This document shows, piece by piece, positions 1-64,000 of a DNA stretch of 64,000 nucleotides. This DNA comes from Bosea vaviloviae (GTDB lineage: Bacteria > Pseudomonadota > Alphaproteobacteria > Rhizobiales > Beijerinckiaceae), in contig NZ_CP017147.1 in assembly GCF_001741865.1 (NCBI RefSeq), forward strand, positions 4,579,001 through 4,643,000, given 5' to 3'. The notes beneath the pieces were generated by a model, which was not told the origin of the DNA, searched no databases, and saw nothing but the letters and a program-made list of their open reading frames with translations. Position numbers and translations under genes: made by a program. Numbering within the stretch: the first letter of the stretch is position 1; each line of letters begins with the position of its first letter.

Positions 1-1
1 A

Positions 2-670
2 TTCCTTGAATTTCCGCCGCCGGGCTATAGCCTGACCTGGTTCAAGACCTATTTCGCCTCGCCGCTCTGGATCCAGGCAACGATCCGCTCCTTCCTCGTC
101 GCCTTCGCCACAGCGGTCGCCGCGACGACGGTCGGCGGCTTCACGGCACTGGCGCTGGCCAACAGCCGCACGCGCTGGGGCGGACTTATCTTCGCGTTCT
201 TTCTCGCGCCGATGATCGTGCCGCGCATCGTGATCGCGGTTGGGCTGTTCTATCTGTTTGCGCGAATGGGCCTGATCGCAACGGATCTGGGCCTCATCAT
301 CGGCCATACCGTTTTGGCGATCCCGTTCACGCTCGTCACCATCGCCGCCGTGCTCAAAAGCTACGACCAGCGCCTCGACCAGGCCGCCGCCACGCTCGGC
401 GCCAATCGCCTGCGCACCCTGGTCGGCGTGACGATTCCCTTGGTGAAAGGTGGCCTGGTGGCCGCCTTCCTCTTCGCCTTCATCACCTCCTTCGACGAGC
501 TGACGATCGCGATCTTCGTCAGTGGCGGCCTCAAGACGACCCTGCCCAAGCAGATGTGGGACGACATGATCCTGCAGTTGAACCCGACCCTGGCGGCCGT
601 ATCCGTGGTCGTCTTCGTGGTGGTCACAGTGATGCTCGTGACCGCGGAACGCTTCCGCCGCGCGCCTTGA
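2..670 (+). CDS. ABC transporter permease, PotC/spermidine-putrescine type (5' truncated)
   Basis: Inner-membrane permease subunit of a polyamine/opine-type ABC importer (BPD_transp_1 family). The frame is open from base 2, so the N-terminus lies off the window; about 222 residues are present of a usual 260-270. Several hydrophobic helices are visible. The cytoplasmic EAA-type coupling loop reads DQAAATLGANRLRTLVGV (bases 368-430), followed by a PotC-like FDELTIAIF helix. The cognate ATPase, first permease and binding protein must lie to the left. The CoA ligase starts 29 bases after the stop, so co-transcription is likely. The subfamily call is firm; the substrate is unknown. Confidence 0.85.
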   Translation, partial: FLEFPPPGYSLTWFKTYFASPLWIQATIRSFLVAFATAVAATTVGGFTALALANSRTRWGGLIFAFFLAPMIVPRIVIAVGLFYLFARMGLIATDLGLIIGHTVLAIPFTLVTIAAVLKSYDQRLDQAAATLGANRLRTLVGVTIPLVKGGLVAAFLFAFITSFDELTIAIFVSGGLKTTLPKQMWDDMILQLNPTLAAVSVVVFVVVTVMLVTAERFRRAP

Positions 671-699
671 ACCCGATTTGCGACGATCCAGAGTGTCCC

Positions 700-2229
700 A
701 TGCCTTTCGATGATGACGGCTTTGTCGGTCTGCTGAGCGAGCGTGCCCTGCGTGATCCCGACGGAATCTATGCCCGCTTCAACGGCGAACCCGTGAGCTA
801 TGGCGCGCTCGACCGGCAGGCCTGCGCCTTCGCCGCCCATCTGCATGCAAGCGGCATCGCGCCTGGCGAGTGCGTCGCGGTGATGATGAAGAACAGCATC
901 GCTGCGATCGCCTGCGTTTTCGGCCTGGCCAAGGCGGCAGTGGCTTGGGTTCCCGTCAACGCGCAGCAGCGCGGCGACGGGCTGCGCTATCTGCTGAGCC
1001 ATTCCGGCCCGCGGCTCGTCATCGTCGATGAGGACCTCGCGGCGCTCGTCTCCGAAGCTCTTCCCTCGACAGGAGCGCCCACGATCCTCGTCCACGGGCC
1101 AGACGGCGGCCTCGACGCCATCCTCGCCGAGACCAGCGCTTTCAACCAGCCGCCGCCGGCGCCCGATGCGGTGTTCGCGATCATGTACACATCGGGCACC
1201 ACGGGGCGCCCCAAGGGCGTCATCGTCTCGCATCGCATGCTGCGGCTGGCGGCCGAGGGCGTCGGCCTCGTCTCGGCCGCACAGCCTGGAGAAGTGCTGT
1301 TCGTCTGGGAGCCGCTCTATCATATCGGCGGGGCACAGCTCCTGCCCCTGCCGATGATCCGTGACGTCACGCTCGCCATGGTCGAGCGCTTCAGCGCCAG
1401 CCGCTTCTGGAGCCAGGTCAAAGCCGAGGGCGCGAGCCATATCCATTATCTCGGCGGCATCCTGCAGATCCTGCTGAAGCAGCCGCCCGGCCCGCTCGAT
1501 CGCGATCATGGCGTCCGCATCGCCTGGGGCGGTGGCTGCCCGCCCGATATCTGGCCGCAGTTCCAGCAGCGCTTCGGCGTCGAGATCCGCGAATGCTACG
1601 GCATGACGGAAGCCTCCAGCATCACCACCTGCAACGACAGCGGCGTGGTGGGTTCTGTCGGCCGCCGCATGCCGTGGTTCGGCGTTGCGCTGCTTGGCCC
1701 TGACGGCCACCCCGTACCCAATGGCGAGCGCGGCGAGATCGTTGTCGAGACCACGCTGCCGGGCGCGATCTTCCCGGGCTATCTCGACAATCCCGAGGCC
1801 ACCGCAAAGGCACTGCGCAATGGCAGGCTGCACACCGGCGATCTCGGCTCCTTCGACACCGATGGGAACCTCTATTTCCACGGCCGCATGACCGACAGCG
1901 TGCGTTGTCGCGGCGAGAACGTCTCGGCCTGGGAGGTCGAACATGTCGCCGCCGAGCACGAGGCGGTGGAGGATTGCGCCATGATCGGCGTCGCAGCCGA
2001 TATCGGCGAGCAGGATATCAAACTGTTCGTCAAGCCGAGCGAAGGCGCGATCCTCGATCCTGCGACCCTGTCGGACTGGCTCGGCCGTCGGCTCGCCCCC
2101 TATCAGAACCCGCGCTACATCGCGCTGGTCGACGAGTTCGAGCGCACGGCAAGCCAGCGCATCATGAAGCACAAGCTGTCGCCCCGGCTCGATGATTGCT
2201 GGGACCGCGCAGCATTGGCGGAGCGCTGA
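700..2229 (+). CDS. AMP-dependent acyl-CoA synthetase/ligase
   Basis: A 509-residue ANL-superfamily adenylating enzyme that should activate a carboxylate as acyl-AMP and transfer it to CoA. Visible motifs: the P-loop-like MYTSGTTGRPKGV near residue 161, a GGGCPP/ECYGMTEASS core near 270-305, the HTGD motif near residue 378, and the C-terminal catalytic lysine in RIMKHKL near 490. Length and motifs resemble the crotonobetaine/carnitine-CoA ligase (CaiC) group, but the substrate cannot be read. I chose the ATG at 700 because the open frame upstream overlaps the permease gene. The next gene begins one base after the stop, so the two are translationally coupled. The link to a transporter suggests that an imported acid is activated. 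Confidence 0.85.
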   Translation: MPFDDDGFVGLLSERALRDPDGIYARFNGEPVSYGALDRQACAFAAHLHASGIAPGECVAVMMKNSIAAIACVFGLAKAAVAWVPVNAQQRGDGLRYLLSHSGPRLVIVDEDLAALVSEALPSTGAPTILVHGPDGGLDAILAETSAFNQPPPAPDAVFAIMYTSGTTGRPKGVIVSHRMLRLAAEGVGLVSAAQPGEVLFVWEPLYHIGGAQLLPLPMIRDVTLAMVERFSASRFWSQVKAEGASHIHYLGGILQILLKQPPGPLDRDHGVRIAWGGGCPPDIWPQFQQRFGVEIRECYGMTEASSITTCNDSGVVGSVGRRMPWFGVALLGPDGHPVPNGERGEIVVETTLPGAIFPGYLDNPEATAKALRNGRLHTGDLGSFDTDGNLYFHGRMTDSVRCRGENVSAWEVEHVAAEHEAVEDCAMIGVAADIGEQDIKLFVKPSEGAILDPATLSDWLGRRLAPYQNPRYIALVDEFERTASQRIMKHKLSPRLDDCWDRAALAER

Positions 2230-2230
2230 G

Positions 2231-3325
2231 ATGGCCGCCTGCGACATCCTGATTTCGGGCACAGGCGGCTTTGCCGCGCGTATCGCCTTCGACATCGCCG
2301 CGACGACGGAGCAGCCGGTGCATGTCACCATCGCCGGCCGCAATCAGGAGCGGTTGCGCTGGCTGCGCACGGCCGCCAACGCCCGCGCCGCCCTGTTCGG
2401 CAAACCGGCGCGCTTCGACACGCATGCGATCGACCTGCTGGCGCCCGACGCGGCCGATGCATTGCTTGCGGCGACCGGCCCCCGCATCCTGGTGCAGGCC
2501 GCCTCGATCCAGACCTCGCAGGTCATCGCCCAGCGTGGCAATGCCTGGACGCGCCTTGTCGCTGAGGGTGGTCTGAGCGCAACCGCCGTCTTCCAGGCGC
2601 TCATCAGTGCTCGCGTCGCGGCAGCGATCACGCGTTCGGGCGAGGCGATCACGCTCGTGAACTGCAGCTTCCCGGATGTCGTCAACGGCATCATCACGGC
2701 GCTCGGCCACGATGTCGCCTGCGGCATGGGCAATGTCGCCATCCTGTCCAATGTCTTCGCCGGCTCGGCGTCCGTTCCCGCCGGCGCAGAGGTCAAGGTT
2801 CTTGCCCATTATCAAAACCTCGCGGCCTGGCGACGCCCTCCAACAGAACGGGGCGGCCCACCTCCGCGCGTCTGGATCGACGGCCGTGAGGTCGATGATG
2901 TCTTCGCGCGCTTCGCGGACATCCAGTTGACGCCGGAGCCGGTGATCGAGATTTCCGGCGCCAGTGGCGTGCCGATGCTGCTCGCCATGGCGGCAGGCCG
3001 AGAGTGGCGCGGCCATGTCCCCGGGCCGAACGGCTTGCCGGGCGGTTATCCCGTGCGATTGAGCGAGGGAACACTGAAACTCGATCTGCCGGCGGGGCTC
3101 ACCCAGGAGGAGGCGGTGGCCTGGAACGCGGCGTTCGAGCAGGAGAACGGTCTGGTGGTTTCACCGGCTGGCGAGGCCCGCTTCAACGGCGTGCTGCGCG
3201 AGCAACTCACGGCGCAGCTGCCCGAACTCGCGGCCGGCTTCTCGGTCCGCGAGCTGGAAAGTGTGTGCCAAACCCTGCTCGGCGTCAGAGATCGGCTTAT
3301 GACCATGGCCGCGGGTGATTGCTAG
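2231..3325 (+). CDS. NAD(P)-binding Rossmann-fold protein, saccharopine-dehydrogenase-like N-terminus
   Basis: A 364-residue protein starting one base after the CoA ligase stop. The N-terminus ILISGTGGFAARIAFDIA is a dinucleotide-binding beta-alpha-beta turn, followed by a second strand ending in AGRNQERL, as in NAD(P) dehydrogenases of the saccharopine/Gfo type. A central VNCSFPDVVNG / GMGNVAILSN segment (residues about 145-180) recalls the substrate domain of dehydrogenases. I cannot name a characterised family member. From context it is an oxidoreductase acting with the adjacent ligase on the transporter's substrate. The stop codon TAG is the first three bases of an interspersed repeat. 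Confidence 0.6.
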   Translation: MAACDILISGTGGFAARIAFDIAATTEQPVHVTIAGRNQERLRWLRTAANARAALFGKPARFDTHAIDLLAPDAADALLAATGPRILVQAASIQTSQVIAQRGNAWTRLVAEGGLSATAVFQALISARVAAAITRSGEAITLVNCSFPDVVNGIITALGHDVACGMGNVAILSNVFAGSASVPAGAEVKVLAHYQNLAAWRRPPTERGGPPPRVWIDGREVDDVFARFADIQLTPEPVIEISGASGVPMLLAMAAGREWRGHVPGPNGLPGGYPVRLSEGTLKLDLPAGLTQEEAVAWNAAFEQENGLVVSPAGEARFNGVLREQLTAQLPELAAGFSVRELESVCQTLLGVRDRLMTMAAGDC

Positions 3326-3452
3326 AGCGATGTCCGACCCGATTGAATCGGTTCAATTGCTCTAGATCCTTGTTTTAACGCGTTTTCTTCGCGCAAAACA
3401 CTTCGCGTTTGTCGCGGGGGAACCGGTATCCACTTCGCTCGAAAACGCTCTA
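3323..3452. repeat. TAGAGC-type interspersed repeat, copy A (long form)
   Basis: About 130 bases bounded by TAGAGC and GCTCTA. It contains the sub-blocks CCGATTGAATCGGTTCAAT, CTTGTTTTAACGCGTTTTC and ACCGGTATCCACTTCGCTCG. The last two blocks recur at 35344-35402 and at 54068-54172. It fills the whole gap between two convergent genes, and its two ends form both TAG stop codons. The internal inverted repeats could fold and act as a bidirectional terminator. Confidence 0.8.
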
Positions 3453-4730
3453 ATTCGGCGCTCCGCTCTTCTTCACTTCGCCTTGCGTGATGAGGCGGGC
3501 GCTGCGCTGCCCGCTGATATAGATCCACAGCCAGCTCAAAGCGACAGTGAGACGGTTGCGCAGCCCGATCAGGAAGAAGATGTGAGCGACGCCCCACATC
3601 CACCAAGCCAGGCGCCCTTTCAGCTTGATCCAACCGAAATCGACGATTGCCGCGCGCTTTCCAATCGTCGCAAGATTGCCGGCGTTCTTGTAGTGGAATG
3701 GCAGCGGCGCGGCTGCGTCGCTTAACCGGGCCTTGATCACCGCGGCGACATAGACGCCCTCCTGTTTGGCCGCCGGCGCCACGCCGGGAACAAGCTTTCC
3801 ATCCGCCGCGGTGACATGGGCGGTATCGCCGATCACGAAGATGTTCGGATGTCCGGGGACGGTGAGATCCCCTTCCACAAGCACCCGCCCTGCCCGGTCG
3901 GCGGGCGCATTCAGCCAATCGGCCGCCGGCGAAGCCGCGACGCCTGCGGCCCACAAAATCGTCCTTGCCGGGAGAAACTCCTCGCCGAGCTCGACACCGT
4001 CCTCGCCGCATTTTGAGACGGCGTGCCCGAGCTTGATCTCGACCCCGAGACGCGTCAGCGCCTGGTGGGCGTAGGCCGACAAATCCTCGCTGAAGCCGGA
4101 GAGGATGCGCGGGCCGGCTTCGATGAGGACGACGCGCGCGCTATGCGTATCGAAATTGCGGAAATCACCGTGCAACGTGTCCCGGGCGAGCTCGGCGATC
4201 GTGCCGGCGAGCTCCACGCCGGTCGGGCCGGCGCCGATGATCACGAAGGTGAGGAAGGGCGCACGCCGGGCCTCATCCGTTTCCCACTCGGCCTGCTCGA
4301 AGGCCGACAGGATGCGACGCCTGATCTTGGTTGCATCCTCGAGGGTCTTCAGACCGGGCGCATAGGGTTCCCATTCATCATGGCCGAAATAGGCATGGCG
4401 CGCGCCGGTCGCCAGAATCAAGGTGTCGAAAGCGATCGGCGGCTCACCATCCAGCAAAACCTCTTTCTCTCGGACATTCACGCCAACGACGCTCCCAAGC
4501 AGCGTCGTGACATTCTTGTGGCTGTGCAGCAGAGAACGGATCGGCCAGGCGATCTCCGATGTCGCGAGCGAGGCAACCGCGACCTGGTAGAGCAAAGGCT
4601 GGAACAGGTGATGGTTGCGCCGATCGATGACGGTCATGCGCACCGGCGCGCCCGCGAGATCGCGCGCCGCTTCAAGACCTCCGAAACCGGCCCCGACGAT
4701 GACGACATGATGTGCGGAAGGAGTGGTCAT
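3450..4730 (-). CDS. ndh: Type II NADH dehydrogenase (NDH-2), NAD(P)/FAD-dependent
   Basis: A 426-residue single-subunit NADH:quinone oxidoreductase that passes electrons to the quinone pool without pumping protons. The N-terminal FAD site is VIVGAGFGGLEAARDL (residues 10-25). A second GxGxxG in IIGAGPTGVELAG, near residue 165, is the NADH site. LILATGARHAYFG is the usual FAD-contact segment. The C-terminal hydrophobic and aromatic stretch WWMWGVAHIFFLIGLRNR and the following helix fit the membrane-anchoring amphipathic tail of the family. Full length. The gene stands alone and converges on the preceding operon across repeat copy A. Confidence 0.9.
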   Translation of the reverse strand: MTTPSAHHVVIVGAGFGGLEAARDLAGAPVRMTVIDRRNHHLFQPLLYQVAVASLATSEIAWPIRSLLHSHKNVTTLLGSVVGVNVREKEVLLDGEPPIAFDTLILATGARHAYFGHDEWEPYAPGLKTLEDATKIRRRILSAFEQAEWETDEARRAPFLTFVIIGAGPTGVELAGTIAELARDTLHGDFRNFDTHSARVVLIEAGPRILSGFSEDLSAYAHQALTRLGVEIKLGHAVSKCGEDGVELGEEFLPARTILWAAGVAASPAADWLNAPADRAGRVLVEGDLTVPGHPNIFVIGDTAHVTAADGKLVPGVAPAAKQEGVYVAAVIKARLSDAAAPLPFHYKNAGNLATIGKRAAIVDFGWIKLKGRLAWWMWGVAHIFFLIGLRNRLTVALSWLWIYISGQRSARLITQGEVKKSGAPN

Positions 4731-4934
4731 GGCTCACAGGCGCCGTGGCGACAGCGGTCTTCGCCGTCAGCGTCGGGAACGTATACGATTCCTGCAGATA
4801 GAGCTCAACATCGTGTGGGAGCGGCTGAGATAGCCGATCGAGATGTCCTGACCGATATCGAGTTCGAAATCGCCGCTGCGGGTCGTCTGCACGAAGCCAT
4901 ATCGAGGCAATCGAGACGACCGCCTCGAGAGGCA
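4731..4934. other. Intergenic spacer upstream of the NDH-2 gene
   Basis: 204 bases between the NDH-2 start and the end of the DUF2171 gene, both on the minus strand. It should hold the NDH-2 promoter. I see no convincing RNA gene, riboswitch or strong inverted repeat. Confidence 0.4.
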
Positions 4935-5189
4935 TCAGAGATCGACCGGCAGCCCGGATTTTTCCTCCTCCAGGGTCACGGCGATATCCGCATTCGCGGA
5001 GAGGCGAACCTTGTTCTCCTCGACGCCAGCCACGAAGCCGGCCTCGATGTAATGATGATGACCCTCGTGCTTCCCGTGGCTGTCGCTCATCTTGAGCTTG
5101 ATACGGCCACCTTCGACGCGATCGACCGTCCCGACATGCACACCGTCGGCCCCGATGACCTCCATGTTCTCCTTGACGCTGTCTTTCAT
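4935..5189 (-). CDS. DUF2171 domain protein
   Basis: A small soluble acidic protein of 84 residues. The pattern VIGADGVHVGTVDRVEGGRI, then a charged HGKHEGHHHYI segment, then a VRLSANAD strand matches the DUF2171 family, a PRC-barrel-like small beta fold common in Hyphomicrobiales and of unknown role. I chose the ATG at 5189 because AGGGAGAAG lies 5-12 bases upstream; the longer frame has no such site. The HHH cluster might bind metal, which is inference. The gene is monocistronic, with about 170 bases before the next gene. Confidence 0.7.
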   Translation of the reverse strand: MKDSVKENMEVIGADGVHVGTVDRVEGGRIKLKMSDSHGKHEGHHHYIEAGFVAGVEENKVRLSANADIAVTLEEEKSGLPVDL

Positions 5190-5357
5190 CGCGATCTTCT
5201 CCCTGGTGAGTTTCGGGCGATCATGAAGTCGTGCCGGACATGCGTAGCCACGGCAGGACATGCGTTGATCGGCGCGAGCAGGACTGTAACCCCCAGCCGG
5301 TCAGGCCGGTTCCAACTCATCGTCGTCTGCGATCCCCCGGCTTCTTCCAAAGCGTCG

Positions 5358-7166
5358 CTATGGGTTCCCGAGTTGAGCACGTCTCAATCCGCGCAGGCTG
5401 TTACCCAGGAACCAGCGCTCTGCGCGCGCGAGATCATCAAGCACGAGTTGTCGCTCAATCGCTTCGCCGCTTCCGATCAGGCTTTGGCGTAGCACGCCCG
5501 GCAAGACGCCATCGCTCAGCGGCGGCGTCAGCAGGACCCCGCCCCGCTCGACGAAGATGGTGCTGCGCGCCGATTCCGTCACGAAACCGGCGCGGTTCAG
5601 GAAGATTGCCTCATCGGCTCCCTGCATCACTGCCGCCGCATAGGCGGTCTCAAAGAGCCGGCGGCGCGTCGTCTTGTGCCGCAGGAACGGATCGGCGGCA
5701 TCGATCCGGTCCGCTGCGACAATAACGCCGAGCCGCCGCTCCGGCTCCTCCGCCAACACCGGTGCGTGGAAATCGAGAGCCCCGTCGCGGCGCAGTTCGA
5801 GGCGGATGCGCCGGTCGTCTCGCCTGTCAAAACTTGCCGCCAGGCTGTCGAGTCTGGCTTGCGCATCGTGGCGGTCGAAACTGAAGTCAAGCGCACTTGC
5901 CGAACGCTCAAGGCGGTCGAGATGCAATTGCAGGCGCACGAAGCCCGTTTCCCCAGACCAGCGCAACGTTTCGATCAGGCCGTAATCCTCGGCGAGATCA
6001 GTCAGGACGCGGGCCTTGAGCAAGGCCTCGGCATATTCGCTCGCGGCCTCTGAATCCGCCACGATTCCACCGCCGATACCATAGCGCCCCACGCCATCGG
6101 GAAAGATCGCCGCGGTGCGAATGGCAACGTTGAAACGCAGGTCGCCATTGGGAGCGATTGCGCCGATCGCTCCGGTATAGACATCCCGCGGTCCGTCCTC
6201 GATCTCACGGATGATCTGCATCGCCCGCAGCTTGGGCGCACCGGTGATCGAGCCGCACGGGAAGGTCGCCCGCATGAGCTCTTCGAGCGAAAGGCCGGGC
6301 AGCAAACTGGATGTCACGGTCGATGTCAGCGTGTGGAATGTGGGGTAGGTCTCGACCTTGAAAAGGCTCGGCACCTCGACCGAGCCCAGCACGCTGATCC
6401 GCCCCAGATCGTTGCGCAACAGGTCGACGATCATGAGATTTTCGGCGCGCTGTTTCGGGTCGGCTTGCAGCGCCGCCTTGGCGGCCCGATCGGCCTCGGG
6501 ATCGTCGAGACGCGACGCGGTTCCCTTCATCGGGCGCGTCGTCGCCCGGCCGGATTCGACCTCGAGGAAGAGCTCCGGCGAGACCGACAGGATCGTGGCG
6601 TCTTCAAAGGCAACAATCCCGCCATGCGACACCGGCTGGCTGGCCCGTAGTGCGGCATAAAGCGCGAGCGGGTCGCCATCGTAATGGAAGTCGACCGGGA
6701 AGGTCAGGTTGATCTGATAGGCGTCGCCGGCTTGCAGATATTCGAGCACGCGCGCGACCTTGGCGGCATGCGCGGAAGCCTCGAGCCGTGGCTGAACCAG
6801 GCCAAGCGGCAGCGGCGGAGCCAGACCCGCGAAGTGCCGGTCGAGTTCAACCGGTGCGACCTCCAACGGCTCCCGGAACAGCCCGAACCACAGCAGGGGT
6901 AATGCGCGCTTCGAAGGCATCGACGCCACGAGCCGAGGCTCGAAGGCATAGCCCAGTTCGTAACCCAGGAAGCCGGCGGCATGCAGCCCACGCGCCAGGC
7001 CGTCCTCGATCCTGCGCAACGCGGCCGGAACCTCGTCGCCATGAACACAGGAGACGATCTCGACCGGATCACGATAGAGCCGCGCCGGGGCCGATTTGGC
7101 GAGGCGATCCTCCAGCAGCACGAATGGCTGCCGTGAGCTCAGCATGGTCTGGAACGAAAGCGGCAT
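5358..7166 (-). CDS. pabBC: Aminodeoxychorismate synthase component I fused to aminodeoxychorismate lyase (PabB-PabC)
   Basis: A 602-residue bifunctional folate-pathway enzyme. The N-terminal two thirds is a chorismate-binding PabB domain with PMKGTASR near residue 190, the GSITGAPKLRAMQIIREIE block near 285 and FNVAIRT near 325; with an amidotransferase PabA it makes 4-amino-4-deoxychorismate. The C-terminal third is a class IV PLP lyase (PabC) that releases pyruvate to give p-aminobenzoate: HKTTRRRLFE holds the PLP lysine, and IFLNRAGFVTESARSTIF and FLGNSLRGL are family signatures. ATGs at 7166 and 7145 are both possible; neither has a strong ribosome site. No pabA is nearby, so the glutaminase is encoded elsewhere. 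Confidence 0.88.
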   Translation of the reverse strand: MPLSFQTMLSSRQPFVLLEDRLAKSAPARLYRDPVEIVSCVHGDEVPAALRRIEDGLARGLHAAGFLGYELGYAFEPRLVASMPSKRALPLLWFGLFREPLEVAPVELDRHFAGLAPPLPLGLVQPRLEASAHAAKVARVLEYLQAGDAYQINLTFPVDFHYDGDPLALYAALRASQPVSHGGIVAFEDATILSVSPELFLEVESGRATTRPMKGTASRLDDPEADRAAKAALQADPKQRAENLMIVDLLRNDLGRISVLGSVEVPSLFKVETYPTFHTLTSTVTSSLLPGLSLEELMRATFPCGSITGAPKLRAMQIIREIEDGPRDVYTGAIGAIAPNGDLRFNVAIRTAAIFPDGVGRYGIGGGIVADSEAASEYAEALLKARVLTDLAEDYGLIETLRWSGETGFVRLQLHLDRLERSASALDFSFDRHDAQARLDSLAASFDRRDDRRIRLELRRDGALDFHAPVLAEEPERRLGVIVAADRIDAADPFLRHKTTRRRLFETAYAAAVMQGADEAIFLNRAGFVTESARSTIFVERGGVLLTPPLSDGVLPGVLRQSLIGSGEAIERQLVLDDLARAERWFLGNSLRGLRRAQLGNP

Positions 7167-7339
7167 CTGCGGTGTGGCTTCTGATGGGATAGGCGGCGCA
7201 ACGCCCGGATCAGCCGCGCGCGTTCCAGATAGAAGGCAATGCGGCGACATGCCGAGGGGCATCTGAGCCTGGGCCTTCCGCCCGTGTCCGGCGATCCGAT
7301 GTCGCGGCACGATATCGGCTTCATACGAGATTGCCCCGA

Positions 7340-8101
7340 TCAGGTCTTGCCGCCCTTGCGGAGCAGATAGGTATCCATGATCCAGCCCTTCTCCTCGCGG
7401 GCCTGCCGTCGAATCCGCTCGATATCGGCCGCCACCTCCGAGAGCTTTCCAGCTACCAAGATCTCGTCCTCGGTGCCAAGATAGGCGCCCCAGTAGATAT
7501 CGAGATCATCCGCCTCGATGCGCGTGAAGGCCTGGTCGCCATCGAGCATGACGACGACGCTGTCGAGATTGTCGGGAAATCCCTCGGTGAGTTTGCGCCC
7601 GGTCGTGATCAGCACGGGCTGGCCGATGCGATTGAGTGCAACGCGATGCCGGGCCGCCAGTGCCTGCACGCTGCTGATGCCGGGGATGATATCGTATTCC
7701 AGCGCACATCCTTTGGCCTGGATATGGTCGATGATCCGCAATGTGCTGTCATAGAGCGTCGGGTCGCCCCAGACGAGAAAGCCCCCGCATTCGCCCTCCC
7801 CGAGCTCCGCCATGATGAGGCTCTCATAGGCATCCGCCAGCTGCGCGTGCCACTGATCGACGCTGCCGCGGTAATCTTGTCCTGCAGCGGCACGCGTTGG
7901 AATCGGCATCGGGACCATGCGATAATCCGAGCCCTCGATGAAGCGCTCACAGATGTCCTTGCGCAATCGCTGCAGCGCCACCTTGTCCGTACCCTTGTCG
8001 GGGATGAAGAAGACATCGACCTGGTTGAGGGCCTTGATCGCCTGGACCGTGACATGGTCGGGATTGCCGGCCCCGATCCCGATGATCAGAATTTTGCGCA
8101 T
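7340..8101 (-). CDS. cobF: Precorrin-6A synthase (deacetylating)
   Basis: A 253-residue SAM-dependent methyltransferase of the tetrapyrrole methylase fold. CobF methylates C-1 of precorrin-5 and removes the acetyl group in aerobic cobalamin synthesis. The start at 8101 gives the classic MRKILIIGIGAGNPDHVTVQAI opening. The SAM-site segments FLVWGDPTLYDSTL (near residue 105) and YDIIPGISSVQALAARH (near 130) are clear. Length matches the family (about 250). No other cob gene lies in the window. I looked for and did not find the B12-box consensus upstream, so a cobalamin riboswitch is not supported here. Confidence 0.88.
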   Translation of the reverse strand: MRKILIIGIGAGNPDHVTVQAIKALNQVDVFFIPDKGTDKVALQRLRKDICERFIEGSDYRMVPMPIPTRAAAGQDYRGSVDQWHAQLADAYESLIMAELGEGECGGFLVWGDPTLYDSTLRIIDHIQAKGCALEYDIIPGISSVQALAARHRVALNRIGQPVLITTGRKLTEGFPDNLDSVVVMLDGDQAFTRIEADDLDIYWGAYLGTEDEILVAGKLSEVAADIERIRRQAREEKGWIMDTYLLRKGGKT

Positions 8102-8411
8102 GCGGCCCTCATGATCCAAGCTCGCCTCGCAAAGCAAGCTCTCCGGCATACCATGCGGCAAGCCTGTCTTGTGCGTCTGCACGATACGGCCGCAGTTGGG
8201 AACGTCATTTCGAAGGGGGCGGACCTGACAGCCCTGTTCTGCCCGAGCCGCTGCAAGGCGGCGAGGCTGGCGGCGTCTGCTGCGGCCCGGCGGAATGCCC
8301 CCGCTTGTCAGGGTTTCCGAAATTGCCTGACCTCCCGCGAGACAGCCGCCGATGCCTTCGGACGGCTATATGAGATATCAGCTGGCGGGCATGAATGAGG
8401 GTGATGGCGCG
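8102..8411. other. Divergent intergenic region between cobF and a small orphan gene
   Basis: 310 bases between divergent genes, so it should hold promoters for both. Open frames here have the biased, low-complexity look of shadow frames. I see no conserved RNA motif. Confidence 0.35.
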
Positions 8412-8696
8412 ATGGCATACACAGACGAACTCGAGCCGCTCCTGGCCTTCGAGCGGGAGCTGCGGCGAAAGATCGCCCTGCGGATCGCTGAGGAAGCCGG
8501 CGAGCAGCCCGGCGGCGCTCCGTCCGAGCATCAGATCGCGGTTGCCGATGAGGCGATCGCGAACTGGATCGAGGCGGGAGAGGAAGACCAGGACATGCGC
8601 GCCTTCCGGCCGATAGGCCCCCTCCAGCAGTTGCTCGCCGATCACGCGCTGATCTGCGAGCGCATTCTCGATATTCGCGATCGGCGGCTGTCGTGA
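8412..8696 (+). CDS. Small hypothetical protein, acidic and helical
   Basis: A 94-residue soluble protein, rich in Glu, Ala and Leu, with a likely helical pattern (LLAFERELRRKIALRIAEEAG), no signal peptide and no membrane segment. I do not recognise a family. The ATG at 8412 follows GAGGG at about ten bases; an in-frame ATG at 8391 is the alternative. Codon use (GC-rich third positions) supports coding in this strand over the overlapping low-complexity frame on the other strand. Confidence 0.55.
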   Translation: MAYTDELEPLLAFERELRRKIALRIAEEAGEQPGGAPSEHQIAVADEAIANWIEAGEEDQDMRAFRPIGPLQQLLADHALICERILDIRDRRLS

Positions 8697-8824
8697 CGGG
8701 CAACGCGACCGTCGGTCCGCTCCAGACTGGTTAGCAGGCTGCTGCCAGCAAGGTCCGGACATTTTCATTGGAAGGACTGCCTGTCATATAGCTCGCTCCG
8801 CCGAATCGCGCCGGGAAGAAGTCC

Positions 8825-9037
8825 ATGCCAAAACTCTGCAAGTTCACCTCGCCCGCCGACGGAAAGCCCGTCTATGTCAATCCCGCGCAGGTCAGCGTGG
8901 TCTACACCTTCAAGGGCGAACCGCCGGACACGATCATCGGGTTTCGCAAGGACTTCATGCTGGGCGTGAAGGAAAGCCTGGAGGACACCGTCAAGATTCT
9001 CGACAAGGCGATGGCCGAGAAGGCGGCTGGAGGTTAG
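8825..9037 (+). CDS. Small hypothetical protein (70 aa)
   Basis: A compact protein with alternating strand and helix character: LCKFTSPADGKPVYVNPAQV, then VSVVYTF, then a C-terminal helix ESLEDTVKILDKAMAEKA. The 'NPAQV/VYTF/IGFRKDF' pattern looks like a small beta-barrel-plus-helix domain, but I cannot name it. GGGAAGAAG lies seven bases before the ATG, which supports the start. The stop codon TAG coincides with the TAGAGC edge of a repeat. Confidence 0.65.
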   Translation: MPKLCKFTSPADGKPVYVNPAQVSVVYTFKGEPPDTIIGFRKDFMLGVKESLEDTVKILDKAMAEKAAGG

Positions 9038-9105
9038 AGCAGCTTCCAGCGAATTGGGCTCCGGTTCGCGTGCGAACGCTCCAGCTTCAGAGCATTGCTC
9101 ACCGG
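9035..9105. repeat. TAGAGC-type repeat, diverged copy B
   Basis: Begins with TAGAGCAGC at the stop codon of the preceding small gene and runs through GCTCCGGTTCGCGTGCGAAC to CAGAGCATTGCTC. It keeps the TAGAGC edge and the CCGGTTCGCGTG core seen in copy D, but has diverged. The rest of the gap up to 9174 shows no other feature beyond a possible promoter for the next gene. Confidence 0.5.
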
Positions 9106-9174
9106 CTCCTGAATTCCTTCGCCGCGCTCACAATGCTGAGGCAAGGTGATTGGAAAACGCGCTAAGGATCGACC

Positions 9175-9882
9175 ATGGACAGCTCAGCGCTTGACCGACA
9201 TCGCCGGCGCTGGTTGCCGATCCGCTATCTGCGGGCGAGACCGCGCCTGTTTCTCTGCACGGCCCTGGGCGTTCTGGTCAGCCTGGTCCTGCCCGACATC
9301 TGGCGGCCGACAACGCGTGCGCTGGTGGCTTGGAATGCGGCGACGATCGCGTTCCTCGTCAGTATCGTCGTGATGATGCTGCGCGCGACGCATCACACGA
9401 TACGCCGCAAGGCCGCCATTCAGGACGAAGGTCAATTCCTGATCCTGTCGCTGGTGATCCTGGCGGCCATTGCGAGCATTGGCGCCATCGTGGCCGAACT
9501 GGGCTCGGTCAAGGACGTCACGGGAATCGCGAAAGGGCTTCACCTTGGCCTGGCCTTTCTGACGATCGTCTCGGCCTGGGGCTTTGTCCATGTGATGTTT
9601 GCGCTGCACTACGCGCATGAATATTACGACGAATGGCGGTCGCATCCCGAAGCGGTGCCGCAATCGCGTGGCGGCCTCGACATTCCCGGAAATGAAGATT
9701 GCCCCGACTATATGGACTTTCTCTATTTTTCTTTCGTGATCGGCGTCGCCTCGGCAACGGCCGACATCAACATCACCTCCCGTTCGATCCGCCGGGTGGC
9801 GCTGGTCCACTGCGTCCTGGCCTTCTTCTTCAATCTGGCCATCCTCGGCCTGACCATCAACATTGCCGCCGGCCTGATCTGA
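9175..9882 (+). CDS. DUF1345 family integral membrane protein
   Basis: A 235-residue polytopic inner-membrane protein. Five or six hydrophobic helices are visible: LFLCTALGVLVSLVL, AATIAFLVSIVVMML, FLILSLVILAAIASIGAIV, LHLGLAFLTIVSAWGFVHV and the two C-terminal helices. The YMDFLYFSFVIGVASATADIN segment before the last helices is the hallmark of DUF1345, whose function is unknown. Both the length and the conserved acidic DFLYFSF motif fit. The gene stands alone between repeat copy B and the GMC oxidoreductase gene. Confidence 0.8.
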   Translation: MDSSALDRHRRRWLPIRYLRARPRLFLCTALGVLVSLVLPDIWRPTTRALVAWNAATIAFLVSIVVMMLRATHHTIRRKAAIQDEGQFLILSLVILAAIASIGAIVAELGSVKDVTGIAKGLHLGLAFLTIVSAWGFVHVMFALHYAHEYYDEWRSHPEAVPQSRGGLDIPGNEDCPDYMDFLYFSFVIGVASATADINITSRSIRRVALVHCVLAFFFNLAILGLTINIAAGLI

Positions 9883-10002
9883 CATCAGCCCGGCAGGCTG
9901 CCGAAGCCCGCCGAGGTCGTGCAGCCCAGCTCTGCGCCGATCGTCTGGTGCGTGGTCTCCCGCCATGCCAGAACGCGGTGTGGACAGGGAGAATCTGAGC
10001 GC

Positions 10003-11547
10003 ATGTACGACGTGATCGTGGTGGGCGCCGGCTCGGCCGGGGCGCCGCTGGCCGCCCGGCTTTCGGAGGATCCGAACCGCCGCGTGCTGCTGCTGGAAGC
10101 CGGGCGCGACTGGCGCGCCGCCGAGGCGCCGCACGCGCTGCGCAGCGCCAACATCATTCCGTTCATGCATGATCCGGCGCATCAGGCGCAGTGGCAGTGG
10201 CCGGAGTTGATGACCCGCCGGACCGCGGTGCAGGAGCCGCGCTTCTACTGGCGCGGCCGGGCGCTCGGCGGCTCCTCCACAGTGAACGCGCAGATCGCCA
10301 TTCGCGGCGTCGCGGAAGCCTTCGACACCTGGGCTGAATATGGCTGCGAAGGCTGGTCCTCGGAGGATGTTCTGCCGGTCTTCGACGCCATCGAGGGCGA
10401 TCCGCAGGCCGGCACCGCCGGACCCTTGCCGGTGTACCGCGCGCCGGAAAGCAGCTGGGGCCATGTCGACCTCGCCTTCCGCGATGCGGCTCTGGCTGCC
10501 GGCTACCCCTGGCTCGGCAACCTCAACGCGCGGCAGGGCGAAGGGATTGCGACCAACCCGATCAACTCCCGCGACGGCGCGCGCATCTCCACCAACGACG
10601 CCTATCTGGAACCCGCGCGGGGACGCGCGAATCTGGAGATCCGTGGTGGCGCCATGGTCGACAAGGTCCTGTTCGACGGCCACCGCGCCCGTGCGGTGCG
10701 GGTCCGCTTTGCCGGTGAGGAGTGGACGGAGATCGAGGGCCGCGAGATCGTGCTGTGCGCCGGCGCGATCCACAGCCCCACCATCCTGATGCGCTCGGGG
10801 CTCGGCCCTGCTGCGCAACTGGCGGCGCTGGGAATTCCCGTACTGCGCGACCAGCCTTTTGTGGGACGCAACCTGATGGACCATCCGGTGCTGCGCCTCA
10901 GCCTGGCCCTCAAGCCCGGCTTCGTCGCGCATGATCCCGATGCCCGCCACACCAATTGCTGCCTGACCTATAGCAGCGGCCTCGGCGGCGGCGGCCGGCG
11001 CGACATGATCATGGTCTCCTACAACCATCGCGGCTTCGTGGGCGCCACGCCCGGGCCGGGCGGAGGGGTGGGCGTATCGCTCTACGATGCGTTCTCGCGC
11101 GGCGAATTGCGCCTGAGCTCGGCCGACCCGGACGCCAATCCCGTCGTGGACGAGAACATGCTGGCCGACCCGCGCGACCGGCTGCGCATGCGCGACGCGG
11201 TGCGGCGGCTGGCCGCGCTCGCCGAGCAGCCGGCCTTGCGCGCGGTTTCCGACGATATCCGCTTCTGCGAAACCCCGCTCAGCCCGGCTGAGGCGGCTGC
11301 CTTGCCGGAGGCCGAGCTCGATGCGCTGATGCTGCAGGAGGCCAGCGACATCCAGCACGCCGCCGGCACCTGCCACATGACCGCCTATCACGACCCGCGC
11401 GGCGTAGTGGACCCGGATCTGCGGGTGCGCGGCATCGAGGGATTACGGGTGGCCGACGCCTCGATCATGCCGACGGATTGCCGGGCGAACCTGCACTTCA
11501 CCTGCGTGATGATCGGCGAAGCTCTGGCGCGGCGGATGCGCGCCTAG
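10003..11547 (+). CDS. GMC-family FAD-dependent oxidoreductase
   Basis: A 514-residue soluble alcohol or sugar oxidoreductase of the glucose-methanol-choline family. The ADP-binding motif YDVIVVGAGSAGAPLAARL is at residues 2-20. WRGRALGGSSTVNAQ (near 84) is the GMC signature 1, and LCAGAIHSPTILMRSGLG (near 250) is signature 2. Near the C-terminus, HAAGTCHM and VADASIMPTDCRANLHF supply the catalytic His region. I took the ATG at 10003 because it gives the standard N-terminus. It stands alone, with no cytochrome partner gene, so the electron acceptor and substrate are open. Confidence 0.85.
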   Translation: MYDVIVVGAGSAGAPLAARLSEDPNRRVLLLEAGRDWRAAEAPHALRSANIIPFMHDPAHQAQWQWPELMTRRTAVQEPRFYWRGRALGGSSTVNAQIAIRGVAEAFDTWAEYGCEGWSSEDVLPVFDAIEGDPQAGTAGPLPVYRAPESSWGHVDLAFRDAALAAGYPWLGNLNARQGEGIATNPINSRDGARISTNDAYLEPARGRANLEIRGGAMVDKVLFDGHRARAVRVRFAGEEWTEIEGREIVLCAGAIHSPTILMRSGLGPAAQLAALGIPVLRDQPFVGRNLMDHPVLRLSLALKPGFVAHDPDARHTNCCLTYSSGLGGGGRRDMIMVSYNHRGFVGATPGPGGGVGVSLYDAFSRGELRLSSADPDANPVVDENMLADPRDRLRMRDAVRRLAALAEQPALRAVSDDIRFCETPLSPAEAAALPEAELDALMLQEASDIQHAAGTCHMTAYHDPRGVVDPDLRVRGIEGLRVADASIMPTDCRANLHFTCVMIGEALARRMRA

Positions 11548-11559
11548 ACCAAGGCGCGC
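11538..11559. terminator. Bidirectional hairpin between convergent genes
   Basis: A perfect 8-bp stem, GCGCGCCT / AGGCGCGC, with a 6-base loop. It overlaps the last codons of the GMC gene and lies 15 bases from the stop of the convergent peptidase gene. There is no long T-run, so it may slow or stop RNA polymerase from either side, possibly with Rho. Confidence 0.5.
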
Positions 11560-11573
11560 GCTGCCCCGCCCGC

Positions 11574-12950
11574 TCAAGGCGCCCGTAGCTGGCCGAGTTC
11601 GTGCAGTAGCGCGGCCCCGGTACGCAGCCCGCTATAGAAGCAATCAAGTGTCAGGTTCTCGTTGGGCGCATGGTTCGCCTCATCGGGATTCGCATAGGGC
11701 GTGACGAAGGCGGGAATGCCGAGGATCTTGGTGAAGACATAGCCCGGCAGGCTGCCGAAGCCGGCCGGAATCAGCAGCGGCTCCACGCCTTGGGCTGCAA
11801 CGAAGGCCCGGCGCAGCACGGGGGTGAAGGGCGAGGCGATCGACGTCTTGGAGGGCTGCATGCCCTTCTCGGCCGCGATGAACTCGACCTCCGGCGCATG
11901 CCTGGCGACATGAGCCGCTATCTTACGCAGGACATCTTCCGGGTCCTGCGCGCCCACCAGCCTGACATCGCATTTCACGAAGGCCTCATTGGGCAGCACC
12001 GTCTTGGAGCCCGGCCCGCCATAGCCGCCGTGGAAGCCGTTGATGGTCAAGGTCGGGCGGAAGCAGAGACGGTCATAGAAGGGCCGCTCCGCCGGCGCGT
12101 CGAGCCGTGCGAGCCCGAGGCTGTGCTTGAATGCCTCGACATCGAGCGGCAGGCGCTCGATCGCGGCCAGCTCCTCCGGTGAAGGGGGCTCGACGCCGTC
12201 ATGGAAGCCTTCGATCGTAATCTCGCCGGCTTGGTTCTTCATGGTGCCGAGCAGATGCACCAGCGTCCAGATCGGATTGGGCACGACGCCGCCGAAATTG
12301 CCGGAATGCACGTCGCGGCTGGCATGGCGGCAGCGCAGCTCGAAGGACGCCACGCCGCGCGAGCCGAACTTGATCGCGGCCGCCCCGCTGGCATGGCGCG
12401 GGCCGTCGGCGGTCACCGCGAGATCGGCTTTCAGCACGTCCTTATTGGCGCGCACGAAGCCGGCGATGTTCGGGCTGCCGATCTCCTCCTCACCCTCCAG
12501 CATCAGGATGACGTTGCAGGGCAGAGCGCCATGCACCTTCAGATGGGATTCGATCGCCAGGATCTGCGCGAAATGCTGGCCCTTATTGTCGCCGACACCG
12601 CGCGCATAGAGACGCCCGTCACGGATGGTGGGCTCGAAGGGCGGCGAGAGCCATTTCTCGAGCGGGTCCGGCGGCTGTACGTCGTAATGGCCGTAGAGCA
12701 GCACCGTCGGCTTGCCCGGCGCCTTCTCCCAACGCGCGACGACCATCGGATGCCCCGCGGTCGGCATCAGGCTAGTCTCGAGCCCGATATCGCTCAGCAT
12801 ATCCACCAGCAGAGCTCCGACTTCGGCAATGCCGATATTTTCGGCGCTGATGCTGGGATGGCGAAGATAGGCGATCAGACGATCGAGGAAACTCGCTCGG
12901 TTCGTCTCGATATGCTCGAAAACCGCAGCCAGCGCATCGGAGGAAGGCAT
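11574..12950 (-). CDS. M20-family metallopeptidase / dipeptidase
   Basis: A 458-residue cytosolic di-zinc peptidase of the M20/M25/M40 clan, related to CNDP-type dipeptidases. LLYGHYDVQPPDP (near 84) supplies the first His and Asp ligands, GVGDNKGQ (near 120) the bridging Asp, and MLEGEEEIGSPN (near 152) the catalytic Glu pair. A dimerisation lid with FHGGYGGPGSKTVLPN follows, and the C-terminal HAPNEN holds the last His ligand. Full length. No signal peptide. Transcribed away from the IclR gene, from which it may share a divergent control region. Confidence 0.85.
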   Translation of the reverse strand: MPSSDALAAVFEHIETNRASFLDRLIAYLRHPSISAENIGIAEVGALLVDMLSDIGLETSLMPTAGHPMVVARWEKAPGKPTVLLYGHYDVQPPDPLEKWLSPPFEPTIRDGRLYARGVGDNKGQHFAQILAIESHLKVHGALPCNVILMLEGEEEIGSPNIAGFVRANKDVLKADLAVTADGPRHASGAAAIKFGSRGVASFELRCRHASRDVHSGNFGGVVPNPIWTLVHLLGTMKNQAGEITIEGFHDGVEPPSPEELAAIERLPLDVEAFKHSLGLARLDAPAERPFYDRLCFRPTLTINGFHGGYGGPGSKTVLPNEAFVKCDVRLVGAQDPEDVLRKIAAHVARHAPEVEFIAAEKGMQPSKTSIASPFTPVLRRAFVAAQGVEPLLIPAGFGSLPGYVFTKILGIPAFVTPYANPDEANHAPNENLTLDCFYSGLRTGAALLHELGQLRAP

Positions 12951-13276
12951 GACTTTGTCCCTGACAGAGGAAGGCTAGGTTGAGGGCGTAGAACGCCGCA
13001 TGACCTGTTTCTAGATAGTTGAGCCGAATGCTTGATGAAACGGTTTATCGCGACGCCGGCATCTTCGCACGGCTTCCTTCGGCTTTCCGAAAGCCTCCCG
13101 GGCCTCGTCGGAGAGGCCTGAATCGCAACCAATTCGCCGGCCCTTTCTGACGGCGCCAGATGATTTGGGGCTGCGCGCGCCCTGATCCGGGCATCCGAAG
13201 GAAACTGATCAACACAGCCAGAGGGGGCATTGACCTCCCCGCAGCTTTCGTCATAGCGTATCAAATAACAAAATGA
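12951..13276. other. Divergent intergenic region between peptidase and IclR genes
   Basis: About 330 bases with no gene I can support. It is less GC-rich at its right end and should contain the promoters of both divergent genes, so the IclR product may also control the peptidase. Confidence 0.4.
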
Positions 13277-13300
13277 TGTTTCATTATATGAAATGAAACA
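13277..13300. promoter_or_regulatory. Inverted repeat, likely IclR autoregulatory operator
   Basis: Outer arms TGTTTCA (13277-13283) and TGAAACA (13294-13300) surround an inner TTTCAT-TAT-ATGAAA dyad (13279-13293). AT-rich dyads just before the regulator gene are typical IclR-family sites. The site includes the ATG at 13293, which argues that this ATG is not the real start. Confidence 0.5.
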
Positions 13301-13313
13301 CAGAGGAACGCCC

Positions 13314-14108
13314 TTGCCGACGAAACCCGATCCAGATGCGGCCAAAGCCGCGCCGGCCGGCACCAGCACACTCGATCTCGCCTTGCGGGCGGTCGAGTAT
13401 CTGGTGCAGCAGAGCCGTCCGGCCGCGCTGGCGCAGATCGCCGGCGCGCTGGGAGCATCGAAAGCCACGATCTACCGGCATCTGGTGACGCTGCAGCGCC
13501 ACGGCTTCGTCCGGCAGGATGCCGAGACCGGTCGTTACGAAGCCGGCATCAAGCTGATGGTGCTGGGCGAGGCGCTGCGGCAGCGCTTCGACATCGTCAG
13601 CGCCGCCCGCGAGGAGCTGATGACGCTGCGCGATCGCACCGGCCAGGCCGTCACGGTCTGCGCCGCGATCGACGCCGAGCTGATCGTCCTCGAACTGATC
13701 CAGGGCCGCACGCTCATCGAATTCGCCACGCGCCCCGGCACGCGGCTCGCCTTCCATGCCAGCGCGCATGGCAAGATCTGGCTCGCCTTCGGTTCGCAGG
13801 AGCGCACGGCCGCCATTGCCAATGGCGAGCTCAAGGCCTGGACGCCGGCGACGATCGTCACGCGGGATGCCCTGCTCGCCGATCTCGACGTCGTGCGCGA
13901 GCGCGGCTGGGCCACCGCACCCGACGAGGTCATCACCGGCGTCAACACGCTCGCCGCCCCCGTCTTCGACCATCGCCAGATCCTCGTCGGCTCGATCGCC
14001 ATCGTCGGCGCGACGCAGTTCATCCCTCCCGAACCCGATCCCGAACAAATCCGCGAAGTCGTCGGCAGCGCCGCGCGCATCTCGCGGGGATTGACCTGGA
14101 AAGATTGA
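13314..14108 (+). CDS. IclR-family transcriptional regulator
   Basis: A 264-residue regulator if started at TTG 13314, which has AGAGGAA about six bases upstream; an in-frame ATG at 13293 would add seven residues but has no ribosome site and lies inside a dyad. The N-terminal winged helix-turn-helix includes PAALAQIAGALGASKATIYRHLVTLQ. The C-terminal IclR effector domain runs from about residue 75, with GHFATRPG-like FATRPGTRLAFHASAHGKIWLA and a final STIAIVG-like segment. It sits 4 bases before hyuA and most likely controls the hydantoinase/Liv operon. Confidence 0.88.
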   Translation: MPTKPDPDAAKAAPAGTSTLDLALRAVEYLVQQSRPAALAQIAGALGASKATIYRHLVTLQRHGFVRQDAETGRYEAGIKLMVLGEALRQRFDIVSAAREELMTLRDRTGQAVTVCAAIDAELIVLELIQGRTLIEFATRPGTRLAFHASAHGKIWLAFGSQERTAAIANGELKAWTPATIVTRDALLADLDVVRERGWATAPDEVITGVNTLAAPVFDHRQILVGSIAIVGATQFIPPEPDPEQIREVVGSAARISRGLTWKD

Positions 14109-14112
14109 AGCC

Positions 14113-16176
14113 ATGAGCTATTCGCTGGCCGTCGATATCGGCGGCACCTTCACCGATATCGTCCTGCGCGACTCCAAGGGCGGCCTCAGCGTCGACAAGA
14201 CGCTGACCACGCATCACGACCTGCTCGAAGGTTTTTTCCGCGGCGTCGATTCCGTACTCGGCAAGGCCGGCGTCGCAGCCGGCGCTGTCGATGGCCTGGT
14301 GGTCCACGCCACCACCGTCGTCACCAATGCGCTGATCGAGCGAAAGGGCCTGCCGACAGCGCTCGTCGTGACCGAGGGCTTCCGCGACGTGCTCTCGATC
14401 CGCAACGAGCACCGCTACGATATGTACGATCCCCAGATCGAATTCCCCGAGCCGCTGGTGACGCGTGAGCTGACCTTCGGCCTGAAGGAACGCGTGCTCG
14501 CCGACGGCACGATCGCGATCGCGCCCGATCCGCAGGATATCGCGCAATTGGCCCGCGATATCCGCGCCAGCGGTGCGCGCGCGCTGGCGATCTGCTTTCT
14601 CAACAGCTTCGCCAACCCCGCCAACGAGGCCCTGGTCGCCGCAGCGCTGGCGCGCGAGCTCAACGACGTCTTCATCTGCACCTCCTCGGAGGTCGCCCCG
14701 CAGATCCGCGAATACCAGCGCGCCTCGACCGCGACGGTGAACGCCTATGCGATGCCGATCTCGCAGCCCTATCTCAAGCGCCTCAGCGACAGGCTGCGCG
14801 TCGAGGGCTTCGCCAACACGCCCTTGATCATGCTGTCCTCGGGCGGCGTCGTCGGTGCGGAAACCGCCGGGAAGAACCCGGTGCGCATGATCGAGAGCGG
14901 CCCCGCCGCCGGCGCGCTCGCGGCCTGCCATTATGCCGAACTGCTCGGCATCGACCGTTTGATGTCCTTCGACATGGGCGGCACCACCGCCAAGGCCTGC
15001 CTGATCGAGAACCGCACCCCGCTGGTCACCGGGCTGTTCGAGGTCGACCGGCGCTATCGCTTCAAGGAGGGCAGCGGCCTGCCCGTCACCGTGCCCTCGA
15101 TCGACCTGATCGAGATCGGCGCCGGCGGCGGCAGCATCGCCCATGTCGACGATCTCGGCCTGCTCAAGGTCGGCCCGGAAAGCGCCGGCTCCAATCCTGG
15201 CCCCGCCTGCTATGGCCGTGGCGGCCAGAGCGCGACCGTGACCGACGCCGACCTCGTGCTCGGCCTGATCGATGCGGAGAACTTCCTCGGCGGCGACATG
15301 TCGCTCGACAAGCCGGCCTGCGAGGCCGCGATGGCGCGGCTCGGCCAGTCGCTCGCTGTCTCCCCCGTCCAGGCGGCGCGCGGCATCTACCGGATCGTGA
15401 CCGAGGCGATGGCCTCGGCCGCACGCACCCATGCCACCGATCGCGGCGTCGACTATCGCGGGCTGCCGCTGTTTGCCTTCGGCGGCGCGGGTCCCTTGCA
15501 TGCCTGCGGCGTCGCCGAGCTGCTGCAGAGCACCTGCGTGATCGTGCCGCCGCAATCGAGCGTGCTGTCGGCTTTCGGCACGCTGGTGACGCCGGTCCGG
15601 CTCGATCTGGTGCGCAGCGACCTGACCTTGGTCGCCCATCTCGACTGGAGCCGCGTCGACCGCGTGCTCGGCGACCTCGAAAGCGAAGGCATGGCGGCGC
15701 TCGGCCAATCCGGCTGCGCGGCCAAGGATGTCACGATCCTGGTCGGCGCCGATATGCGCTATGTCGGCCAGCAGCACGAGGTCACCGTCATCTTCGAGAC
15801 CGACCCGCGCCAAAGCCGCGATGCGGGCGCCCTCGCCCAGCAGTTCGAGGCGAACTATCGCACGCTCTACGGCGTCAACCCCTCGCATGTCCCTATCGAG
15901 ATCGTCACCTGGCGCGTCGTGGCGCGCGGCCCCTCGCCGCATTTCGACGGCCAGACCCGCCCGCAGATCGAGCAGGGGCAGGCCAAGCGGCATCGCCCGG
16001 TCCATGCCTGGCAGGATGACCAGCCGGTCCCAGTCTATGAACGCGCCGCGCTCGCTGTGGGCCAGACCATCGCAGGTCCCGCCATCATCGAGGAGCGCGA
16101 GACCACGACCGCGCTTCCCCCCGGCTGGAACGCCACGATCGACAGCCTCGGCTGCATCATCGCCAGGAAAGGCTGA
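14113..16176 (+). CDS. hyuA: Hydantoinase/oxoprolinase family protein, subunit A
   Basis: A 687-residue ATP-dependent amidohydrolase subunit, homologous to N-methylhydantoinase A, 5-oxoprolinase N-half and acetone carboxylase beta-type subunits. The N-terminal ASKHA-type phosphate loop is LAVDIGGTFTDIVLRD (residues 5-20). A second nucleotide-binding block is MSFDMGGTTAKACLIE (near 285). IDLIEIGAGGGSIAHVD and LKVGPESAGSNPGPACYGRGG (near 330-375) are family signatures. The partner subunit B follows after five bases. The substrate cannot be told: cyclic ureides, oxoproline or a lactam are all possible. Confidence 0.87.
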   Translation: MSYSLAVDIGGTFTDIVLRDSKGGLSVDKTLTTHHDLLEGFFRGVDSVLGKAGVAAGAVDGLVVHATTVVTNALIERKGLPTALVVTEGFRDVLSIRNEHRYDMYDPQIEFPEPLVTRELTFGLKERVLADGTIAIAPDPQDIAQLARDIRASGARALAICFLNSFANPANEALVAAALARELNDVFICTSSEVAPQIREYQRASTATVNAYAMPISQPYLKRLSDRLRVEGFANTPLIMLSSGGVVGAETAGKNPVRMIESGPAAGALAACHYAELLGIDRLMSFDMGGTTAKACLIENRTPLVTGLFEVDRRYRFKEGSGLPVTVPSIDLIEIGAGGGSIAHVDDLGLLKVGPESAGSNPGPACYGRGGQSATVTDADLVLGLIDAENFLGGDMSLDKPACEAAMARLGQSLAVSPVQAARGIYRIVTEAMASAARTHATDRGVDYRGLPLFAFGGAGPLHACGVAELLQSTCVIVPPQSSVLSAFGTLVTPVRLDLVRSDLTLVAHLDWSRVDRVLGDLESEGMAALGQSGCAAKDVTILVGADMRYVGQQHEVTVIFETDPRQSRDAGALAQQFEANYRTLYGVNPSHVPIEIVTWRVVARGPSPHFDGQTRPQIEQGQAKRHRPVHAWQDDQPVPVYERAALAVGQTIAGPAIIEERETTTALPPGWNATIDSLGCIIARKG

Positions 16177-16181
16177 ATCCG

Positions 16182-16217
16182 ATGGCAGGGTCACATCCAA
16201 TGGCAAGGTCGCATCCG
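16182..16217 (+). repeat. Tandem 18-base duplication at the hyuB start
   Basis: Two 18-base units, ATGGCAGGGTCACATCCA and ATGGCAAGGTCGCATCCG, followed by a third ATGG. They encode MAGSHP-MARSHP before the conserved N-terminus. Confidence 0.8.
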
Positions 16218-17768
16218 ATGGACGGCGTTGAACTCGAAATCCTCTGGTCGAACCTGATCGGCATCGTCAACGAGCGGGCCAAGGCGCTGCAGCGCATCGC
16301 CTTCAGCCCGATCGTGCGCGAGGCGGGCGACCTCGCCTGCGCGCTCTTCGACCAGCGCGGGCGCATGGTGGCGCAGGCCAATACCGGCACGCCCGGCCAC
16401 ATCAACTCGCTCGCCTTCGCCGGCGCGCATCTCGTGCGCATCTTCGAGGGGCGCTGCGAGCCCGGCGACGTGCTGATCACCAATGATCCCTGGCTTTCGG
16501 CCGGGCATTTCTTCGACATCACGGTGCTGACGCCGATTTTCGACGGGCCAAACCTCATCGCCTATATCGGCTCGACCATCCACCACACCGATATCGGCGG
16601 CTACGGCATCGGCGCCGGCGCGCGCGACGTGCATGAGGAGGGGCTGTGGATTCCCCCGCTCAAGCTCTATGAGCGCGGCAAGCCCAACGAGGTTCTCCAC
16701 GACATCATCCGGCGCAATGTGCGCACGCCGGACGCGGTCTTCGGCGACCTCTCCGCCCAGGTCTCCAGCGGCGAGGCGGCGGCCGAATACCTGATCATGC
16801 TGTGCCGGCGCTATGGCGTCGCCGATATAGAGGCCCTGTCGGACGAGATCATCAATCGCTCGGAAGAGGCGACGCGCAACGCCATCCGCAAGCTGAAGCC
16901 CGGCACCTATCACGGAGAAACCAGCTTCGACGTGCCCGGCGGCGAGATCATCACGCTCAAGACCGCGGTGACGGTCGATGTCGAGGCCGGCGCGATCATC
17001 GTCGACTTCGCCGGTTCGTCGCCCCAGACCGCCACCGGCATCAATGTCGTGCTGAACTACACCCACGCCTATTCGACCTTCGCCATCCGCTCCTGCCTCA
17101 ACCCCGATCTGCCCAACAACACCGGCTCGCTCGCGCCCATCGAAGTGCGCGCGCCGGAGGGCTCGATCATCAACTGTGCCTATCCGGCGCCGGTGAACGC
17201 ACGCCATGTGGTGGGCATGTATGTGCCGATGCCGATCCTGAAGGCACTGCATCAGGTCATGCCCGAACGTGTGCTGGCCGAAGGCTCGGGCGCAGTCTGG
17301 ACCATGCAGATCCAGGGCAAGCGGCAGGATGGCCAGCCCTTCACCTCCTCGATGTTCAACTATTCCGGCGGCATGGGCGCTCGCGCCAACAAGCCCGGCC
17401 CCAGCGCGACCTGTTATCCAACCGGCGTCGCGGCGGTGCCAATCGAGATCCTGGAGGCGACGATGCCGATCGTGTTCGACCGCAAGGAGTTGCGGCGCGG
17501 CTCGGGCGGCAAGGGGCGGATGCAGGGCGGCGACGGCCAGAGCATCCAGTTCCGCATGCTCACCGAGGCGCCCTGGCTGCTGAACGCGGTGCCGAGCCGG
17601 TTGAACCGCGGCCCCGACGGCATCGATGGCGGTTTGCCCGGCGCATCCGGCCATTTCCTCGTCAACGGCAAGCCGGTCAGCGAAGCCAAGAAGCTGACGA
17701 TGCAGCCCGGCGACGTCGTGCTCCTCGAAACGCCCGGCGGCGGCGGCTACGGAAAACCGGCATCCTGA
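16182..17768 (+). CDS. hyuB: Hydantoinase/oxoprolinase family protein, subunit B
   Basis: A 528-residue partner of HyuA. VELEILWSNLIGIVNERAKAL opens the family domain; DQRGRMVAQANTGTPGHINS and LITNDPWLSAGHFFDITV (residues 50-120) are signatures, and the C-terminal GGFPGASG-like GGLPGASGHFLVNGKP and LETPGGGGYG end is typical of HyuB. Together the A and B subunits open a cyclic amide at the cost of ATP. AGGAAAGG precedes the first ATG. The first 12 codons are a tandem duplication that creates three in-frame ATGs (16182, 16200, 16218); the conserved family start is nearest the last. Confidence 0.87.
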   Translation: MAGSHPMARSHPMDGVELEILWSNLIGIVNERAKALQRIAFSPIVREAGDLACALFDQRGRMVAQANTGTPGHINSLAFAGAHLVRIFEGRCEPGDVLITNDPWLSAGHFFDITVLTPIFDGPNLIAYIGSTIHHTDIGGYGIGAGARDVHEEGLWIPPLKLYERGKPNEVLHDIIRRNVRTPDAVFGDLSAQVSSGEAAAEYLIMLCRRYGVADIEALSDEIINRSEEATRNAIRKLKPGTYHGETSFDVPGGEIITLKTAVTVDVEAGAIIVDFAGSSPQTATGINVVLNYTHAYSTFAIRSCLNPDLPNNTGSLAPIEVRAPEGSIINCAYPAPVNARHVVGMYVPMPILKALHQVMPERVLAEGSGAVWTMQIQGKRQDGQPFTSSMFNYSGGMGARANKPGPSATCYPTGVAAVPIEILEATMPIVFDRKELRRGSGGKGRMQGGDGQSIQFRMLTEAPWLLNAVPSRLNRGPDGIDGGLPGASGHFLVNGKPVSEAKKLTMQPGDVVLLETPGGGGYGKPAS

Positions 17769-17858
17769 GTGAGGCGTGAAGCCTCGCCATCAAGACCATA
17801 AAGGGCGCGCCGCAGCTTGCGGCGAACGACCCGAAAGCAAGGGAAACGGGAGGAACCC

Positions 17859-18998
17859 ATGAAGACATCCACTGCCGTGGCGGCCGCGCTCGCCGCCTGC
17901 CTCGCATCGGCTCTGCCGCAGATGGCGGGCGCGCAGGACTACAAGATCGGCGTCTCAACCGGGCTCACCGGCTATGCCGCAACCGTCGACCGTGCCTGGC
18001 GCGACGGCGTCGAGCTCGCGGCAGCCGCCGTCAACGCCAAGGGTGGCGTGATGGGCCGCAAGATCCAGGTGATCGTCGAGGACAACCGCTCCGAACCGCA
18101 GGAATCCGTGACGGTCTACCGAAAGATGCTCAGCTCCGACAAGGTCGACGTCTTCGTCAGCGGCTGCGTCTCCGCCGGCAATTTCGCCGCCGCCGGCCTG
18201 CTGCTGCGCGCCAAGGTGCCGATGATGCTGTGCTCGATCCTGCCGCAGCTGGCCGAGCATCTGCCCTGGGCTTTCACCACGCTGCCGCCGGCTGGTTTCG
18301 AGGTCGACAAGCGCCTCGAATTCCTCAAGGAGAAGACGCAAATCCGCAAGATCGCAGTACTGCATGACCCCACGCCCTACGCCAATCTCCAGAAGACCGT
18401 GGCCGAGCGCAACGCCGCGAAATACGGGCTCGAAATCGTCTCGATCGAGCAATACAAGCAGGACGACGCCGATCTCAGCGTCCAGATCAGCAAGGCGCGC
18501 TCGGCTGGGGCCGGCGCCATCCTGAAGATCGGGCTCGGCGGCACCACGCTGACCGCCGCCAAGAATATCAAGCAGCTCGGCGCCGACATGCTGCTCTTGA
18601 CGAGCCTCGAGGACCTCGCCGTGTTCGGCCCCGTCGCCGAGGTGCTGGGCGACAAGTTCTTCTTCGTCGCCTCGCCCTCGCAGGTCTATGAGGCGCTGCC
18701 GGACGGCCCGCTCAAGACCAGCATCAAGGCCTTCCTCGATCCCTGGCGCGAGAAGTACCGGGATCGCGACCCGAACTGGGCCTCGCGCGGCTGGGATGGC
18801 GTAATGCTCACCGTCGCCGCGATCGAGCAGGCCAAGTCCTTCGAGGGCGAGAAGCTCCGCGCGGCCTATGAGGAGCTGAAGGGCTTCCAGGGCACGACCG
18901 GCGTCTATAATTTCCGGCCCGACCTGCATCAGGGCATCACCGAAAACCCCTTCGTGCTGGCGACGATCCAGAACGGCGCGGTCAAGGTGGTGCAATGA
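17859..18998 (+). CDS. Branched-chain amino acid-type ABC transporter substrate-binding protein (LivK-like)
   Basis: A 379-residue periplasmic binding protein (Peripla_BP_6). An N-terminal Sec signal with LAACLASALPQMAGAQ is likely cleaved after AGA near residue 23. The mature start YKIGVSTGLTGYAATVDR is the typical type I fold. ILLDNRSEPQESVTVYRKM-like and GGTTLTAAKNIKQLG segments fit the two lobes. GGGAGGA lies before the ATG at 17859. The stop overlaps the LivF-like start by four bases, so it opens a complete five-gene Liv transporter. Next to hyuAB it probably captures a hydantoin-, lactam- or amide-like compound rather than leucine; that is inference. Confidence 0.87.
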   Translation: MKTSTAVAAALAACLASALPQMAGAQDYKIGVSTGLTGYAATVDRAWRDGVELAAAAVNAKGGVMGRKIQVIVEDNRSEPQESVTVYRKMLSSDKVDVFVSGCVSAGNFAAAGLLLRAKVPMMLCSILPQLAEHLPWAFTTLPPAGFEVDKRLEFLKEKTQIRKIAVLHDPTPYANLQKTVAERNAAKYGLEIVSIEQYKQDDADLSVQISKARSAGAGAILKIGLGGTTLTAAKNIKQLGADMLLLTSLEDLAVFGPVAEVLGDKFFFVASPSQVYEALPDGPLKTSIKAFLDPWREKYRDRDPNWASRGWDGVMLTVAAIEQAKSFEGEKLRAAYEELKGFQGTTGVYNFRPDLHQGITENPFVLATIQNGAVKVVQ

Positions 18999-19735
18999 AC
19001 CTGGCCACGGCGCCGGGCGTCGCGGCTCCCGCGCCCATATTGGCGGCGACAGGGCTCTCGGCCCGCTATGGCCATGTCCAGGCGCTGCATCCGCTCGATA
19101 TCCGGATCGGCGAAGGCGAGCTCGTCGCCGTGCTCGGTCCCAACGGCGCCGGCAAGTCGACCTTGCTGCGGGCGCTGATGGGGCTGGTCTCGAATGCGGG
19201 CGAGGTCCGCTTCCGGGACGCGCCATTGCCGCGCCAGGATGTCGTCGCCGTCGCCTCGCGCGGCATCGTCCTGGTGCCGGAAGGACGCGGCATCTTCGGG
19301 CCGATGAGCGTGGCCGATAATCTCGAGCTCGGCGCCTATCGTCTGCGCGACAAGCCCGAATTCGCTCGCCGGCGCGAGCGCGTGCTGACGCTCTTCCCGC
19401 GTCTCAAGGAGCGGCTGGGGCAGATGGCGGGCTCGATGTCGGGCGGCGAGCAGCAGATGCTCGCCATCGGCCGGGCGCTGATGGCCGGCCCCAAGATCCT
19501 GCTTCTGGACGAGCCTTCGCTTGGCCTGGCTCCCCGCGTCACCGACGAGATCCTGGAGACGCTCGGCCTCCTCAACCGCGAGGGCCTCGCGATCGTGCTG
19601 GTCGAGCAGAAGGCGCCGCTGGCGCTGAAGCTCGCAGCGCGAGTCTACCTGCTTTCCCTCGGGCGCATCGTCGCCGAACTCGATCCGCGTGACATCACAT
19701 CCCATGACGATCTCGCCCAGCATTACCTCTCCTGA
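18995..19735 (+). CDS. Liv-type ABC transporter ATP-binding protein (LivF-like)
   Basis: A 246-residue cytoplasmic ATPase. Walker A GPNGAGKST is near residue 49, the Q-loop region VPEGRGIFGPMSVADNL near 95, the ABC signature SGGEQQ near 150, and Walker B ILLLDEPSLGLAP near 168. The EGRGIF/NL pattern is that of LivF rather than LivG. A short extension precedes the ATPase core. It overlaps the binding-protein gene by ATGA and the following permease gene by 32-47 bases. Confidence 0.88.
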   Translation: MNLATAPGVAAPAPILAATGLSARYGHVQALHPLDIRIGEGELVAVLGPNGAGKSTLLRALMGLVSNAGEVRFRDAPLPRQDVVAVASRGIVLVPEGRGIFGPMSVADNLELGAYRLRDKPEFARRRERVLTLFPRLKERLGQMAGSMSGGEQQMLAIGRALMAGPKILLLDEPSLGLAPRVTDEILETLGLLNREGLAIVLVEQKAPLALKLAARVYLLSLGRIVAELDPRDITSHDDLAQHYLS

Positions 19736-20669
19736 CCGGCGCCGCTTGCGGCTTCTCGGCCTGCTGCCCTGGCTCTTCGCCGGCGCGGTCGTCGGCTATG
19801 CCATCCTTGTCGGCGGCTATGCGGCCACCGTCGTCTCCTTCGCGCTGATCTATGCCGTCTTCGTCACCGGCCTGAACCTGTTCATGGGCTTCGCCGCCCA
19901 GGTCTCCTTCGGCCAGAACGCCTTCGCGGCGATCGGCGGCTATGTCTCGGCCGTGCTCACCGCAAGCCATGGCTGGAGCCCCCTGCCCGCCATGGCGCTG
20001 GGCATGGCCGCAGCCGTGCTGGCTGCCGCCATCATCGGCTTTCCGACCTTGCGGCTGAAGGGTCACTACCTCGCCATGGGCACGCTCGCCATCGGCCTGA
20101 TCGCCTATGAGATCACGGTCGAATGGCAGTCGGTGACGCAAGGCTATATGGGCATTTCCGGCATCCCGCCGCTTAGCCTGGCCGGCTACGAGGTTTCCTC
20201 AGATCGCGGCCAGCTCGTCATACTGGCGCTCGTCGTCGCAGGCGGCGCTTTCGCCGCAGCGCGCATCCGCCGCTCGCGCTTCGGCCGCGCCTTGTCAGCC
20301 GTGGCGGGCAGCGAGGAAGCCGCCCAGGCGCTGGGCATCGATGTCGCGCGCTATAAGCTGATGGCCTTCCTGCTCTCGGCCGGTTTCGCCGCGCTGGCCG
20401 GCTCGCTCTTCGTCCATGTCGTCGGTTTCGTCAGCCCGGAGGTGTTCGGGCTGCACATGGTCATCGTCACCTTCACCATGCTCTATGTCGGCGGCATCGG
20501 CACCGTCGCTGGGCCGTTGATCGGCGCGCTGATCGTCAGCCTGCTGCCCGAGACCTTCCGCGCCTTCAAGGATTATCAGGACCTCGCCTATGGCGCGGCG
20601 CTGATCCTGCTCTTGATCTATGCGCCGCGCGGTCTCGCCAGCCTGTTCTCGACGCGGGGGCGCTCATGA
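19704..20669 (+). CDS. Liv-type ABC transporter permease (LivM-like)
   Basis: A 321-residue inner-membrane permease with eight to ten hydrophobic segments. LNLFMGFAAQVSFGQNAFAAIGGYV (residues about 55-80) holds the family G-x-x-S-x-G-x-x-A motif, and MYVGGIGTVAGPLIGA-like LYVGGIGTVAGPLIGALI near 270 is the LivM C-terminal signature. The start is uncertain: GTG 19689 and ATG 19704 are both inside the preceding gene and neither has a clear ribosome site, which points to translational coupling. Confidence 0.85.
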   Translation: MTISPSITSPDRRRLRLLGLLPWLFAGAVVGYAILVGGYAATVVSFALIYAVFVTGLNLFMGFAAQVSFGQNAFAAIGGYVSAVLTASHGWSPLPAMALGMAAAVLAAAIIGFPTLRLKGHYLAMGTLAIGLIAYEITVEWQSVTQGYMGISGIPPLSLAGYEVSSDRGQLVILALVVAGGAFAAARIRRSRFGRALSAVAGSEEAAQALGIDVARYKLMAFLLSAGFAALAGSLFVHVVGFVSPEVFGLHMVIVTFTMLYVGGIGTVAGPLIGALIVSLLPETFRAFKDYQDLAYGAALILLLIYAPRGLASLFSTRGRS

Positions 20670-21448
20670 CCCGCCTGAAGCTCGAAGGCGTGACGCGCCG
20701 CTTCGGCGGCCTCGTTGCCGTCGACGATGTCAGCTTTTCCGTACCGGCCCAGGGCGTCACCGCCGTGATCGGTCCCAATGGCGCCGGCAAGACCACATTG
20801 TTCAACCTGATCTCGGGCTTCCTGCCGCCGAGTTCAGGACAGATCATCTTCGAGGAGCAGGACATCACCGGCCTGCCGCCGGTCAGGATCGCGGCGCGCG
20901 GGCTGGTGCGTACCTTCCAGCTCGTCAGGCTGTTCGAGGATCTGAGCGTGCTCGACAACGTCAAGGTCGGCTGCCATCTGCATGGCAAGGCCGGCCTGTT
21001 TTCGGCCCTGCTGCGCCCGGCCTCGGCCCGGCGCGAGGAGGCCGAGGTCGAAAGCCGCGCCCGCGAGCTCCTGGCTTTCACCGGCCTTGCCGCACTGGCC
21101 GAGGAGCCCGCCTCTAGCCTGCCCTATGGCCGGCAGCGCCTGCTCGAACTGGCTCGCGCCATGGCAGCGGGGCCGCGCCTGATCCTGCTCGACGAGCCGG
21201 CGGCGGGACTGAACGCCGAGGAATCGGCCGCCTTGTCGCGGATCATCAGGCGCATCGCCGAGACGGGCACGACAGTGCTGCTGGTCGAACACGACATGAC
21301 CCTGGTGATGAACACCGCCGACCGGATCGTCGCGGTCGATTTCGGCCGCAAGATCGCCGAGGGCACGCCGGCGGAGATCCGCTCCGACCCGGCCGTGATC
21401 GCGGCCTATCTCGGCGCCCCCGCCAGCAAGGAAGCGGCCCATGGCTGA
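20666..21448 (+). CDS. Liv-type ABC transporter ATP-binding protein (LivG-like)
   Basis: A 260-residue ATPase. Walker A GPNGAGKTT is near residue 36; GLVRTFQLVRLFEDLSVLDNV near 83 carries the Q-loop; SLPYGRQRLLELARAMA near 150 is the LivG-type signature with YG in place of the usual SGG; LILLDEPAAGLNAEE is Walker B, and VLLVEHDMTLVM the H-loop. The C-terminal GRKIAEGTPAEIRSDPAVIAAYLG is the usual LivG tail. It overlaps both neighbours by a few bases. Confidence 0.88.
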   Translation: MTRLKLEGVTRRFGGLVAVDDVSFSVPAQGVTAVIGPNGAGKTTLFNLISGFLPPSSGQIIFEEQDITGLPPVRIAARGLVRTFQLVRLFEDLSVLDNVKVGCHLHGKAGLFSALLRPASARREEAEVESRARELLAFTGLAALAEEPASSLPYGRQRLLELARAMAAGPRLILLDEPAAGLNAEESAALSRIIRRIAETGTTVLLVEHDMTLVMNTADRIVAVDFGRKIAEGTPAEIRSDPAVIAAYLGAPASKEAAHG

Positions 21449-22319
21449 CTGGTCCTATATTCCCCAGGTCCTCGTCAGCGGGCTCGGCATCGGCTGCGTC
21501 TATGGGCTGATCGGCATCGGCTTCTGCGTGATCTACAACGCCAGCGGCATCGTGAACTTCGCGCAGGGCGCCTTCGTGATGCTCGGCGGCATGATCACCC
21601 AGACGCTGTTCAGCCGCCACGGCCTGCCCTTGCCGGTGGCAGCGCTGGTCGCGGTCGCGGCCGTCGCAGCGCTCGGCGTCGCGATCGAGCGGATCGTCGT
21701 CAGGCCGCTCTGGAACCGCAAGGCGACGATGTTCGTGATGATCCTGGCGACGCTCGCAGCCCAGATCGTGATCGAGCGCTTGACGCTGATCGCGGTCGGC
21801 GACCAGCCCAAGACGCTGCCGGTCTTCACCGACCTGCCGCCCCTCATGATCGGCAGCGTCGCGATCGGCACGCAATTCCTCTGGATTGTCGGCGGTTCGC
21901 TCGCGATCGTCGCGCTGCTTGCCGCCTTCTTCGCCCTGACCCGGACCGGCAAGGCGATGCGGGCCTGCTCGATCAACCGCGAGGCGGCGGCGCTGCAAGG
22001 CATCCCGGTCTCGCGCATGCTGGCGCTGGCCTTCGCGCTCAGCGCCGCGCTCGGCGCCATCGCCGGCATATTGATCACGCCGACGCAATACACCGCCTTC
22101 AATGTCGGCGTGCCCTTCGCCATCAGCGGCTTCATCGCCGCCATCGTCGGCGGCTTCGGGCGTCCCTTCGGGGCCTTTCTCGGCGGGCTGCTGCTCGGCC
22201 TGATGCAGGCGCTCGCCATCGTCGTCTTCGGCGCCGGCCTCAAGACCGTCGCGGCCTTGTCGGTGCTGCTGCTGTTCCTCTTCATCCGCCCATCGGGAAT
22301 CCTCGGCGCGGCCAAGTGA
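21441..22319 (+). CDS. Liv-type ABC transporter permease (LivH-like)
   Basis: A 292-residue inner-membrane permease. GLGIGCVYGLIGIGFCVIYNASGIVNF at residues 14-40 is the LivH N-terminal signature, GKAMRACSINREAAALQGIP near 175 the cytoplasmic coupling loop, and the C-terminus has GGFGRPFGAFLGGLLLG and FLFIRPSGILG. It completes the transporter. It starts eight bases inside the LivG-like gene. Confidence 0.88.
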   Translation: MADWSYIPQVLVSGLGIGCVYGLIGIGFCVIYNASGIVNFAQGAFVMLGGMITQTLFSRHGLPLPVAALVAVAAVAALGVAIERIVVRPLWNRKATMFVMILATLAAQIVIERLTLIAVGDQPKTLPVFTDLPPLMIGSVAIGTQFLWIVGGSLAIVALLAAFFALTRTGKAMRACSINREAAALQGIPVSRMLALAFALSAALGAIAGILITPTQYTAFNVGVPFAISGFIAAIVGGFGRPFGAFLGGLLLGLMQALAIVVFGAGLKTVAALSVLLLFLFIRPSGILGAAK

Positions 22320-22347
22320 GCCCGCCTGTCACGACAGGAGACAAGCC

Positions 22348-22680
22348 ATGGACATCCACAAGATCGACTGGAGCCAGCTCCCCTGGACGCCGGTGCGCCC
22401 GGGCGTCGAGCGCAAGGCCTTTTCGGGCAGCGCCGCGACGCTGGCGCTGCATAAACTGATGCCGGGCCATGAGCCAAAACCCCACAGCCATCCCCATGAG
22501 CAGATCGCCTATATAGTCAGCGGCACGATCCGCTTCGTCGTCGGCGGCGAGGAACATCTCCTGGGACCGGGCTCGCTCCTGGTCGTGCCGGCCAATGTCG
22601 AGCATTGGGGCGAGGTCGTCGGCGACGAGCCCGTGATCAATCTCGACGTCTTCACGCCGCGCAGGCCTGAATACGCCTGA
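22348..22680 (+). CDS. Cupin-domain protein
   Basis: A 110-residue single-domain cupin. The metal motif 1 is seen as HSHPHEQIAYIVSGTIRF (near residue 46), with His, His and Glu ligands, and motif 2 as PGSLLVVPANVEHWGEV with the last His. ACAGGAGAC lies upstream of the ATG. It closes the hyuAB-Liv operon 28 bases after LivH and may be a small metalloenzyme or a binding protein for the pathway intermediate. No catalytic type can be read. Confidence 0.8.
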   Translation: MDIHKIDWSQLPWTPVRPGVERKAFSGSAATLALHKLMPGHEPKPHSHPHEQIAYIVSGTIRFVVGGEEHLLGPGSLLVVPANVEHWGEVVGDEPVINLDVFTPRRPEYA

Positions 22681-22868
22681 TTAGGGGAATCGCCCGTACA
22701 GCACGATCCTCAAGCCGAGAGCCCGCTCCGGAATTTTGATCTCCGCAACCTCGCAGGATCGACATGCGCGCCGCGCCGGCGCCGATCGAACGAGAAAATT
22801 CTGTTGATGCAGCCGTAGAAATTGAGATAGGCCATATACAAATAAGAGCATAAACGGGGATTGGCGCG

Positions 22869-23324
22869 ATGCTCACCAACAAAGGCAAATACGGCATCAA
22901 GGCGATCATCCACCTGGCTAAGCTGGAAGCAGGCGAAACCGCTCAGGTCGCTCACATCGCGCAGACGAACAACATCTCGAAAAAATTCCTCGATGCGATC
23001 CTGCTCGATCTGCGCAACGCCGGCATGCTGCGCAGCAAGAAGGGACCCGGCGGCGGCTACGCGCTGGCGAAACCCGCGCGGGCGATCAAAGTGGGCGCCG
23101 TCATTCGCGCGCTCGAAGGCCCCATCGCCCCCATCGCCTGCGCAAGCCGTTCGGCCTTTCGCGCCTGCGAGGATTGCGGCGACATCGAAACCTGCGCGGT
23201 CCGCTCGGTGATGAGCGAGGTTCGCGACGCCATGGCCTCGGTCATCGACAACACCACCATCGCCGATCTGGTGGCGCGATCCCGCGGGCATCAGAGGGAA
23301 CCGGCGGGGCAGCTCGCACTCTAG
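22869..23324 (+). CDS. Rrf2-family transcriptional regulator with a four-cysteine segment
   Basis: A 151-residue regulator of the Rrf2/IscR/NsrR/CymR family. The winged HTH covers residues 1-70: KGKYGIKAIIHLAKLE, then AQTNNISKKFLDAILLDL as recognition helix and GPGGGYALAKPA as wing. Four cysteines follow in the pattern IACAS-x7-CEDC-x5-C (near residues 97-115), where IscR and NsrR bind an Fe-S cluster; cluster binding here is inference. It stands alone just before a flavin reductase gene, with a dyad in the gap. Confidence 0.87.
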   Translation: MLTNKGKYGIKAIIHLAKLEAGETAQVAHIAQTNNISKKFLDAILLDLRNAGMLRSKKGPGGGYALAKPARAIKVGAVIRALEGPIAPIACASRSAFRACEDCGDIETCAVRSVMSEVRDAMASVIDNTTIADLVARSRGHQREPAGQLAL

Positions 23325-23346
23325 AACGGGCAACTCATGCGAGAGT

Positions 23347-23369
23347 TTGTCTAGCATATCTATAGACAA
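23347..23369. promoter_or_regulatory. Inverted repeat, candidate Rrf2 operator
   Basis: TTGTCTA (23347-23353) and TAGACAA (23363-23369) form perfect 7-base arms separated by nine bases, in an AT-rich island between the Rrf2 stop and the flavin reductase start. A dyad of this size and position fits control of the reductase gene by the Rrf2 protein. Confidence 0.5.
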
Positions 23370-23452
23370 TTTTCGGCCAAGACCCTAGCCTGACTGTCCG
23401 TTCGGGTGCGCCGCGGTTCCGCGCGCCCTCCCCATCCTTCCGGGCAGTTTCC

Positions 23453-23995
23453 ATGAATCAGCAGGTCAGCGGCTTCAGGCCAGCCGATATCGAAGCTGTG
23501 GCGTTCAAATCCGTGATGCGCAACGTTGCCGGCGCCGTCAGCATCGTGACAGCCACGCAGGGCGGCGCCCGCGCGGGATTGACCGCAACCTCCCTGACAG
23601 CGCTGTCGGCGGAGCCGCCAACCGTGATCGTCTGCGTCAACAGAACGGCATCCGCCTGGCCGACGATCGAGCGCGCCGGCCATTTCGCGATCAATGTGCT
23701 GGCCGCCCGGCATCAGTCGATCGCCGACCGCTTCGCCGGCCGGGGCGGGTTCAAGGGCGACGCGCGCTTCGGAGAGGGCGACTGGACCCGCCTGGTCACG
23801 GGCGCTCCCGTGCTGGAAGGGGCGCTCGCCATCCTCGATTGCGAGACCGAGGAGGCAATCGAGCGGCACTCGCATACGATCCTGATCGGCCGCGTCAAGG
23901 CGATCCGCGAAGCCGAGACGGAGGGCGCCCTGCTCTATTGGCGCGGAATCTACGGCAAGCTCGACGAGACCCTGCAATACGGCGCCGGCATCTGA
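23453..23995 (+). CDS. Flavin reductase family protein (HpaC/NtaB-like)
   Basis: A 180-residue FMN-binding split-barrel protein that typically reduces free FMN or FAD with NAD(P)H for a two-component monooxygenase. FKSVMRNVAGAVSIVTATQGG (residues 17-37), GLTATSLTALSAEPPTVIVCVN (42-63) and FAINVLAARHQSIADRFAG (80-98) are the standard family blocks. The C-terminal LLYWRGIYGKL is usual. No oxygenase partner lies in the window, so it may serve one encoded elsewhere or act on its own. Confidence 0.87.
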   Translation: MNQQVSGFRPADIEAVAFKSVMRNVAGAVSIVTATQGGARAGLTATSLTALSAEPPTVIVCVNRTASAWPTIERAGHFAINVLAARHQSIADRFAGRGGFKGDARFGEGDWTRLVTGAPVLEGALAILDCETEEAIERHSHTILIGRVKAIREAETEGALLYWRGIYGKLDETLQYGAGI

Positions 23996-24112
23996 GAGCA
24001 GCCGACGGCGGCGTATGGCTCAAACCGCGCCAGCGGCCGCTGCGCTCGATTGCATGCCCTCGCCTGTCCGGAATTGACCGGGCAAGGGCATTCGGTGTCT
24101 TCACGGCCCAGA

Positions 24113-24337
24113 GTCGCTAACAGCCTCTTGTCACCGCAATTGCGTCATCAGCGCATCGGCGCCCTTGTCGAGCCGTTTCTATACACCGTGATCGAGGGGC
24201 CGGCCTGCGCCCTGGCTCTGGAGGGCGAGGCCGCGACATCGGAGAAAGCACTGCGCGAGCGTGTCACCGCTGCGGTCAACCTGTTCCTGAACGGCTTGCC
24301 GCGACCATCCCCGCAACCGGCCTCGCCGGTCCGCTAG
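24113..24337 (+). pseudogene. Possible C-terminal remnant of a TetR-family regulator
   Basis: About 75 codons with the look of a TetR effector-domain end: QRIGALVEPFLYTVIEG, then a helix ALREKV-like ALRERVTAAVNLFLNGL before a proline-rich tail. There is no helix-turn-helix coding sequence upstream in any frame. The 5' part of the 358-base gap (23996-24112) shows nothing else. It could instead be a chance frame. Confidence 0.35.
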
Positions 24338-24353
24338 AACAGAACGACGGCCC

Positions 24354-25505
24354 TCACGACTCCGCCGTCACCCAGAGCCCGCCCGCAGCATGGGAGCGCA
24401 GCGCCGCCTCGACCATGGCGACGCCGGCGAAACCGTCCTCGATCGTCGGGAAGCTGACCATCGGATCGAGCGGCGCGCCTTTGCGCCGGGCCAGGATCGC
24501 CTCGGCCACCTCCGCATAGATCGTCGCGAAGGCCTCCAGATAACCTTCCGGATGGCCCGAGGGAATGCGGCTGACCCGCTGTCCGGCGGCATTCACCGCT
24601 GGCGTACCGCGCTTGATGAGACGTGGCGCCTCCCCGAGCGGCGACCAGAGGAGCTGGTTGGGCTCCTCCTGCGACCAGTCGAGGCCGCCTTTCTCACCAA
24701 AAACCCGCAGCCGCAGGCCGTTGTCGCTGCCCGGCGCGACCTGGCTCGCCCAGAGCGCGCCGCGCGCGCCATTGCCGTAGCGCAGCAGGATCTGGGCGTT
24801 GTCGTCGAGCCGGCGTCCCGGCACGAAGCTGGTCAATTCGGCCAGGATCTGCTCGGGAGCCATGCCGGTGACGAAATGCGCCAGCTGGTAGGCATGGGTG
24901 CCGATATCGCCGATGCATCCGCCCGCGCCCGAACGCGTCGGATCTGTGCGCCATTCCGCCTGCTTCTGGCCGGTCGCCTCGAGCGGCCCGGCGAGCCAGT
25001 CCTGCGGATATTCCACCTGCACGACCCGGATCGCCCCGAGATCGCCTGCCTGCACCATGGCGTGGGCATGCCGGACCAGCGGATAGCCCGAATAGTTGTA
25101 GGTGACCGCGAAGATCAAACCGCTCGCCCGCGCCTTGTCGCGCAGCCGGCGCGCCTCCGCCAATGTCGCCGTCAGCGGCTTGTCGCAGATCACATGCAGG
25201 CCGGCATCGAGAAAGGCCTCGGCCACTGGCGCATGCATATGGTTGGGCGTGACGATCGCCACGGCCTCGATGCCGTCGCCGCGCGCAGCCTCGGCTCGGG
25301 CCATGCTGCGATAGTCGGGATAGGAGCGCTCCAGTGGAAGCCCGATTGCCTCAGCCGAACGCCGCGCCTTGTCGGGCGAGGCGGAGAGCGCCCCTGCGAC
25401 CAATTCGTAGCGGTCGTCGAGGCGGGCGGCGATGCGGTGGACGGCGCCGATGAAAGCGCCTTCGCCGCCCCCTACCATCCCCAGTCGAATGCGTGGCTCG
25501 GCCAT
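24354..25505 (-). CDS. Gfo/Idh/MocA-family oxidoreductase (distal gene of sugar operon)
   Basis: A 383-residue NAD(P)-dependent sugar or cyclitol dehydrogenase. The Rossmann turn GMVGGGEGAFIG is at residues 8-19; ICDKPLTATLAEAR near 118 is the EKP-type motif with the catalytic Lys; GGCIGDIGTHAYQL near 195 is the second family signature containing the catalytic Asp-His region. I chose ATG 25505 (AGGAG eight bases upstream) over the adjacent GTG 25508. It is the last of eight genes and starts 16 bases after the preceding isomerase-fold gene. Confidence 0.87.
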   Translation of the reverse strand: MAEPRIRLGMVGGGEGAFIGAVHRIAARLDDRYELVAGALSASPDKARRSAEAIGLPLERSYPDYRSMARAEAARGDGIEAVAIVTPNHMHAPVAEAFLDAGLHVICDKPLTATLAEARRLRDKARASGLIFAVTYNYSGYPLVRHAHAMVQAGDLGAIRVVQVEYPQDWLAGPLEATGQKQAEWRTDPTRSGAGGCIGDIGTHAYQLAHFVTGMAPEQILAELTSFVPGRRLDDNAQILLRYGNGARGALWASQVAPGSDNGLRLRVFGEKGGLDWSQEEPNQLLWSPLGEAPRLIKRGTPAVNAAGQRVSRIPSGHPEGYLEAFATIYAEVAEAILARRKGAPLDPMVSFPTIEDGFAGVAMVEAALRSHAAGGLWVTAES

Positions 25506-25521
25506 CACGGCATCTCCTCGT

Positions 25522-26580
25522 TCAGCTCAGGCCCAGCATGCGGCGCAGCTGCGCATCGTCGCTGCCGGCGCCGGCGAAATCGTCGAACGCCTTGTCGGTG
25601 ACGCGGATGATCTGGTCGGCGATGAAGGCCGCGCCCTCGCGTGCACCATCCTCGGGATGCTTCAGGCAGCACTCCCATTCCAGCACCGCCCAGCGATCAT
25701 AGCCGATGGCGGCGAGCCTGGAGAAGATTGCCTTGAAATCGACCTGCCCATCGCCCAGCGAGCGGAAGCGGCCGGCGCGATTGAGCCAGGGCTGGAAGCC
25801 GGAATAGACGCCTTGCCGGCCGCTCGGATTGAACTCCGCATCCTTGACGTGGAAGGCCCGGATGCGCTCGGCATAGATGTCGATGAAGGCGAGATAATCG
25901 AGCTGCTGCAGCAGGAAATGCGACGGATCGTAATTGATCGCGCAGCGCGGATGATTGCCGACGCGCTCCAGGAACATCTCGAAGGTTGCGCCGTCGAAGA
26001 CATCCTCGCCGGGATGGATCTCGTAGCAGAGATCGACACCCGCCTCCTCATAGGCGTCGAGAATCGGCCGCCAGCGCCGGCCGAGTTCATCGAAGGCGGT
26101 CTCGATCAGCCCCGGCGCACGCTGCGGCCAGGGATAGAGGAAGGGCCAGGCCAGCGCCCCGGTGAAGCTGACGCTGCCGCTGAGTCCGAGCCGCCGCGAG
26201 GCTTGCGCGGCCTTCATCATCTGATCGACGGCCCAGGCCTGGCGCTCCTGCGGCTTGCCCCTGAGGGCCACTGGGGCGAAGGCGTCGAAGGCCTCGTCAT
26301 AGGCGGGGTGGACGGCGACGAGCTGGCCCTGGAGATGGGTCGAGAGTTCGGTGATCGCGAGACCATGGCTCGCCGCCACCCCTGCAACCTCGTCGCAATA
26401 GCCCTGCGAGCCCGCCGCCTTGTCGAGATCGAACAGGCGGGCATCGAAAGTCGGGATCTGGACGCCCTTATAGCCGAGCCCGGCCGCCCAGCCGCAAATC
26501 CCGTCGAAACTGTTGAACGGCGCGGCATCGCCAGCGAACTGCGCCAGGAAGAGCGCCGGTCCTTTCATCGTAGCGGGCAT
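25522..26580 (-). CDS. Sugar phosphate isomerase/epimerase-fold protein (AP endonuclease 2-like TIM barrel)
   Basis: A 352-residue xylose-isomerase-like TIM barrel. WAAGLGYKGVQIP near residue 30, then DLCYEIHPGEDVFDG (near 180), CAINYDPSHFLLQQLDY (near 220) and AFHVKDAEF (near 250) carry the metal-binding Glu, Asp, His and Asp/Glu set of this fold. It is longer than the 250-290 usual for simple epimerases. The start at 26580 has GGAGAG upstream. In the sugar operon it pairs with a Gfo/Idh dehydrogenase. Confidence 0.83.
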   Translation of the reverse strand: MPATMKGPALFLAQFAGDAAPFNSFDGICGWAAGLGYKGVQIPTFDARLFDLDKAAGSQGYCDEVAGVAASHGLAITELSTHLQGQLVAVHPAYDEAFDAFAPVALRGKPQERQAWAVDQMMKAAQASRRLGLSGSVSFTGALAWPFLYPWPQRAPGLIETAFDELGRRWRPILDAYEEAGVDLCYEIHPGEDVFDGATFEMFLERVGNHPRCAINYDPSHFLLQQLDYLAFIDIYAERIRAFHVKDAEFNPSGRQGVYSGFQPWLNRAGRFRSLGDGQVDFKAIFSRLAAIGYDRWAVLEWECCLKHPEDGAREGAAFIADQIIRVTDKAFDDFAGAGSDDAQLRRMLGLS

Positions 26581-26698
26581 CGATCTCTCCTGCGTCCAGC
26601 GTCTCTGGTTGATGCTGCGGACCAGCTCTCCAGCCGGTCCCGAATTGGCCTCCGGAGCGTCCGCCCCGGAGGAATAGGCGATGAATTGCGGGCCTTGT

Positions 26699-27859
26699 TC
26701 AGCTCGCCGCAGCGCGCCAATAGGACGCCGCCTCCGCATCGGAGAGCGGCGCAGGCCGTTCCATGCGCGACTCCACCGCAATCGTGCCGCCATGCTCGCC
26801 GGCCCGCAGGATCGCATGCATGGCTTCCAGCACATGTGCCGCGAAGGCGCCCGACGCGCGATGCGGAGTTCCGTGCAGGACAGCGCTTGCCAGCTCGGCG
26901 ATGCCGAGGCAGCGGTAATTCGCCCGGTCGGGTGCGCTGGCGGGCCAGTTCGGCGAGCGCCAATTCGGCTTGCCATAGAGCCGCTCTGCGGAATCGAGCA
27001 CCTGCCAGTCCTCGCCGCGTGCGGTGATCTCGACCGTGCCGCCGAAGAAATTCGGATCGGGCACGCGCAGAGAGCCCTCGGTACCGTAAAGCTCGATAGG
27101 CGGATGACCGTGCTTCCACACGTCCCAGCTCATCGACAGCACGATGTCGGCGCCCCCTACGAAATGCAGCAGCGCCATCACGGTCGTCGGCGTCTCGACC
27201 GTGATGCGGTCGCCCTTGCGCGCGCCCTCGGCCGTGACCAGCCGCTCCGCGAAGCCGGTCGAGGCGCGGGCCTGCACGCTCTCGATCGGCCCGAGCAGGT
27301 TGCACAGCGCGCCGAGATAATAGGGTCCGATGTCGAGGATCGGCCCGCCGCCAGGCTTGAAGAAGAACTCCGGATTCGGGTGCCAATGCTCCATGCCGTG
27401 GGACATCAGGAAGCAGGAGCCCGCCAGGATGCGCCCGACCTTGCCGCCGTCGACGATGTCCCGGGCGAGCCGCCCGCCCGCGCCGAGAAAGGTGTCGGGC
27501 GCGCAGCCGAGCTTCAGTCCGCGGCGATCGGCCTCTTGCACGAGCCGCAAGCCATCCTCTGCCGAGACACAGAGCGGCTTTTCCGAGAAGACATGCTTGC
27601 CGGCCGCTAGCGCGGCTTGGCTGACGGCGAAATGGGCGTTCGGCGTCGTCAGATTGACGACGATATCGACCTCCGGATCACGCAGCGATTCATCGATCGT
27701 AAGCGCCCGGATGCCGAATTTTTCAGCCTGGGCGCGTGCGCATTCAGCGAGCAGATCGGCGCAGGCGACGAGGCGCACGCCTCGAAACAGCGTGAGGTTC
27801 TGCATGTAGATGGTTGAAATGACTCCGCAACCGACGATTCCGACACCAAGTTCGGTCAT
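26699..27859 (-). CDS. Gfo/Idh/MocA-family oxidoreductase (proximal copy)
   Basis: A 386-residue dehydrogenase. LGVGIVGCGVISTIYMQN is the NAD(P) turn (residues 4-21), HVFSEKPLCVSAEDG near 91 the EKP motif, and GGPILDIGPYYLGAL near 178 the GGGxxxDxGxHxxD-like signature with a Tyr where many members have His. GAGGAG precedes the start at 27859. It is not a close copy of the distal Gfo/Idh gene, so the two probably act on different intermediates. The 118-base gap downstream holds no gene. Confidence 0.86.
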   Translation of the reverse strand: MTELGVGIVGCGVISTIYMQNLTLFRGVRLVACADLLAECARAQAEKFGIRALTIDESLRDPEVDIVVNLTTPNAHFAVSQAALAAGKHVFSEKPLCVSAEDGLRLVQEADRRGLKLGCAPDTFLGAGGRLARDIVDGGKVGRILAGSCFLMSHGMEHWHPNPEFFFKPGGGPILDIGPYYLGALCNLLGPIESVQARASTGFAERLVTAEGARKGDRITVETPTTVMALLHFVGGADIVLSMSWDVWKHGHPPIELYGTEGSLRVPDPNFFGGTVEITARGEDWQVLDSAERLYGKPNWRSPNWPASAPDRANYRCLGIAELASAVLHGTPHRASGAFAAHVLEAMHAILRAGEHGGTIAVESRMERPAPLSDAEAASYWRAAAS

Positions 27860-27869
27860 GCCCTGCTCC

Positions 27870-28628
27870 TCAGCGCCAAGATGAGACGGTGGCGAAGGCG
27901 CGCCGGGCAAAGCGTGCGACATCATTGGGCTTGTCGTGCTCGGCGACAAACAATGTCACGCCGATCTCCTGCAGCACCGGCAGGAGCTTTCCCCAATCGA
28001 GCACGCCATGGCCGGGATCGGCCCAGCCGTCCTCGTCCAGGCATTCGCCGACTGGGGCGATGTCCTTGACATGGACGGCTTTGACACGGCCGGCATAGCG
28101 CCGGACCTCGGCCGCGGGATCGGCCCCGCCACGCACGATCCAGGCGAGATCCGCCTCCCACAGAATGTCGGGCGCCTCCTGCAGCATGATGTCGAGGAAG
28201 CGCCGGCCATCCGCCGCTCTGCCATATTCCCAATGATGATTGTGCCAGCCGAAGGTCAGCCCCTCGCCGGTGACGACCCTGCCGATCCGGTTGAGCTCCT
28301 GGCCGATGGCCTTCCATTCGGCTTCGCCGCCCTCGCGCTCGCCGAGCGGCGGAGCGGGTGCGTAGATCGTGCCGACGCCGAGATCGCGGCAGAGCTTGAC
28401 CGTCGCCACCGGGTCCGCCCGCAGGCGGTCCAGGCCGACATGCGATGTCGGCGCCGCGATGCCGTGATGCTCGAGCAACCCCTTCAGCCTGTCCGGCTCG
28501 TTCAGGAGCCCGCCGAAGGGCTCGACCTTGCGATAGCCGAGGCCCGCCAGCAATTCGAACTGCGTCTCCAGCGGTTCGAGCATCCTGGCCGAGTAGAGCT
28601 GGAACGAAAGACCATCGAGCGGCGTCAT
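27870..28628 (-). CDS. Sugar phosphate isomerase/epimerase-fold protein
   Basis: A 252-residue TIM-barrel protein of typical family length. LAGLGYRKVEPFGG (near residue 28) follows strand 1; FGWHNHHWEYG (near 130), DILWEADLAWIVRGG (near 150) and AVHVKDIAPVGE (near 185) supply the metal-binding residues. It starts 27 bases after the ATPase gene. It may epimerise a ketose or, as in recently described 3-keto-glycoside systems, cleave or eliminate from an oxidised sugar; the sequence alone does not decide. Confidence 0.84.
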   Translation of the reverse strand: MTPLDGLSFQLYSARMLEPLETQFELLAGLGYRKVEPFGGLLNEPDRLKGLLEHHGIAAPTSHVGLDRLRADPVATVKLCRDLGVGTIYAPAPPLGEREGGEAEWKAIGQELNRIGRVVTGEGLTFGWHNHHWEYGRAADGRRFLDIMLQEAPDILWEADLAWIVRGGADPAAEVRRYAGRVKAVHVKDIAPVGECLDEDGWADPGHGVLDWGKLLPVLQEIGVTLFVAEHDKPNDVARFARRAFATVSSWR

Positions 28629-28655
28629 GAGGTGTCCTTTCGGTTATGCGGAGGG

Positions 28656-29732
28656 TCAGAGACGCCGGCCCGTGGCGGCGTCGAACAGGTTGAGCTTGTC
28701 GGCCGGCAGCCTGAGCTGCATCGCCTCGCCCGCGACGGTGCAGGCCTCCGCCGGCAGGCGCATCGAGAGCGGATGGCCGCCGACCCGCAACCAGGCGAGC
28801 TGATCGCTACCCATCGGTTCGACCATCTCGATTTTAGCTGGAACCCCGCCGCCGGTTTCGACATGCTCGGGGCGGATGCCGAGCTCGACAGGCGCGCCGT
28901 CTTGCGGCGGGGCCTCGAAAGCGTAGCCGTTCAGCGGGATGGCGATGCCCTCGGTCAGGAAGCAGGGCGCGCCCTCCTTCACCGCGAAGGCGCCGGGCAG
29001 GAAGTTCATCGCCGGCGAGCCGACGAAGGAGGCGACAAACCGGTTCGCCGGCCGGCGGTAGATTTCGTTAGGCGTGCCAAGCTGCTGGATCACCCGATCC
29101 TTCATCACCGCGATGCGGTCGGCCAGCGTCAGCGCCTCGATCTGGTCGTGGGTGACGTAGATCATCGTCGCCGCCAGGCGCTGGTGCAGGCGCTTGATCT
29201 CGACCCGCAATTCGGCGCGAAGCTGGGCGTCGAGATTGGAAAGCGGCTCGTCGAACAGATAGACCCCGGCATCGCGCACCAAAGCGCGGCCAATGGCGAC
29301 GCGCTGGCGCTGGCCGCCCGAAAGCTCGGCCGGGCGGCGATCGAGCAATTCGGTGATCTGCAGCGTCGCGGCGGCAGCGTTGACCCGCCGCTCGATCTCG
29401 GGCTTCGGCATGCCGGCGACCTTGAGGCCGAAGGACATGTTGCCGCGCACGGTCATGCGCGGATAGAGCGCATAGGACTGAAACACCATGGCGATGCCAC
29501 GGTCCTTCGGCTCCTCCCAGGTGACGTTCTTGCCGCCGATCCAGATCTGCCCGGCCTGCACGTCGATGAGACCTGCGACCGCGTTCAGCAGCGTCGACTT
29601 CCCGCAGCCGGAGGGGCCGAGCAGGACGATGAACTCCGATTGCGCCACATCGAGATCGAGCTTCTCCAGCACGCGCACCGCGCCGAAGGAGATCTCGACC
29701 CCGCGGATGGAGACGTCGCAAAGCTTGCCCAT
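28656..29732 (-). CDS. Carbohydrate ABC transporter ATP-binding protein (MalK/UgpC type)
   Basis: A 358-residue ATPase. Walker A GPSGCGKST is near residue 39, the Q-loop in MVFQSYALYPRMTVRGNM near 83, the signature ELSGGQRQRVAIGRALVRD near 134, Walker B VYLFDEPLSNLDA near 157, and the switch His in YVTHDQIEAL. A C-terminal TOBE/OB regulatory region starts near 240 (FVGSPAMNFLPG). It energises the two permeases upstream. It starts two bases after the second permease gene, so it is tightly coupled. Confidence 0.9.
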   Translation of the reverse strand: MGKLCDVSIRGVEISFGAVRVLEKLDLDVAQSEFIVLLGPSGCGKSTLLNAVAGLIDVQAGQIWIGGKNVTWEEPKDRGIAMVFQSYALYPRMTVRGNMSFGLKVAGMPKPEIERRVNAAAATLQITELLDRRPAELSGGQRQRVAIGRALVRDAGVYLFDEPLSNLDAQLRAELRVEIKRLHQRLAATMIYVTHDQIEALTLADRIAVMKDRVIQQLGTPNEIYRRPANRFVASFVGSPAMNFLPGAFAVKEGAPCFLTEGIAIPLNGYAFEAPPQDGAPVELGIRPEHVETGGGVPAKIEMVEPMGSDQLAWLRVGGHPLSMRLPAEACTVAGEAMQLRLPADKLNLFDAATGRRL

Positions 29733-29734
29733 GG

Positions 29735-30628
29735 TCAGCCTTTCACCGCGCCGGCGGCGATGCCGCGCACGAACCAGCGCCCGGAGGCGAAATAGACAGC
29801 GAGCGGGACGAGCGCCGTGAGGATGGTGGCGGCCATGTCGACGTTGTAGGCGCGCTCGCCCTGGGTGGAGTTGACGATGTTGTTGAGCTGCACCGTCATC
29901 GGCAGGTTCTCGCGGCCGGCGAAGATCAGCCCGAGAATGAAGTCGTTCCAGATGCCCGTGACCTGCAGGATGACGGCGACGATCAGCATCGGCGTCGCCA
30001 TCGGCAGCATCACCGACCAGAAGATGCGGAAGAAGCCCGCCCCGTCGACACGCGCCGCCTTGAACAATTCCTGCGGCAGCGAGGCGAAGTAGTTGCGGAA
30101 CAAGAGCGTCATCGTCGGCAGGCCGAAGATGGTGTGAATCAGCACGATGCCGAGGATCGAGTTGTTGATCCCGGCAAAAGCGAAGACGCGCACCAGCGGG
30201 TAGATGAAGATCTGGTAGGGCACGAAGGCCACGATCATCAGGGCGCCAAAGAGCAGGCCTGCCCCACGCACCTTCCAGAAGGACAGCGCGTAGCCGGTGA
30301 GCGAGCCCACCGCGATCGAGGCGACGACGGACGGCACCAGGATCTTCACCGAATTGGCGAAGCCGACGCTGATGCCGTCGCATCTCAACCCGGTGCAGGC
30401 CGCCGACCAGGCCTTGACCCAAGGTTCCAGGGTCGGCGCGCGCGGCAGGGCCAGGATCGCTCCGAGACGGATCTCCTCCATCGGCTTGAGCGAGGTCACA
30501 AGCATCACATAGAGCGGCGTCAGGAAGAACAGCGCCGTCACGATCAGGAAGGCGTAGACGCCGATGCGGGCCGGCGTCAGCCGGCGCGGCCGCATGCCGG
30601 CGGGTTGGGTCACGGCGATCGCGCTCAT
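29735..30628 (-). CDS. Carbohydrate ABC transporter permease (MalG type)
   Basis: A 297-residue inner-membrane permease with six predicted helices. IGVYAFLIVTALFFLTPLYVMLVTSLK is the first helix, and FASLPQELFKAARVDGAGFFRIF near 193 is the EAA coupling loop. SWFVRGIAAGAVKG-like GRWFVRGIAAGAVKG is the usual end of MalG-type members. It shares an ATGA overlap with the first permease gene. CTGLRCDGISVGFANSV is an unusual cysteine-containing periplasmic insert before helix 2. Confidence 0.88.
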   Translation of the reverse strand: MSAIAVTQPAGMRPRRLTPARIGVYAFLIVTALFFLTPLYVMLVTSLKPMEEIRLGAILALPRAPTLEPWVKAWSAACTGLRCDGISVGFANSVKILVPSVVASIAVGSLTGYALSFWKVRGAGLLFGALMIVAFVPYQIFIYPLVRVFAFAGINNSILGIVLIHTIFGLPTMTLLFRNYFASLPQELFKAARVDGAGFFRIFWSVMLPMATPMLIVAVILQVTGIWNDFILGLIFAGRENLPMTVQLNNIVNSTQGERAYNVDMAATILTALVPLAVYFASGRWFVRGIAAGAVKG

Positions 30629-31518
30629 GCGTGCGCCCTCCGCGTCCGGCGGCTCTGCCAGACCAGCCAGGGTGCGACCACGGCCGCAACCGTGATCAGC
30701 ATCGAGGTCGCGGCCGCTGTGGCGAGGCCGAGATTGCCGCGCTCGAACAGGTGGTCCATGACGAATTTGGCCGGCACCTCCGAGGCGACGCCGGGTCCGC
30801 CATTGGTCATCGCGACGGAGAGGTCGTAGAGGCGCACCACACTGGTCGCGAGCAGGACGGCGGCGGTGGCAAAACTCGCGCCGAGCATCGGGATCACGAT
30901 CGAGAGATAGACCCGCCAGGCCGGCAGGCCGTCGATCCTGGTCGCCTTCCAGATATCCTCGTCGATGCCGCGCAGGCCCGCCAGCATGATCGCCATGACG
31001 AGGCCCGCCGCATGCCAGACGGCGGCGAAGACCAGCGTGTAGATCACCATGTCCTGGCGCACGATCCAGTCGAAGCGGAAGGACGGGAAGCCGAAATCCC
31101 GGACCATCTTCTCGATGCCGAAGCTTGGGTTCAGCAGCCACTGCCAGACCAGGCCGGTGACGATGAACGACATCGAATAGGGGTAGAGGAAGATCGAGCG
31201 CAGCGTGTTCTCGGCCCGCACACGCTGGTCGATCGCCACCGCCAGCAGGAAGCCCAGTGCCAGGCTCGCGATCAGGAACAGCGAGCCGAATACGGCGAGA
31301 TTGGCGACCGAGACCTGCCAGCGCTCGTTGCCCATCAGCGAGGCGTATTGGCGCAAGCCCACAAAGGTGGAATTCGGCAGCATCCGCGACGATGTCAGCG
31401 AGATCCACACGGTCCAGGCCGTGCAGCCCAAATAGACCACGACGAGGACCAGCAACGCCGGCGACAAGGCGAGGCCCGCTGCGAGCCGGGACGCGGTTCG
31501 ATGTCTCACGAGGGGCAT
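30625..31518 (-). CDS. Carbohydrate ABC transporter permease (MalF/UgpA type)
   Basis: A 297-residue permease with six helices (for example LALSPALLVLVVVYLGCTAWTV at residues 16-37). The coupling loop is LAGLRGIDEDIWKATRIDGLPAWRVYLSIVIP near 180. It pairs with the MalG-type gene that overlaps its end by four bases. It lies 115 bases after the binding-protein gene, across a GC-rich hairpin that may limit read-through. Confidence 0.88.
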   Translation of the reverse strand: MPLVRHRTASRLAAGLALSPALLVLVVVYLGCTAWTVWISLTSSRMLPNSTFVGLRQYASLMGNERWQVSVANLAVFGSLFLIASLALGFLLAVAIDQRVRAENTLRSIFLYPYSMSFIVTGLVWQWLLNPSFGIEKMVRDFGFPSFRFDWIVRQDMVIYTLVFAAVWHAAGLVMAIMLAGLRGIDEDIWKATRIDGLPAWRVYLSIVIPMLGASFATAAVLLATSVVRLYDLSVAMTNGGPGVASEVPAKFVMDHLFERGNLGLATAAATSMLITVAAVVAPWLVWQSRRTRRAHA

Positions 31519-31558
31519 GGCAAAGCTCCGCCGCCGGGTGATTAAGGGGTTGGGTGAT

Positions 31559-31579
31559 GCTCCGGGGAGCCCCTGGAGC
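31559..31579 (-). terminator. Attenuating hairpin between binding-protein and permease genes
   Basis: GCTCC (31559-31563) pairs with GGAGC (31575-31579), and the inner GGGG can pair with CCCC, leaving almost no loop. Stable stems at this place in sugar ABC operons often leave the binding-protein mRNA in excess. No T-run follows on either strand. Confidence 0.35.
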
Positions 31580-31633
31580 CGCCCCCACCTTTCAAGGCGA
31601 GGGCGATGAGGACGCGAAGGCCCCGGCGGACCT

Positions 31634-32875
31634 TCAGAAAGGCTGCTTCAGCACATCGGCAACCTTCGCCATGAAGGCGTCGGCGGTCATCGCCGGCGTG
31701 TTCCAATATTGCGAGATCACATCCTCCATCGCGCCGGTCAGGGCGGGTGGCGAGAGCATCTCCTGGGAGGCGACCTGATGCTTCTTATCCGCCAGGAGCT
31801 TCACCGCCTTCTGGGCGCAGGCGTCGAGGGAGCTGACGTCGAGATCGAGCCGGACCGGGATCGAGCCCTTCTTCTGGGCAAAGCGGATCTGCGTTTCCGG
31901 CTCGAGCATCACCTTGGCGAGCGCCAATTGCGCCTTCTGCTGGGCAGGGTCCTTGAGCTTGGGAAAGGCGAAGACGTCGCCTCCCATCACATAGCCGCCC
32001 TCGTTCGAGAGAATGGCGCAGCCGAACTCCTTGCCCGCTATCTGGCCGGCCGCGGCGAACTCGCCCTTGGCCCAGTCGCCCATGATCTGCATCCCGGCCT
32101 TGCCCTGGATCACCAGATTGGTGGCGTCGTTCCAGTTCCGCCCGGGTGCGCCCGGGTCGATATAGCCGCGCAGCTTGCCATAGGTCTCGGCGACCGCCTT
32201 GAATTCGGGGCTCCTGGCCGCGGCCGGGTCGCGCTTGCCATGGATCGACGCCCACAGGGCGGTGCCGCCCTTGCCGACCAGCACGGCGTTGAAGAGGCCG
32301 CGCTCCCAGGTCTTCTGGCCGCTGAAGGCCAGTGGAATCAGGCCCGCAGCCTTGAGCTTCTCGAGTGCGACGAGCGCCTCGTCCCAGTTCGCCGGCTCGG
32401 AGGCGCCTGCCTTCTCTAGCGCGGCCTTGGACAGCCACAACCAGTTCTGCCCGTGGATATTGACCGGCACCGCATACATCTTGCCGTTGCGGCTGGTGGC
32501 GTCGATGATCGCCTGAGGCATGAAGCTCTTCCACTTCTGCTCGGTTGCGACCTGGTCGACATCGCGCAGCAGATCGTTCTCGACCAGCTCGTCGAACTGC
32601 TTGCCGGTGTTGAACTGCATGGCGGTGGGCGGCGTGCCGCCGACGACGCGGTTGATGGCGGCAGTGCGGGCGTTGACGCCCCCGGCGATCGCCGTGTCGA
32701 CCCAGGTTCCGCCCGCTTTCGCGAATTGTTCGGCGAAGACCTTCACCGCCGCCGACTCGCCGCCCGAGGTCCACCAATGGATGACCTCAGCCTTCATCTC
32801 CTGCGCATTCGCCTGGAACGAGGCGCCGGCCGCGCACGCCAAGGCGAGAGCCGTCAAGCAAGGCTTGAGTTTCAT
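31634..32875 (-). CDS. Carbohydrate ABC transporter substrate-binding protein (family 1)
   Basis: A 413-residue periplasmic sugar-binding protein. A Sec signal (LTALALACAAGASFQANAQ) is likely cut after ANA near residue 24. The mature start AEVIHWWTSGGESAAVKVFAEQF is typical of the SBP_bac_1/ThuE-like group for glucose, disaccharides and glycosides. GGGAGGA precedes ATG 32875. It is the first gene of the leftward operon, immediately downstream of the LacI operator-like palindrome, so it should be strongly regulated. Confidence 0.88.
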   Translation of the reverse strand: MKLKPCLTALALACAAGASFQANAQEMKAEVIHWWTSGGESAAVKVFAEQFAKAGGTWVDTAIAGGVNARTAAINRVVGGTPPTAMQFNTGKQFDELVENDLLRDVDQVATEQKWKSFMPQAIIDATSRNGKMYAVPVNIHGQNWLWLSKAALEKAGASEPANWDEALVALEKLKAAGLIPLAFSGQKTWERGLFNAVLVGKGGTALWASIHGKRDPAAARSPEFKAVAETYGKLRGYIDPGAPGRNWNDATNLVIQGKAGMQIMGDWAKGEFAAAGQIAGKEFGCAILSNEGGYVMGGDVFAFPKLKDPAQQKAQLALAKVMLEPETQIRFAQKKGSIPVRLDLDVSSLDACAQKAVKLLADKKHQVASQEMLSPPALTGAMEDVISQYWNTPAMTADAFMAKVADVLKQPF

Positions 32876-32940
32876 GATTCTGTCCTCCCTGTGTTCGCAT
32901 CGTCGTTGAACCCGTATCCGGGCGCGCTGCGATTTCGATT

Positions 32941-32954
32941 TGTAATCGATTACA
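32941..32954. promoter_or_regulatory. Perfect 14-bp palindrome, LacI-family operator
   Basis: TGTAATCGATTACA is a perfect dyad with the central CG typical of LacI/GalR-family operators. It lies 66 bases upstream of the binding-protein start and in the divergent region with a LacI-family gene. A T-run follows it. Repression of the sugar operon by the adjacent LacI protein, relieved by the sugar, is the simplest reading. Confidence 0.75.
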
Positions 32955-33051
32955 TTTTTTTCCATACTGCCACAGGAACGACGCCTGTCAAGCCGTTCCG
33001 AGACGCCGTCTTGGCAGGCCGCCGGGATAACGGTAGGGCAGATCGAGGCTA

Positions 33052-33103
33052 GAGCATTGCGCGAAAAAGTGGGCACCGGTTTTTCGCAAGAGCAATGCTC
33101 TAA
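33052..33103. repeat. TAGAGC-type repeat, copy C (short form)
   Basis: Begins TAGAGCATTGCGCGAAAAAG and ends AAGAGCAATGCTCTA, so the two ends are inverted repeats of each other. The centre has GGGCACCGGTTTTTCGC, a variant of the GTGGACACCGGTTCGCG core in copies D and E. Confidence 0.75.
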
Positions 33104-33115
33104 ATTTTTAGAATC

Positions 33116-33159
33116 GATCACGTCGCATTCGGACGGTCCCGTCCGAATGCGACGTGATC
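33116..33159. repeat. Perfect 44-base inverted repeat (21-bp arms, 2-base centre)
   Basis: Arms at 33116-33136 and 33139-33159 are exact reverse complements, starting GATCACGTCGCATTCGG. As RNA this would be a very stable hairpin eleven bases before the LacI start codon; as DNA it could extrude a cruciform. It directly follows repeat copy C and may be its second half. Confidence 0.85.
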
Positions 33160-33170
33160 TAGGGACGATC

Positions 33171-34187
33171 ATGGACGAACGGCTGCGCAAACCGAGGATC
33201 GACGACGTCGCCAGACGGGCGGGCGTCTCGACCGCCACTGTGAGCCGCGCCCTCGCCACCCCCGACCAGGTGAAGCCGAAAACGCGCGAAGCCGTGGAAA
33301 AGGCGGTGCTCGAGACGGGCTACGTCCTCAATGTTGCGGCCCGCAATCTGCGCACCAACCGCACCCATGCCGTGCTCGCCGTCGTTCCCGACGTCGCCAA
33401 CATCTTCTTCTCGCAGGTGCTGCGCGGCATCTCCGACACCTTGCACCAGCATGGCTACAGGCTGGTGATCGCCGATACCGGCAACGATCCCGAGCGCGAG
33501 CGCGACCATGCCGAATTCGCCCAGGCCGGCTGGGTCGATGGCCTGCTGCTGCTGAACGGGCGCCTACTGCCAGCCCCGGAGGGAGGGCGCCGCCGCCTGG
33601 CCGTGCCGACGGTCAGCCTGTGCGAGCGCATTCCGGGCTCCGACATCCCCTATGTCGAGACCGCGAACCGCGAGGCGGCGCGAGCGATGACGGAGCGCCT
33701 GCTGCAATTGGGACATCGCCGCATCGGCTATGTCTCCGGCCCGCCCAACAACATCCTGGAGCATGACCGTTTCGCCGGCTACCAGGATGCGCTGGCGGCG
33801 CGGGGCCTCGCACCTGACCCCACGCTGGTGCGCCCGGGCGACTATACGCTCGCCATGGGCGAAGCCGCCGCGACCGCTTATCTGGCGCTTGCCGAGCTTC
33901 CCGATGCGGTCTTCGCCAGCAACGACGCCATGGCGATGGGCTTGATCCGGGGCTTTACCGCCGCCGGCCTCTCGGTGCCGGAGGCGATCTCGATCGCCGG
34001 CTTCGACGACATCGAGTTCGCCGGCGCCTACAACCCGGCTCTCACCACCGTGCACCAGGCCCGCAGCGAGATCGGCGCGCGCGCGACCACGATGCTCATC
34101 GATCTGATCGAGGGTCGTCAGCTTGCAAGCCGCGAGGTCCATCTGCCGGCCGAGATCGTCATGAGGGACAGCACGCGCGAGCGCTGA
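33171..34187 (+). CDS. LacI-family transcriptional regulator
   Basis: A 338-residue sugar-responsive repressor. The N-terminal HTH and hinge are RIDDVARRAGVSTATVSRAL (residues 8-27) and the hinge helix NVAARNLRTNRTHAV. The periplasmic-binding-like effector domain follows (VVPDVANIFFSQVLRGI, GFDDIEFAGAYNPALTTV). ATG 33171 gives a standard N-terminus; the open frame continues upstream only through the inverted repeat. Divergent from the eight-gene sugar operon, which it most likely controls. Confidence 0.9.
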   Translation: MDERLRKPRIDDVARRAGVSTATVSRALATPDQVKPKTREAVEKAVLETGYVLNVAARNLRTNRTHAVLAVVPDVANIFFSQVLRGISDTLHQHGYRLVIADTGNDPERERDHAEFAQAGWVDGLLLLNGRLLPAPEGGRRRLAVPTVSLCERIPGSDIPYVETANREAARAMTERLLQLGHRRIGYVSGPPNNILEHDRFAGYQDALAARGLAPDPTLVRPGDYTLAMGEAAATAYLALAELPDAVFASNDAMAMGLIRGFTAAGLSVPEAISIAGFDDIEFAGAYNPALTTVHQARSEIGARATTMLIDLIEGRQLASREVHLPAEIVMRDSTRER

Positions 34188-34206
34188 GCCAAGCTAGAGC
34201 CCGGAC

Positions 34207-34305
34207 TCATAACCAGTAACTGACGGTTGCAGCGATGCGGACGGCGGCGAGGAAGTTGACAGCGTTTCGGTCGTATCGCGTGGCGACGCGGCGGAAGTTG
34301 TTGGA
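34207..34305 (-). pseudogene. IS5-family transposase, C-terminal fragment
   Basis: Reads NNFRRVATRYDRNAVNFLAA and ends in VSYWL-stop, the conserved RRxATRYDR...F..A...AATV.WL tail of IS5/IS427-group transposases. Only about 32 codons remain before homology stops. Confidence 0.75.
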
Positions 34306-34391
34306 TCCCGGGCCTGCACGGCTTCCCAGCCGGGACTGCCCGCTGTCGGGCTTGGCCCGGCATCGTGAATAAGGCTCCTCCTTCAATCCTG

Positions 34392-34907
34392 TCAGAGCTT
34401 CAACCGGCTCACCAGCGGCGGGTTATCGGCGCGGGGCACGATGAACCACAGATTGTTGAACTCGCTGCGACCGATTTCCACGGGCGCCGCGTGTCCCAGC
34501 GCCGCGAGCAATTTTGGAATGGTGTCGGAATGAGCGACCACGAGGACGACCTCACCCGCATGCTCCGTGCTCAGCCTGGCGGCAAGACCAGCCAGGTCGT
34601 CCTTCTGAATGACGCGAATATCCCGCCCCACAGCTTGCGCCAACGGCTCCACAGTTTGCCGGGCGCGCGTATACTGGGAGGAATAGATCGCCGCAATTCC
34701 GGCATCCTTCAGCAGGGATGAGAGTTGATCAGCCCGCCGCTGGCCATGCTCGTTGAGCGGCGGATCACCTTCCATCATTCCGCCCGTGGGCGTCTGCTCT
34801 GCGTGCCTCAGTAGGAGGATCGCCTGTTGCGCAGACCCTTCCAGAGGGGCGAGAGCGATGCTCGCCGTGAGAACCACGAGTCCGAACCACAGGCGTGACA
34901 ACCGCAT
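34392..34907 (-). CDS. Secreted histidine-phosphatase (phosphoglycerate mutase-like) protein
   Basis: A 171-residue histidine phosphatase. A signal peptide (LWFGLVVLTASIALAPLEGSAQ) is likely cut near residue 27, so it should act in the periplasm or outside the cell. LLLRHAEQT (near 31) holds the phospho-accepting His of the RHG/RHE motif; YSSQYTRARQTVEPLA (near 75) the conserved Arg; VLVVAHSDTIPKLL (near 122) the second active-site His. AGGAGG lies close before the start at 34907. It sits between the two halves of an IS5-type transposase gene. Substrate unknown: phosphoesters or phytate-like compounds are possible. Confidence 0.83.
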   Translation of the reverse strand: MRLSRLWFGLVVLTASIALAPLEGSAQQAILLLRHAEQTPTGGMMEGDPPLNEHGQRRADQLSSLLKDAGIAAIYSSQYTRARQTVEPLAQAVGRDIRVIQKDDLAGLAARLSTEHAGEVVLVVAHSDTIPKLLAALGHAAPVEIGRSEFNNLWFIVPRADNPPLVSRLKL

Positions 34908-35095
34908 TCCAGCCTCCTCGTTCGCAAAAAGCCTCGGGGGCTATCCCCTGCGGGTGAGAATACCTGAAAGGCGGACAAGTAAAAAGCTGCTGGCTGCCCC
35001 ACGAGGCCGTCAACGCGCAACAGGCGGCTTCCCGTTTTTCTTGATGAAGGCCGCCGTGATCGCAGCAAGCCGCTTGTGCCTCGCGCAACCTCATC
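34908..35095. other. Spacer inside the IS-derived cassette
   Basis: Contains the histidine-phosphatase promoter region. A short minus-strand frame ending AAFIKKNGKPPVAR-stop (about 35038-35075) reads like a gene 3' end but is too short to identify. No transposase-like sequence is left here. Confidence 0.35.
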
Positions 35096-35170
35096 ACGCG
35101 TGTCCGTCGGCAAATGCGGCTCGATCCGCGCGAATTGCGCGTCCGTGAGCCAGAAACGATCCCGATTCAT
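35096..35170 (-). pseudogene. IS5-family transposase, N-terminal fragment
   Basis: Begins with ATG and reads MNRDRFWLTDAQFARIEPHL followed by PTDTR, the standard N-terminus of IS427-group transposases, then diverges. It belongs with the C-terminal fragment at 34207-34305. Confidence 0.8.
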
Positions 35171-35343
35171 CCGTGCTTCCTCCCGGAAGCCGTGAATCAC
35201 ACCGGGGAGGCGAAGCCAACCACTTAATGGGTCTGAGCCCTAAGCAGATTCCGGAAAAGTGTCCCACAGTTTCCCGACGAGAATCTGCGACGAATCAAAG
35301 ACCTAAGCAGAATATTCGTTGGCGTGCCAAGGAAGGTTCTGCT

Positions 35344-35402
35344 TAGAGCGTTTTCGAGCGAAGTGGACACCGGTTCGCGTGAAGAAAACGCGATAAAACA
35401 AA
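35344..35402. repeat. TAGAGC-type repeat, copy D
   Basis: TAGAGCGTTTTCGAGCGAAG, then GTGGACACCGGTTCGCGTGA, then AGAAAACGCGATAAAACAA. It is the clearest 59-base form of the family; copy E is its near-identical reverse complement and the right half of copy A is a variant. The preceding bases 35243-35343 have partly repeated AAGCAGA/TCTGCTTAG motifs but no gene. Confidence 0.8.
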
Positions 35403-35403
35403 C

Positions 35404-36150
35404 CTAAAGCGCAAGATCCAGGACCCGCCCCTCGAACAGGCGGTCATAGGAGCCCTTGATGTGCATGCGCATCGCATCCCGCGCCGCCTCGGCGTCGCGG
35501 GCGCCGATCGCCGCGAAGATGCGCGCATGCTCGTCCAGCACGCCGGCAAGGCCCCCCGCCGGCCCGAGCAGCGAAAGCCCATGCAGCTTCATGCCGACAT
35601 TGATGTGGTCTTTCAGCGCCTGCATCGACGACAGGAAGAAGTAGTTGTTCGCCGCCTCCGCGATGGCGATGTGGAAGGCGTAGTCGGCATCCTCGCGATG
35701 GCGATGCGCATGGGTGGTGTCGCGCAACAGCTCGAAGGCGCTGCCGATAGCCGCCAGCGCTGCCGGATTATGGCGCTTGGCGGCATAGAAGGCATTGGCC
35801 GGCTCGACCTCGAGCCGGAACTCGTAGCAGCGCTGCACATCCGCGATGGTGCCAACCGGCGCGAAGGCCAGCACCCTGCCCTGCTCCGCCTCGGTCCCGC
35901 GCACGAAGGTGCCCGCGCCCTGGCGGGAAAAGATCAGCCCATCCTCGCGCAGACGGCGCAGCGCCTCGCGCACCACCGGCCGCGACACGCCGTAGATCGC
36001 CGACAGATCGTGCTCGCCGGGCAGCCGCGAATGGCTGGCGTACTCGCCCGAGGCGATGCGGGCGCGCAATTGATGATGCACGCGCTGCACCAATGGCGAG
36101 GGCGGAATGGCGTCCCCGGAACGCACTGGCTTGCCTGAGGTCTGATCCAT
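35404..36150 (-). CDS. FadR-subfamily GntR transcriptional regulator (FCD domain)
   Basis: A 248-residue regulator. The winged HTH reads LVQRVHHQLRARIASGEYAS ... DLSAIYGVSRPVVREALRRL (residues 20-68). The C-terminal FCD all-helical ligand domain (RCYEFRLEVEPANAFYAA, HIAIAEAANNYFF, DEHARIFAAIGARD) has the Asp and His residues that bind a metal and an acidic ligand. FCD members answer to sugar acids and other carboxylates. It is divergent from the HpaI-DUF1537-PdxA2 operon and most likely represses it. Confidence 0.9.
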   Translation of the reverse strand: MDQTSGKPVRSGDAIPPSPLVQRVHHQLRARIASGEYASHSRLPGEHDLSAIYGVSRPVVREALRRLREDGLIFSRQGAGTFVRGTEAEQGRVLAFAPVGTIADVQRCYEFRLEVEPANAFYAAKRHNPAALAAIGSAFELLRDTTHAHRHREDADYAFHIAIAEAANNYFFLSSMQALKDHINVGMKLHGLSLLGPAGGLAGVLDEHARIFAAIGARDAEAARDAMRMHIKGSYDRLFEGRVLDLAL

Positions 36151-36160
36151 AGCCGCATAC

Positions 36161-36242
36161 TTACAACTATTTACAAATCAGTCAATCTCCCGGTCAAAAC
36201 TCCGATAAAGGCTGATATCCGCATACAAATTACAACATGTTG
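36161..36242. promoter_or_regulatory. Divergent control region with TTACAA repeats and a CAACATGTTG palindrome
   Basis: An AT-rich stretch in otherwise GC-rich DNA. TTACAA occurs at 36161, 36171 and 36230, and CAACATGTTG (36233-36242) is a perfect 10-bp dyad. Placed 10-90 bases upstream of the GntR gene and about 140 bases before the aldolase start, these are the best candidates for the GntR operator(s). Confidence 0.4.
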
Positions 36243-36384
36243 ACATATCTGACTGGATGATGTCCAACCGCGTCAAGGCCCGAAGAGGCTGGCTTATGGA
36301 GGCACCCCAAGGACCGCGCGCTACGGCGCGACTATCTGCCTCCATGATCCGCCCCCCCGATGGGTGTCTTTCAGCAGGTGGATG

Positions 36385-37152
36385 ATGGCTGACGTCAGGA
36401 CGAACGGTTTCAAGCGCGATCTCGGCAAGCGGCAGATGCTCGGCATCTTCTCGACGCTGGTCAGCCCCACGCTCACGGAGCTTTTCGCGCAGGTCGGCTT
36501 CGACTGGATCCTGATCGACACCGAGCACAGCCCCAATGAGCCCGGCGATGTCGTCGCCCAGTTGCAGGCGATGTCGGCCTTGCCCGCTGAAGCGATCATC
36601 CGCCCGGCCTGGAACGACATGGTGCTGGTCAAGCGCGTGCTCGATCTCGGCGCCCAGACCCTGCTCTTCCCTTATGTTCAGAATGCCGAGGAAGCAGCCC
36701 GCGCCGTCAGCTACACCCGCTATCCGCCCCATGGCGTGCGCGGCGTCTCCGGCAGTTCGCGCGCGGCGGCCTATGGCCTGATCCCGGACTATTTCGCCAA
36801 GGTGCAGCAGGAGATCTGCGTCATCGTGCAGATCGAGACGATCGAGGCGCTGGCCGATATCGAGAAGATCGCGGCCGTCGACGGCGTCGACGCCGTCTTC
36901 ATCGGCCCCGCCGACCTCGCCGCCTCGATGGGCCATCTCGGCAACACGCAACATCCCGAGGTCCAGGCTGCGATCGATGACGGCTTCCGCCGCCTGAAGG
37001 CCATCGGCAAGCCGGCCGGCTACCTCACCAATAACGAGGCCGAGGCCGTGCGCCGCGTCGCGCAAGGCATCGATTTCGTCGGCATCGCCAACGACACCAC
37101 GATCGTGGTGCGCGGCTCCAAGGCGCTGCTCTCGGCGGTGAGGGCGAGCTGA
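36385..37152 (+). CDS. HpcH/HpaI-family aldolase
   Basis: A 255-residue class II aldolase that cleaves or forms 2-keto-3-deoxy acids, giving pyruvate and an aldehyde. FDWILIDTEHSPNEP (near residue 37) holds the metal and base region, QIETIEALADIEKIAAVDGVD (near 140) the metal-binding Glu, and VFIGPADLAASMG (near 168) the metal-binding Asp. ATG 36385 is preceded by AGCAGG; ATG 36382 and GTG 36364 are alternatives. First gene of the eleven-gene run, one base before the kinase gene. Confidence 0.88.
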   Translation: MADVRTNGFKRDLGKRQMLGIFSTLVSPTLTELFAQVGFDWILIDTEHSPNEPGDVVAQLQAMSALPAEAIIRPAWNDMVLVKRVLDLGAQTLLFPYVQNAEEAARAVSYTRYPPHGVRGVSGSSRAAAYGLIPDYFAKVQQEICVIVQIETIEALADIEKIAAVDGVDAVFIGPADLAASMGHLGNTQHPEVQAAIDDGFRRLKAIGKPAGYLTNNEAEAVRRVAQGIDFVGIANDTTIVVRGSKALLSAVRAS

Positions 37153-37153
37153 G

Positions 37154-38263
37154 ATGGCCCCGCTCCGGCTCCTGGCTGACGACCTGACCGGCGCGCTCGA
37201 CAGCGCGGCCGCGTTCGGTTCGCCCGCCGAGCCGGTCGCGGTCTGCTGGCGTGGCGAGGCCCCCGCAAAGGGCGCCATCGCCATGGACAGCCGCAGCCGC
37301 GAGATCTCGGCGGAGGAAGCCCGCAGCGCCGTCGCCGCGATCGCTCCCGCCTTGTGGGCGCGCGGCTCGGGCCTCGCCTATAAGAAGATCGACAGCCTGC
37401 TGCGTGGACAGGAGGTCGCCGAGATCGCCACGATCCTCGACCTGATCAGCCCGGCCCATTGCATTATCGCCCCGGCCTTCCCGGCGCAGCGCCGGATCAC
37501 GCGCGCCGGGCAGCAATGCGCCTGGACGAATGGCGAATGGCGCCCGATGCCCGCCGATCTCGCCGCCGGGCTTGCAGCGGCGGGACATGCCGTCACGCAA
37601 GCCGTTCCGGGAGATGCCCTGCCCCCGGGCATCAGCCTCTGGGATGCCGAGACCGACGCCGATCTCGACGCCATCATCGCGGCCGCCTCCGGGCTCGATG
37701 ATGTGCTCTGGGTCGGAAGTGCGGGGCTGGCGGCGGCGCTCGCGCGGGCAGCCGGCCTCATCCGTCGGATCGATGACCGCCCGCTCGCAGGCAAGGTTCT
37801 CGGGCTCGTCGGCTCGGACCATCCAGCGATCGGCCAGCAACTCGACCGACTCGGCCCGCTTCACGTGGTTCTGGGTCCTGCGAGCAATGCCGAAATCGCC
37901 CGGCGCCTCTCCGATGACGGCATCGTCGTCGCAAGCGTCGCACTACCGGACGGCACCTCGCGTCGCGACGCCGCCGCGCTGATCGACGCGAGGTTGGCCG
38001 CCCTCCTGCTGGATCTAGACGACCGCCCGGACACGCTCTTCGCCGCCGGCGGCGAAACATTGCGCGGCCTCTGCGAGAGCCTCGGCACTGAGCGCCTCGA
38101 CGTCACCGGCGAAATCATGCCCGGCGTGCCGCGCTCGATCATGCGCGGCGGCCGCTGGGACGGCGTCGCCGTGATCTCGAAATCGGGCGCCTTCGGCGCG
38201 CCGGACCTTCTTCAACAGCTCGCCGCGACCCGGATCGCGGCCTTTGCCGGAGGGGCAGCATGA
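37154..38263 (+). CDS. Four-carbon acid sugar kinase family protein (DUF1537, DtnK/OtnK-like)
   Basis: A 369-residue ATP-dependent kinase. The N-terminal domain opens with LRLLADDLTGALDSAAAFG, the conserved ADDLTGA(x)D motif that binds the acid sugar, and has AYKKIDSLLRG near residue 78. The C-terminal domain carries the ATP site: AAGGETLRGLCE (near 296) and ISKSGAFGAPDLL (near 342). Family members phosphorylate D-threonate, D-erythronate or 3-oxo-tetronates at C4. It is shorter than many members (about 420). It overlaps the PdxA2-like gene by ATGA, the usual pair. Confidence 0.88.
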   Translation: MAPLRLLADDLTGALDSAAAFGSPAEPVAVCWRGEAPAKGAIAMDSRSREISAEEARSAVAAIAPALWARGSGLAYKKIDSLLRGQEVAEIATILDLISPAHCIIAPAFPAQRRITRAGQQCAWTNGEWRPMPADLAAGLAAAGHAVTQAVPGDALPPGISLWDAETDADLDAIIAAASGLDDVLWVGSAGLAAALARAAGLIRRIDDRPLAGKVLGLVGSDHPAIGQQLDRLGPLHVVLGPASNAEIARRLSDDGIVVASVALPDGTSRRDAAALIDARLAALLLDLDDRPDTLFAAGGETLRGLCESLGTERLDVTGEIMPGVPRSIMRGGRWDGVAVISKSGAFGAPDLLQQLAATRIAAFAGGAA

Positions 38264-39300
38264 AACCTCACCTTGCCATCACCATGGGCGATCCCGCCGG
38301 CGTCGGTCCCGAGATCATCGTCAAGGCCTGCCTCGCCCTCAAGGACAGGCTGGCGAGCGGCGATCTGCGCCTGCTCGTCATCGGCAGCAATCCCGCGCTT
38401 GCCGAGGCGCGCCGCCTGCTCGGCGCCGACATCGCCATTCCCGAGGTCTCCGAGACCGAGGCCTGGCCGCATCTCGCCTGCCTGCAGGCGGGGCCGGAGG
38501 GCGAGCCGATCCGTCCGGGCGTGCTCTCTTCCGATGGCGGCCGCTTCGCCTATCTCGCGGTCGAAAAGGGCGTGAAGCTCGCCCAGGCCGGCCGCATCGG
38601 CGGCATCGTGACGGCGCCGCTGAACAAGGAGGCGCTGAACAAGGCCGGCTACAAATTCGCTGGTCATACCGACATGCTGGCGACGCTGACCGGCGCCAAG
38701 GGCTCGGTGATGATGCTCGCCCATGGCGGCATGCGGGTGAGCCATGTCACCACCCATGTCGCGCTCAAGGACGTGCCCGCCAAGCTGACGCCGGAACGGC
38801 TGCGCTATGTGCTCGACCGCACCGACGAGGCGCTTTCCGCGCTCGATCTCGGTCGGCGCAAGATCGCTGTCGCCGCGCTCAACCCCCATGCCGGCGAAGG
38901 CGGATTGTTCGGCCGCGAGGATGACGAGGTCTCCGCGCCGACGATCGCCAAGGCGGTCGCCGATGGCCTCGACGTCGTCGGGCCGGTGCCGGGCGACACG
39001 GTCTTCGTCAAGCTGCGCGCCGGCCAGTACGACGCCGTCGTCGCGATGTATCACGATCAGGGCCACATCCCGGTTAAGTTCCTGGGCTTCAACGTGAATC
39101 CGGAAACCGGCACCTGGGATTCGCTCTCGGGCGTCAACATCACGCTCGGCCTGCCGATCGTGCGGACCTCCGTCGACCATGGCACCGCCTTCGACATTGC
39201 CGGCAAGGGCATCGCCAACGAGCTCAGCCTGATCGAGGCGATCGAATACGCCGAAAAACTGGCGGCGGCGCGCGGCCTCAGCGCCGACCGCGCGGCCTGA
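38260..39300 (+). CDS. PdxA2-like 4-phosphate acid-sugar dehydrogenase
   Basis: A 346-residue NAD-dependent metal-binding dehydrogenase of the PdxA family. AITMGDPAGVGPEIIVKA opens it, TAPLNKEALNKAGYKFAGHTDMLATL (residues about 120-146) holds the substrate and His ligand, and VAMYHDQGHIPVKFLGF (near 262) and TSVDHGTAFDIAGKG (near 303) hold the other metal ligands. Next to a DUF1537 kinase, PdxA2 oxidises and decarboxylates D-threonate- or D-erythronate-4-phosphate to dihydroxyacetone phosphate. That context favours catabolism over vitamin B6 synthesis. Confidence 0.88.
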   Translation: MKPHLAITMGDPAGVGPEIIVKACLALKDRLASGDLRLLVIGSNPALAEARRLLGADIAIPEVSETEAWPHLACLQAGPEGEPIRPGVLSSDGGRFAYLAVEKGVKLAQAGRIGGIVTAPLNKEALNKAGYKFAGHTDMLATLTGAKGSVMMLAHGGMRVSHVTTHVALKDVPAKLTPERLRYVLDRTDEALSALDLGRRKIAVAALNPHAGEGGLFGREDDEVSAPTIAKAVADGLDVVGPVPGDTVFVKLRAGQYDAVVAMYHDQGHIPVKFLGFNVNPETGTWDSLSGVNITLGLPIVRTSVDHGTAFDIAGKGIANELSLIEAIEYAEKLAAARGLSADRAA

Positions 39301-39350
39301 TAGCGCCAACCTGAAAGCGCCAAAAGCCAAAAGCACAAAGGGAGGCGACC

Positions 39351-40511
39351 ATGAACATCCACGCGCCCCGCCAGATCGCCATTGCGAGCCTCGCCACGCC
39401 GATCGCGATCACCCGGCCGAAGATCATCGAGTTCGGCTCCGGCACGGCGTCGCTCGCCGGGCGTTGGGCTACGGCCCAGGGGTTCTCGCGCATCCTGGTC
39501 GTGGCGGATGCCTTCAACGCCGCCCGCGTCGATCTGCTCGGCTTGACCGGTGAGGTCACGATCTTCGGCGAAGTCCGCCCCGAGCCTGACCTTCCCAATC
39601 TCGAAGCGGTGCTTGCGGTTGCCGAGCGGGTGAAGCCTGACCTCGTCATCGGCTTCGGCGGCGGCAGCGCCATGGACCTCGCTAAGCTCGTCGCTGTCCT
39701 GCCGGGCTCCGGCCAGTCCCTCCAGGACGTCGTCGGCCCCGAGAAGGTCGCCGGCAAGCGCTCGGCCCTGATGCAGGTGCCGACCACTGCGGGCACCGGC
39801 AGCGAGGCCGGCACGCGCGCGCTGGTCACCGACCCCAAGACGCAGAACAAGCTCGCCGTGCAGAGCCTGCACATGCTCGCCGACATCGCGGTGATCGACC
39901 CCGATCTGACGCTGACCTTGCCTCCGGCGGTCACCGCTGCGACCGGCGTCGATGCCATGGCCCATTGCGTCGAGGCCTTCACCAGCCTCAAGGCGCATCC
40001 GCTGATCGACATGTATGCACTCGAGGGCGTGCGCCTGGTCGGCCGCTTCCTCGGCCGTGCCATCGCCGACGGTTCCGACATCGAGGCTCGCGCCGGCCTA
40101 TCGCTCGCTTCGCTTTATGGCGGCTACTGCCTGGGCCCGGTCAACACGGCCGCCGGCCACGCCGTCGCCTATCCGCTCGGCACGCGCCACCACATCGCCC
40201 ATGGCGCGGCGAACGCGCTGATCTTCCCGCATACGCTCGCTTTCAACGCGCCGGCCGTGCCGGAAAAGACCGCCGCGATCCTCGCCGCGCTCGGCCTGAA
40301 GGCCTCGGCCCGGCAGGAGGAGGTTTTCGAGGGCGCCCATCGCTACTGCGCCGAACTCGGCTGCGAGATGAAGCTGTCGCGTCTCTCCGTGCCACGCGAC
40401 GATCTGCCGGCGATGGCGAGCGAGGCTCACGCCATTCGCCGCCTGCTCGACAACAACCCGCGCGACATCAGCCGCGACGAGATCCTGACCCTCTACGAAG
40501 CCGCCTACTGA
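39351..40511 (+). CDS. Iron-containing alcohol dehydrogenase
   Basis: A 386-residue group III Fe-ADH. GFGGGSAMDLAKLVAVL (near residue 102) is the NAD-binding glycine motif and PTTAGTGSEAGTRALVTD (near 144) the nicotinamide contact. Metal ligands are Asp in ATGVDAMAHCVEAF (near 200) plus the His, and two further His in AHGAANALIFPHTLAFN (near 282). GGGAGG lies before the ATG. In this operon it may interconvert an aldehyde from the aldolase (such as glycolaldehyde or tartronate semialdehyde-like) and its alcohol; that is inference. The A-rich spacer before it repeats AGCGCCAA/AAAAGC. Confidence 0.87.
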   Translation: MNIHAPRQIAIASLATPIAITRPKIIEFGSGTASLAGRWATAQGFSRILVVADAFNAARVDLLGLTGEVTIFGEVRPEPDLPNLEAVLAVAERVKPDLVIGFGGGSAMDLAKLVAVLPGSGQSLQDVVGPEKVAGKRSALMQVPTTAGTGSEAGTRALVTDPKTQNKLAVQSLHMLADIAVIDPDLTLTLPPAVTAATGVDAMAHCVEAFTSLKAHPLIDMYALEGVRLVGRFLGRAIADGSDIEARAGLSLASLYGGYCLGPVNTAAGHAVAYPLGTRHHIAHGAANALIFPHTLAFNAPAVPEKTAAILAALGLKASARQEEVFEGAHRYCAELGCEMKLSRLSVPRDDLPAMASEAHAIRRLLDNNPRDISRDEILTLYEAAY

Positions 40512-40566
40512 GCGCCGCTAGCAGGAGGGCCAGACGCCCTCGCAGACCAGAAGGAGGTCTTCCGAG

Positions 40567-41778
40567 ATGGGATCCCATCCGACCGACATCGCACCTGCCG
40601 GCCTCTCCGAGCGCAGCGGCATCCTGCATCCGCGCGCGGGCGATGCGCAGCGCATCGAGGCCTATCTGCCCTCGCCTTGCGTCCAGAACCATGCGGCCAA
40701 CATCGCCGTGCTCGGCAATGGCGATCTCGCCATCGTCTGGTTCGGCGGCACGCAGGAAGGCATCCCGGACATCTCGACCTATTTCTCGCGATTGCCCAAG
40801 GGCAGCGATCGCTGGTCGGCCCCCGTCAAGCTCTCCGACGATCCGGCGCGCTCCGAGCAGAACCCGATCCTCTTCACCACGCCCAATGGCGAGCTCTGGC
40901 TGATCTGGACGGCGCAGATCTCCGGTAACCAGGACACGGCGCTGGTGCGCAAGCGCGTCTCACATGATCACGGCCTGACATGGGGACCGATCGAGACCCT
41001 GTTCGAGGCGCCAAAGGGCCATGGCCTGTTCGTGCGCCAGCCCCCCATCGTGCTCGACAATGGCGACTGGGTGATCCCGGTCTTCCATTGCGTCAGCGTG
41101 CCCGGCGCCAAATGGGTCGGCGATCACGACATCAGCGCAGTGCGCGTCTCCTCCGACGCCGGCAAGAGCTGGGTTGAGCATACCGTGCCCGGCTCGACCG
41201 GCTGCGTGCACATGAACGTGCTGAAGACGAAGGACGGGCTCGTCGCGTTCTATCGCAGCCGCTGGGCCGATTTCATCTATGCCAGCCGCTCGACCGACGG
41301 CCGCAACTGGACGGCGCCCGAGCCGACCGCGCTGCCCAACAACAACTCCTCGATCCAGGCGACCGTGCTGGCCGACGGCCGCATCGCGCTCGTCTTCAAC
41401 CACTCCAGCGCGGCCGACGCGACCGACCGGCGCACCGGCCTCTATGACGACATCGAGGACGAGGAAGGCGTCGCACCACAAGCCGAGGCCGCCCCTGCCC
41501 CGGCCGCGCCGCATCGCACCGCCTTCTGGGGCGCGCCGCGCGCGCCGATGACGCTGGCGCTGTCCTCCGATGGCGGCCGGAGCTGGCCGGTGATGCGCGA
41601 CCTCGAAACCGGCGACGGCTTCTGCATGACCAACAACTCCAAGGACCAGCTCAACCGCGAGTTCTCCTACCCGTCGATCACGCAGGCGTCGGACGGGGCG
41701 CTGCACATCGCCTTCACCTATTTCCGCCGCGCCATCAAATACGTCCGCGTTGAGCCCGATTGGGCGGCCCAAACCTGA
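40567..41778 (+). CDS. Sialidase-fold (Asp-box) protein, likely cytoplasmic
   Basis: A 403-residue six-bladed beta-propeller of the BNR_2 sialidase group. Asp boxes are visible as SHDHGLTW (near residue 132), SSDAGKSW (195), a variant STDGRNW (241) and SSDGGRSW (334), plus a YPSITQASDGALHIAFTYF blade near the C-terminus. There is no signal peptide, unlike most exo-sialidases. An acidic Ala/Pro-rich insert (residues about 297-320) interrupts one blade. Being between sugar-acid enzymes and a transporter it probably acts on an imported glycoside or lactone, but true sialidase activity is not supported. The stop lies inside a tandem repeat. Confidence 0.78.
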   Translation: MGSHPTDIAPAGLSERSGILHPRAGDAQRIEAYLPSPCVQNHAANIAVLGNGDLAIVWFGGTQEGIPDISTYFSRLPKGSDRWSAPVKLSDDPARSEQNPILFTTPNGELWLIWTAQISGNQDTALVRKRVSHDHGLTWGPIETLFEAPKGHGLFVRQPPIVLDNGDWVIPVFHCVSVPGAKWVGDHDISAVRVSSDAGKSWVEHTVPGSTGCVHMNVLKTKDGLVAFYRSRWADFIYASRSTDGRNWTAPEPTALPNNNSSIQATVLADGRIALVFNHSSAADATDRRTGLYDDIEDEEGVAPQAEAAPAPAAPHRTAFWGAPRAPMTLALSSDGGRSWPVMRDLETGDGFCMTNNSKDQLNREFSYPSITQASDGALHIAFTYFRRAIKYVRVEPDWAAQT

Positions 41779-41838
41779 ACAAGATCCAGGCCTGAACAAG
41801 ACCCAAGCCTGAACAAGACCAAGAACAGCAAGACCAAG
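41774..41838 (+). repeat. Short tandem repeat in the leader of the ABC transporter genes
   Basis: Four 15-17-base units: three beginning CCTGAACAAGA (41774, 41791, 41808) and a fourth AACAGCAAGACCAAG. The first unit supplies the stop of the preceding gene; the last runs into the GGGAGA ribosome site of the next. Confidence 0.8.
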
Positions 41839-41854
41839 AACAGGGAGACCGCAG

Positions 41855-42664
41855 ATGCCTGCACTCGCTCAAATCCATCCTCTGAATACGGCGTCCTCGC
41901 CACAGCACGACCTGATCCGCATCCGCGGCCTCGACAAGACCTATGCCGGCGGCAGCGTGCATGCGCTGTCGAACATCGACCTCGATATCAAGGACGGCGA
42001 ATTCGTCTGCGTCGTCGGCCCCTCGGGCTGCGGCAAGTCGACCTTGCTGCGCATCCTCGCCGGGCTCGACGACTATGACAGCGGCAATGCGGCGCTGGAC
42101 GGCAAAAGCATCACCGGCCCGTCGCGCGATGTCGGCGTCGTCTTCCAGGCGGCCAACCTCCTGCCCTGGCTCACCGTGCGCGAGAACATCGCCTTGCCCC
42201 TGCGCGTCGGCGGCAAGCAGGTCGGGCAGGCCGAGGACATCGACCGTCTGCTCGACGTCACGGGCCTCAAGGATTTCGGCCACCGCTACCCTTACGAACT
42301 TTCGGGCGGCATGCAGCAGCGTGCCGGCATCTGCCGCGCGCTGGTGCGCTCACCGCGCGTGTTGCTGATGGACGAGCCCTTCGGCGCGCTCGACGCGCTG
42401 ACGCGCGAGCGCATGAACCTCGAATTGCAGCGCATCTGGCAGGCCAGCCGCAAGACCGTGCTGCTGATCACGCATTCGATCTCGGAGGCGATCTTCCTCG
42501 CCGACCGCGTCGTGGTGATGTCGGCAAGGCCCGGCCGCGTCATACGCGAACTCGAAGTGCCGATCCCGCGTCCGCGCAGCAACGACACCATCATCAGCCA
42601 CCCCGCCTATCCGGCGCTGGCCAAGGAAATCCGCGGACTTCTGAACGCGTCGGGAGACGAATGA
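41855..42664 (+). CDS. Taurine/nitrate-type ABC transporter ATP-binding protein (SsuB/TauB-like)
   Basis: A 269-residue ATPase. Walker A GPSGCGKST is near residue 60, VGVVFQAANLLPWLTVRENI near 92 is the family Q-loop, ELSGGMQQRAGICRALVRSP near 148 the signature, and LLMDEPFGALDALTRERMN Walker B. HSISEAIFLADRVVVMSARPGRV is the SsuB/TauB-type C-terminal segment. It overlaps the permease start by four bases. Confidence 0.88.
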   Translation: MPALAQIHPLNTASSPQHDLIRIRGLDKTYAGGSVHALSNIDLDIKDGEFVCVVGPSGCGKSTLLRILAGLDDYDSGNAALDGKSITGPSRDVGVVFQAANLLPWLTVRENIALPLRVGGKQVGQAEDIDRLLDVTGLKDFGHRYPYELSGGMQQRAGICRALVRSPRVLLMDEPFGALDALTRERMNLELQRIWQASRKTVLLITHSISEAIFLADRVVVMSARPGRVIRELEVPIPRPRSNDTIISHPAYPALAKEIRGLLNASGDE

Positions 42665-43536
42665 TGAGCCAAGCACAGACCACCATCATCGCGGATTCCG
42701 TCTCGATCGAACGCGCCCCGCCCAAGCCCGAGGCGGCCGCCGGCAAGAAGCGCGAGCCCAAGGGCGTCAACAGCACGGCGATCACGCTCGTCGGCCTCGC
42801 CGTTCTGTTCGGCGCCTGGGCCCTGTCGGTGAAGTACCTTGAAATCCCGTCCTACATCCTGCCGACGCCGCTTGCGGTGTGGAAGGCCTTGTGGTCGGGC
42901 ATCGCGGTCAGCCCGTCGAGTCCGCTCGGTTACTACCTGCCGCTCTGGGGCACACTCAAGAATGCCGCCATCGGCCTCTTCCTCGGCTCGGCGCTGGGCC
43001 TGACGCTCGGCTCGCTGATGGCAGAGAGCCGGCTGATCGAGAAGCTGATCATGCCCTATGCCTTCGCGCTGCAAAGCCTGCCCAAGGTCGCGATCGCGCC
43101 CCTGATCGTGATCTGGTTCGGCTTCGGCGACGGTTCCAAGATCGCGATCTCGGCGCTGCTCGCCTTCTTCCCGATGCTGATCAACAGCTTCACCGGCCTG
43201 CGCGCCGTCGAGCCCGAACGCATCGACCTGATGCGCTCGCTCTCGGCCTCGCGCTTCGAGACCTATCGCATCGTCAAGCTGCCCAATGCGGCGCCCTTCA
43301 TCTTCGCCGGGCTCGACATGGCGGTGGTCTATGCGCTGCTCGGCACCATCGTCGCAGAGTTCCTCGGCGCGCAGCAGGGCATGGGCGTCGTCATCACCCA
43401 GGCGCAGGCGGTGACCGACGTGGCCGGCGTCTTCGCCGCGCTCGTCATCCTCGGCGCCATGGGAATCACGCTCCACGCCATCGTACGCGGGCTGGAAAAG
43501 AAGATCGTCCACTGGGGCGAGCGCGGCCGCAAGTGA
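42661..43536 (+). CDS. Taurine/nitrate-type ABC transporter permease (SsuC/TauC-like)
   Basis: A 291-residue inner-membrane permease with six helices. ATGs at 42661 and 42664 are both possible. IPSYILPTPLAVWKALW (near residue 63) is the typical opening; FGDGSKIAISALLAFFPMLINSFTGLRAVEPERIDLMRSLSA near 160-205 includes the coupling loop; the final MGITLHAIVRGLEKKIVHW is usual for the family. It pairs with the preceding ATPase and with one or both of the downstream binding proteins. Confidence 0.87.
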   Translation: MMSQAQTTIIADSVSIERAPPKPEAAAGKKREPKGVNSTAITLVGLAVLFGAWALSVKYLEIPSYILPTPLAVWKALWSGIAVSPSSPLGYYLPLWGTLKNAAIGLFLGSALGLTLGSLMAESRLIEKLIMPYAFALQSLPKVAIAPLIVIWFGFGDGSKIAISALLAFFPMLINSFTGLRAVEPERIDLMRSLSASRFETYRIVKLPNAAPFIFAGLDMAVVYALLGTIVAEFLGAQQGMGVVITQAQAVTDVAGVFAALVILGAMGITLHAIVRGLEKKIVHWGERGRK

Positions 43537-43587
43537 TCGAGCAAACCTAGACGACCAAAAGCAATAAGCCATAACGGGAGGAACATC

Positions 43588-44655
43588 ATGGTCACACGCA
43601 GAGAATGGCTTCTCGCCAGTGGCGCCGTCGCGGCGGCGCTGGCCCTGCCGGCCCGCTCGGCGTTCGCCCAGCCGGCTCGCACCGTGAAGGTGGCGATCGG
43701 TCAGAAGACAATCGCGCCGAACCTGGTCAACCTGCTCATCGGCGAAGGGCTCGGCTACAACGCGGCCGAGGGCTTCAAGGCACAGTTCATGACGGTGGGC
43801 GGCGTCTCGAACGCTCAGGTCGCCATCGATCGCGGCGATTCCGACATCTCGACCGGTGTGCCCTCCTTTGCCCTGCCGATCCTGGCCAAGGGCGAGTGGG
43901 GCAAGGCGATCCACTTCTACCAGTATACCTATCCCTACAAATGGGACGTGGCGGTGAAGCCGGAATCGACGCTGACGAGCTATGAGGAGCTCAAGGGCAA
44001 GAACATCGGCGTGCCGGATTTTGCGGAGACGGCATTCCCGGTCACCAAGAACGTTCTGCGTAGCCTGGGCCTTGACCCGGACAGGGACGTCAAATGGACG
44101 GCGGTGGGCACTGGCGTCGCTGCCGGTGTCGCACTGCAGCGCGGCGCCGTCGACGCCCTCGCCTATTACGACACCGGCTTTGGACAGATCGAAGGCGCCG
44201 GTATCCCGTTCAAGATGCTGCCGCTTCCGAAAAACGTGCCCATGGTCGGCGGGCAGTTCCTGATGGCGCTGCGCGAACGCATCGCGAAGGACCGCGACCT
44301 GATGGTCGGCTATGGTAGGTCGGTCGCCAAGGCTTCGGTGTTCCTCGCCGCTAGCCCGCGCGCGGGCGCCCGCGCCTTCCTGAAGATGTATCCTGAAGCG
44401 GCGCCCCGCGGTTCGAGCGAAGAGGATGCGATCAAGTCGGTGCTCCTCGCGACGGCACGACGCATCAAGCTCTACGACCCGCCATATGCCGGCGCGAAGA
44501 TCGGCAGCATCAATCCGGAGGAGTTTCGGATCGAGGCGCAGATGAACGACATGAAGATCAGCTCGTTCGATGCCTTTCTGACGAATGAGTTGATCGACGA
44601 GATCAACAGCTTCGATCGGGAGGAGATCAAACGGCAGGCGCTGGCTTACGCATGA
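43588..44655 (+). CDS. NMT1/SsuA-like ABC substrate-binding protein, copy 1
   Basis: A 355-residue periplasmic binding protein. The N-terminus TRREWLLASGAVAAALALPA is a twin-arginine signal with cleavage near SAFAQ (residue 30). The mature part TVKVAIGQKTIAPNLVNLLIG and the WTAVGTGVAAGVALQRGAVDALAYYD segment fit the NMT1-like/ABC aliphatic-acid group. It is a clear paralogue of the protein at 45556-46626, about two thirds identical by eye and alike along its whole length. GGGAGGA precedes the ATG. The stop overlaps the hydrolase start. Confidence 0.87.
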   Translation: MVTRREWLLASGAVAAALALPARSAFAQPARTVKVAIGQKTIAPNLVNLLIGEGLGYNAAEGFKAQFMTVGGVSNAQVAIDRGDSDISTGVPSFALPILAKGEWGKAIHFYQYTYPYKWDVAVKPESTLTSYEELKGKNIGVPDFAETAFPVTKNVLRSLGLDPDRDVKWTAVGTGVAAGVALQRGAVDALAYYDTGFGQIEGAGIPFKMLPLPKNVPMVGGQFLMALRERIAKDRDLMVGYGRSVAKASVFLAASPRAGARAFLKMYPEAAPRGSSEEDAIKSVLLATARRIKLYDPPYAGAKIGSINPEEFRIEAQMNDMKISSFDAFLTNELIDEINSFDREEIKRQALAYA

Positions 44656-45512
44656 GCATCGGGGCCACAGAGATGGACGCTTCGACGGCGCGGCTCGTCG
44701 ATGCGCCTGCCGCTGTCGGGATATGCGACACGCATTTCCATGTCTTCGGCCCCTATGACCGCTTCCCGCTGCCGCGTCATCCCTCCTATGCGCCGCAGGA
44801 GGCGACCGCCGCGGCCTATCATCAGGTTGCCGAGCGCCTCGGCATCGACCGCATGGTGGTCGTACAGGGCGGCTGCTACGGCACCGACAATGCAGCGATG
44901 CTCGATGCGGTGCAGATACTGGGCCCCGATCGTGCACGCGGAATCGCCATCATCGACGGGACCACGTCCGTCGCAGAGCTTCATCGTCTGCATGAAGGTG
45001 GCGTACGCGGCATCCGGCTCAACGCCATATCGGATAAGCGCATCGACGCCGACGCTATCCGAACCCAGGCGAACATGATTGCGGAGTTGGGCTGGCACAT
45101 CCAGCTCCACGCGCGCGCCGATCAGATCGTGCAGCATGCGGCTTTGCTTCGCGATCTGCCTGTCGAAGTGGTGATCGATCATTGCGGCCGGATCGATCCG
45201 CGCGAAGGCGAGGATCAGGAGGCGATGCGGGCGATGCTGGACCTGCTCGCGACCGGGCGATGCTGGATCAAGCTGATCAGCTACCGATCGCTTCCGGCAG
45301 GCGGTGAGGGCGACGAGATGGCGCCGTTCCTGCGGCGCTTCGCAGCCGCCGCGCCGGAGCGCTGCCTCTGGGGCACCGACTGGCCGCATCCGCTGATGGA
45401 GGTCGTGCCTGACACGCAAAGACTATTCGAAGAGCTCTGCAGCGTTTTTGACGAGCCCCTTCGCAAGAAGATTTTCAGCGAAAACGCTGAACGACTCTAT
45501 GGCTTCAAGTAA
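44652..45512 (+). CDS. Amidohydrolase-family (PF04909-type) lactonase-like enzyme
   Basis: A 286-residue TIM-barrel metal hydrolase. CDTHFHVFGPYDRFPLP (residues 25-41) contains the HxH metal motif, VVQGGCYGTDN (near 74) and GIRLNAISD (near 120) follow, VVIDHCGRIDP (near 177) holds a His ligand, and LWGTDWPHP (near 236) the catalytic Asp. This set matches the 2-pyrone-4,6-dicarboxylate lactonase / D-galactarolactone isomerase branch, so a sugar-acid lactone is a likely substrate. It is wedged between the two paralogous binding-protein genes with ATGA coupling. Confidence 0.83.
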   Translation: MSIGATEMDASTARLVDAPAAVGICDTHFHVFGPYDRFPLPRHPSYAPQEATAAAYHQVAERLGIDRMVVVQGGCYGTDNAAMLDAVQILGPDRARGIAIIDGTTSVAELHRLHEGGVRGIRLNAISDKRIDADAIRTQANMIAELGWHIQLHARADQIVQHAALLRDLPVEVVIDHCGRIDPREGEDQEAMRAMLDLLATGRCWIKLISYRSLPAGGEGDEMAPFLRRFAAAAPERCLWGTDWPHPLMEVVPDTQRLFEELCSVFDEPLRKKIFSENAERLYGFK

Positions 45513-45555
45513 CGGCTCGCGTACCGGGCCCAATCGGCAAGCAGGGAGAGAAACC

Positions 45556-46626
45556 ATGACGACACGCAGAGAATGGCTTCTGGCAAGCGGCGCCTTCGCG
45601 GCTGCGCTGACAATGGGACCGCGCTCGTCTTTCGCGCAGGCGACGCGGACCGTGAAGGTTGGCGTCGGGCTGAAATCGCTCAACTCCAGCGTCATCAATC
45701 TACTGATCGGCGAGGCGCTCGGCTACAATGCCGAGGAAGGCTTCAAGGTCCAGGGGCTGGCGCTCGGCGGCAACGCCAACGTCCAGGTCGCCACAGACAA
45801 GGGCGACGTCGATGTCGGCATCGGCGTGCCCTCTTACGCCCTACCGATCCTGGCCCGAAACGAGTGGGGCAACGCGCAATGGTTCTACCAGTACACCTAC
45901 CCCTATAAATGGGACATCGCGGTCAAGCCCGGCTCGACCGCCAAGGCCTATACCGACCTCAAGGGCAAGAACATCGGCGTCTCCGATTTCGGCGGCACCG
46001 AATATCCGGTCACCCGCAACGTGCTGAAGTCGCTCGGCGTCGATCCCGACAAGGACGTGAAATGGACGGCCGTCGGCGCGGGCGTGCCGGCCGGTGTCGC
46101 CCTGCAGCGCGGCGCCATCGACGCCCTCGCCTATTACGACACCGGCTTCGGCATCATCGACGGCGCCGGCATCCCGCTGGATCTGCTGCCGCGCCCCAGC
46201 AACCTGCCGATGATCGGAGGCCAGTTCCTGATGGGCCTGCGTCAGAGGATCCAGGCCGAGCGCGATCTCTTCATCGGCTTCGGCCGCTCGACCGCCAAGG
46301 CCTCGCGCTTCATCCTGGAGAACCCCGCGGCCGGCGCGAAAGCCTTCCTCAAGCTCTATCCCGAGACCGCCCCGCGCGGCTCCAGCGAGGAGCAGGCCGT
46401 GAAGTCGGTACTGGAGGCGATCAGCCGGCGCATCAAGCTCTATGAGCCGCCCTATGCCGGCGCCAAGATGGGCAGCATCCGGGTCGACGAATTCGTCACC
46501 GAGGCGAAGATGAACGACTGGGCCATCGCCGACTTCTCAAAGGTCTACACCAATGACCTGATCGACAAGATCAACGACTTCGACGTCGAGAAGATCAGGG
46601 CGCAGGCGCGGTCCTTCACCGGATGA
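45556..46626 (+). CDS. NMT1/SsuA-like ABC substrate-binding protein, copy 2
   Basis: A 356-residue paralogue of copy 1 with the same twin-arginine signal, TTRREWLLASGAFAAALTMG, cut near SSFAQ. The first 40 coding bases of both genes are almost identical, while substrate-lobe segments differ, for example copy 2 GLALGGNANVQVATDKGDVD against copy 1 FMTVGGVSNAQVAIDRGDSD. I took ATG 45556 because AGGGAGAGAAACC precedes it and the family signal begins there. Two receptors for one permease could widen the substrate range. The stop overlaps the SDR start by four bases. Confidence 0.87.
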   Translation: MTTRREWLLASGAFAAALTMGPRSSFAQATRTVKVGVGLKSLNSSVINLLIGEALGYNAEEGFKVQGLALGGNANVQVATDKGDVDVGIGVPSYALPILARNEWGNAQWFYQYTYPYKWDIAVKPGSTAKAYTDLKGKNIGVSDFGGTEYPVTRNVLKSLGVDPDKDVKWTAVGAGVPAGVALQRGAIDALAYYDTGFGIIDGAGIPLDLLPRPSNLPMIGGQFLMGLRQRIQAERDLFIGFGRSTAKASRFILENPAAGAKAFLKLYPETAPRGSSEEQAVKSVLEAISRRIKLYEPPYAGAKMGSIRVDEFVTEAKMNDWAIADFSKVYTNDLIDKINDFDVEKIRAQARSFTG

Positions 46627-47330
46627 CGCAGGCGCTTTCGACACAGGACGGGCGCGCGAAACGCGCGCTCGTCACCGGCGTGAGCTCCGGCATCGGCGAG
46701 GCAATCGCGAAGCGATTGCTCGCCGAGGGCTGGGACGTCGTCGGCTTCAGCCGCAGCACGCCCGCCTTCGTGGATCCGGGGCTGGCACATGAGCCGGTCG
46801 ACCTCTTCGACAGGGAGGCACTTAGCCTAGCGCTTGAGGGCCTGGGTCCGCTGGACGCCATCGTGCACGCCGCAGGCATCCTGCGCGTCGGCCGGCTCGG
46901 CGAACTCGATCCGGAAAACGCGCGAACGATGTGGCGGCTCCATGTCGATGCGGCAGAACAGATCGTTGAGGCACTTGTGCCAAAGCTGCCGGATGGCGGG
47001 CGCATCGTCCTGCTCGGCAGCCGCACGGCAGCCGGATCTCCCGGGCGGGCGCAATATGCGGCGACCAAGGCCGCGGTGGTGGGCATGGCCCGCTCCTTCG
47101 CCATCGAGTTGGCTCCACGGCAGATCACTGTGAACGTCGTGGCGCCCGGCGCAACCGACACACCAATGCTCAGAGACCCAAGACGGGCATCGGTCGCGCC
47201 GAAGATGCCGCCGATCGGCCGCCTCGTGAAGCCGGAGGAAATCGCGGCGACCACGGCGTTCCTGCTCTCTGAAGGCGCAGCCAGCATCACGGGCCAGCAG
47301 ATCATCGTCTGTGGCGGAGCCTCGCTTTGA
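46623..47330 (+). CDS. SDR-family oxidoreductase
   Basis: A 235-residue NAD(P)-dependent short-chain dehydrogenase. ALVTGVSSGIGEAIAKRLL (residues 14-32) is the TGxxxGIG motif, DAIVHAAGILRVG (near 76) replaces NNAG with HAAG, LGSRTAAGSPGRAQYAATKAAV (near 136) holds the catalytic Ser, Tyr and Lys, and VAPGATDTPML is the usual loop. Last intact gene of the C4 operon; it may oxidise the lactone precursor or the released sugar acid. Confidence 0.86.
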   Translation: MTQALSTQDGRAKRALVTGVSSGIGEAIAKRLLAEGWDVVGFSRSTPAFVDPGLAHEPVDLFDREALSLALEGLGPLDAIVHAAGILRVGRLGELDPENARTMWRLHVDAAEQIVEALVPKLPDGGRIVLLGSRTAAGSPGRAQYAATKAAVVGMARSFAIELAPRQITVNVVAPGATDTPMLRDPRRASVAPKMPPIGRLVKPEEIAATTAFLLSEGAASITGQQIIVCGGASL

Positions 47331-47373
47331 GCAGCCTGCGCCATCGGTCGGCCCCCACCAAACGGTATCCGGC

Positions 47374-47502
47374 ATGACCGAGCCGAAGTTCCGCACCAAA
47401 TCCGTTTGCGTCACCGGCACAGCTCGTGGCCTGGGAGCTACGATCGCACGCCAGTTGCCAAGCGTGCCCTCGCTCAGCTGGCGCTGGCAGACTGCGGCTT
47501 GA
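47374..47502 (+). pseudogene. Truncated, frameshifted second SDR gene
   Basis: Reads MTEPKFRTKSVCVTGTARGL then GATIARQL: a complete SDR start with the TGxxxGLG turn. The frame then breaks; in another frame the next bases (47455-47500) read AKRALAQLALADCG, which is the expected second strand. Nothing SDR-like follows, because the convergent TetR gene occupies the DNA. The fragment overlaps the 3' end of that gene. Confidence 0.65.
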
Positions 47503-48073
47503 TCCCAGCTTCGATCCACTCACGCGTCTGTTCCAGGACCTCATCCGAAAGCGCGGGATCGTCGATCGCCCGGGCGAGGATCACTGCCCCCACCATCGCC
47601 GCAAAGCTTCCGATTGCCGCGCGACGCCTGTCGGCTGCATCCAACTCCGGGAGCGCCTTGCCGATACGGTCGATTTGCGATCGAAGGCCGTCAGTCATGG
47701 CCGAGCGTGCCGCCGGGGTCTGATGGCGGACGGCCGCGGCAAGGCTCGCCGTCGGGCAGCCCCCCGCGCAGTTGTCGCGATGACGCGGCGCGAGATAATC
47801 GCCCACATAAGCGCGAAAATCGCCGCCTTCCCCTGCACCGACGGCGAGAGCATGGGCAAGAGTCTGCGCGATCAGGTCGTCCTTCGAACTGAAATGGCCA
47901 TAGAAGCCGCCATGGGTGAGCCCGGCGGCCTTCATCACCTCCGCCACGCTGACCGCGTCGAACCCCTTGTCGCGAAACAGCCGGCTGGCAACCTCCAGAA
48001 TCCGGCGACGGTTCTCCGCCATCTGCTCTCGACTGACCTTCATTTCAAAATTCTCCGCCGGCTCCGTTGACAT
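47474..48073 (-). CDS. TetR/AcrR-family transcriptional regulator
   Basis: A 199-residue repressor. The HTH is ENRRRILEVASRLFRDKGFD ... AEVMKAAGLTHGGFYGHFSSKDDL (residues 20-67), the NemR/YxaF-like subgroup. The ligand domain has a GGCPTASLAAAV segment with cysteines at about 102 and 106 (NCAGGC), which could sense electrophiles or thiol modification. ATG 48043 is an alternative start. The last codons overlap an SDR remnant. Divergent from the SDR-OYE cluster with a paired operator between. Confidence 0.88.
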   Translation of the reverse strand: MSTEPAENFEMKVSREQMAENRRRILEVASRLFRDKGFDAVSVAEVMKAAGLTHGGFYGHFSSKDDLIAQTLAHALAVGAGEGGDFRAYVGDYLAPRHRDNCAGGCPTASLAAAVRHQTPAARSAMTDGLRSQIDRIGKALPELDAADRRRAAIGSFAAMVGAVILARAIDDPALSDEVLEQTREWIEAGIKPQSASAS

Positions 48074-48077
48074 TTAC

Positions 48078-48120
48078 ATGATGGTCATCATATTTAACAT
48101 CAATCATGATAACCATCATG
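48078..48120. promoter_or_regulatory. Paired dyads, likely TetR operator
   Basis: CATGATGGTCATCAT (48078-48092) and CATGATAACCATCATG (48105-48120) are inverted copies of each other: CATGATGG faces CCATCATG across 27 bases. The region is AT-rich, lies five bases from the TetR start codon and 34 bases before the SDR start, and fits a site that controls both divergent genes. Confidence 0.65.
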
Positions 48121-48153
48121 AATATAGGTTCACGAAGAGAAAAGAGCAATCCT

Positions 48154-48942
48154 ATGACCGCGATCCCCTCAGTCCTCGTCACCGGCGCCTCCACCGGCAT
48201 CGGAGCCGCCTATGCCGAGCGCTTCGCGCGCCGCGGGCACGACCTTGTGCTGGTTGCCCGTGACATCGCGCGAATGGAGGCCCTGGCGGCCCGTCTGCGT
48301 CAGGAAAATGGCGTGGCGATTGACATCATTCAGGCCGATCTTACGCAGCCTGCCGAGCTTGCAACGGTAGAAACGAGGCTGCGCGACGATGTCCGCATCG
48401 GGATTCTCGTCAACAATGCCGGAACGGCCATCGGCGGAAGCTTCATCGAGCAGAGCACCGATGACGCCGCGCGGCTGGTTGCGCTCAACACGACCGCACT
48501 TCTGCGGCTTGCCAGCGCCATCGCCCCGCGCCTTGCGAAGGCCGGCGAAGGAGCGATCGTCAACATCGGCTCCGTGGTCGGCCTGGCGCCGGAATTCGGC
48601 ATGACGGTCTACGGCGCAACCAAAGCCTTCGTACTCTTTCTGTCGCAGGGCCTCAGTCTCGAGCTCGCGCCGAAGGGTGTCTACGTCCAGGCCGTGCTTC
48701 CCGCCACGACGCGAACCGAGATCTGGGGCCATGTCGGCGCCGACATCAACACGCTCTCCAACGTGATGGAGGTGAACGATCTGGTCGATGCGGCGCTGGT
48801 CGGCTTCGACCGCCGCGAACCGGTGACCATCCCGCCGCTTCCCGACGCCGGGCAGTGGGACGCGTTTCAGGCCGCGCGCCAGGCCATGCTTCCGAACTAT
48901 CGGAACGAACACCCCGCCGAGCGATACCGCACGCTCGCCTGA
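48154..48942 (+). CDS. SDR-family NAD(P)-dependent oxidoreductase
   Basis: A 262-residue classical SDR. VLVTGASTGIGAAYAERFARRGHDLVLVARD (residues 7-37) gives the cofactor turn and an Arg after strand 2 that favours NADPH. LVNNAGTAIGG (near 85), GSVVGLAPEFGMTVYGATKAFV (near 138) with Ser, Tyr and Lys complete the active site. ATG 48154 is preceded by AAGAG; an ATG at 48118 lies within the operator. Probably reduces or oxidises a carbonyl under TetR control. Confidence 0.87.
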   Translation: MTAIPSVLVTGASTGIGAAYAERFARRGHDLVLVARDIARMEALAARLRQENGVAIDIIQADLTQPAELATVETRLRDDVRIGILVNNAGTAIGGSFIEQSTDDAARLVALNTTALLRLASAIAPRLAKAGEGAIVNIGSVVGLAPEFGMTVYGATKAFVLFLSQGLSLELAPKGVYVQAVLPATTRTEIWGHVGADINTLSNVMEVNDLVDAALVGFDRREPVTIPPLPDAGQWDAFQAARQAMLPNYRNEHPAERYRTLA

Positions 48943-49002
48943 GCACCAACGAAGTCATTTCGATAAACGACCCCGCCGCTGCGGGACAAACCAAGGTGAC
49001 CT

Positions 49003-50097
49003 ATGACCAGCAAAACGCTGTTCGAGCCCTATACTCTCGGCTCGCTGACCCTCTCCAACCGTATCGTCATGGCCCCCCTGACGCGCAATCGCGCTGGCCC
49101 GGGCTTCGTTCCGGGCGATCTCACTGCTGAGTATTACGGCCAGCGAGCGTCGGCCGGCCTGCTGATTTCCGAGGCCACGCAGATTTCGCAGCAGGGACAG
49201 GGCTACCAGGACACGCCCGGCATCTACTCCCAGGCTCAGATCGAAGGCTGGCGCAAGATCACGACCGCGGTGCACGCCAAGGGCGGGCGGATTTTCCTGC
49301 AGCTCTGGCATGTCGGCCGCGTCTCGCACGTCGATCTCCAGGAAAACGGGGCGGCTCCGGTTGCACCGTCTGCGATCCGGGCCAAAACCAAAACGTTCGT
49401 CAACAATGGCTTCTTTGACGTTTCGGAACCCCGCGCGCTTGAACTCGACGAGCTTCCGGGCATCGTCAACGCCTTCCGGCAGGCCGCCGCGAACGCCATC
49501 GCGGCAGGCTTCGATGGCGTCGAGATTCATGGCGCCAATGGCTATCTGCTCGACCAGTTTGCCAAGGACAGCGCCAATGTCCGCACCGATGCTTATGGCG
49601 GATCGATCGAGAACCGCGCCCGCCTGATGCTGGAAGTTGCGGGTGCTGTGGTCGAGGAAATCGGCGCCGAGCGCACCGGTATCCGGATTTCGCCGGTTTC
49701 ACCGGCCAACGGCGTCGCGGCTACGGATCCCCAGGCACAGTTCGACTATATCGTCGAGCAACTCGACGCCTTGGGCATCGTCTACATCCATGTCGTCGAG
49801 GGCGCCACGGGCGGGCCGCGCGACGTCGCGCCGTTCGATTTCGGATCGCTCCGCCGGCGCTTCAGGAACACCTATATCGCCAATAACGGCTATGATTTCG
49901 ACCTCGCGACATCGCGGTTGGCCGAGGACAAGGCCGACCTATTCGCCTTCGGCCGACCCTTCATCGCCAATCCCGACCTTGTGGAGCGGCTGGAAACCCG
50001 AGCACCGCTGGCGCAGGTCAATCCTGCCACGATCTATGGTGGGGGCGCCGCGGGCTATACCGACTATCCCGCCATCGCAGCCGCAAGCCGCTCCTGA
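49003..50097 (+). CDS. nemA: Old Yellow Enzyme-family alkene reductase (NemA-like)
   Basis: A 364-residue FMN-dependent ene-reductase that uses NAD(P)H to reduce activated C=C bonds and nitro groups. LFEPYTLGSLTLSNRIVMAPLTRNRAG is the family opening; ILQLWHVGRVSH-like FLQLWHVGRVSHVD (near 101), FDGVEIHGANGYLLDQF (near 170), the catalytic TDAYGGSIENRARLMLEV (near 190) and LFAFGRPFIANPDLVERL (near 312) are all present. With a TetR regulator upstream it resembles NemR-NemA electrophile response modules. Confidence 0.88.
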   Translation: MTSKTLFEPYTLGSLTLSNRIVMAPLTRNRAGPGFVPGDLTAEYYGQRASAGLLISEATQISQQGQGYQDTPGIYSQAQIEGWRKITTAVHAKGGRIFLQLWHVGRVSHVDLQENGAAPVAPSAIRAKTKTFVNNGFFDVSEPRALELDELPGIVNAFRQAAANAIAAGFDGVEIHGANGYLLDQFAKDSANVRTDAYGGSIENRARLMLEVAGAVVEEIGAERTGIRISPVSPANGVAATDPQAQFDYIVEQLDALGIVYIHVVEGATGGPRDVAPFDFGSLRRRFRNTYIANNGYDFDLATSRLAEDKADLFAFGRPFIANPDLVERLETRAPLAQVNPATIYGGGAAGYTDYPAIAAASRS

Positions 50098-50101
50098 CCC
50101 A

Positions 50102-50129
50102 TCGAGGGCGCGCTGGAGCGTGCCCTCGA
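50102..50129 (+). terminator. Possible hairpin after the nemA-like gene
   Basis: TCGAGGGC (50102-50109) and GCCCTCGA (50122-50129) form a perfect 8-bp stem with a 12-base loop five bases after the stop. No T-run follows, so it may act as a pause or an RNA end-protecting stem. Confidence 0.35.
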
Positions 50130-50181
50130 CCTCGGCAAGCTCCCTGGCCGGACCACGCAGAGAATCCTGGAGACGACCGGA

Positions 50182-50634
50182 ATGCGCATTTTAAAACAAA
50201 CAGGTGTTCTCGCGTTCGCCCTGGCTGCTGCGCTCATGGGCTCTGCCGCTTGGGCGGAGAATGCCTCGCCTATCGGCTTGTGGAAGAACGTCGACGATAC
50301 CAGCGGCAAGCCGAGGGCCCTGATCCGCATCACGGAAGCGAATGGTGCGCTCCAGGGCAAGATCGAGAAAGTCTTCCTCGCCCCTAACGAAAGCCCAACC
50401 TGTACGAAGTGCGAGGGCGCCTTGAAGAATGCGCCCGTCATCGGCCTGGTGATCCTGTCCGGCCTGAAGAAGGACGGCGCCGAATTTACCGGCGGCCAAA
50501 TCCTCGATCCAGATAATGGCAAGACCTATAGCAGCAAGATCTACCTGACCGATGGCGGCAAGACGCTAAACGTGCGCGGCTATATCGGTGTATCATTGCT
50601 GGGTCGTTCGCAGATTTGGCAACGCCAGGAATAG
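50182..50634 (+). CDS. DUF2147 secreted protein
   Basis: A 150-residue exported protein. The signal peptide LAFALAAALMGSAAWAEN is likely cut after AWA. The mature start SPIGLWKNVDDTSGKPRALIRI, the CTKCEGALKNAPVIGLVIL segment with a CxxC pair and the C-terminal FYLTDGGKTLNVRGYIGVSLLGRSQIW-like end are the DUF2147 pattern: a lipocalin-like beta-barrel of unknown role. GGAGAC lies upstream. Probably transcribed with its neighbours. Confidence 0.83.
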   Translation: MRILKQTGVLAFALAAALMGSAAWAENASPIGLWKNVDDTSGKPRALIRITEANGALQGKIEKVFLAPNESPTCTKCEGALKNAPVIGLVILSGLKKDGAEFTGGQILDPDNGKTYSSKIYLTDGGKTLNVRGYIGVSLLGRSQIWQRQE

Positions 50635-50696
50635 GCATCCGATATCGACGGGAAAACTGCTCGATCCAGAGAAAAACCCGTAGAAAGAAAAATATC

Positions 50697-51698
50697 ATGA
50701 GAGCCTTCATTGTCGATCGATACAAGAAGAAGAGCGCGCTGCGACTTGGCGAGATGCCGGAGCCGGCGTTGCGGGATGACGATGTCCTGGTCGAGATCCA
50801 CGCAGCAGGGCTCAATCTTCTGGATTCGAAAGTTCGCGATGGCGAATTCAAGCTCATCCTGCCCTATCGCCCGCCCTTCATCCTGGGACACGACCTGGCC
50901 GGAATCGTTATTCGGATCGGGCCCAAGGTCCGGCATTTCAAGCCGGGCGACGAGGTCTATGCCCGGCCGCGCGATGGCCGGGTCGGAACATTCGCGCAAT
51001 TCATTGCCATAAACGAAGCCGACCTGGCGCTGAAGCCCAAGAACCTCACCATGGAGGAAGCGGCGTCCATCCCTCTGGTGGGGCTGACGGCCTGGCAGGT
51101 GCTGGTCGAACGAGCCGATCTGCGAAAAGGGCAGAAGGTCCTCATCCATGCGGGCTCAGGCGGCGTGGGCACCTTCGCCATCCAACTGGCGAAGCATCTC
51201 GGCGCGACGGTCGCGACAACGACGAGCACGGCGAATGCCGAGCTGGTCAGAGGCCTCGGCGCCGATGTCGTCATCGATTACAAAAACGAAGACTTCGAGA
51301 AGGTCCTCTCCGGCTACGACGTGGTGTTGAACAGCCTGGACGGCGACACGCTTCAAAAATCCCTGAAGGTGCTGAAGCCCGGCGGCAAGCTGATCTCGAT
51401 CTCCGGTCCGCCGGACCCCGATTTCGCCGGGGAACAAGGGCTGAACTGGGTGCTGAAGCAGGTCATGCGGTTTCTGAGCTTCGGCATCCGCAGGAAAGCC
51501 AAGGCGCGGAGGATCAACTATTCGTTCCTGTTTATGCGGGCGAGCGGCGAGCAACTGCGCCAGATCACATCGCTGATCGAAGCCGGGATCATTCGCCCCG
51601 TCATGGATCGGGCTTTCCCGTTCGAAGCGACCAACGAAGCCTTGGCCTACATCGAAACGGGACGGTCGAAGGGCAAGGTCGTCGTCCGGCTGAAGTGA
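50697..51698 (+). CDS. Zinc-independent MDR-family NADP-dependent oxidoreductase (quinone-reductase-like)
   Basis: A 333-residue medium-chain dehydrogenase/reductase. The GroES-like N-domain has IHAAGLNLLDSKVRDG and PFILGHDLAGIV (near residue 62). The Rossmann domain starts near 142 with VLIHAGSGGVGTFAIQLAKHLGA, followed by GADVVIDYKNEDF. The structural and catalytic zinc cysteines of ADH are absent, as in quinone oxidoreductases and enoyl reductases. It fits the carbonyl/electrophile detoxification theme of the cluster. Confidence 0.86.
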   Translation: MRAFIVDRYKKKSALRLGEMPEPALRDDDVLVEIHAAGLNLLDSKVRDGEFKLILPYRPPFILGHDLAGIVIRIGPKVRHFKPGDEVYARPRDGRVGTFAQFIAINEADLALKPKNLTMEEAASIPLVGLTAWQVLVERADLRKGQKVLIHAGSGGVGTFAIQLAKHLGATVATTTSTANAELVRGLGADVVIDYKNEDFEKVLSGYDVVLNSLDGDTLQKSLKVLKPGGKLISISGPPDPDFAGEQGLNWVLKQVMRFLSFGIRRKAKARRINYSFLFMRASGEQLRQITSLIEAGIIRPVMDRAFPFEATNEALAYIETGRSKGKVVVRLK

Positions 51699-51782
51699 AG
51701 ATTGCGTCGTCTTTGCCTGGAAGCAGGGGGCGGCAGCGATGGCGTGCGTCTGTCGCGTTCATCCAAGGAAACCATCGTGAAC

Positions 51783-52640
51783 ATGTCCCATCCATCACAA
51801 ACCAACTCCGTGAAGTGGAATGACGCGCCGACCAGGAGCATTGATGTTGCTGGGACGACGTTCGTCTACCGGCAGCTCGGGCCCGTGGCCGGTGTCCCGG
51901 TGGTCCTACTGAACCATTGGGGCGCGGTGCTGGATAACTTCGATCCCCGCATTGTCGACGGCCTTGCCGCGAGCAGGCCCGTGATCGCCGTCAACTATCG
52001 TGGCGTCGGCGCCTCGGGCGGCAAGGCGCCGTTCACGGTGGCGGAGATGGCCAAGGACGCAATTGCCTTCATCCGCGCGCTGGGCTTCGAGGAGGTCGAT
52101 CTGATCGGCTTCTCGCTTGGCGGTTTCGTGGCGCAGGACATCATCCTGAAAGAGCCCGATCTCATCCGGAAGGTCATTCTAGCGGGCACCGGACCTGCGG
52201 GGGGCGAAGGCATCGAAAAGGTCGGGTCTGTATCCTGGCCGCTCATCATCAAGGGGCTGTTGACGTTCCGGGACCCGAAATTCTACCTCTTCTTCACCTC
52301 GACCGCGAATGGCCGCCGCGCCGCAAAAGCCTTTCTGAGCCGGCTCCAGGAACGCAAGGTAGCTCGCGACAAGCCGATTGCGATGACGGCGTTCCTGAGG
52401 CAACTCAAGGCGATCCATGCTTGGGGCAGGCAAGCGCGACAGGATCTTGGCACGATCCGGAAGCCTGTCCTGGTCGCGAATGGCGACAAGGACAAGATGG
52501 TGCCCAGCAGCAACTCGCTCGACCTGGCACGCCGCCTGCCGAATGCGGAACTCGTTCTCTATGAGGATGCCGGACACGGAGGCATCTTCCAGTATCACGA
52601 GGCGTTCGTGAGCAAGGCTTTCGAGTTCCTCGCGCGCTGA
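51783..52640 (+). CDS. Alpha/beta-hydrolase
   Basis: A 285-residue alpha/beta-hydrolase. LLNHWGAVLDNFDP (near residue 42) is the oxyanion-hole region with NHWG instead of HGFP, VNYRGVGASGG follows, LIGFSLGGFVAQ (near 116) is the nucleophile elbow G-x-S-x-G, NGDKDKMVPSSNS (near 236) holds the acid Asp, and DAGHGGIFQY (near 262) the catalytic His. ATG 51783 is chosen; GTG 51777 is an alternative. Last gene of the TetR cluster, followed by a good hairpin. Confidence 0.86.
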   Translation: MSHPSQTNSVKWNDAPTRSIDVAGTTFVYRQLGPVAGVPVVLLNHWGAVLDNFDPRIVDGLAASRPVIAVNYRGVGASGGKAPFTVAEMAKDAIAFIRALGFEEVDLIGFSLGGFVAQDIILKEPDLIRKVILAGTGPAGGEGIEKVGSVSWPLIIKGLLTFRDPKFYLFFTSTANGRRAAKAFLSRLQERKVARDKPIAMTAFLRQLKAIHAWGRQARQDLGTIRKPVLVANGDKDKMVPSSNSLDLARRLPNAELVLYEDAGHGGIFQYHEAFVSKAFEFLAR

Positions 52641-52702
52641 TGCCTCCAGGCTAGGGCACGGTCCCGGGACAGCTGGCTCGAGCGCCGTCATGCTCTGGTG
52701 TA

Positions 52703-52727
52703 ACGGCGCATTGATGCGCCGTCTTTC
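52703..52727 (+). terminator. Rho-independent-type terminator
   Basis: ACGGCGCA (52703-52710) and TGCGCCGT (52715-52722) form a perfect 8-bp stem with a TTGA loop, followed by CTTTC. It lies 62 bases after the hydrolase stop and should end the plus-strand cluster. Confidence 0.55.
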
Positions 52728-52834
52728 GGCGCCGCGAATAACCGCATCTGCGCGAGCAAGGATATTTCGTCTGGCTTTTCCCGGGGAAGCCGGGCAGATG
52801 ATTTCCGGAGGAAGCGTCCTGGATATCCGGAGCC

Positions 52835-54070
52835 GTGACAGAAAAGGCCCATAGCGGTTCGGTCGCCGCGCTCGGCGCGATCGTCGCGGGAGCGCTGATC
52901 CTGCAGGTGGCCGGCACGATCGTGAACACGGTCGTGCCTTTGCGTATGGCGATAGCGGACCAGCCGCCGCTCCTGATCGGTCTGGTCGGCTCGGCCTATT
53001 CGATCGGCTTTCTCGTCGGCTGCTTTGCGATTCCCTCGCTCGTGCGCCGCATCGGCCATATTCGCGGCTTCGCCGTCTTCGCGGCGCTTCAGGCCGCCTC
53101 GACCTTGAGCTTTCCGATGATCCCCGAGGCCTTGTGGGGCGTGTCGCGGCTCGTCATGGGCCTGTCGGCGGCCGGTCACGGCATCTGCATCGAGAGCTGG
53201 ATCAGCGGCCAGGCCAAGGGCAGCAATCGCGGCCGCATCTTCGGCATCTACCAGATCCTCAACCGCCTTGCCCTGATCGGCTCCCAGATCGGCGTCGGCT
53301 ATGTCGCGATCCAGGCGCATGACGTCTTTCTCTACGCCAGCATGGCGTTCTCGTTCGCGTTGATCCCCGTGGCGCTCACCCGGGCGCGCGGCCCCGAATC
53401 GAGCGAGGTCGTCTCGGTCAGGCTGAAGACCTTGTGGCGGCACGCGCCGGCGGCCGTCGTCGGCTGCCTCTATGTCGGCCTGATCGGTGGTCCCCTCACC
53501 AATGTCGCGCCGGCCTACGGCATCCTGATCGGCCTCGACCAGCGAGCGACGATCCTGCTGACCGCCGCAATCCAGATCGGCGCGCTCCTGCTGCAATGGC
53601 CGATGAGCCTGCTCGCCGACCGCATCGCCAGCCGCGTCATCATGCTGACGGCCGCGAGCGCGGTCACCCTGGCTGCAACCCTGCTCGGGGTGCTGCTATA
53701 TCTCGGTTCGACGCATGACCGACTCTGGCTTTTCGGCCTGTTCATGCTGATCGGCGGCTGCAGCATCCCGCTCTACACGGTCGCCGTCACCCATGCCTAT
53801 TTTCGCCTGGGGCAGGAGCAGGCTGTCGGGCTTTCGGCCCGGCTGCTCTTTCTCTGGGGCGTGGGCTCGGCCATCGGACCGCTCGCGGCGACGCTGTTCA
53901 TGCAGCTTCTCGGCCCGCAGGGTTTGCTCGCCTATCTCGTCGTGCTGTCGATCGCAACGGCCGCCTATCTCGCCCTGCGCATGTCGCGTAACCCTTCGCC
54001 GGTCATCCCCGAAAGCGAGCGCGGCCGCACGCCGCCGACCATGCCCGACATCGAAATGGGCAAGCGCTAG
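52835..54070 (+). CDS. MFS transporter
   Basis: A 411-residue major facilitator with 12 predicted helices. The N-terminal half has GALILQVAGTIVNTVVPLRM and LVGSAYSIGFLVGCFAIPSLVRRIGHIRGF (motif A region, residues about 48-78), then MGLSAAGHGICIESWISGQ; the C-half shows PMSLLADRIASRVIMLTAA. The pattern is that of YcaD/UMF-like drug or metabolite exporters. A GTG start at 52835 is the only good choice. Its stop TAG forms part of repeat copy E. Confidence 0.85.
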   Translation: MTEKAHSGSVAALGAIVAGALILQVAGTIVNTVVPLRMAIADQPPLLIGLVGSAYSIGFLVGCFAIPSLVRRIGHIRGFAVFAALQAASTLSFPMIPEALWGVSRLVMGLSAAGHGICIESWISGQAKGSNRGRIFGIYQILNRLALIGSQIGVGYVAIQAHDVFLYASMAFSFALIPVALTRARGPESSEVVSVRLKTLWRHAPAAVVGCLYVGLIGGPLTNVAPAYGILIGLDQRATILLTAAIQIGALLLQWPMSLLADRIASRVIMLTAASAVTLAATLLGVLLYLGSTHDRLWLFGLFMLIGGCSIPLYTVAVTHAYFRLGQEQAVGLSARLLFLWGVGSAIGPLAATLFMQLLGPQGLLAYLVVLSIATAAYLALRMSRNPSPVIPESERGRTPPTMPDIEMGKR

Positions 54071-54172
54071 CGCATTTCCGCGTTTCTCCGAATCGCGAAA
54101 CTGCCCTAACTCCTTGTTTTATCGAATTTCCTTCACGCGAACCGGTGTCCACTTCGCTCGAAAATGCCCTAG
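54068..54172. repeat. TAGAGC-type repeat, copy E
   Basis: Bounded by CTAGCGCATTT and AAAATGCCCTAG, which are inverted. Bases 54113-54172 are a near-exact reverse complement of copy D (CTTGTTTTATC, CACGCGAACCGGTGTCCAC, TTCGCTCGAAAA). It begins at the stop codon of the MFS gene. Confidence 0.8.
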
Positions 54173-54202
54173 CGGCGTTCGCATTGACGTTGAAACGCCC
54201 CG

Positions 54203-54350
54203 GTCATCCCGGGCGCAGCCCTCGGGTCCGGCCTTCGGCCGACCCCAGGGCAGCTCCGCATAGACCTGGGATCCATTCCTGAGCACTGATCGGCAAGGCA
54301 CCGGAATGGATCCCGGATCAGCGCCGCTGACGCGGCTTGTCCGGGATGAC
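54203..54350. repeat. Second interspersed repeat family, copy 1
   Basis: 148 bases with terminal inverted repeats GTCATCCCGG (54203-54212) and CCGGGATGAC (54341-54350). Its right half, read as the reverse complement, matches the element at 61457 closely (GACAAGCCGCG, AGCGGCGC, GATCC). The rest of the 54071-54469 gap holds no gene. Confidence 0.75.
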
Positions 54351-54469
54351 TCGCTTCCTGATTTCACGGGGCGCAGCTTGTTCCAGCGCAGCTTCCCGCT
54401 CCTCCCGGGCAATGCCCGGACCGGCGAGAGAGACGCTGGAACGCCCCCCTCTCCCGCCGGTCCGTGGCC

Positions 54470-55339
54470 TCATTCAGCGTAGGATTGCGTCGCCCAGGCC
54501 GCCCGCAGCCTCGGCCCGACCTTGACGCCGAACGGCCCGAACCATTTGTCGAACAGCACCTCGGCCTCACCGGATTTGAACATCTTGCCCATGGCGTGAT
54601 TGACGATCCACAGGATCGTCGGATTGAGCTTGGGCACCATGAAGCCTTGCGGCGCATAGCCGTATTCCTCGCCGACGATAGTCAAGGCGTCAGGGTTCTT
54701 CGACTGCCGGATCAGGCTGTAGAACGCCCCGTTGTCACTGAAATAGGCGTCCGCGCGCCGGGTCTCGACCGAGATCAGCGCAGCGGCATGATCGTCGACG
54801 TTCTGGACGCGGATATTGAGCTTCTTATCGGCGACCAGCTTCTTGAGGTCCGGCTCGCTGCTGCCGCCGGTGGCGACGGCCACGACCTTGCCGTTCAGAT
54901 CCTCGTATTTGGTGATGCCCGAGGCCTTGAGAACCAGAAGCTGGCTCGTCGAGACATAGGAGACGGAGGAGAAATCGACCTGCTTGTTGCGGCCGAAGGT
55001 ATTGACCGTGCCGCCGCATTCGAGATCGACCGTGCCGTTGGCAACCAACGCCTGACGGTTCTGGATGTTGACCGGCACGTATTTGATCTGGATCTCCGGC
55101 AGCTTCAGCTCGGCCTTGATCTCCTCGATGATGCGCTGGCAGAACTCGACCGCGTAGCCGGCCGGCTTCTTGTCATTGTCGAGATAACCGTAAGGGTAGA
55201 GCGTCTCGCGGATGCCCATGGTGATCGTCTTGGTGTCGCGCAGCTTCTTGACGATCGCATCGACCTCCTGCGCCTGGGCGGAGGCCGCCATGCCGAGCGC
55301 CAACAGCGCGCTTGTGACGGTGACAAGGTTCAGTCGCAT
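54470..55339 (-). CDS. Polar amino-acid ABC transporter substrate-binding protein (GltI-like)
   Basis: A 289-residue periplasmic binding protein (SBP_bac_3). The signal NLVTVTSALLALGMAASAQA is cut near residue 23. TITMGIRETLYPYGYLDNDKKPAGYAVE opens the fold, VDLECGGTVNTFGRNKQVDFS (near 105) is the family signature in its glutamate/aspartate form, and YFSDNGAFYSLI follows. Last gene of the minus-strand amino-acid/opine operon, 62 bases after the dehydrogenase gene. Given the enzyme beside it, the ligand may be an opine or N-substituted amino acid. Confidence 0.87.
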   Translation of the reverse strand: MRLNLVTVTSALLALGMAASAQAQEVDAIVKKLRDTKTITMGIRETLYPYGYLDNDKKPAGYAVEFCQRIIEEIKAELKLPEIQIKYVPVNIQNRQALVANGTVDLECGGTVNTFGRNKQVDFSSVSYVSTSQLLVLKASGITKYEDLNGKVVAVATGGSSEPDLKKLVADKKLNIRVQNVDDHAAALISVETRRADAYFSDNGAFYSLIRQSKNPDALTIVGEEYGYAPQGFMVPKLNPTILWIVNHAMGKMFKSGEAEVLFDKWFGPFGVKVGPRLRAAWATQSYAE

Positions 55340-55401
55340 GGTCTTCTCCCGTTTGCCGTAGTCGTTCAGCTCGTCGCCCCGCCCTTCCGGACGCGAGGCC
55401 A

Positions 55402-56472
55402 TCAAAATCCAAGGCGCGCCCGTTCTTGCAGCTCCTCGCGCGTCATCTGCGCGAAGTCGAGAGACGGCAGCAGGTCGTTGTCATCAGCAAAATCACGGCC
55501 ATAGGCGCCCGAAAGCACGGTCAACCCAGCCTCGTGCAGCACCGCCGGACGGTCGACGAGCCGGCCAAGCAGAACCGTCGGCAACAGGCCGAAGGGTGCG
55601 TCCTCCAGCACATAGCGGCTCTCCAGCATCGTCGGGCCGAAGCCGCCGCGCCCCTGGCCATGCAGATTGGCGTTCATCTCCGCGATGCTGGCGACCGGCA
55701 ATTGATAGGAGAAGGCATAGTGCTCCTTGATCGTTCGCACCGAAAGCCCGAAGGCTTCGGCGATCGCCAGCCGCTCGGCGTCGAGCGCCTCCATCACGCG
55801 GCCGACAGCCGGGGTGACGTTCTCGGCCTGGCCCCAGCTCTCGCCGCGCTCCATCCGCGTCAGGTTGAACAGCGCAATCGCAAGATGGTTCTGCGGGTTG
55901 AGATTGCTGAGCGCGATCGCCAAGAGTCCGTCGCGCTTGACGAAACGCTCGCCAAACAGGGTCGTGCAGAGCGCATGACCTTCATCGAGTCCCGCTTCGG
56001 GCACGGTCGCGATATCGATCTTGGAGCGCAGCGAATTGACGCCGACCACGGTCGGGCTGGTCTTGCGGCCGGTCGTCAGCGTCGTGCCCCAGGCGATGAT
56101 CGGCGCGCGAACGCCGCGAGCGGCGAGCAGCTTCGAGAGATAGAGCGCGCCGAACGAGGCGTGCGAACTGATGATGACCGGCTGCCCCTCGCGCAAATGC
56201 GCGGCCGTGGCTTCCAGCGCCATCTTATGGGCATTACCCGGCATCACCAGCATCACCACGTCGGACTCGGTCACCGCCTCCTTGGCGCTGGATGCGATCC
56301 GGGGCTGAAAGCTCGTCTCGATCGCCGTCGTCGCCTGCAGCGGAGCGCCCGCCGCCAGTTCGCGGGTGCTCTGGCCTGACGGCGACCACAGCATCGGGTC
56401 GTGACCACCGACGAAGAGCTGGGCGGCAGCGCCATAGGCCGCACCGCCGGCGCCGAGAATGCTTACGCGCAT
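55402..56472 (-). CDS. Octopine/nopaline dehydrogenase-family protein
   Basis: A 356-residue NAD(P)-dependent enzyme. VSILGAGGAAYGAAAQLFVGGHDPMLW (residues 3-29) is the N-terminal Rossmann turn; VTESDVVMLVMPGNAHKM (near 83) matches the family cofactor domain; the C-terminal octopine-DH domain has EHYAFSYQLPVASIAEMNANLH (near 250), which places the conserved His, and RYVLEDAPFGLLPTVLLG (near 288). Such enzymes make or oxidise opines (N-carboxyalkyl amino acids). In an importer operon, oxidation of an imported opine is the likelier direction. Its start lies 105 bases after an operator-like dyad. Confidence 0.85.
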   Translation of the reverse strand: MRVSILGAGGAAYGAAAQLFVGGHDPMLWSPSGQSTRELAAGAPLQATTAIETSFQPRIASSAKEAVTESDVVMLVMPGNAHKMALEATAAHLREGQPVIISSHASFGALYLSKLLAARGVRAPIIAWGTTLTTGRKTSPTVVGVNSLRSKIDIATVPEAGLDEGHALCTTLFGERFVKRDGLLAIALSNLNPQNHLAIALFNLTRMERGESWGQAENVTPAVGRVMEALDAERLAIAEAFGLSVRTIKEHYAFSYQLPVASIAEMNANLHGQGRGGFGPTMLESRYVLEDAPFGLLPTVLLGRLVDRPAVLHEAGLTVLSGAYGRDFADDNDLLPSLDFAQMTREELQERARLGF

Positions 56473-56576
56473 GGGAAAGATGCCTTTGCTCGATCCTGAG
56501 GGGAAGAACGGTCGCAATGAACGCGCGCGGCCGTGAATGCTTCGGGCAGTGCGGGCATCTCCGCGAGCAGAGACGA

Positions 56577-56591
56577 TCCGTTATAGCGGAA
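56577..56591. promoter_or_regulatory. XRE operator-like dyad before the dehydrogenase gene
   Basis: TCCGTTATAGCGGAA; on the minus strand TTCCGCTATAACGGA. It matches the palindrome at 59361-59378 at nearly every position (TTCCGCTATAgtGGAA). It lies in the 124-base gap between the XRE gene and the dehydrogenase gene, so the dehydrogenase and binding protein likely have a second regulated promoter. Confidence 0.6.
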
Positions 56592-56596
56592 ACGAG

Positions 56597-57190
56597 TCAA
56601 GCTGCCCTGCCTTGCCCGATTTTGCCATAGAGCAGCACCATCAGGCCGCGAGCCGGCCGGTGCGAGGCATTGCTGATGGAATGGGGAACGTCGACGGGAT
56701 AGCGCGCCGTCTCGCCGGCCTTGACCGGATAGGTCGATGCGCCGCTCGTGATCAGGAACTGCCCCGACAGCGCCGTGAAGTGCTCGCAGGCGCCCGCCGC
56801 ATGTGGCGCACTGTCTAGCCTGCCGCCGCCGGCGATCTCGACATCGTACCATTCGGTCGTGCCCGCCAGGCTTGGAGGGCTGAGGATGCGCAGCCGGCAG
56901 GAGCCGTCGGCGCTGCGGATCTCCGGCGTGTGCTCGGACGGGACGATCTCGATCGTGGTATCGCTCGGCACCGCCTGCCCGCCTTGCAGCAGCGCCGCGA
57001 AATCGATCTTCAGCCCCTGCGTCAGGCTCCATAGCACGGCGAAGGTCGGGTTGGCCTGTCCGCGCTCGATCTGCGACAGCATCGACTTCGACACGCCCGA
57101 GAGGCCCGAGAGCTGCTGCAGCGTCAGCCCGCGCGCCTTGCGCTGGCGCTGGATGATCGGTCCGATCTGCGGGGCGCTGAGCTCGGTCAT
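56597..57190 (-). CDS. XRE-family regulator with C-terminal cupin sensor
   Basis: A 197-residue regulator. The N-terminal HTH_3 domain is IIQRQRKARGLTLQQLSGLS then GVSKSMLSQIERGQANPTFAVLW (residues 12-55). A beta-rich cupin_2 domain covers about 105-190 (AGACEHFTALSGQFLITSG, VDVPHSISNASHRPARGLMVLLYG). This MerR-unrelated HTH-cupin class (PuuR/SutR-like) usually senses a small amine or acid. It is encoded inside the operon, nine bases after the ATPase stop, and two matching dyads flank its transcription units. Confidence 0.88.
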   Translation of the reverse strand: MTELSAPQIGPIIQRQRKARGLTLQQLSGLSGVSKSMLSQIERGQANPTFAVLWSLTQGLKIDFAALLQGGQAVPSDTTIEIVPSEHTPEIRSADGSCRLRILSPPSLAGTTEWYDVEIAGGGRLDSAPHAAGACEHFTALSGQFLITSGASTYPVKAGETARYPVDVPHSISNASHRPARGLMVLLYGKIGQGRAA

Positions 57191-57199
57191 GGCGATGCT

Positions 57200-57928
57200 C
57201 TAATGCGTCAGGACCTTGGTCAGGAACTGCTTGGCGCGCTCCGTCGCCGGGTCGGTGAAGAACTGCGCCTTGGGCGTGTCCTCGAGGATCTCGCCGCCAT
57301 CCATGAACAGCACACGGTCGGCCACGCGCTGGGCAAAACCCATCTCATGCGTCACCACCATCATGGTCATGCCGTCCAGCGCCAGCGCCTGCATCACCTC
57401 CAGCACCTCGTTGATCATCTCGGGGTCGAGCGCCGAGGTCGGTTCGTCAAACAGCATCGCCTTGGGGTTCATCGCCAGAGCGCGCGCAATCGAGACGCGC
57501 TGCTGCTGGCCGCCCGAGAGCTGGCTCGGGCGGCTCGTCAGCTTGCTGCCGAGCCCGACCCGGGCCAGGAGCTTCTCCGAGCGGGCGTCGGCCTCGGCCC
57601 GCGAGCGCTTGAGCACATGGATCTGCGCCAGGCTGACATTCTCGAGCGCGGTCATATGCGGGTAGAGCTCGAAATTCTGGAACACCATGCCGATCCGCGC
57701 ACGCAGCATCGGCAGATCGGTCTTCTTGTCCGAGACCGAGACGCCATCGACCGTGATCGAGCCCTGCTCGAACGGCACGAGACCGTTGACGCATTTGATC
57801 AGCGTGCTCTTGCCGGAGCCCGACGGACCGCAGACCACCACGACCTCGCCGAGCTTCACCGAAGCCGAGCAGCCGCGCAGGATCTTCTGCTTGCCATAGG
57901 ATTTGTGCACGTCCTCGAGAACGATCAT
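57200..57928 (-). CDS. Polar amino-acid ABC transporter ATP-binding protein (GlnQ/GltL-like)
   Basis: A 242-residue ATPase. Walker [10 protein letters not shown] is near residue 34, the Q-loop in [19 protein letters not shown] near 80, the signature [20 protein letters not shown] near 136, Walker [16 protein letters not shown] near 158 and the switch His in [16 protein letters not shown]. The last segment [18 protein letters not shown] is the usual GlnQ tail. Overlaps the permease gene by four bases. Confidence 0.9.
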
Positions 57929-58581
57929 CCCGCGCGGCCTTTCCGGTAGAATTCCAGCGCCTTGGTCGATGACAGGCAGATGATCAGGTAGACCACGGCG
58001 ACGAGCGTATACATTTCCGTCGGCCGCCCATCGCGTGCGGCCACGATGCTTGCCGTCGTCAGGAAGTCGTGCAGCGCCACGACATAGACGAGCGAGGTGT
58101 CCTGAAAGACGATGATGATCTGGTTCAGCACCAGCGGCGTCATCGCCTTCAGCGCCTGCGGCATGACGATGTGGCGCATCACCTGCGAGCGCCGCAGGCC
58201 CGTGGCGAGCCCGGCCTCGGTCTGGCCCTGGCGGACATTGTTGATGCCGGCGCGGATGATCTCGCAGTAGAACGCCGCCTCGAACATCACGAAGGCGATC
58301 AGCGCCGAGGCGAGCGAGCCGATCGGCCGGCCGATCGCCAGCGGCACCAGGAAGTAAAACCAGAACAGCACCAGGACGAGCGGCAGCGAGCGCATCACCG
58401 TGACGTAAGCCGCGGCCGGCCCTGCAATCAGCCGGTTCGACGACAATCGCATCAAGGCAAGGCCAAAGCCGATGACCAATCCGCCGATGGTCGCGACCAC
58501 GACCAGCAAGGCGCTGAGCGCCATGCCCTCGGCCAGGAAGCTCCATGATCTTGCGATGACGCCCCAGTCGAAATCGCTCAT
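57925..58581 (-). CDS. Polar amino-acid ABC transporter permease (GltK/HisM-like)
   Basis: A 218-residue inner-membrane permease with about five helices. [32 protein letters not shown] (residues 14-45) and [22 protein letters not shown] (near 60) are typical; the coupling loop is [32 protein letters not shown] (near 115-146). Overlaps both neighbours by ATGA. Confidence 0.89.
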
Positions 58582-59297
58582 GAGCCTGCCTTGCGCAGGG
58601 CCGCGCCGCCGACCCTGTCGTCGATCAGGCGCATCAGGCCCGTGACGCAGAGCCCGATCAGGAGATAGCCGATGGTGGCCACGGTGAAGGCTTCCAGGCC
58701 CTGGAAGGTGTAGTTCTCGATATGGCGGCTCTGCGCCGTCAGCTCGAGCACGCCGATCGTCAGGCTCAGCGACGACAATTTGACCGTGACCAGGAACTCC
58801 GAGGTCAGTGGCCCGACGATGGCGCGCAGGCCCAGCGGCACCACGACCAGCCGGAACGCCTGCATTGGACGCAAGCCCGTCGCCAGCGCGGCCGGCATCA
58901 GATGATTACCGACGGCCTCGATGCCCGCACGGACCTGCTCGGCGACGCGTGAGCCCGCAAACAGCCCGATCGCGACCACGGCAGTGACGAATTCAGGATG
59001 GGGCAGATCCCGCTTGATCCAGAGTCCGATGGTCTCCGGCACGATCTCGGGCAGGACGAAATACCACAGGAAGAGCTGGACCAGCGGCGGGATGTTGCGG
59101 AAGACGTCGATATAGATGCCGGCGATCACCCGAAGAATGCCGCTCGGCAAACTGCGGACCACGCCGACGACGAGGCCGACCGAGAGCGCCAGAGCCCAGC
59201 TGACGAGGCTGATCGCAACGGTCCATTGCAAGCCGCTCCAGAGCCACTCCGTATAGGGCTCCTGCAGCAGGATGGACCAGTTCCAGCGATAGTTCAT
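58578..59297 (-). CDS. Polar amino-acid ABC transporter permease (GltJ/HisQ-like)
   Basis: A 239-residue permease and first gene of the operon. [32 protein letters not shown] opens with the GltJ-type periplasmic N-terminus and first helix; [19 protein letters not shown] (near 83) and [37 protein letters not shown] (near 142-178) are the family loops. It forms a heterodimer with the next gene's product. The regulated promoter lies in the 182 bases upstream. Confidence 0.89.
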
Positions 59298-59353
59298 GCC
59301 ATCGCAGCGGCGTGGCGTGGAATCCCGGGCCGGTCTCGGATGTCCATCAAGGT

Positions 59354-59393
59354 CTCCGCAATTCCGCTATAGTGGAATAGTTCGATTGCGGAG
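59354..59393. promoter_or_regulatory. Nested dyads, XRE operator/promoter of the opine operon
   Basis: The inner dyad ATTCCGCTATAGTGGAAT (59361-59378) is palindromic except at two symmetric positions. Outer arms CTCCGCAA (59354-59361) and TTGCGGAG (59386-59393) form a further perfect inverted repeat. The inner dyad recurs at 56577. It lies 57-96 bases upstream of the first permease gene. Confidence 0.65.
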
Positions 59394-59479
59394 AGACTTT
59401 GTCAACAGGCTTCGCGGTTTCAGCCGCACCTGCCGGCGCGACCATGCAGGCGGGCGCCAATCCTGATGCGGCATCGGGC

Positions 59480-60697
59480 TTATCGCACCCGCTGCTCCGT
59501 CATCTTCGGCAGGAACCAGGCCAGCAGGCCGATCGCCGGCAGGAACGCGCAGATCCGGTAGACGGTCTCGATGCCGACCCAGTCGGCGAGCTCCCCCAGC
59601 ATGGCGGCGGCAACGCCGCCGAGACCGAAGGACAGCCCATAGAACAGGCCGCCGATCAATCCGACGCGGCCGGGCAGAAGCTCCATCGCGTAGATCAGGA
59701 TCGCCGCGAAAGCGCTCGACATGATCAGGTTGATCACCACCGTCAGCACGCCGGTCCAGAACAGGTTGGCGAAAGGCAGCATCAGCGTGAAGGGCAGCGC
59801 CCCCAGGATCGAGAACCAGATGATCTTGTTGCGGCCGATCTTGTCGCCCAGGATGCCGCCGCCGACCGCCCCGGCCGCCGAGGCCACCAGGAAGAGGAAC
59901 AGCATCACCTGGGAGGTCTGCACGGAAATGCCGAACTTCCCGATCAGATAGAAGGTGTAGAACGAGCTGAAGCTCTGCGAATAGGCGTTCTTGGAAAACA
60001 GCAGGATGACCAGGATCGTGATCGGCAGGACGACGCTCGCGATGCGACGGGTCGGCGGCCCGGCCACCGACGCCAGCTTGACCGCAACCGGAGCGGCCGC
60101 CTGCTGGCTCCGCAGCTGAGCATGGCGCCTGGCGGTCCAGGTCATCAGGATCATCGCGAGGAGTGCCGCGGCCGAGAACCAGGCGAGGCTGGTCTGGCCG
60201 CGCGGCACGATCACGAACGCCGCCAGCAGCGGCCCGAGTGCGCCTCCCGTCTGCCCGCCGAGCTGGAAGATGCCCTGCGCCAGCCCGTGCTGCCCGCCGG
60301 ACGCGCTGCGCGCCATCCGCGTCGCCTCGGGATGAAAGATCGAAGAGCCGATGCCGACGCAGGCAGCCGCCAGCAAGAGCAGCGGATAGTTGCCGGCATA
60401 GGCTAGCCCGATCAGCCCGGCGAGCGTGAAGCCCATGCCGACGACCATCGAATAGGGCATCGGGTGCTTGTCGGTATAGGATCCGACGAGCGGCTGCAGC
60501 AGCGACGCCGCGATCTGAAAGGTCAGGGTGATCAACCCGATCTGCCCGAAATCCAGCGCATAGGCGCTCTTGATGATCGGGTAGATCGCAGGGATCAGCG
60601 ACTGCATCATATCGTTGAGCAGATGGGTCGTGCTGAGCGCGATCAGCACGGGCATGGCGGCGCGCTGGGAGACGCCGACCGGACTATTGAGATTCAT
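59480..60697 (-). CDS. MFS transporter, fosmidomycin-resistance (Fsr)-like
   Basis: A 405-residue 12-helix exporter. LIALSTTHLLNDMMQSLIPAIYPIIK (residues 18-43) and FGQIGLITLTFQIAASLLQPLVGSYTDKHPMPYSM (50-85) are the Fsr-type N-terminus, and CVGIGSSIFHPEATRMARSASGGQHGLAQGIFQLGG (near 115-150) is the family hallmark. A drug or phosphonate-like export role is known for E. coli Fsr; here it is inferred. It is transcribed toward the opine operon but separated by that operon's promoter. Confidence 0.88.
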   Translation of the reverse strand: MNLNSPVGVSQRAAMPVLIALSTTHLLNDMMQSLIPAIYPIIKSAYALDFGQIGLITLTFQIAASLLQPLVGSYTDKHPMPYSMVVGMGFTLAGLIGLAYAGNYPLLLLAAACVGIGSSIFHPEATRMARSASGGQHGLAQGIFQLGGQTGGALGPLLAAFVIVPRGQTSLAWFSAAALLAMILMTWTARRHAQLRSQQAAAPVAVKLASVAGPPTRRIASVVLPITILVILLFSKNAYSQSFSSFYTFYLIGKFGISVQTSQVMLFLFLVASAAGAVGGGILGDKIGRNKIIWFSILGALPFTLMLPFANLFWTGVLTVVINLIMSSAFAAILIYAMELLPGRVGLIGGLFYGLSFGLGGVAAAMLGELADWVGIETVYRICAFLPAIGLLAWFLPKMTEQRVR

Positions 60698-60886
60698 CGC
60701 CGTGTTCTCATGTCGTTGTCGGGGCGTTTTGTCGCAACGGCCCGGACGTGTTCGTCATGGTGGATGTCACGACATGAAACAAGCCGGCAAAATCACGGCG
60801 CCGACCTGCGCGCAGCGCGCGGCGCCAAGTGGGTCACGGGAGCGCCCGCGAAGGGAACGGAACGCTTGACGGCGGTCGGTCCAGGA

Positions 60887-61246
60887 TCACGCCCGGCGCG
60901 GCGACACGCGCTTCACTGCGACCCGGCGCGCCGCCGCCAGCGCCGATCGCGCCCAGATGACGAGCTCGTCTGGCTCATCCAGCAATCGCTCAGGCGCACG
61001 CCAGAAGGAGAGGTCAATGACCTGCCCCTGCTTCTCATAGCTCAGCGGCGGAAAGGCTTCGGCTTCCTTGAACTCCGCCCGGTTGTGATCGTCGACCCGG
61101 AAATAGAGCGTGTCCTCCGCCACCACCGCGAACATCACCTGGTCGCAGAACAGGCCGGTCTTGCCGAACATGCGCCGCAGCGTGACGCGGCCGAGCGGCG
61201 CAAGCTGCTCGCGCAGGAATTCGGCAAAGCCTTGGCTGGCGACCAT
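60887..61246 (-). CDS. TfoX N-terminal domain protein
   Basis: A 119-residue soluble protein. LREQLAPLGRVTLRRMFGKTGLFCDQVMFAVVAEDTLYFRVDD (residues 11-53) and the EAFPPLSYEKQGQVIDLSFW... block match the TfoX_N (Sxy-like) domain. In gammaproteobacteria full TfoX proteins control competence; single-domain alphaproteobacterial forms are of unknown role. The C-terminus is basic. Monocistronic, with 189 bases of apparent promoter-only spacer before the MFS gene. Confidence 0.85.
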   Translation of the reverse strand: MVASQGFAEFLREQLAPLGRVTLRRMFGKTGLFCDQVMFAVVAEDTLYFRVDDHNRAEFKEAEAFPPLSYEKQGQVIDLSFWRAPERLLDEPDELVIWARSALAAARRVAVKRVSPRRA

Positions 61247-61456
61247 CGTCAGTCCTTAAATCCCGGCCCGGTGAGGTCCATTCAAGGAGACCCGTCAGGG
61301 GCGCAAGGCCGTAGCGTTCCTTCATCATGCCATCATTGGAAGGGGGGCGCTGCCAACGAAGAGAGTGCTGGCCCCCTGAGCCCCATCCATGAGAGGCCGA
61401 CTTGAAAGAAATCCAGCGAGATCAAAGGCCCGCAATCGCTCGCCATCACCCGCGCC
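61247..61456. other. Intergenic region upstream of the TfoX-N gene
   Basis: About 210 bases with no gene I can support. It contains the TfoX-N promoter and then runs into an interspersed repeat. Confidence 0.35.
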
Positions 61457-61562
61457 GTCATTCCGGACAAGCCGCGCTAGCGGCGCCGATCCGGAATCCA
61501 TCGGAGGGCTCCGGAGTTCTACGATGGATTCCGGATCTCCGCTTCGCTGCGTCCGGAATGAC
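61457..61562. repeat. Second interspersed repeat family, copy 2
   Basis: 106 bases with exact terminal inverted repeats GTCATTCCGGA (61457-61467) and TCCGGAATGAC (61552-61562). Inner blocks GACAAGCCGCG, AGCGGCGCC, GATCCGGAATCCAT match the reverse complement of the 54341 end of copy 1. Palindromic structure suggests a MITE-like or REP-like element. Confidence 0.8.
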
Positions 61563-61619
61563 GGAGCGGAGGCGTTCAAGACAGAGCCTTGAAATCACTC
61601 GTTGATGTCCGCGGGGCTC

Positions 61620-62411
61620 TCAGCCCGAAACAAAGCGCGGCGGCCGCTTCTCGACGAAGGCGGCCTTGCCCTCGATGGCGTCGTCGGAGAGGCCGAGCGG
61701 CACGGTGATCTCCTCCTCCAGCAGAAGCCCGGCCTGATAGCCGTTGCGCAGCCCGGCAGAGACGCTGCGCCTGGAGGCCGCGACAGCCTTGGGCGACTGG
61801 CTGGCGATCAGCCCCGCGACCGCGAGCGCCCGGGCTTCGAGCTCATCATCCCCGACGAGTTCCTCGACCAGCCCGATCCGGTAGGCCTCCTCCGCCCCGA
61901 TCGTCTGCCCCGTCAGCATCAGGCGCAGCGCCTGGCCACGCCCGATCAGCATCGGCAGACGCTGCGTCCCCGTCGCGGTCGCCATCGCCCCGAGCTTGAC
62001 CTCGGGAACGCCGAAGCTCGCGCTGCGGCCGGCGATGCGAAAATCGCAGGCCAGCGCCAGGACCATGCCGCCACCCAGCGTATGCCCGTTGCAGGCGGCG
62101 ATCACCGGCACCGGGCCGCGCTCGATGGTCTCGTTCAGCTTCGTCTCCACCAGCCGCGCCTCTTCTATCCAGGCGGCCGTGGCCTCGAATTCGCGGATAT
62201 TGGAGCCGACGGAGAAGGCCTGCCCGCTGCCGATCAATACGACGCAGCGGGCGCCGTGATCACGCTGCACGCTCTCGAGAAAGGCGGTCAACGCCTGCCG
62301 CGCCGCGATGGTGAACACGCCGAGCGGCTTGGCGATGATGCGGATCAGCACGACGCCGGGCGCGGCCAGCACCGCCTCGAAAACGTCGTTCTTCAGGAGG
62401 CTGTCAGTCAT
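61620..62411 (-). CDS. Enoyl-CoA hydratase/isomerase family protein
   Basis: A 263-residue crotonase-fold enzyme. VVLIGSGQAFSVGSNIREF (near residue 57) and AACNGHTLGGGMVLALACDFRIAG (near 106) form the two oxyanion-hole segments; FGVPEVKLGAMATATGTQRLPMLIGRGQALRLMLTG (near 135-170) is the catalytic region. GVPEVKLG usually has Glu at the second acid; here the Glu of PEVKLG is kept. The start at 62411 is ten bases after the CoA-transferase stop. The pair suggests activation of an acid by CoA transfer followed by hydration. Confidence 0.86.
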   Translation of the reverse strand: MTDSLLKNDVFEAVLAAPGVVLIRIIAKPLGVFTIAARQALTAFLESVQRDHGARCVVLIGSGQAFSVGSNIREFEATAAWIEEARLVETKLNETIERGPVPVIAACNGHTLGGGMVLALACDFRIAGRSASFGVPEVKLGAMATATGTQRLPMLIGRGQALRLMLTGQTIGAEEAYRIGLVEELVGDDELEARALAVAGLIASQSPKAVAASRRSVSAGLRNGYQAGLLLEEEITVPLGLSDDAIEGKAAFVEKRPPRFVSG

Positions 62412-62421
62412 CGTTCGCCCC

Positions 62422-64000
62422 TCACGCAGCCTGCAGGCCGGCACGGATCGCCGGGGCCGGCTTGCGCGCCAGGCTGAGGCCGATCGGCTCCGGCCGGAAC
62501 AATCGCGCATCCATCAGCTTGAGATCGCTCGCCACCTGCAGCGGCGTGCCCGCCCGGGCGAGGATGTCCCGTTCGAGATCGACGCCCGGCGCGACCTCCA
62601 CCACGGTCAAGCCCTCGCGGCGCAGCTTGAGAACGCAGCGCTCGGTGACATAGGTGATGTCCTGCCCCCGTTCGACGGCGTTGCGGCCGCTGAAGGTGAC
62701 ATGGCCGACCTCCGGCACAAATTTGGAAATCTTGCCGTCCTGCCGGATGCGCAAACCGCCATCCTCGGCCGCCACCTGCAAGCCGCCGGCGGTGAAATAG
62801 CCGCTGAAGACGATCTTGCGCGCCCGCGTCGTAATGTCGACGAAGCCGCCGCAACCGGCGGTGAGATAGGGCCGCGACGGCAATCGCGACACGTTCACGC
62901 TGCCGAAGGCGTCAACCTCGAGGAAGGAGAGCAGCGAGCAGTCGAAGCCGCCGCCCTGAAAATAGGTGAATTGCTGCGGGGTCGGGAAGATCGCCTGCGC
63001 ATTGGCGGCACAGCCGAAGGCGAAGCCGGTCAAGGGAATACCGCCGACGGCGCCCTGCTCGATCACCCAGGTCACCGCCTCGGCCTGGCCCTCCTCGATC
63101 AGGATCTGCGGCACCAGCGCCGAGATCCCGAAGCCGAGATTGACCGCCCCGTCATCCATCAGCTCCATCGCGGCGCGGCGCGCGATCACCTTGTCGACGC
63201 TGAAGGGCTCAGGCTTGAAGCTGCTGATCGGGCGGCGGACTTCGCCGCTGATCGCGGGATCGTAGAGGATCTCGGTTGCCTGGACCTGGTCGGGATCGAC
63301 GACGACGTAATCGACCAATGTCGACGGGATATGGACCTTGTGGGCGGGAATCGTCCCTGCAGCCGTCGTTCGCTTCACCTGGCAGATGACGATCCCGCCC
63401 GAATTGCGGGCGGCGAGCGCGAGGTCGACCATGCCGAGCACCGCCCCCTCCTGCTCCATCGAGATGTTGCCGCGCTCATCGGCCGTCGTCCCGCGAATGA
63501 TCGCGACCTGTGGGAAATGATTGGGGAAATGCAGCCAGGTTTCGCCGGCGAACTCGACGACCTGCACCACCTCGCCGCGTCGCGCCGCAGCTGCGTTCAT
63601 CTTGCCGCCATCGAGGCGCGGATCGACGAAGGTGTCGAGGCCGACCTTGGTCAGCACGCCCGGGCGCTTAGCCGCCGCGTCGCGGGCCATGTCGTACATC
63701 ACGCCCGACGGCAAATTATAGGCCGCGACCTCGTCGCGCTCGATCATCTCCCAGATCGCCGGCGACGGCAGCGAGGACGGCCCGCTCGGAAAGGAGCCGG
63801 CGAGGATGGTGTCGAGCAGGCCCTTGCGCGCGAGATGGTCGATGCCCTTGACGCCATACATGTCGCCGGCCGCGATCGGCGAGAACACCGTCAAATTCCG
63901 CGGATGCCCCTCCCCGGCGAAGCGTTCGCCGACCGCCTTCAGCATGTGGTCGGGGCAGTTGAGTCCGGCCGACGAGCCGATCGCCAGCACCGCCCCGTCG
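62422..64000 (-). CDS. Class I acyl-CoA transferase, propionate/acetoacetate CoA-transferase-like (5' end off window)
   Basis: At least 525 residues of a fused alpha-beta family I CoA-transferase (YdiF/Pct type). The frame is open to the window edge, and IGSSAGLNCPDHMLKAVGERF is an internal segment, so the N-terminus is missing. VTWVIEQGAVGGIPLTG holds the catalytic Glu (codon at 63058-63060) that forms the CoA thioester. MELMDDGAVNLGFGISALVPQIL (near 63150) opens the beta half and GGCGGFVDITTRARKIVF-like GCGGFVDITTRARKIVFSG follows. It moves CoA between short acyl groups; substrate unknown. Confidence 0.85.
   Translation of the reverse strand, partial: DGAVLAIGSSAGLNCPDHMLKAVGERFAGEGHPRNLTVFSPIAAGDMYGVKGIDHLARKGLLDTILAGSFPSGPSSLPSPAIWEMIERDEVAAYNLPSGVMYDMARDAAAKRPGVLTKVGLDTFVDPRLDGGKMNAAAARRGEVVQVVEFAGETWLHFPNHFPQVAIIRGTTADERGNISMEQEGAVLGMVDLALAARNSGGIVICQVKRTTAAGTIPAHKVHIPSTLVDYVVVDPDQVQATEILYDPAISGEVRRPISSFKPEPFSVDKVIARRAAMELMDDGAVNLGFGISALVPQILIEEGQAEAVTWVIEQGAVGGIPLTGFAFGCAANAQAIFPTPQQFTYFQGGGFDCSLLSFLEVDAFGSVNVSRLPSRPYLTAGCGGFVDITTRARKIVFSGYFTAGGLQVAAEDGGLRIRQDGKISKFVPEVGHVTFSGRNAVERGQDITYVTERCVLKLRREGLTVVEVAPGVDLERDILARAGTPLQVASDLKLMDARLFRPEPIGLSLARKPAPAIRAGLQAA

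Follow-up and report, generated by a model that had tools for sequence, protein, structure and literature searches.

A histidine phosphatase gene in place of the interior of an IS427-type insertion sequence: a possible mobile insertion cassette

We found that positions 34197-35240 of the window (the whole stretch of 64,000 nt that was analysed, G000:C1:4579001-4643000 of a 6.7-Mb genome) hold, at a TA site, an insertion sequence of IS427 type whose interior has been swapped for DNA bearing a histidine phosphatase gene. This two-ended unit of 1044 bp lies between a LacI-type regulator gene (33057-34187, plus strand) and a GntR-type regulator gene (35404-36150, minus strand), both names being read from the ORFs. 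It is a real, well-delimited IS-derived structure with a selected cargo, and as an example of a kind already known it is a modest one. Its parts and its target are the following, with the evidence in brackets:

34195..34196, no strand: left copy of the putative TA target duplication (window sequence)
34197..34298, plus strand: left IS end, 102 bp, with the terminal repeat and the last 29 transposase codons, the latter on the minus strand (comparison with a full IS)
34299..35094, no strand: passenger segment, 796 bp, in place of about 590 bp of IS interior (left junction common to a second genome, G015)
34392..34907, minus strand: predicted histidine phosphatase gene of branch 1, 171 aa (ORF and PF00300)
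35095..35240, minus strand: right IS end, 146 bp, with the first 25 codons of orfA, the leader and the terminal repeat (comparison with a full IS)
35241..35242, no strand: right copy of the putative TA target duplication, formed by the TA in the CTAAGCAG that terminates a 106-bp repeat (window sequence)
35241..35346, plus strand: 106-bp MITE-like repeat, the target of the insertion and itself outside the unit (the genome has three full copies)

The unit was delimited by comparison with a full IS in its own genome (838 bp, L007 2297-3134, TA on both sides). The left end of this IS matches 34194-34296 (91%, 103 bp) and its right end matches 35097-35243 (90%, 147 bp), both in the correct order and orientation relative to the full IS; when the IS copy of another genome (G048) serves as reference, the right-end match begins at 35095. 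Laid flush, the terminal repeats of the unit are identical at 11 of 16 positions, and 18 of 20,000 random window pairs 1 kb apart do as well; we regard the homology of both ends to the full IS as the stronger evidence for the unit. An earlier note made from the sequence had described imperfect terminal inverted repeats about 1.05 kb apart, which agrees with both observations, and had placed the N-terminal 25 codons of a transposase inside one end, where we find them as MNRDRFWLTDAQFARIEPHLPTDTR in the right end. Two of its details had to be corrected: the C-terminal transposase piece in the left end, FRRVATRYDRNAVNFLAAVRIAATVSYWL, comprises 29 codons and not 32, and the element ends at 35240 and not at 35242, positions 35241-35242 being the TA duplication. 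There is no transposase body within the unit, which holds these leftovers of 25 and 29 codons and an intact phosphatase ORF instead. The possibility that the two transposase pieces come from unrelated elements, on which the earlier note would have given up its cassette reading, was not borne out, the same IS type being found on each side; two copies of one IS may each have contributed a piece.

In the full IS, orfA (PF13340) and orfB (PF13586, PF01609) are both open, and a AAAAGGGGGG run is present. Judged by its length, its 2-bp duplication, the orfA/orfB arrangement with a frameshift run and the predicted DDE transposase, it belongs to the IS427 group of the IS5 family, for which an excerpt of PMC3281130 gives lengths of 832-865 bp, a 2-bp repeat in nearly all elements and a frameshift motif. 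It is alike to elements of this group such as IS1248 and ISPpa6 of Paracoccus in having 838 bp, TA, two ORFs and a frameshift-type run, whereas the unit differs from them by its passenger and the loss of the transposase body. A full IS with matching ends, which the earlier note had proposed to look for, is thus present in the own genome, where it is a candidate source of transposase for the unit. A solo right end of this parent IS is located at L007 6001-6090, about 2.9 kb from the full copy and with several genes in between.

The passenger ORF matches PF00300 (E 2.2e-18, 67.1 bits), an AGGAGG stands five bases ahead of its ATG, and the protein start MRLSRLWFGLVVLTASIALAPLEGSA looks by eye like a signal peptide, in line with the complete, signal-peptide-bearing histidine phosphatase with its own AGGAGG that had been proposed for this position. 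The phosphatase is probably exported and would act in the periplasm. Residues R34, H35, E37 and H126 are invariant in a five-row alignment (A2) that leaves out the rows L046 and L066, the latter of which had the wrong strand/frame. An AlphaFold2 model built from five sequences (mean pLDDT 75.9) resembles the histidine phosphatase folds of MutT1, RosC, SixA and PGAM5 in the PDB. From its RHxE motif, second catalytic histidine and predicted alpha/beta fold we assign the passenger to branch 1 of the histidine phosphatase superfamily, with whose members SixA, PmrG/Ais, CobC, PhoE and the C-terminal domain of MutT1 it has motif, fold and catalytic residues in common. Unlike these named members, it is a protein for which no NCBIfam model attains its cut-off, and its identity to the PDB matches is 11-24% among the matches listed. 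The G+C content of the gene is 62.8% compared with 65.6% for the window, and since 115 of 635 window stretches of equal size are as low, its composition does not mark it as foreign. A promoter scan gave no sigma-70-like site upstream of the gene, the sole plus-strand match falling inside it.

A one-ended copy is present in a second genome of the genus (G015, contig C20), where the window sequence is matched colinearly through left IS end and passenger (94% over 893 columns) and the left IS/passenger junction is the same. The G015 sequence diverges after the base equivalent to 35094, exactly where the right IS piece of the window starts, and no right IS end was seen in this copy. It adjoins a cluster starting with a cyclopropane-fatty-acid synthase gene (read from the ORF); this synthase gene also occurs in a further genome (G038), where a different gene comes next and no phosphatase is found. 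Out of 11 kb of G015 flank just four short weak stretches match the genome of the window, from which we conclude that the two loci differ. As the same junction is found at different loci, the fusion of left end and phosphatase is older than both known copies. Since the G015 contig is a draft and begins within a repeat, a rearrangement of its structure is conceivable.

We compared the two copies by coding sequence and by left end. The coding sequences are 96.1% identical, 17 codons being changed and 5 amino acids different (dN 0.019, dS 0.105, dN/dS about 0.18), while the left ends are 87.7% identical, close to the synonymous rate; the phosphatase gene is thus conserved and the IS end is not. 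At the level of these codon changes, purifying selection on the predicted phosphatase is shown. Among the ends listed, the left terminus of the window unit has an A as second base that occurs in none of the other left ends compared, and two bases of the unit's right terminus recur in hardly any other right end. The left terminus of G015 starts like that of the G019 IS. The nearest neighbour of the G015 left end is this G019 IS (0.076), that of the window left end L002 and G048 (0.112 each), and the window right end is nearest to the G048 IS (92.5%). In a left-end tree of 102 columns and 17 rows without a starred branch, the two units were never sisters in 200 bootstrap trees, and constraining them as sisters costs 6.63 log units (p-AU 0.039) in a test picked after the rows had been seen. 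Quartets on the left ends unite the units in 21 of 105 cases, separate them in 60 and tie in 24. These left-end comparisons faintly hint at an exchange of one left end with a different IS copy.

The insertion site of the unit is the outermost TA of the 106-bp repeat, which has the ends CTAAGCAGA/TCTGCTTAG and an additional internal CTAAGCAGA; the other two full genomic copies of the repeat start CTAAGCAGATTCC and have no unit. Two of the three full copies adjoin a short palindromic repeat that is matched in most genus genomes in a scan of 67. Both flanks of the unit were matched in 3 of 67 genus genomes: the repeat located at about 35345 in the window directly adjoins the end of the regulator gene in G001 and G032, and in G008 another short insert lies between the two. 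At this locus the unit and the 106-bp repeat are both absent from G001, G008 and G032, and because the empty locus of these relatives is also without the repeat, the single-TA state has to be taken from the other copies of the 106-bp repeat. The empty site with a single TA that the earlier note had anticipated was therefore seen in part: the locus without the unit is present in the three relatives, but the single TA only in the other repeat copies. The same note would have counted a phosphatase gene standing at this locus without IS ends against a cassette; none was found, the three relatives having no phosphatase there.

Copies of the same two-ended unit at other loci, which the earlier note had suggested, were not found in the own genome, 67 genus genomes and 397 order genomes, in scans that score few candidates per genome, the genus scan listing matches to a cut-off. 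Passenger DNA occurs in 2 of the 67 genus genomes (the own genome and G015) among the matches listed, and in the own genome only among the matches listed for the 397 order genomes, G015 not being among them. A protein search of 101 genomes gave matches in 7, with 97-100% identity in the own genome and G015 and 32-37% in the others. Further distant relatives of the phosphatase outside these two genomes were found in four genome-contig loci (29-35%), in 2 of the 397 order genomes (35% and 37%) and in 7 of 72,556 plasmid records (28-37%), and none was found in viral contigs, nor was there a match in phage DNA. The unit as a whole matched 32 plasmid records, none across more than 80% of its length, and the best 20 of 32 match IS ends only.

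Several pairs of IS ends were considered as further cassettes and rejected. An end pair 2.1 kb apart in G019 (L042 1146-3246) is a full IS interrupted by an IS3-type element (type read from the ORFs), and a 437-bp end pair in G131 (L069, about 1220-1658) is a MITE-like internal-deletion derivative; neither has a passenger. The two-ended copies in G048, G004, G035, G057, G077, G085 and G151 align to the full IS, some of them over part of its length, and contain no foreign insert. The right end of the G019 IS copy (L042) is joined to an apparent part of the IS481-type element that also borders the G015 copy on its left.

Our preferred explanation, to which we give a little less than even confidence, is that the two-ended form of the window arose in place from a phosphatase fragment linked to a left end and a resident IS. 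The starting point would be a fragment with left end and phosphatase as in G015, which would pair with the resident IS copy via the common left end and then undergo illegitimate joining to the inner side of the right end of that copy, the transposase being lost thereby; the gene would have been retained for its predicted phosphatase function and not for mobility. If G015 represents the donor-like state, the common left junction and the unshared right junction would both result from one event, and colinearity ending at the start of the right IS piece is what is expected if G015 there runs into its own flank, while TA would be found on both sides because of the resident IS itself. Such an assembly in place is favoured by the same left junction in two genomes with different loci and flanks, and by left ends that are not sisters, with left and right ends of the window unit both near the G048 IS. 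Against it, the homologous anchor is short (about 100 bp at about 88% identity), no microhomology was seen at the right junction of the window unit, sister strains having a plain IS at the insertion site are not known, and the argument from the left-end tree rests on 102 columns and that from G015 on a draft contig that might be rearranged. According to an excerpt of PMC3240628, homology-facilitated illegitimate recombination of this form has been described in three naturally competent species and also, at a low frequency, during conjugation of E. coli. The transposase of the resident IS might still move the assembled unit in trans, though its termini have drifted.

A true mobile insertion cassette, which an IS427-type transposase supplied in trans would have carried into the TA of the 106-bp repeat and which would have decayed in G015 by loss of the right end, is possible, but we think it clearly less than an even prospect. 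In its favour, both ends are present in the right orientation and flanked by TA, the passenger occurs in two species at different loci, and the own genome has a full IS with open orfA, AAAAGGGGGG and open orfB as candidate transposase source. However, there is one two-ended copy only in the own, genus and order genomes scanned, the right end of G015 would need to have been lost from the exact base of the passenger/IS junction, and the termini of the unit carry substitutions present in almost no other ends listed. The fuller proposal of an IS427-group cassette with a periplasmic phosphatase as sole cargo, moved in trans between species of the genus and seen in G015 and the window at stages of its making or decay, appears doubtful to us. 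Since the two-ended form is known from one place only, we do not class the unit as an established mobile insertion cassette (MIC); the earlier note's reading as such holds for the IS ends, the absence of a transposase, the passenger, the TA on both sides and the related full IS, but not for a second two-ended copy.

The remnant of a composite transposon, in which two IS copies around the phosphatase lost their inner parts and left their outer ends, we judge improbable. It would account for the outer IS end kept on each side, and solo ends of the parent IS do exist, as at L007 6001-6090, but it requires two deletions, G015 has one end only, and a composite in intact or half-intact form was found neither in the own genome nor in the 67 genus and 397 order genomes scanned. 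That two IS fragments and a gene are neighbours by chance and never formed a unit is very improbable indeed: solo IS ends occur in the own genome, but order, orientation, TA on both sides and the same IS type on each side speak against it, as do the left junction common to G015 and the absence of everything from the locus in three relatives.

The unit resembles MIC231 of Bacillus cereus and mic-qnrD of the Proteeae in its IS-type ends, its passenger in place of a transposase and its short putative target duplication. Unlike MIC231, it has an IS427-type frame and not that of IS231, a member of the IS4 family, its cargo is a histidine phosphatase, and one two-ended copy is known. In excerpts of PMC3913671, PMC3281130 and PMC3129680, MICs are IS ends that enclose a passenger and no transposase; the first of these excerpts describes mic-qnrD with imperfect repeats, a 2-bp duplication and no transposase, and reports that the IS231A transposase can mobilise MIC231 in trans (PMC3913671). 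Judged as mic-qnrD was, by repeats, a 2-bp duplication and the lack of a transposase, the unit would count as a MIC, but it does not when a second two-ended copy is asked for. Transporter ISs, described in an excerpt of PMC3129680 as IS copies carrying a gene unrelated to transposition, are similar to the unit in this respect but add genes, while the unit has lost its transposase. Our literature searches, which covered few subscription papers, returned no title on an IS427- or IS5-type cassette with a phosphatase. IS ends around a selected host-type gene offer a small route for the spread of single genes without plasmids or resistance markers. The same fusion of one end and a gene stands at two loci in two species, one-ended in G015 and two-ended in the window, and with more strains sequenced the making of a cassette could be traced step by step.

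Some minor observations concern the left side of the G015 copy. Its contig begins with 20 bases that form the end of an element located at five further places in G015, which we take to be of IS481 type. A palindromic empty site, hinted at by flanks of the G015 unit that pair at 13 of 16 positions (as do 48 of 200,000 random pairs) and so resembled a restored target, was considered and rejected: the left flank is the end of this IS481-type element, and a pattern for such a site had no match in the 67 genus genomes. The last six bases of the passenger, CCTCAT, also occur in the IS481-type end to the left of the G015 unit (L037 1-6 and 912-917), either by chance or as the trace of an old junction.
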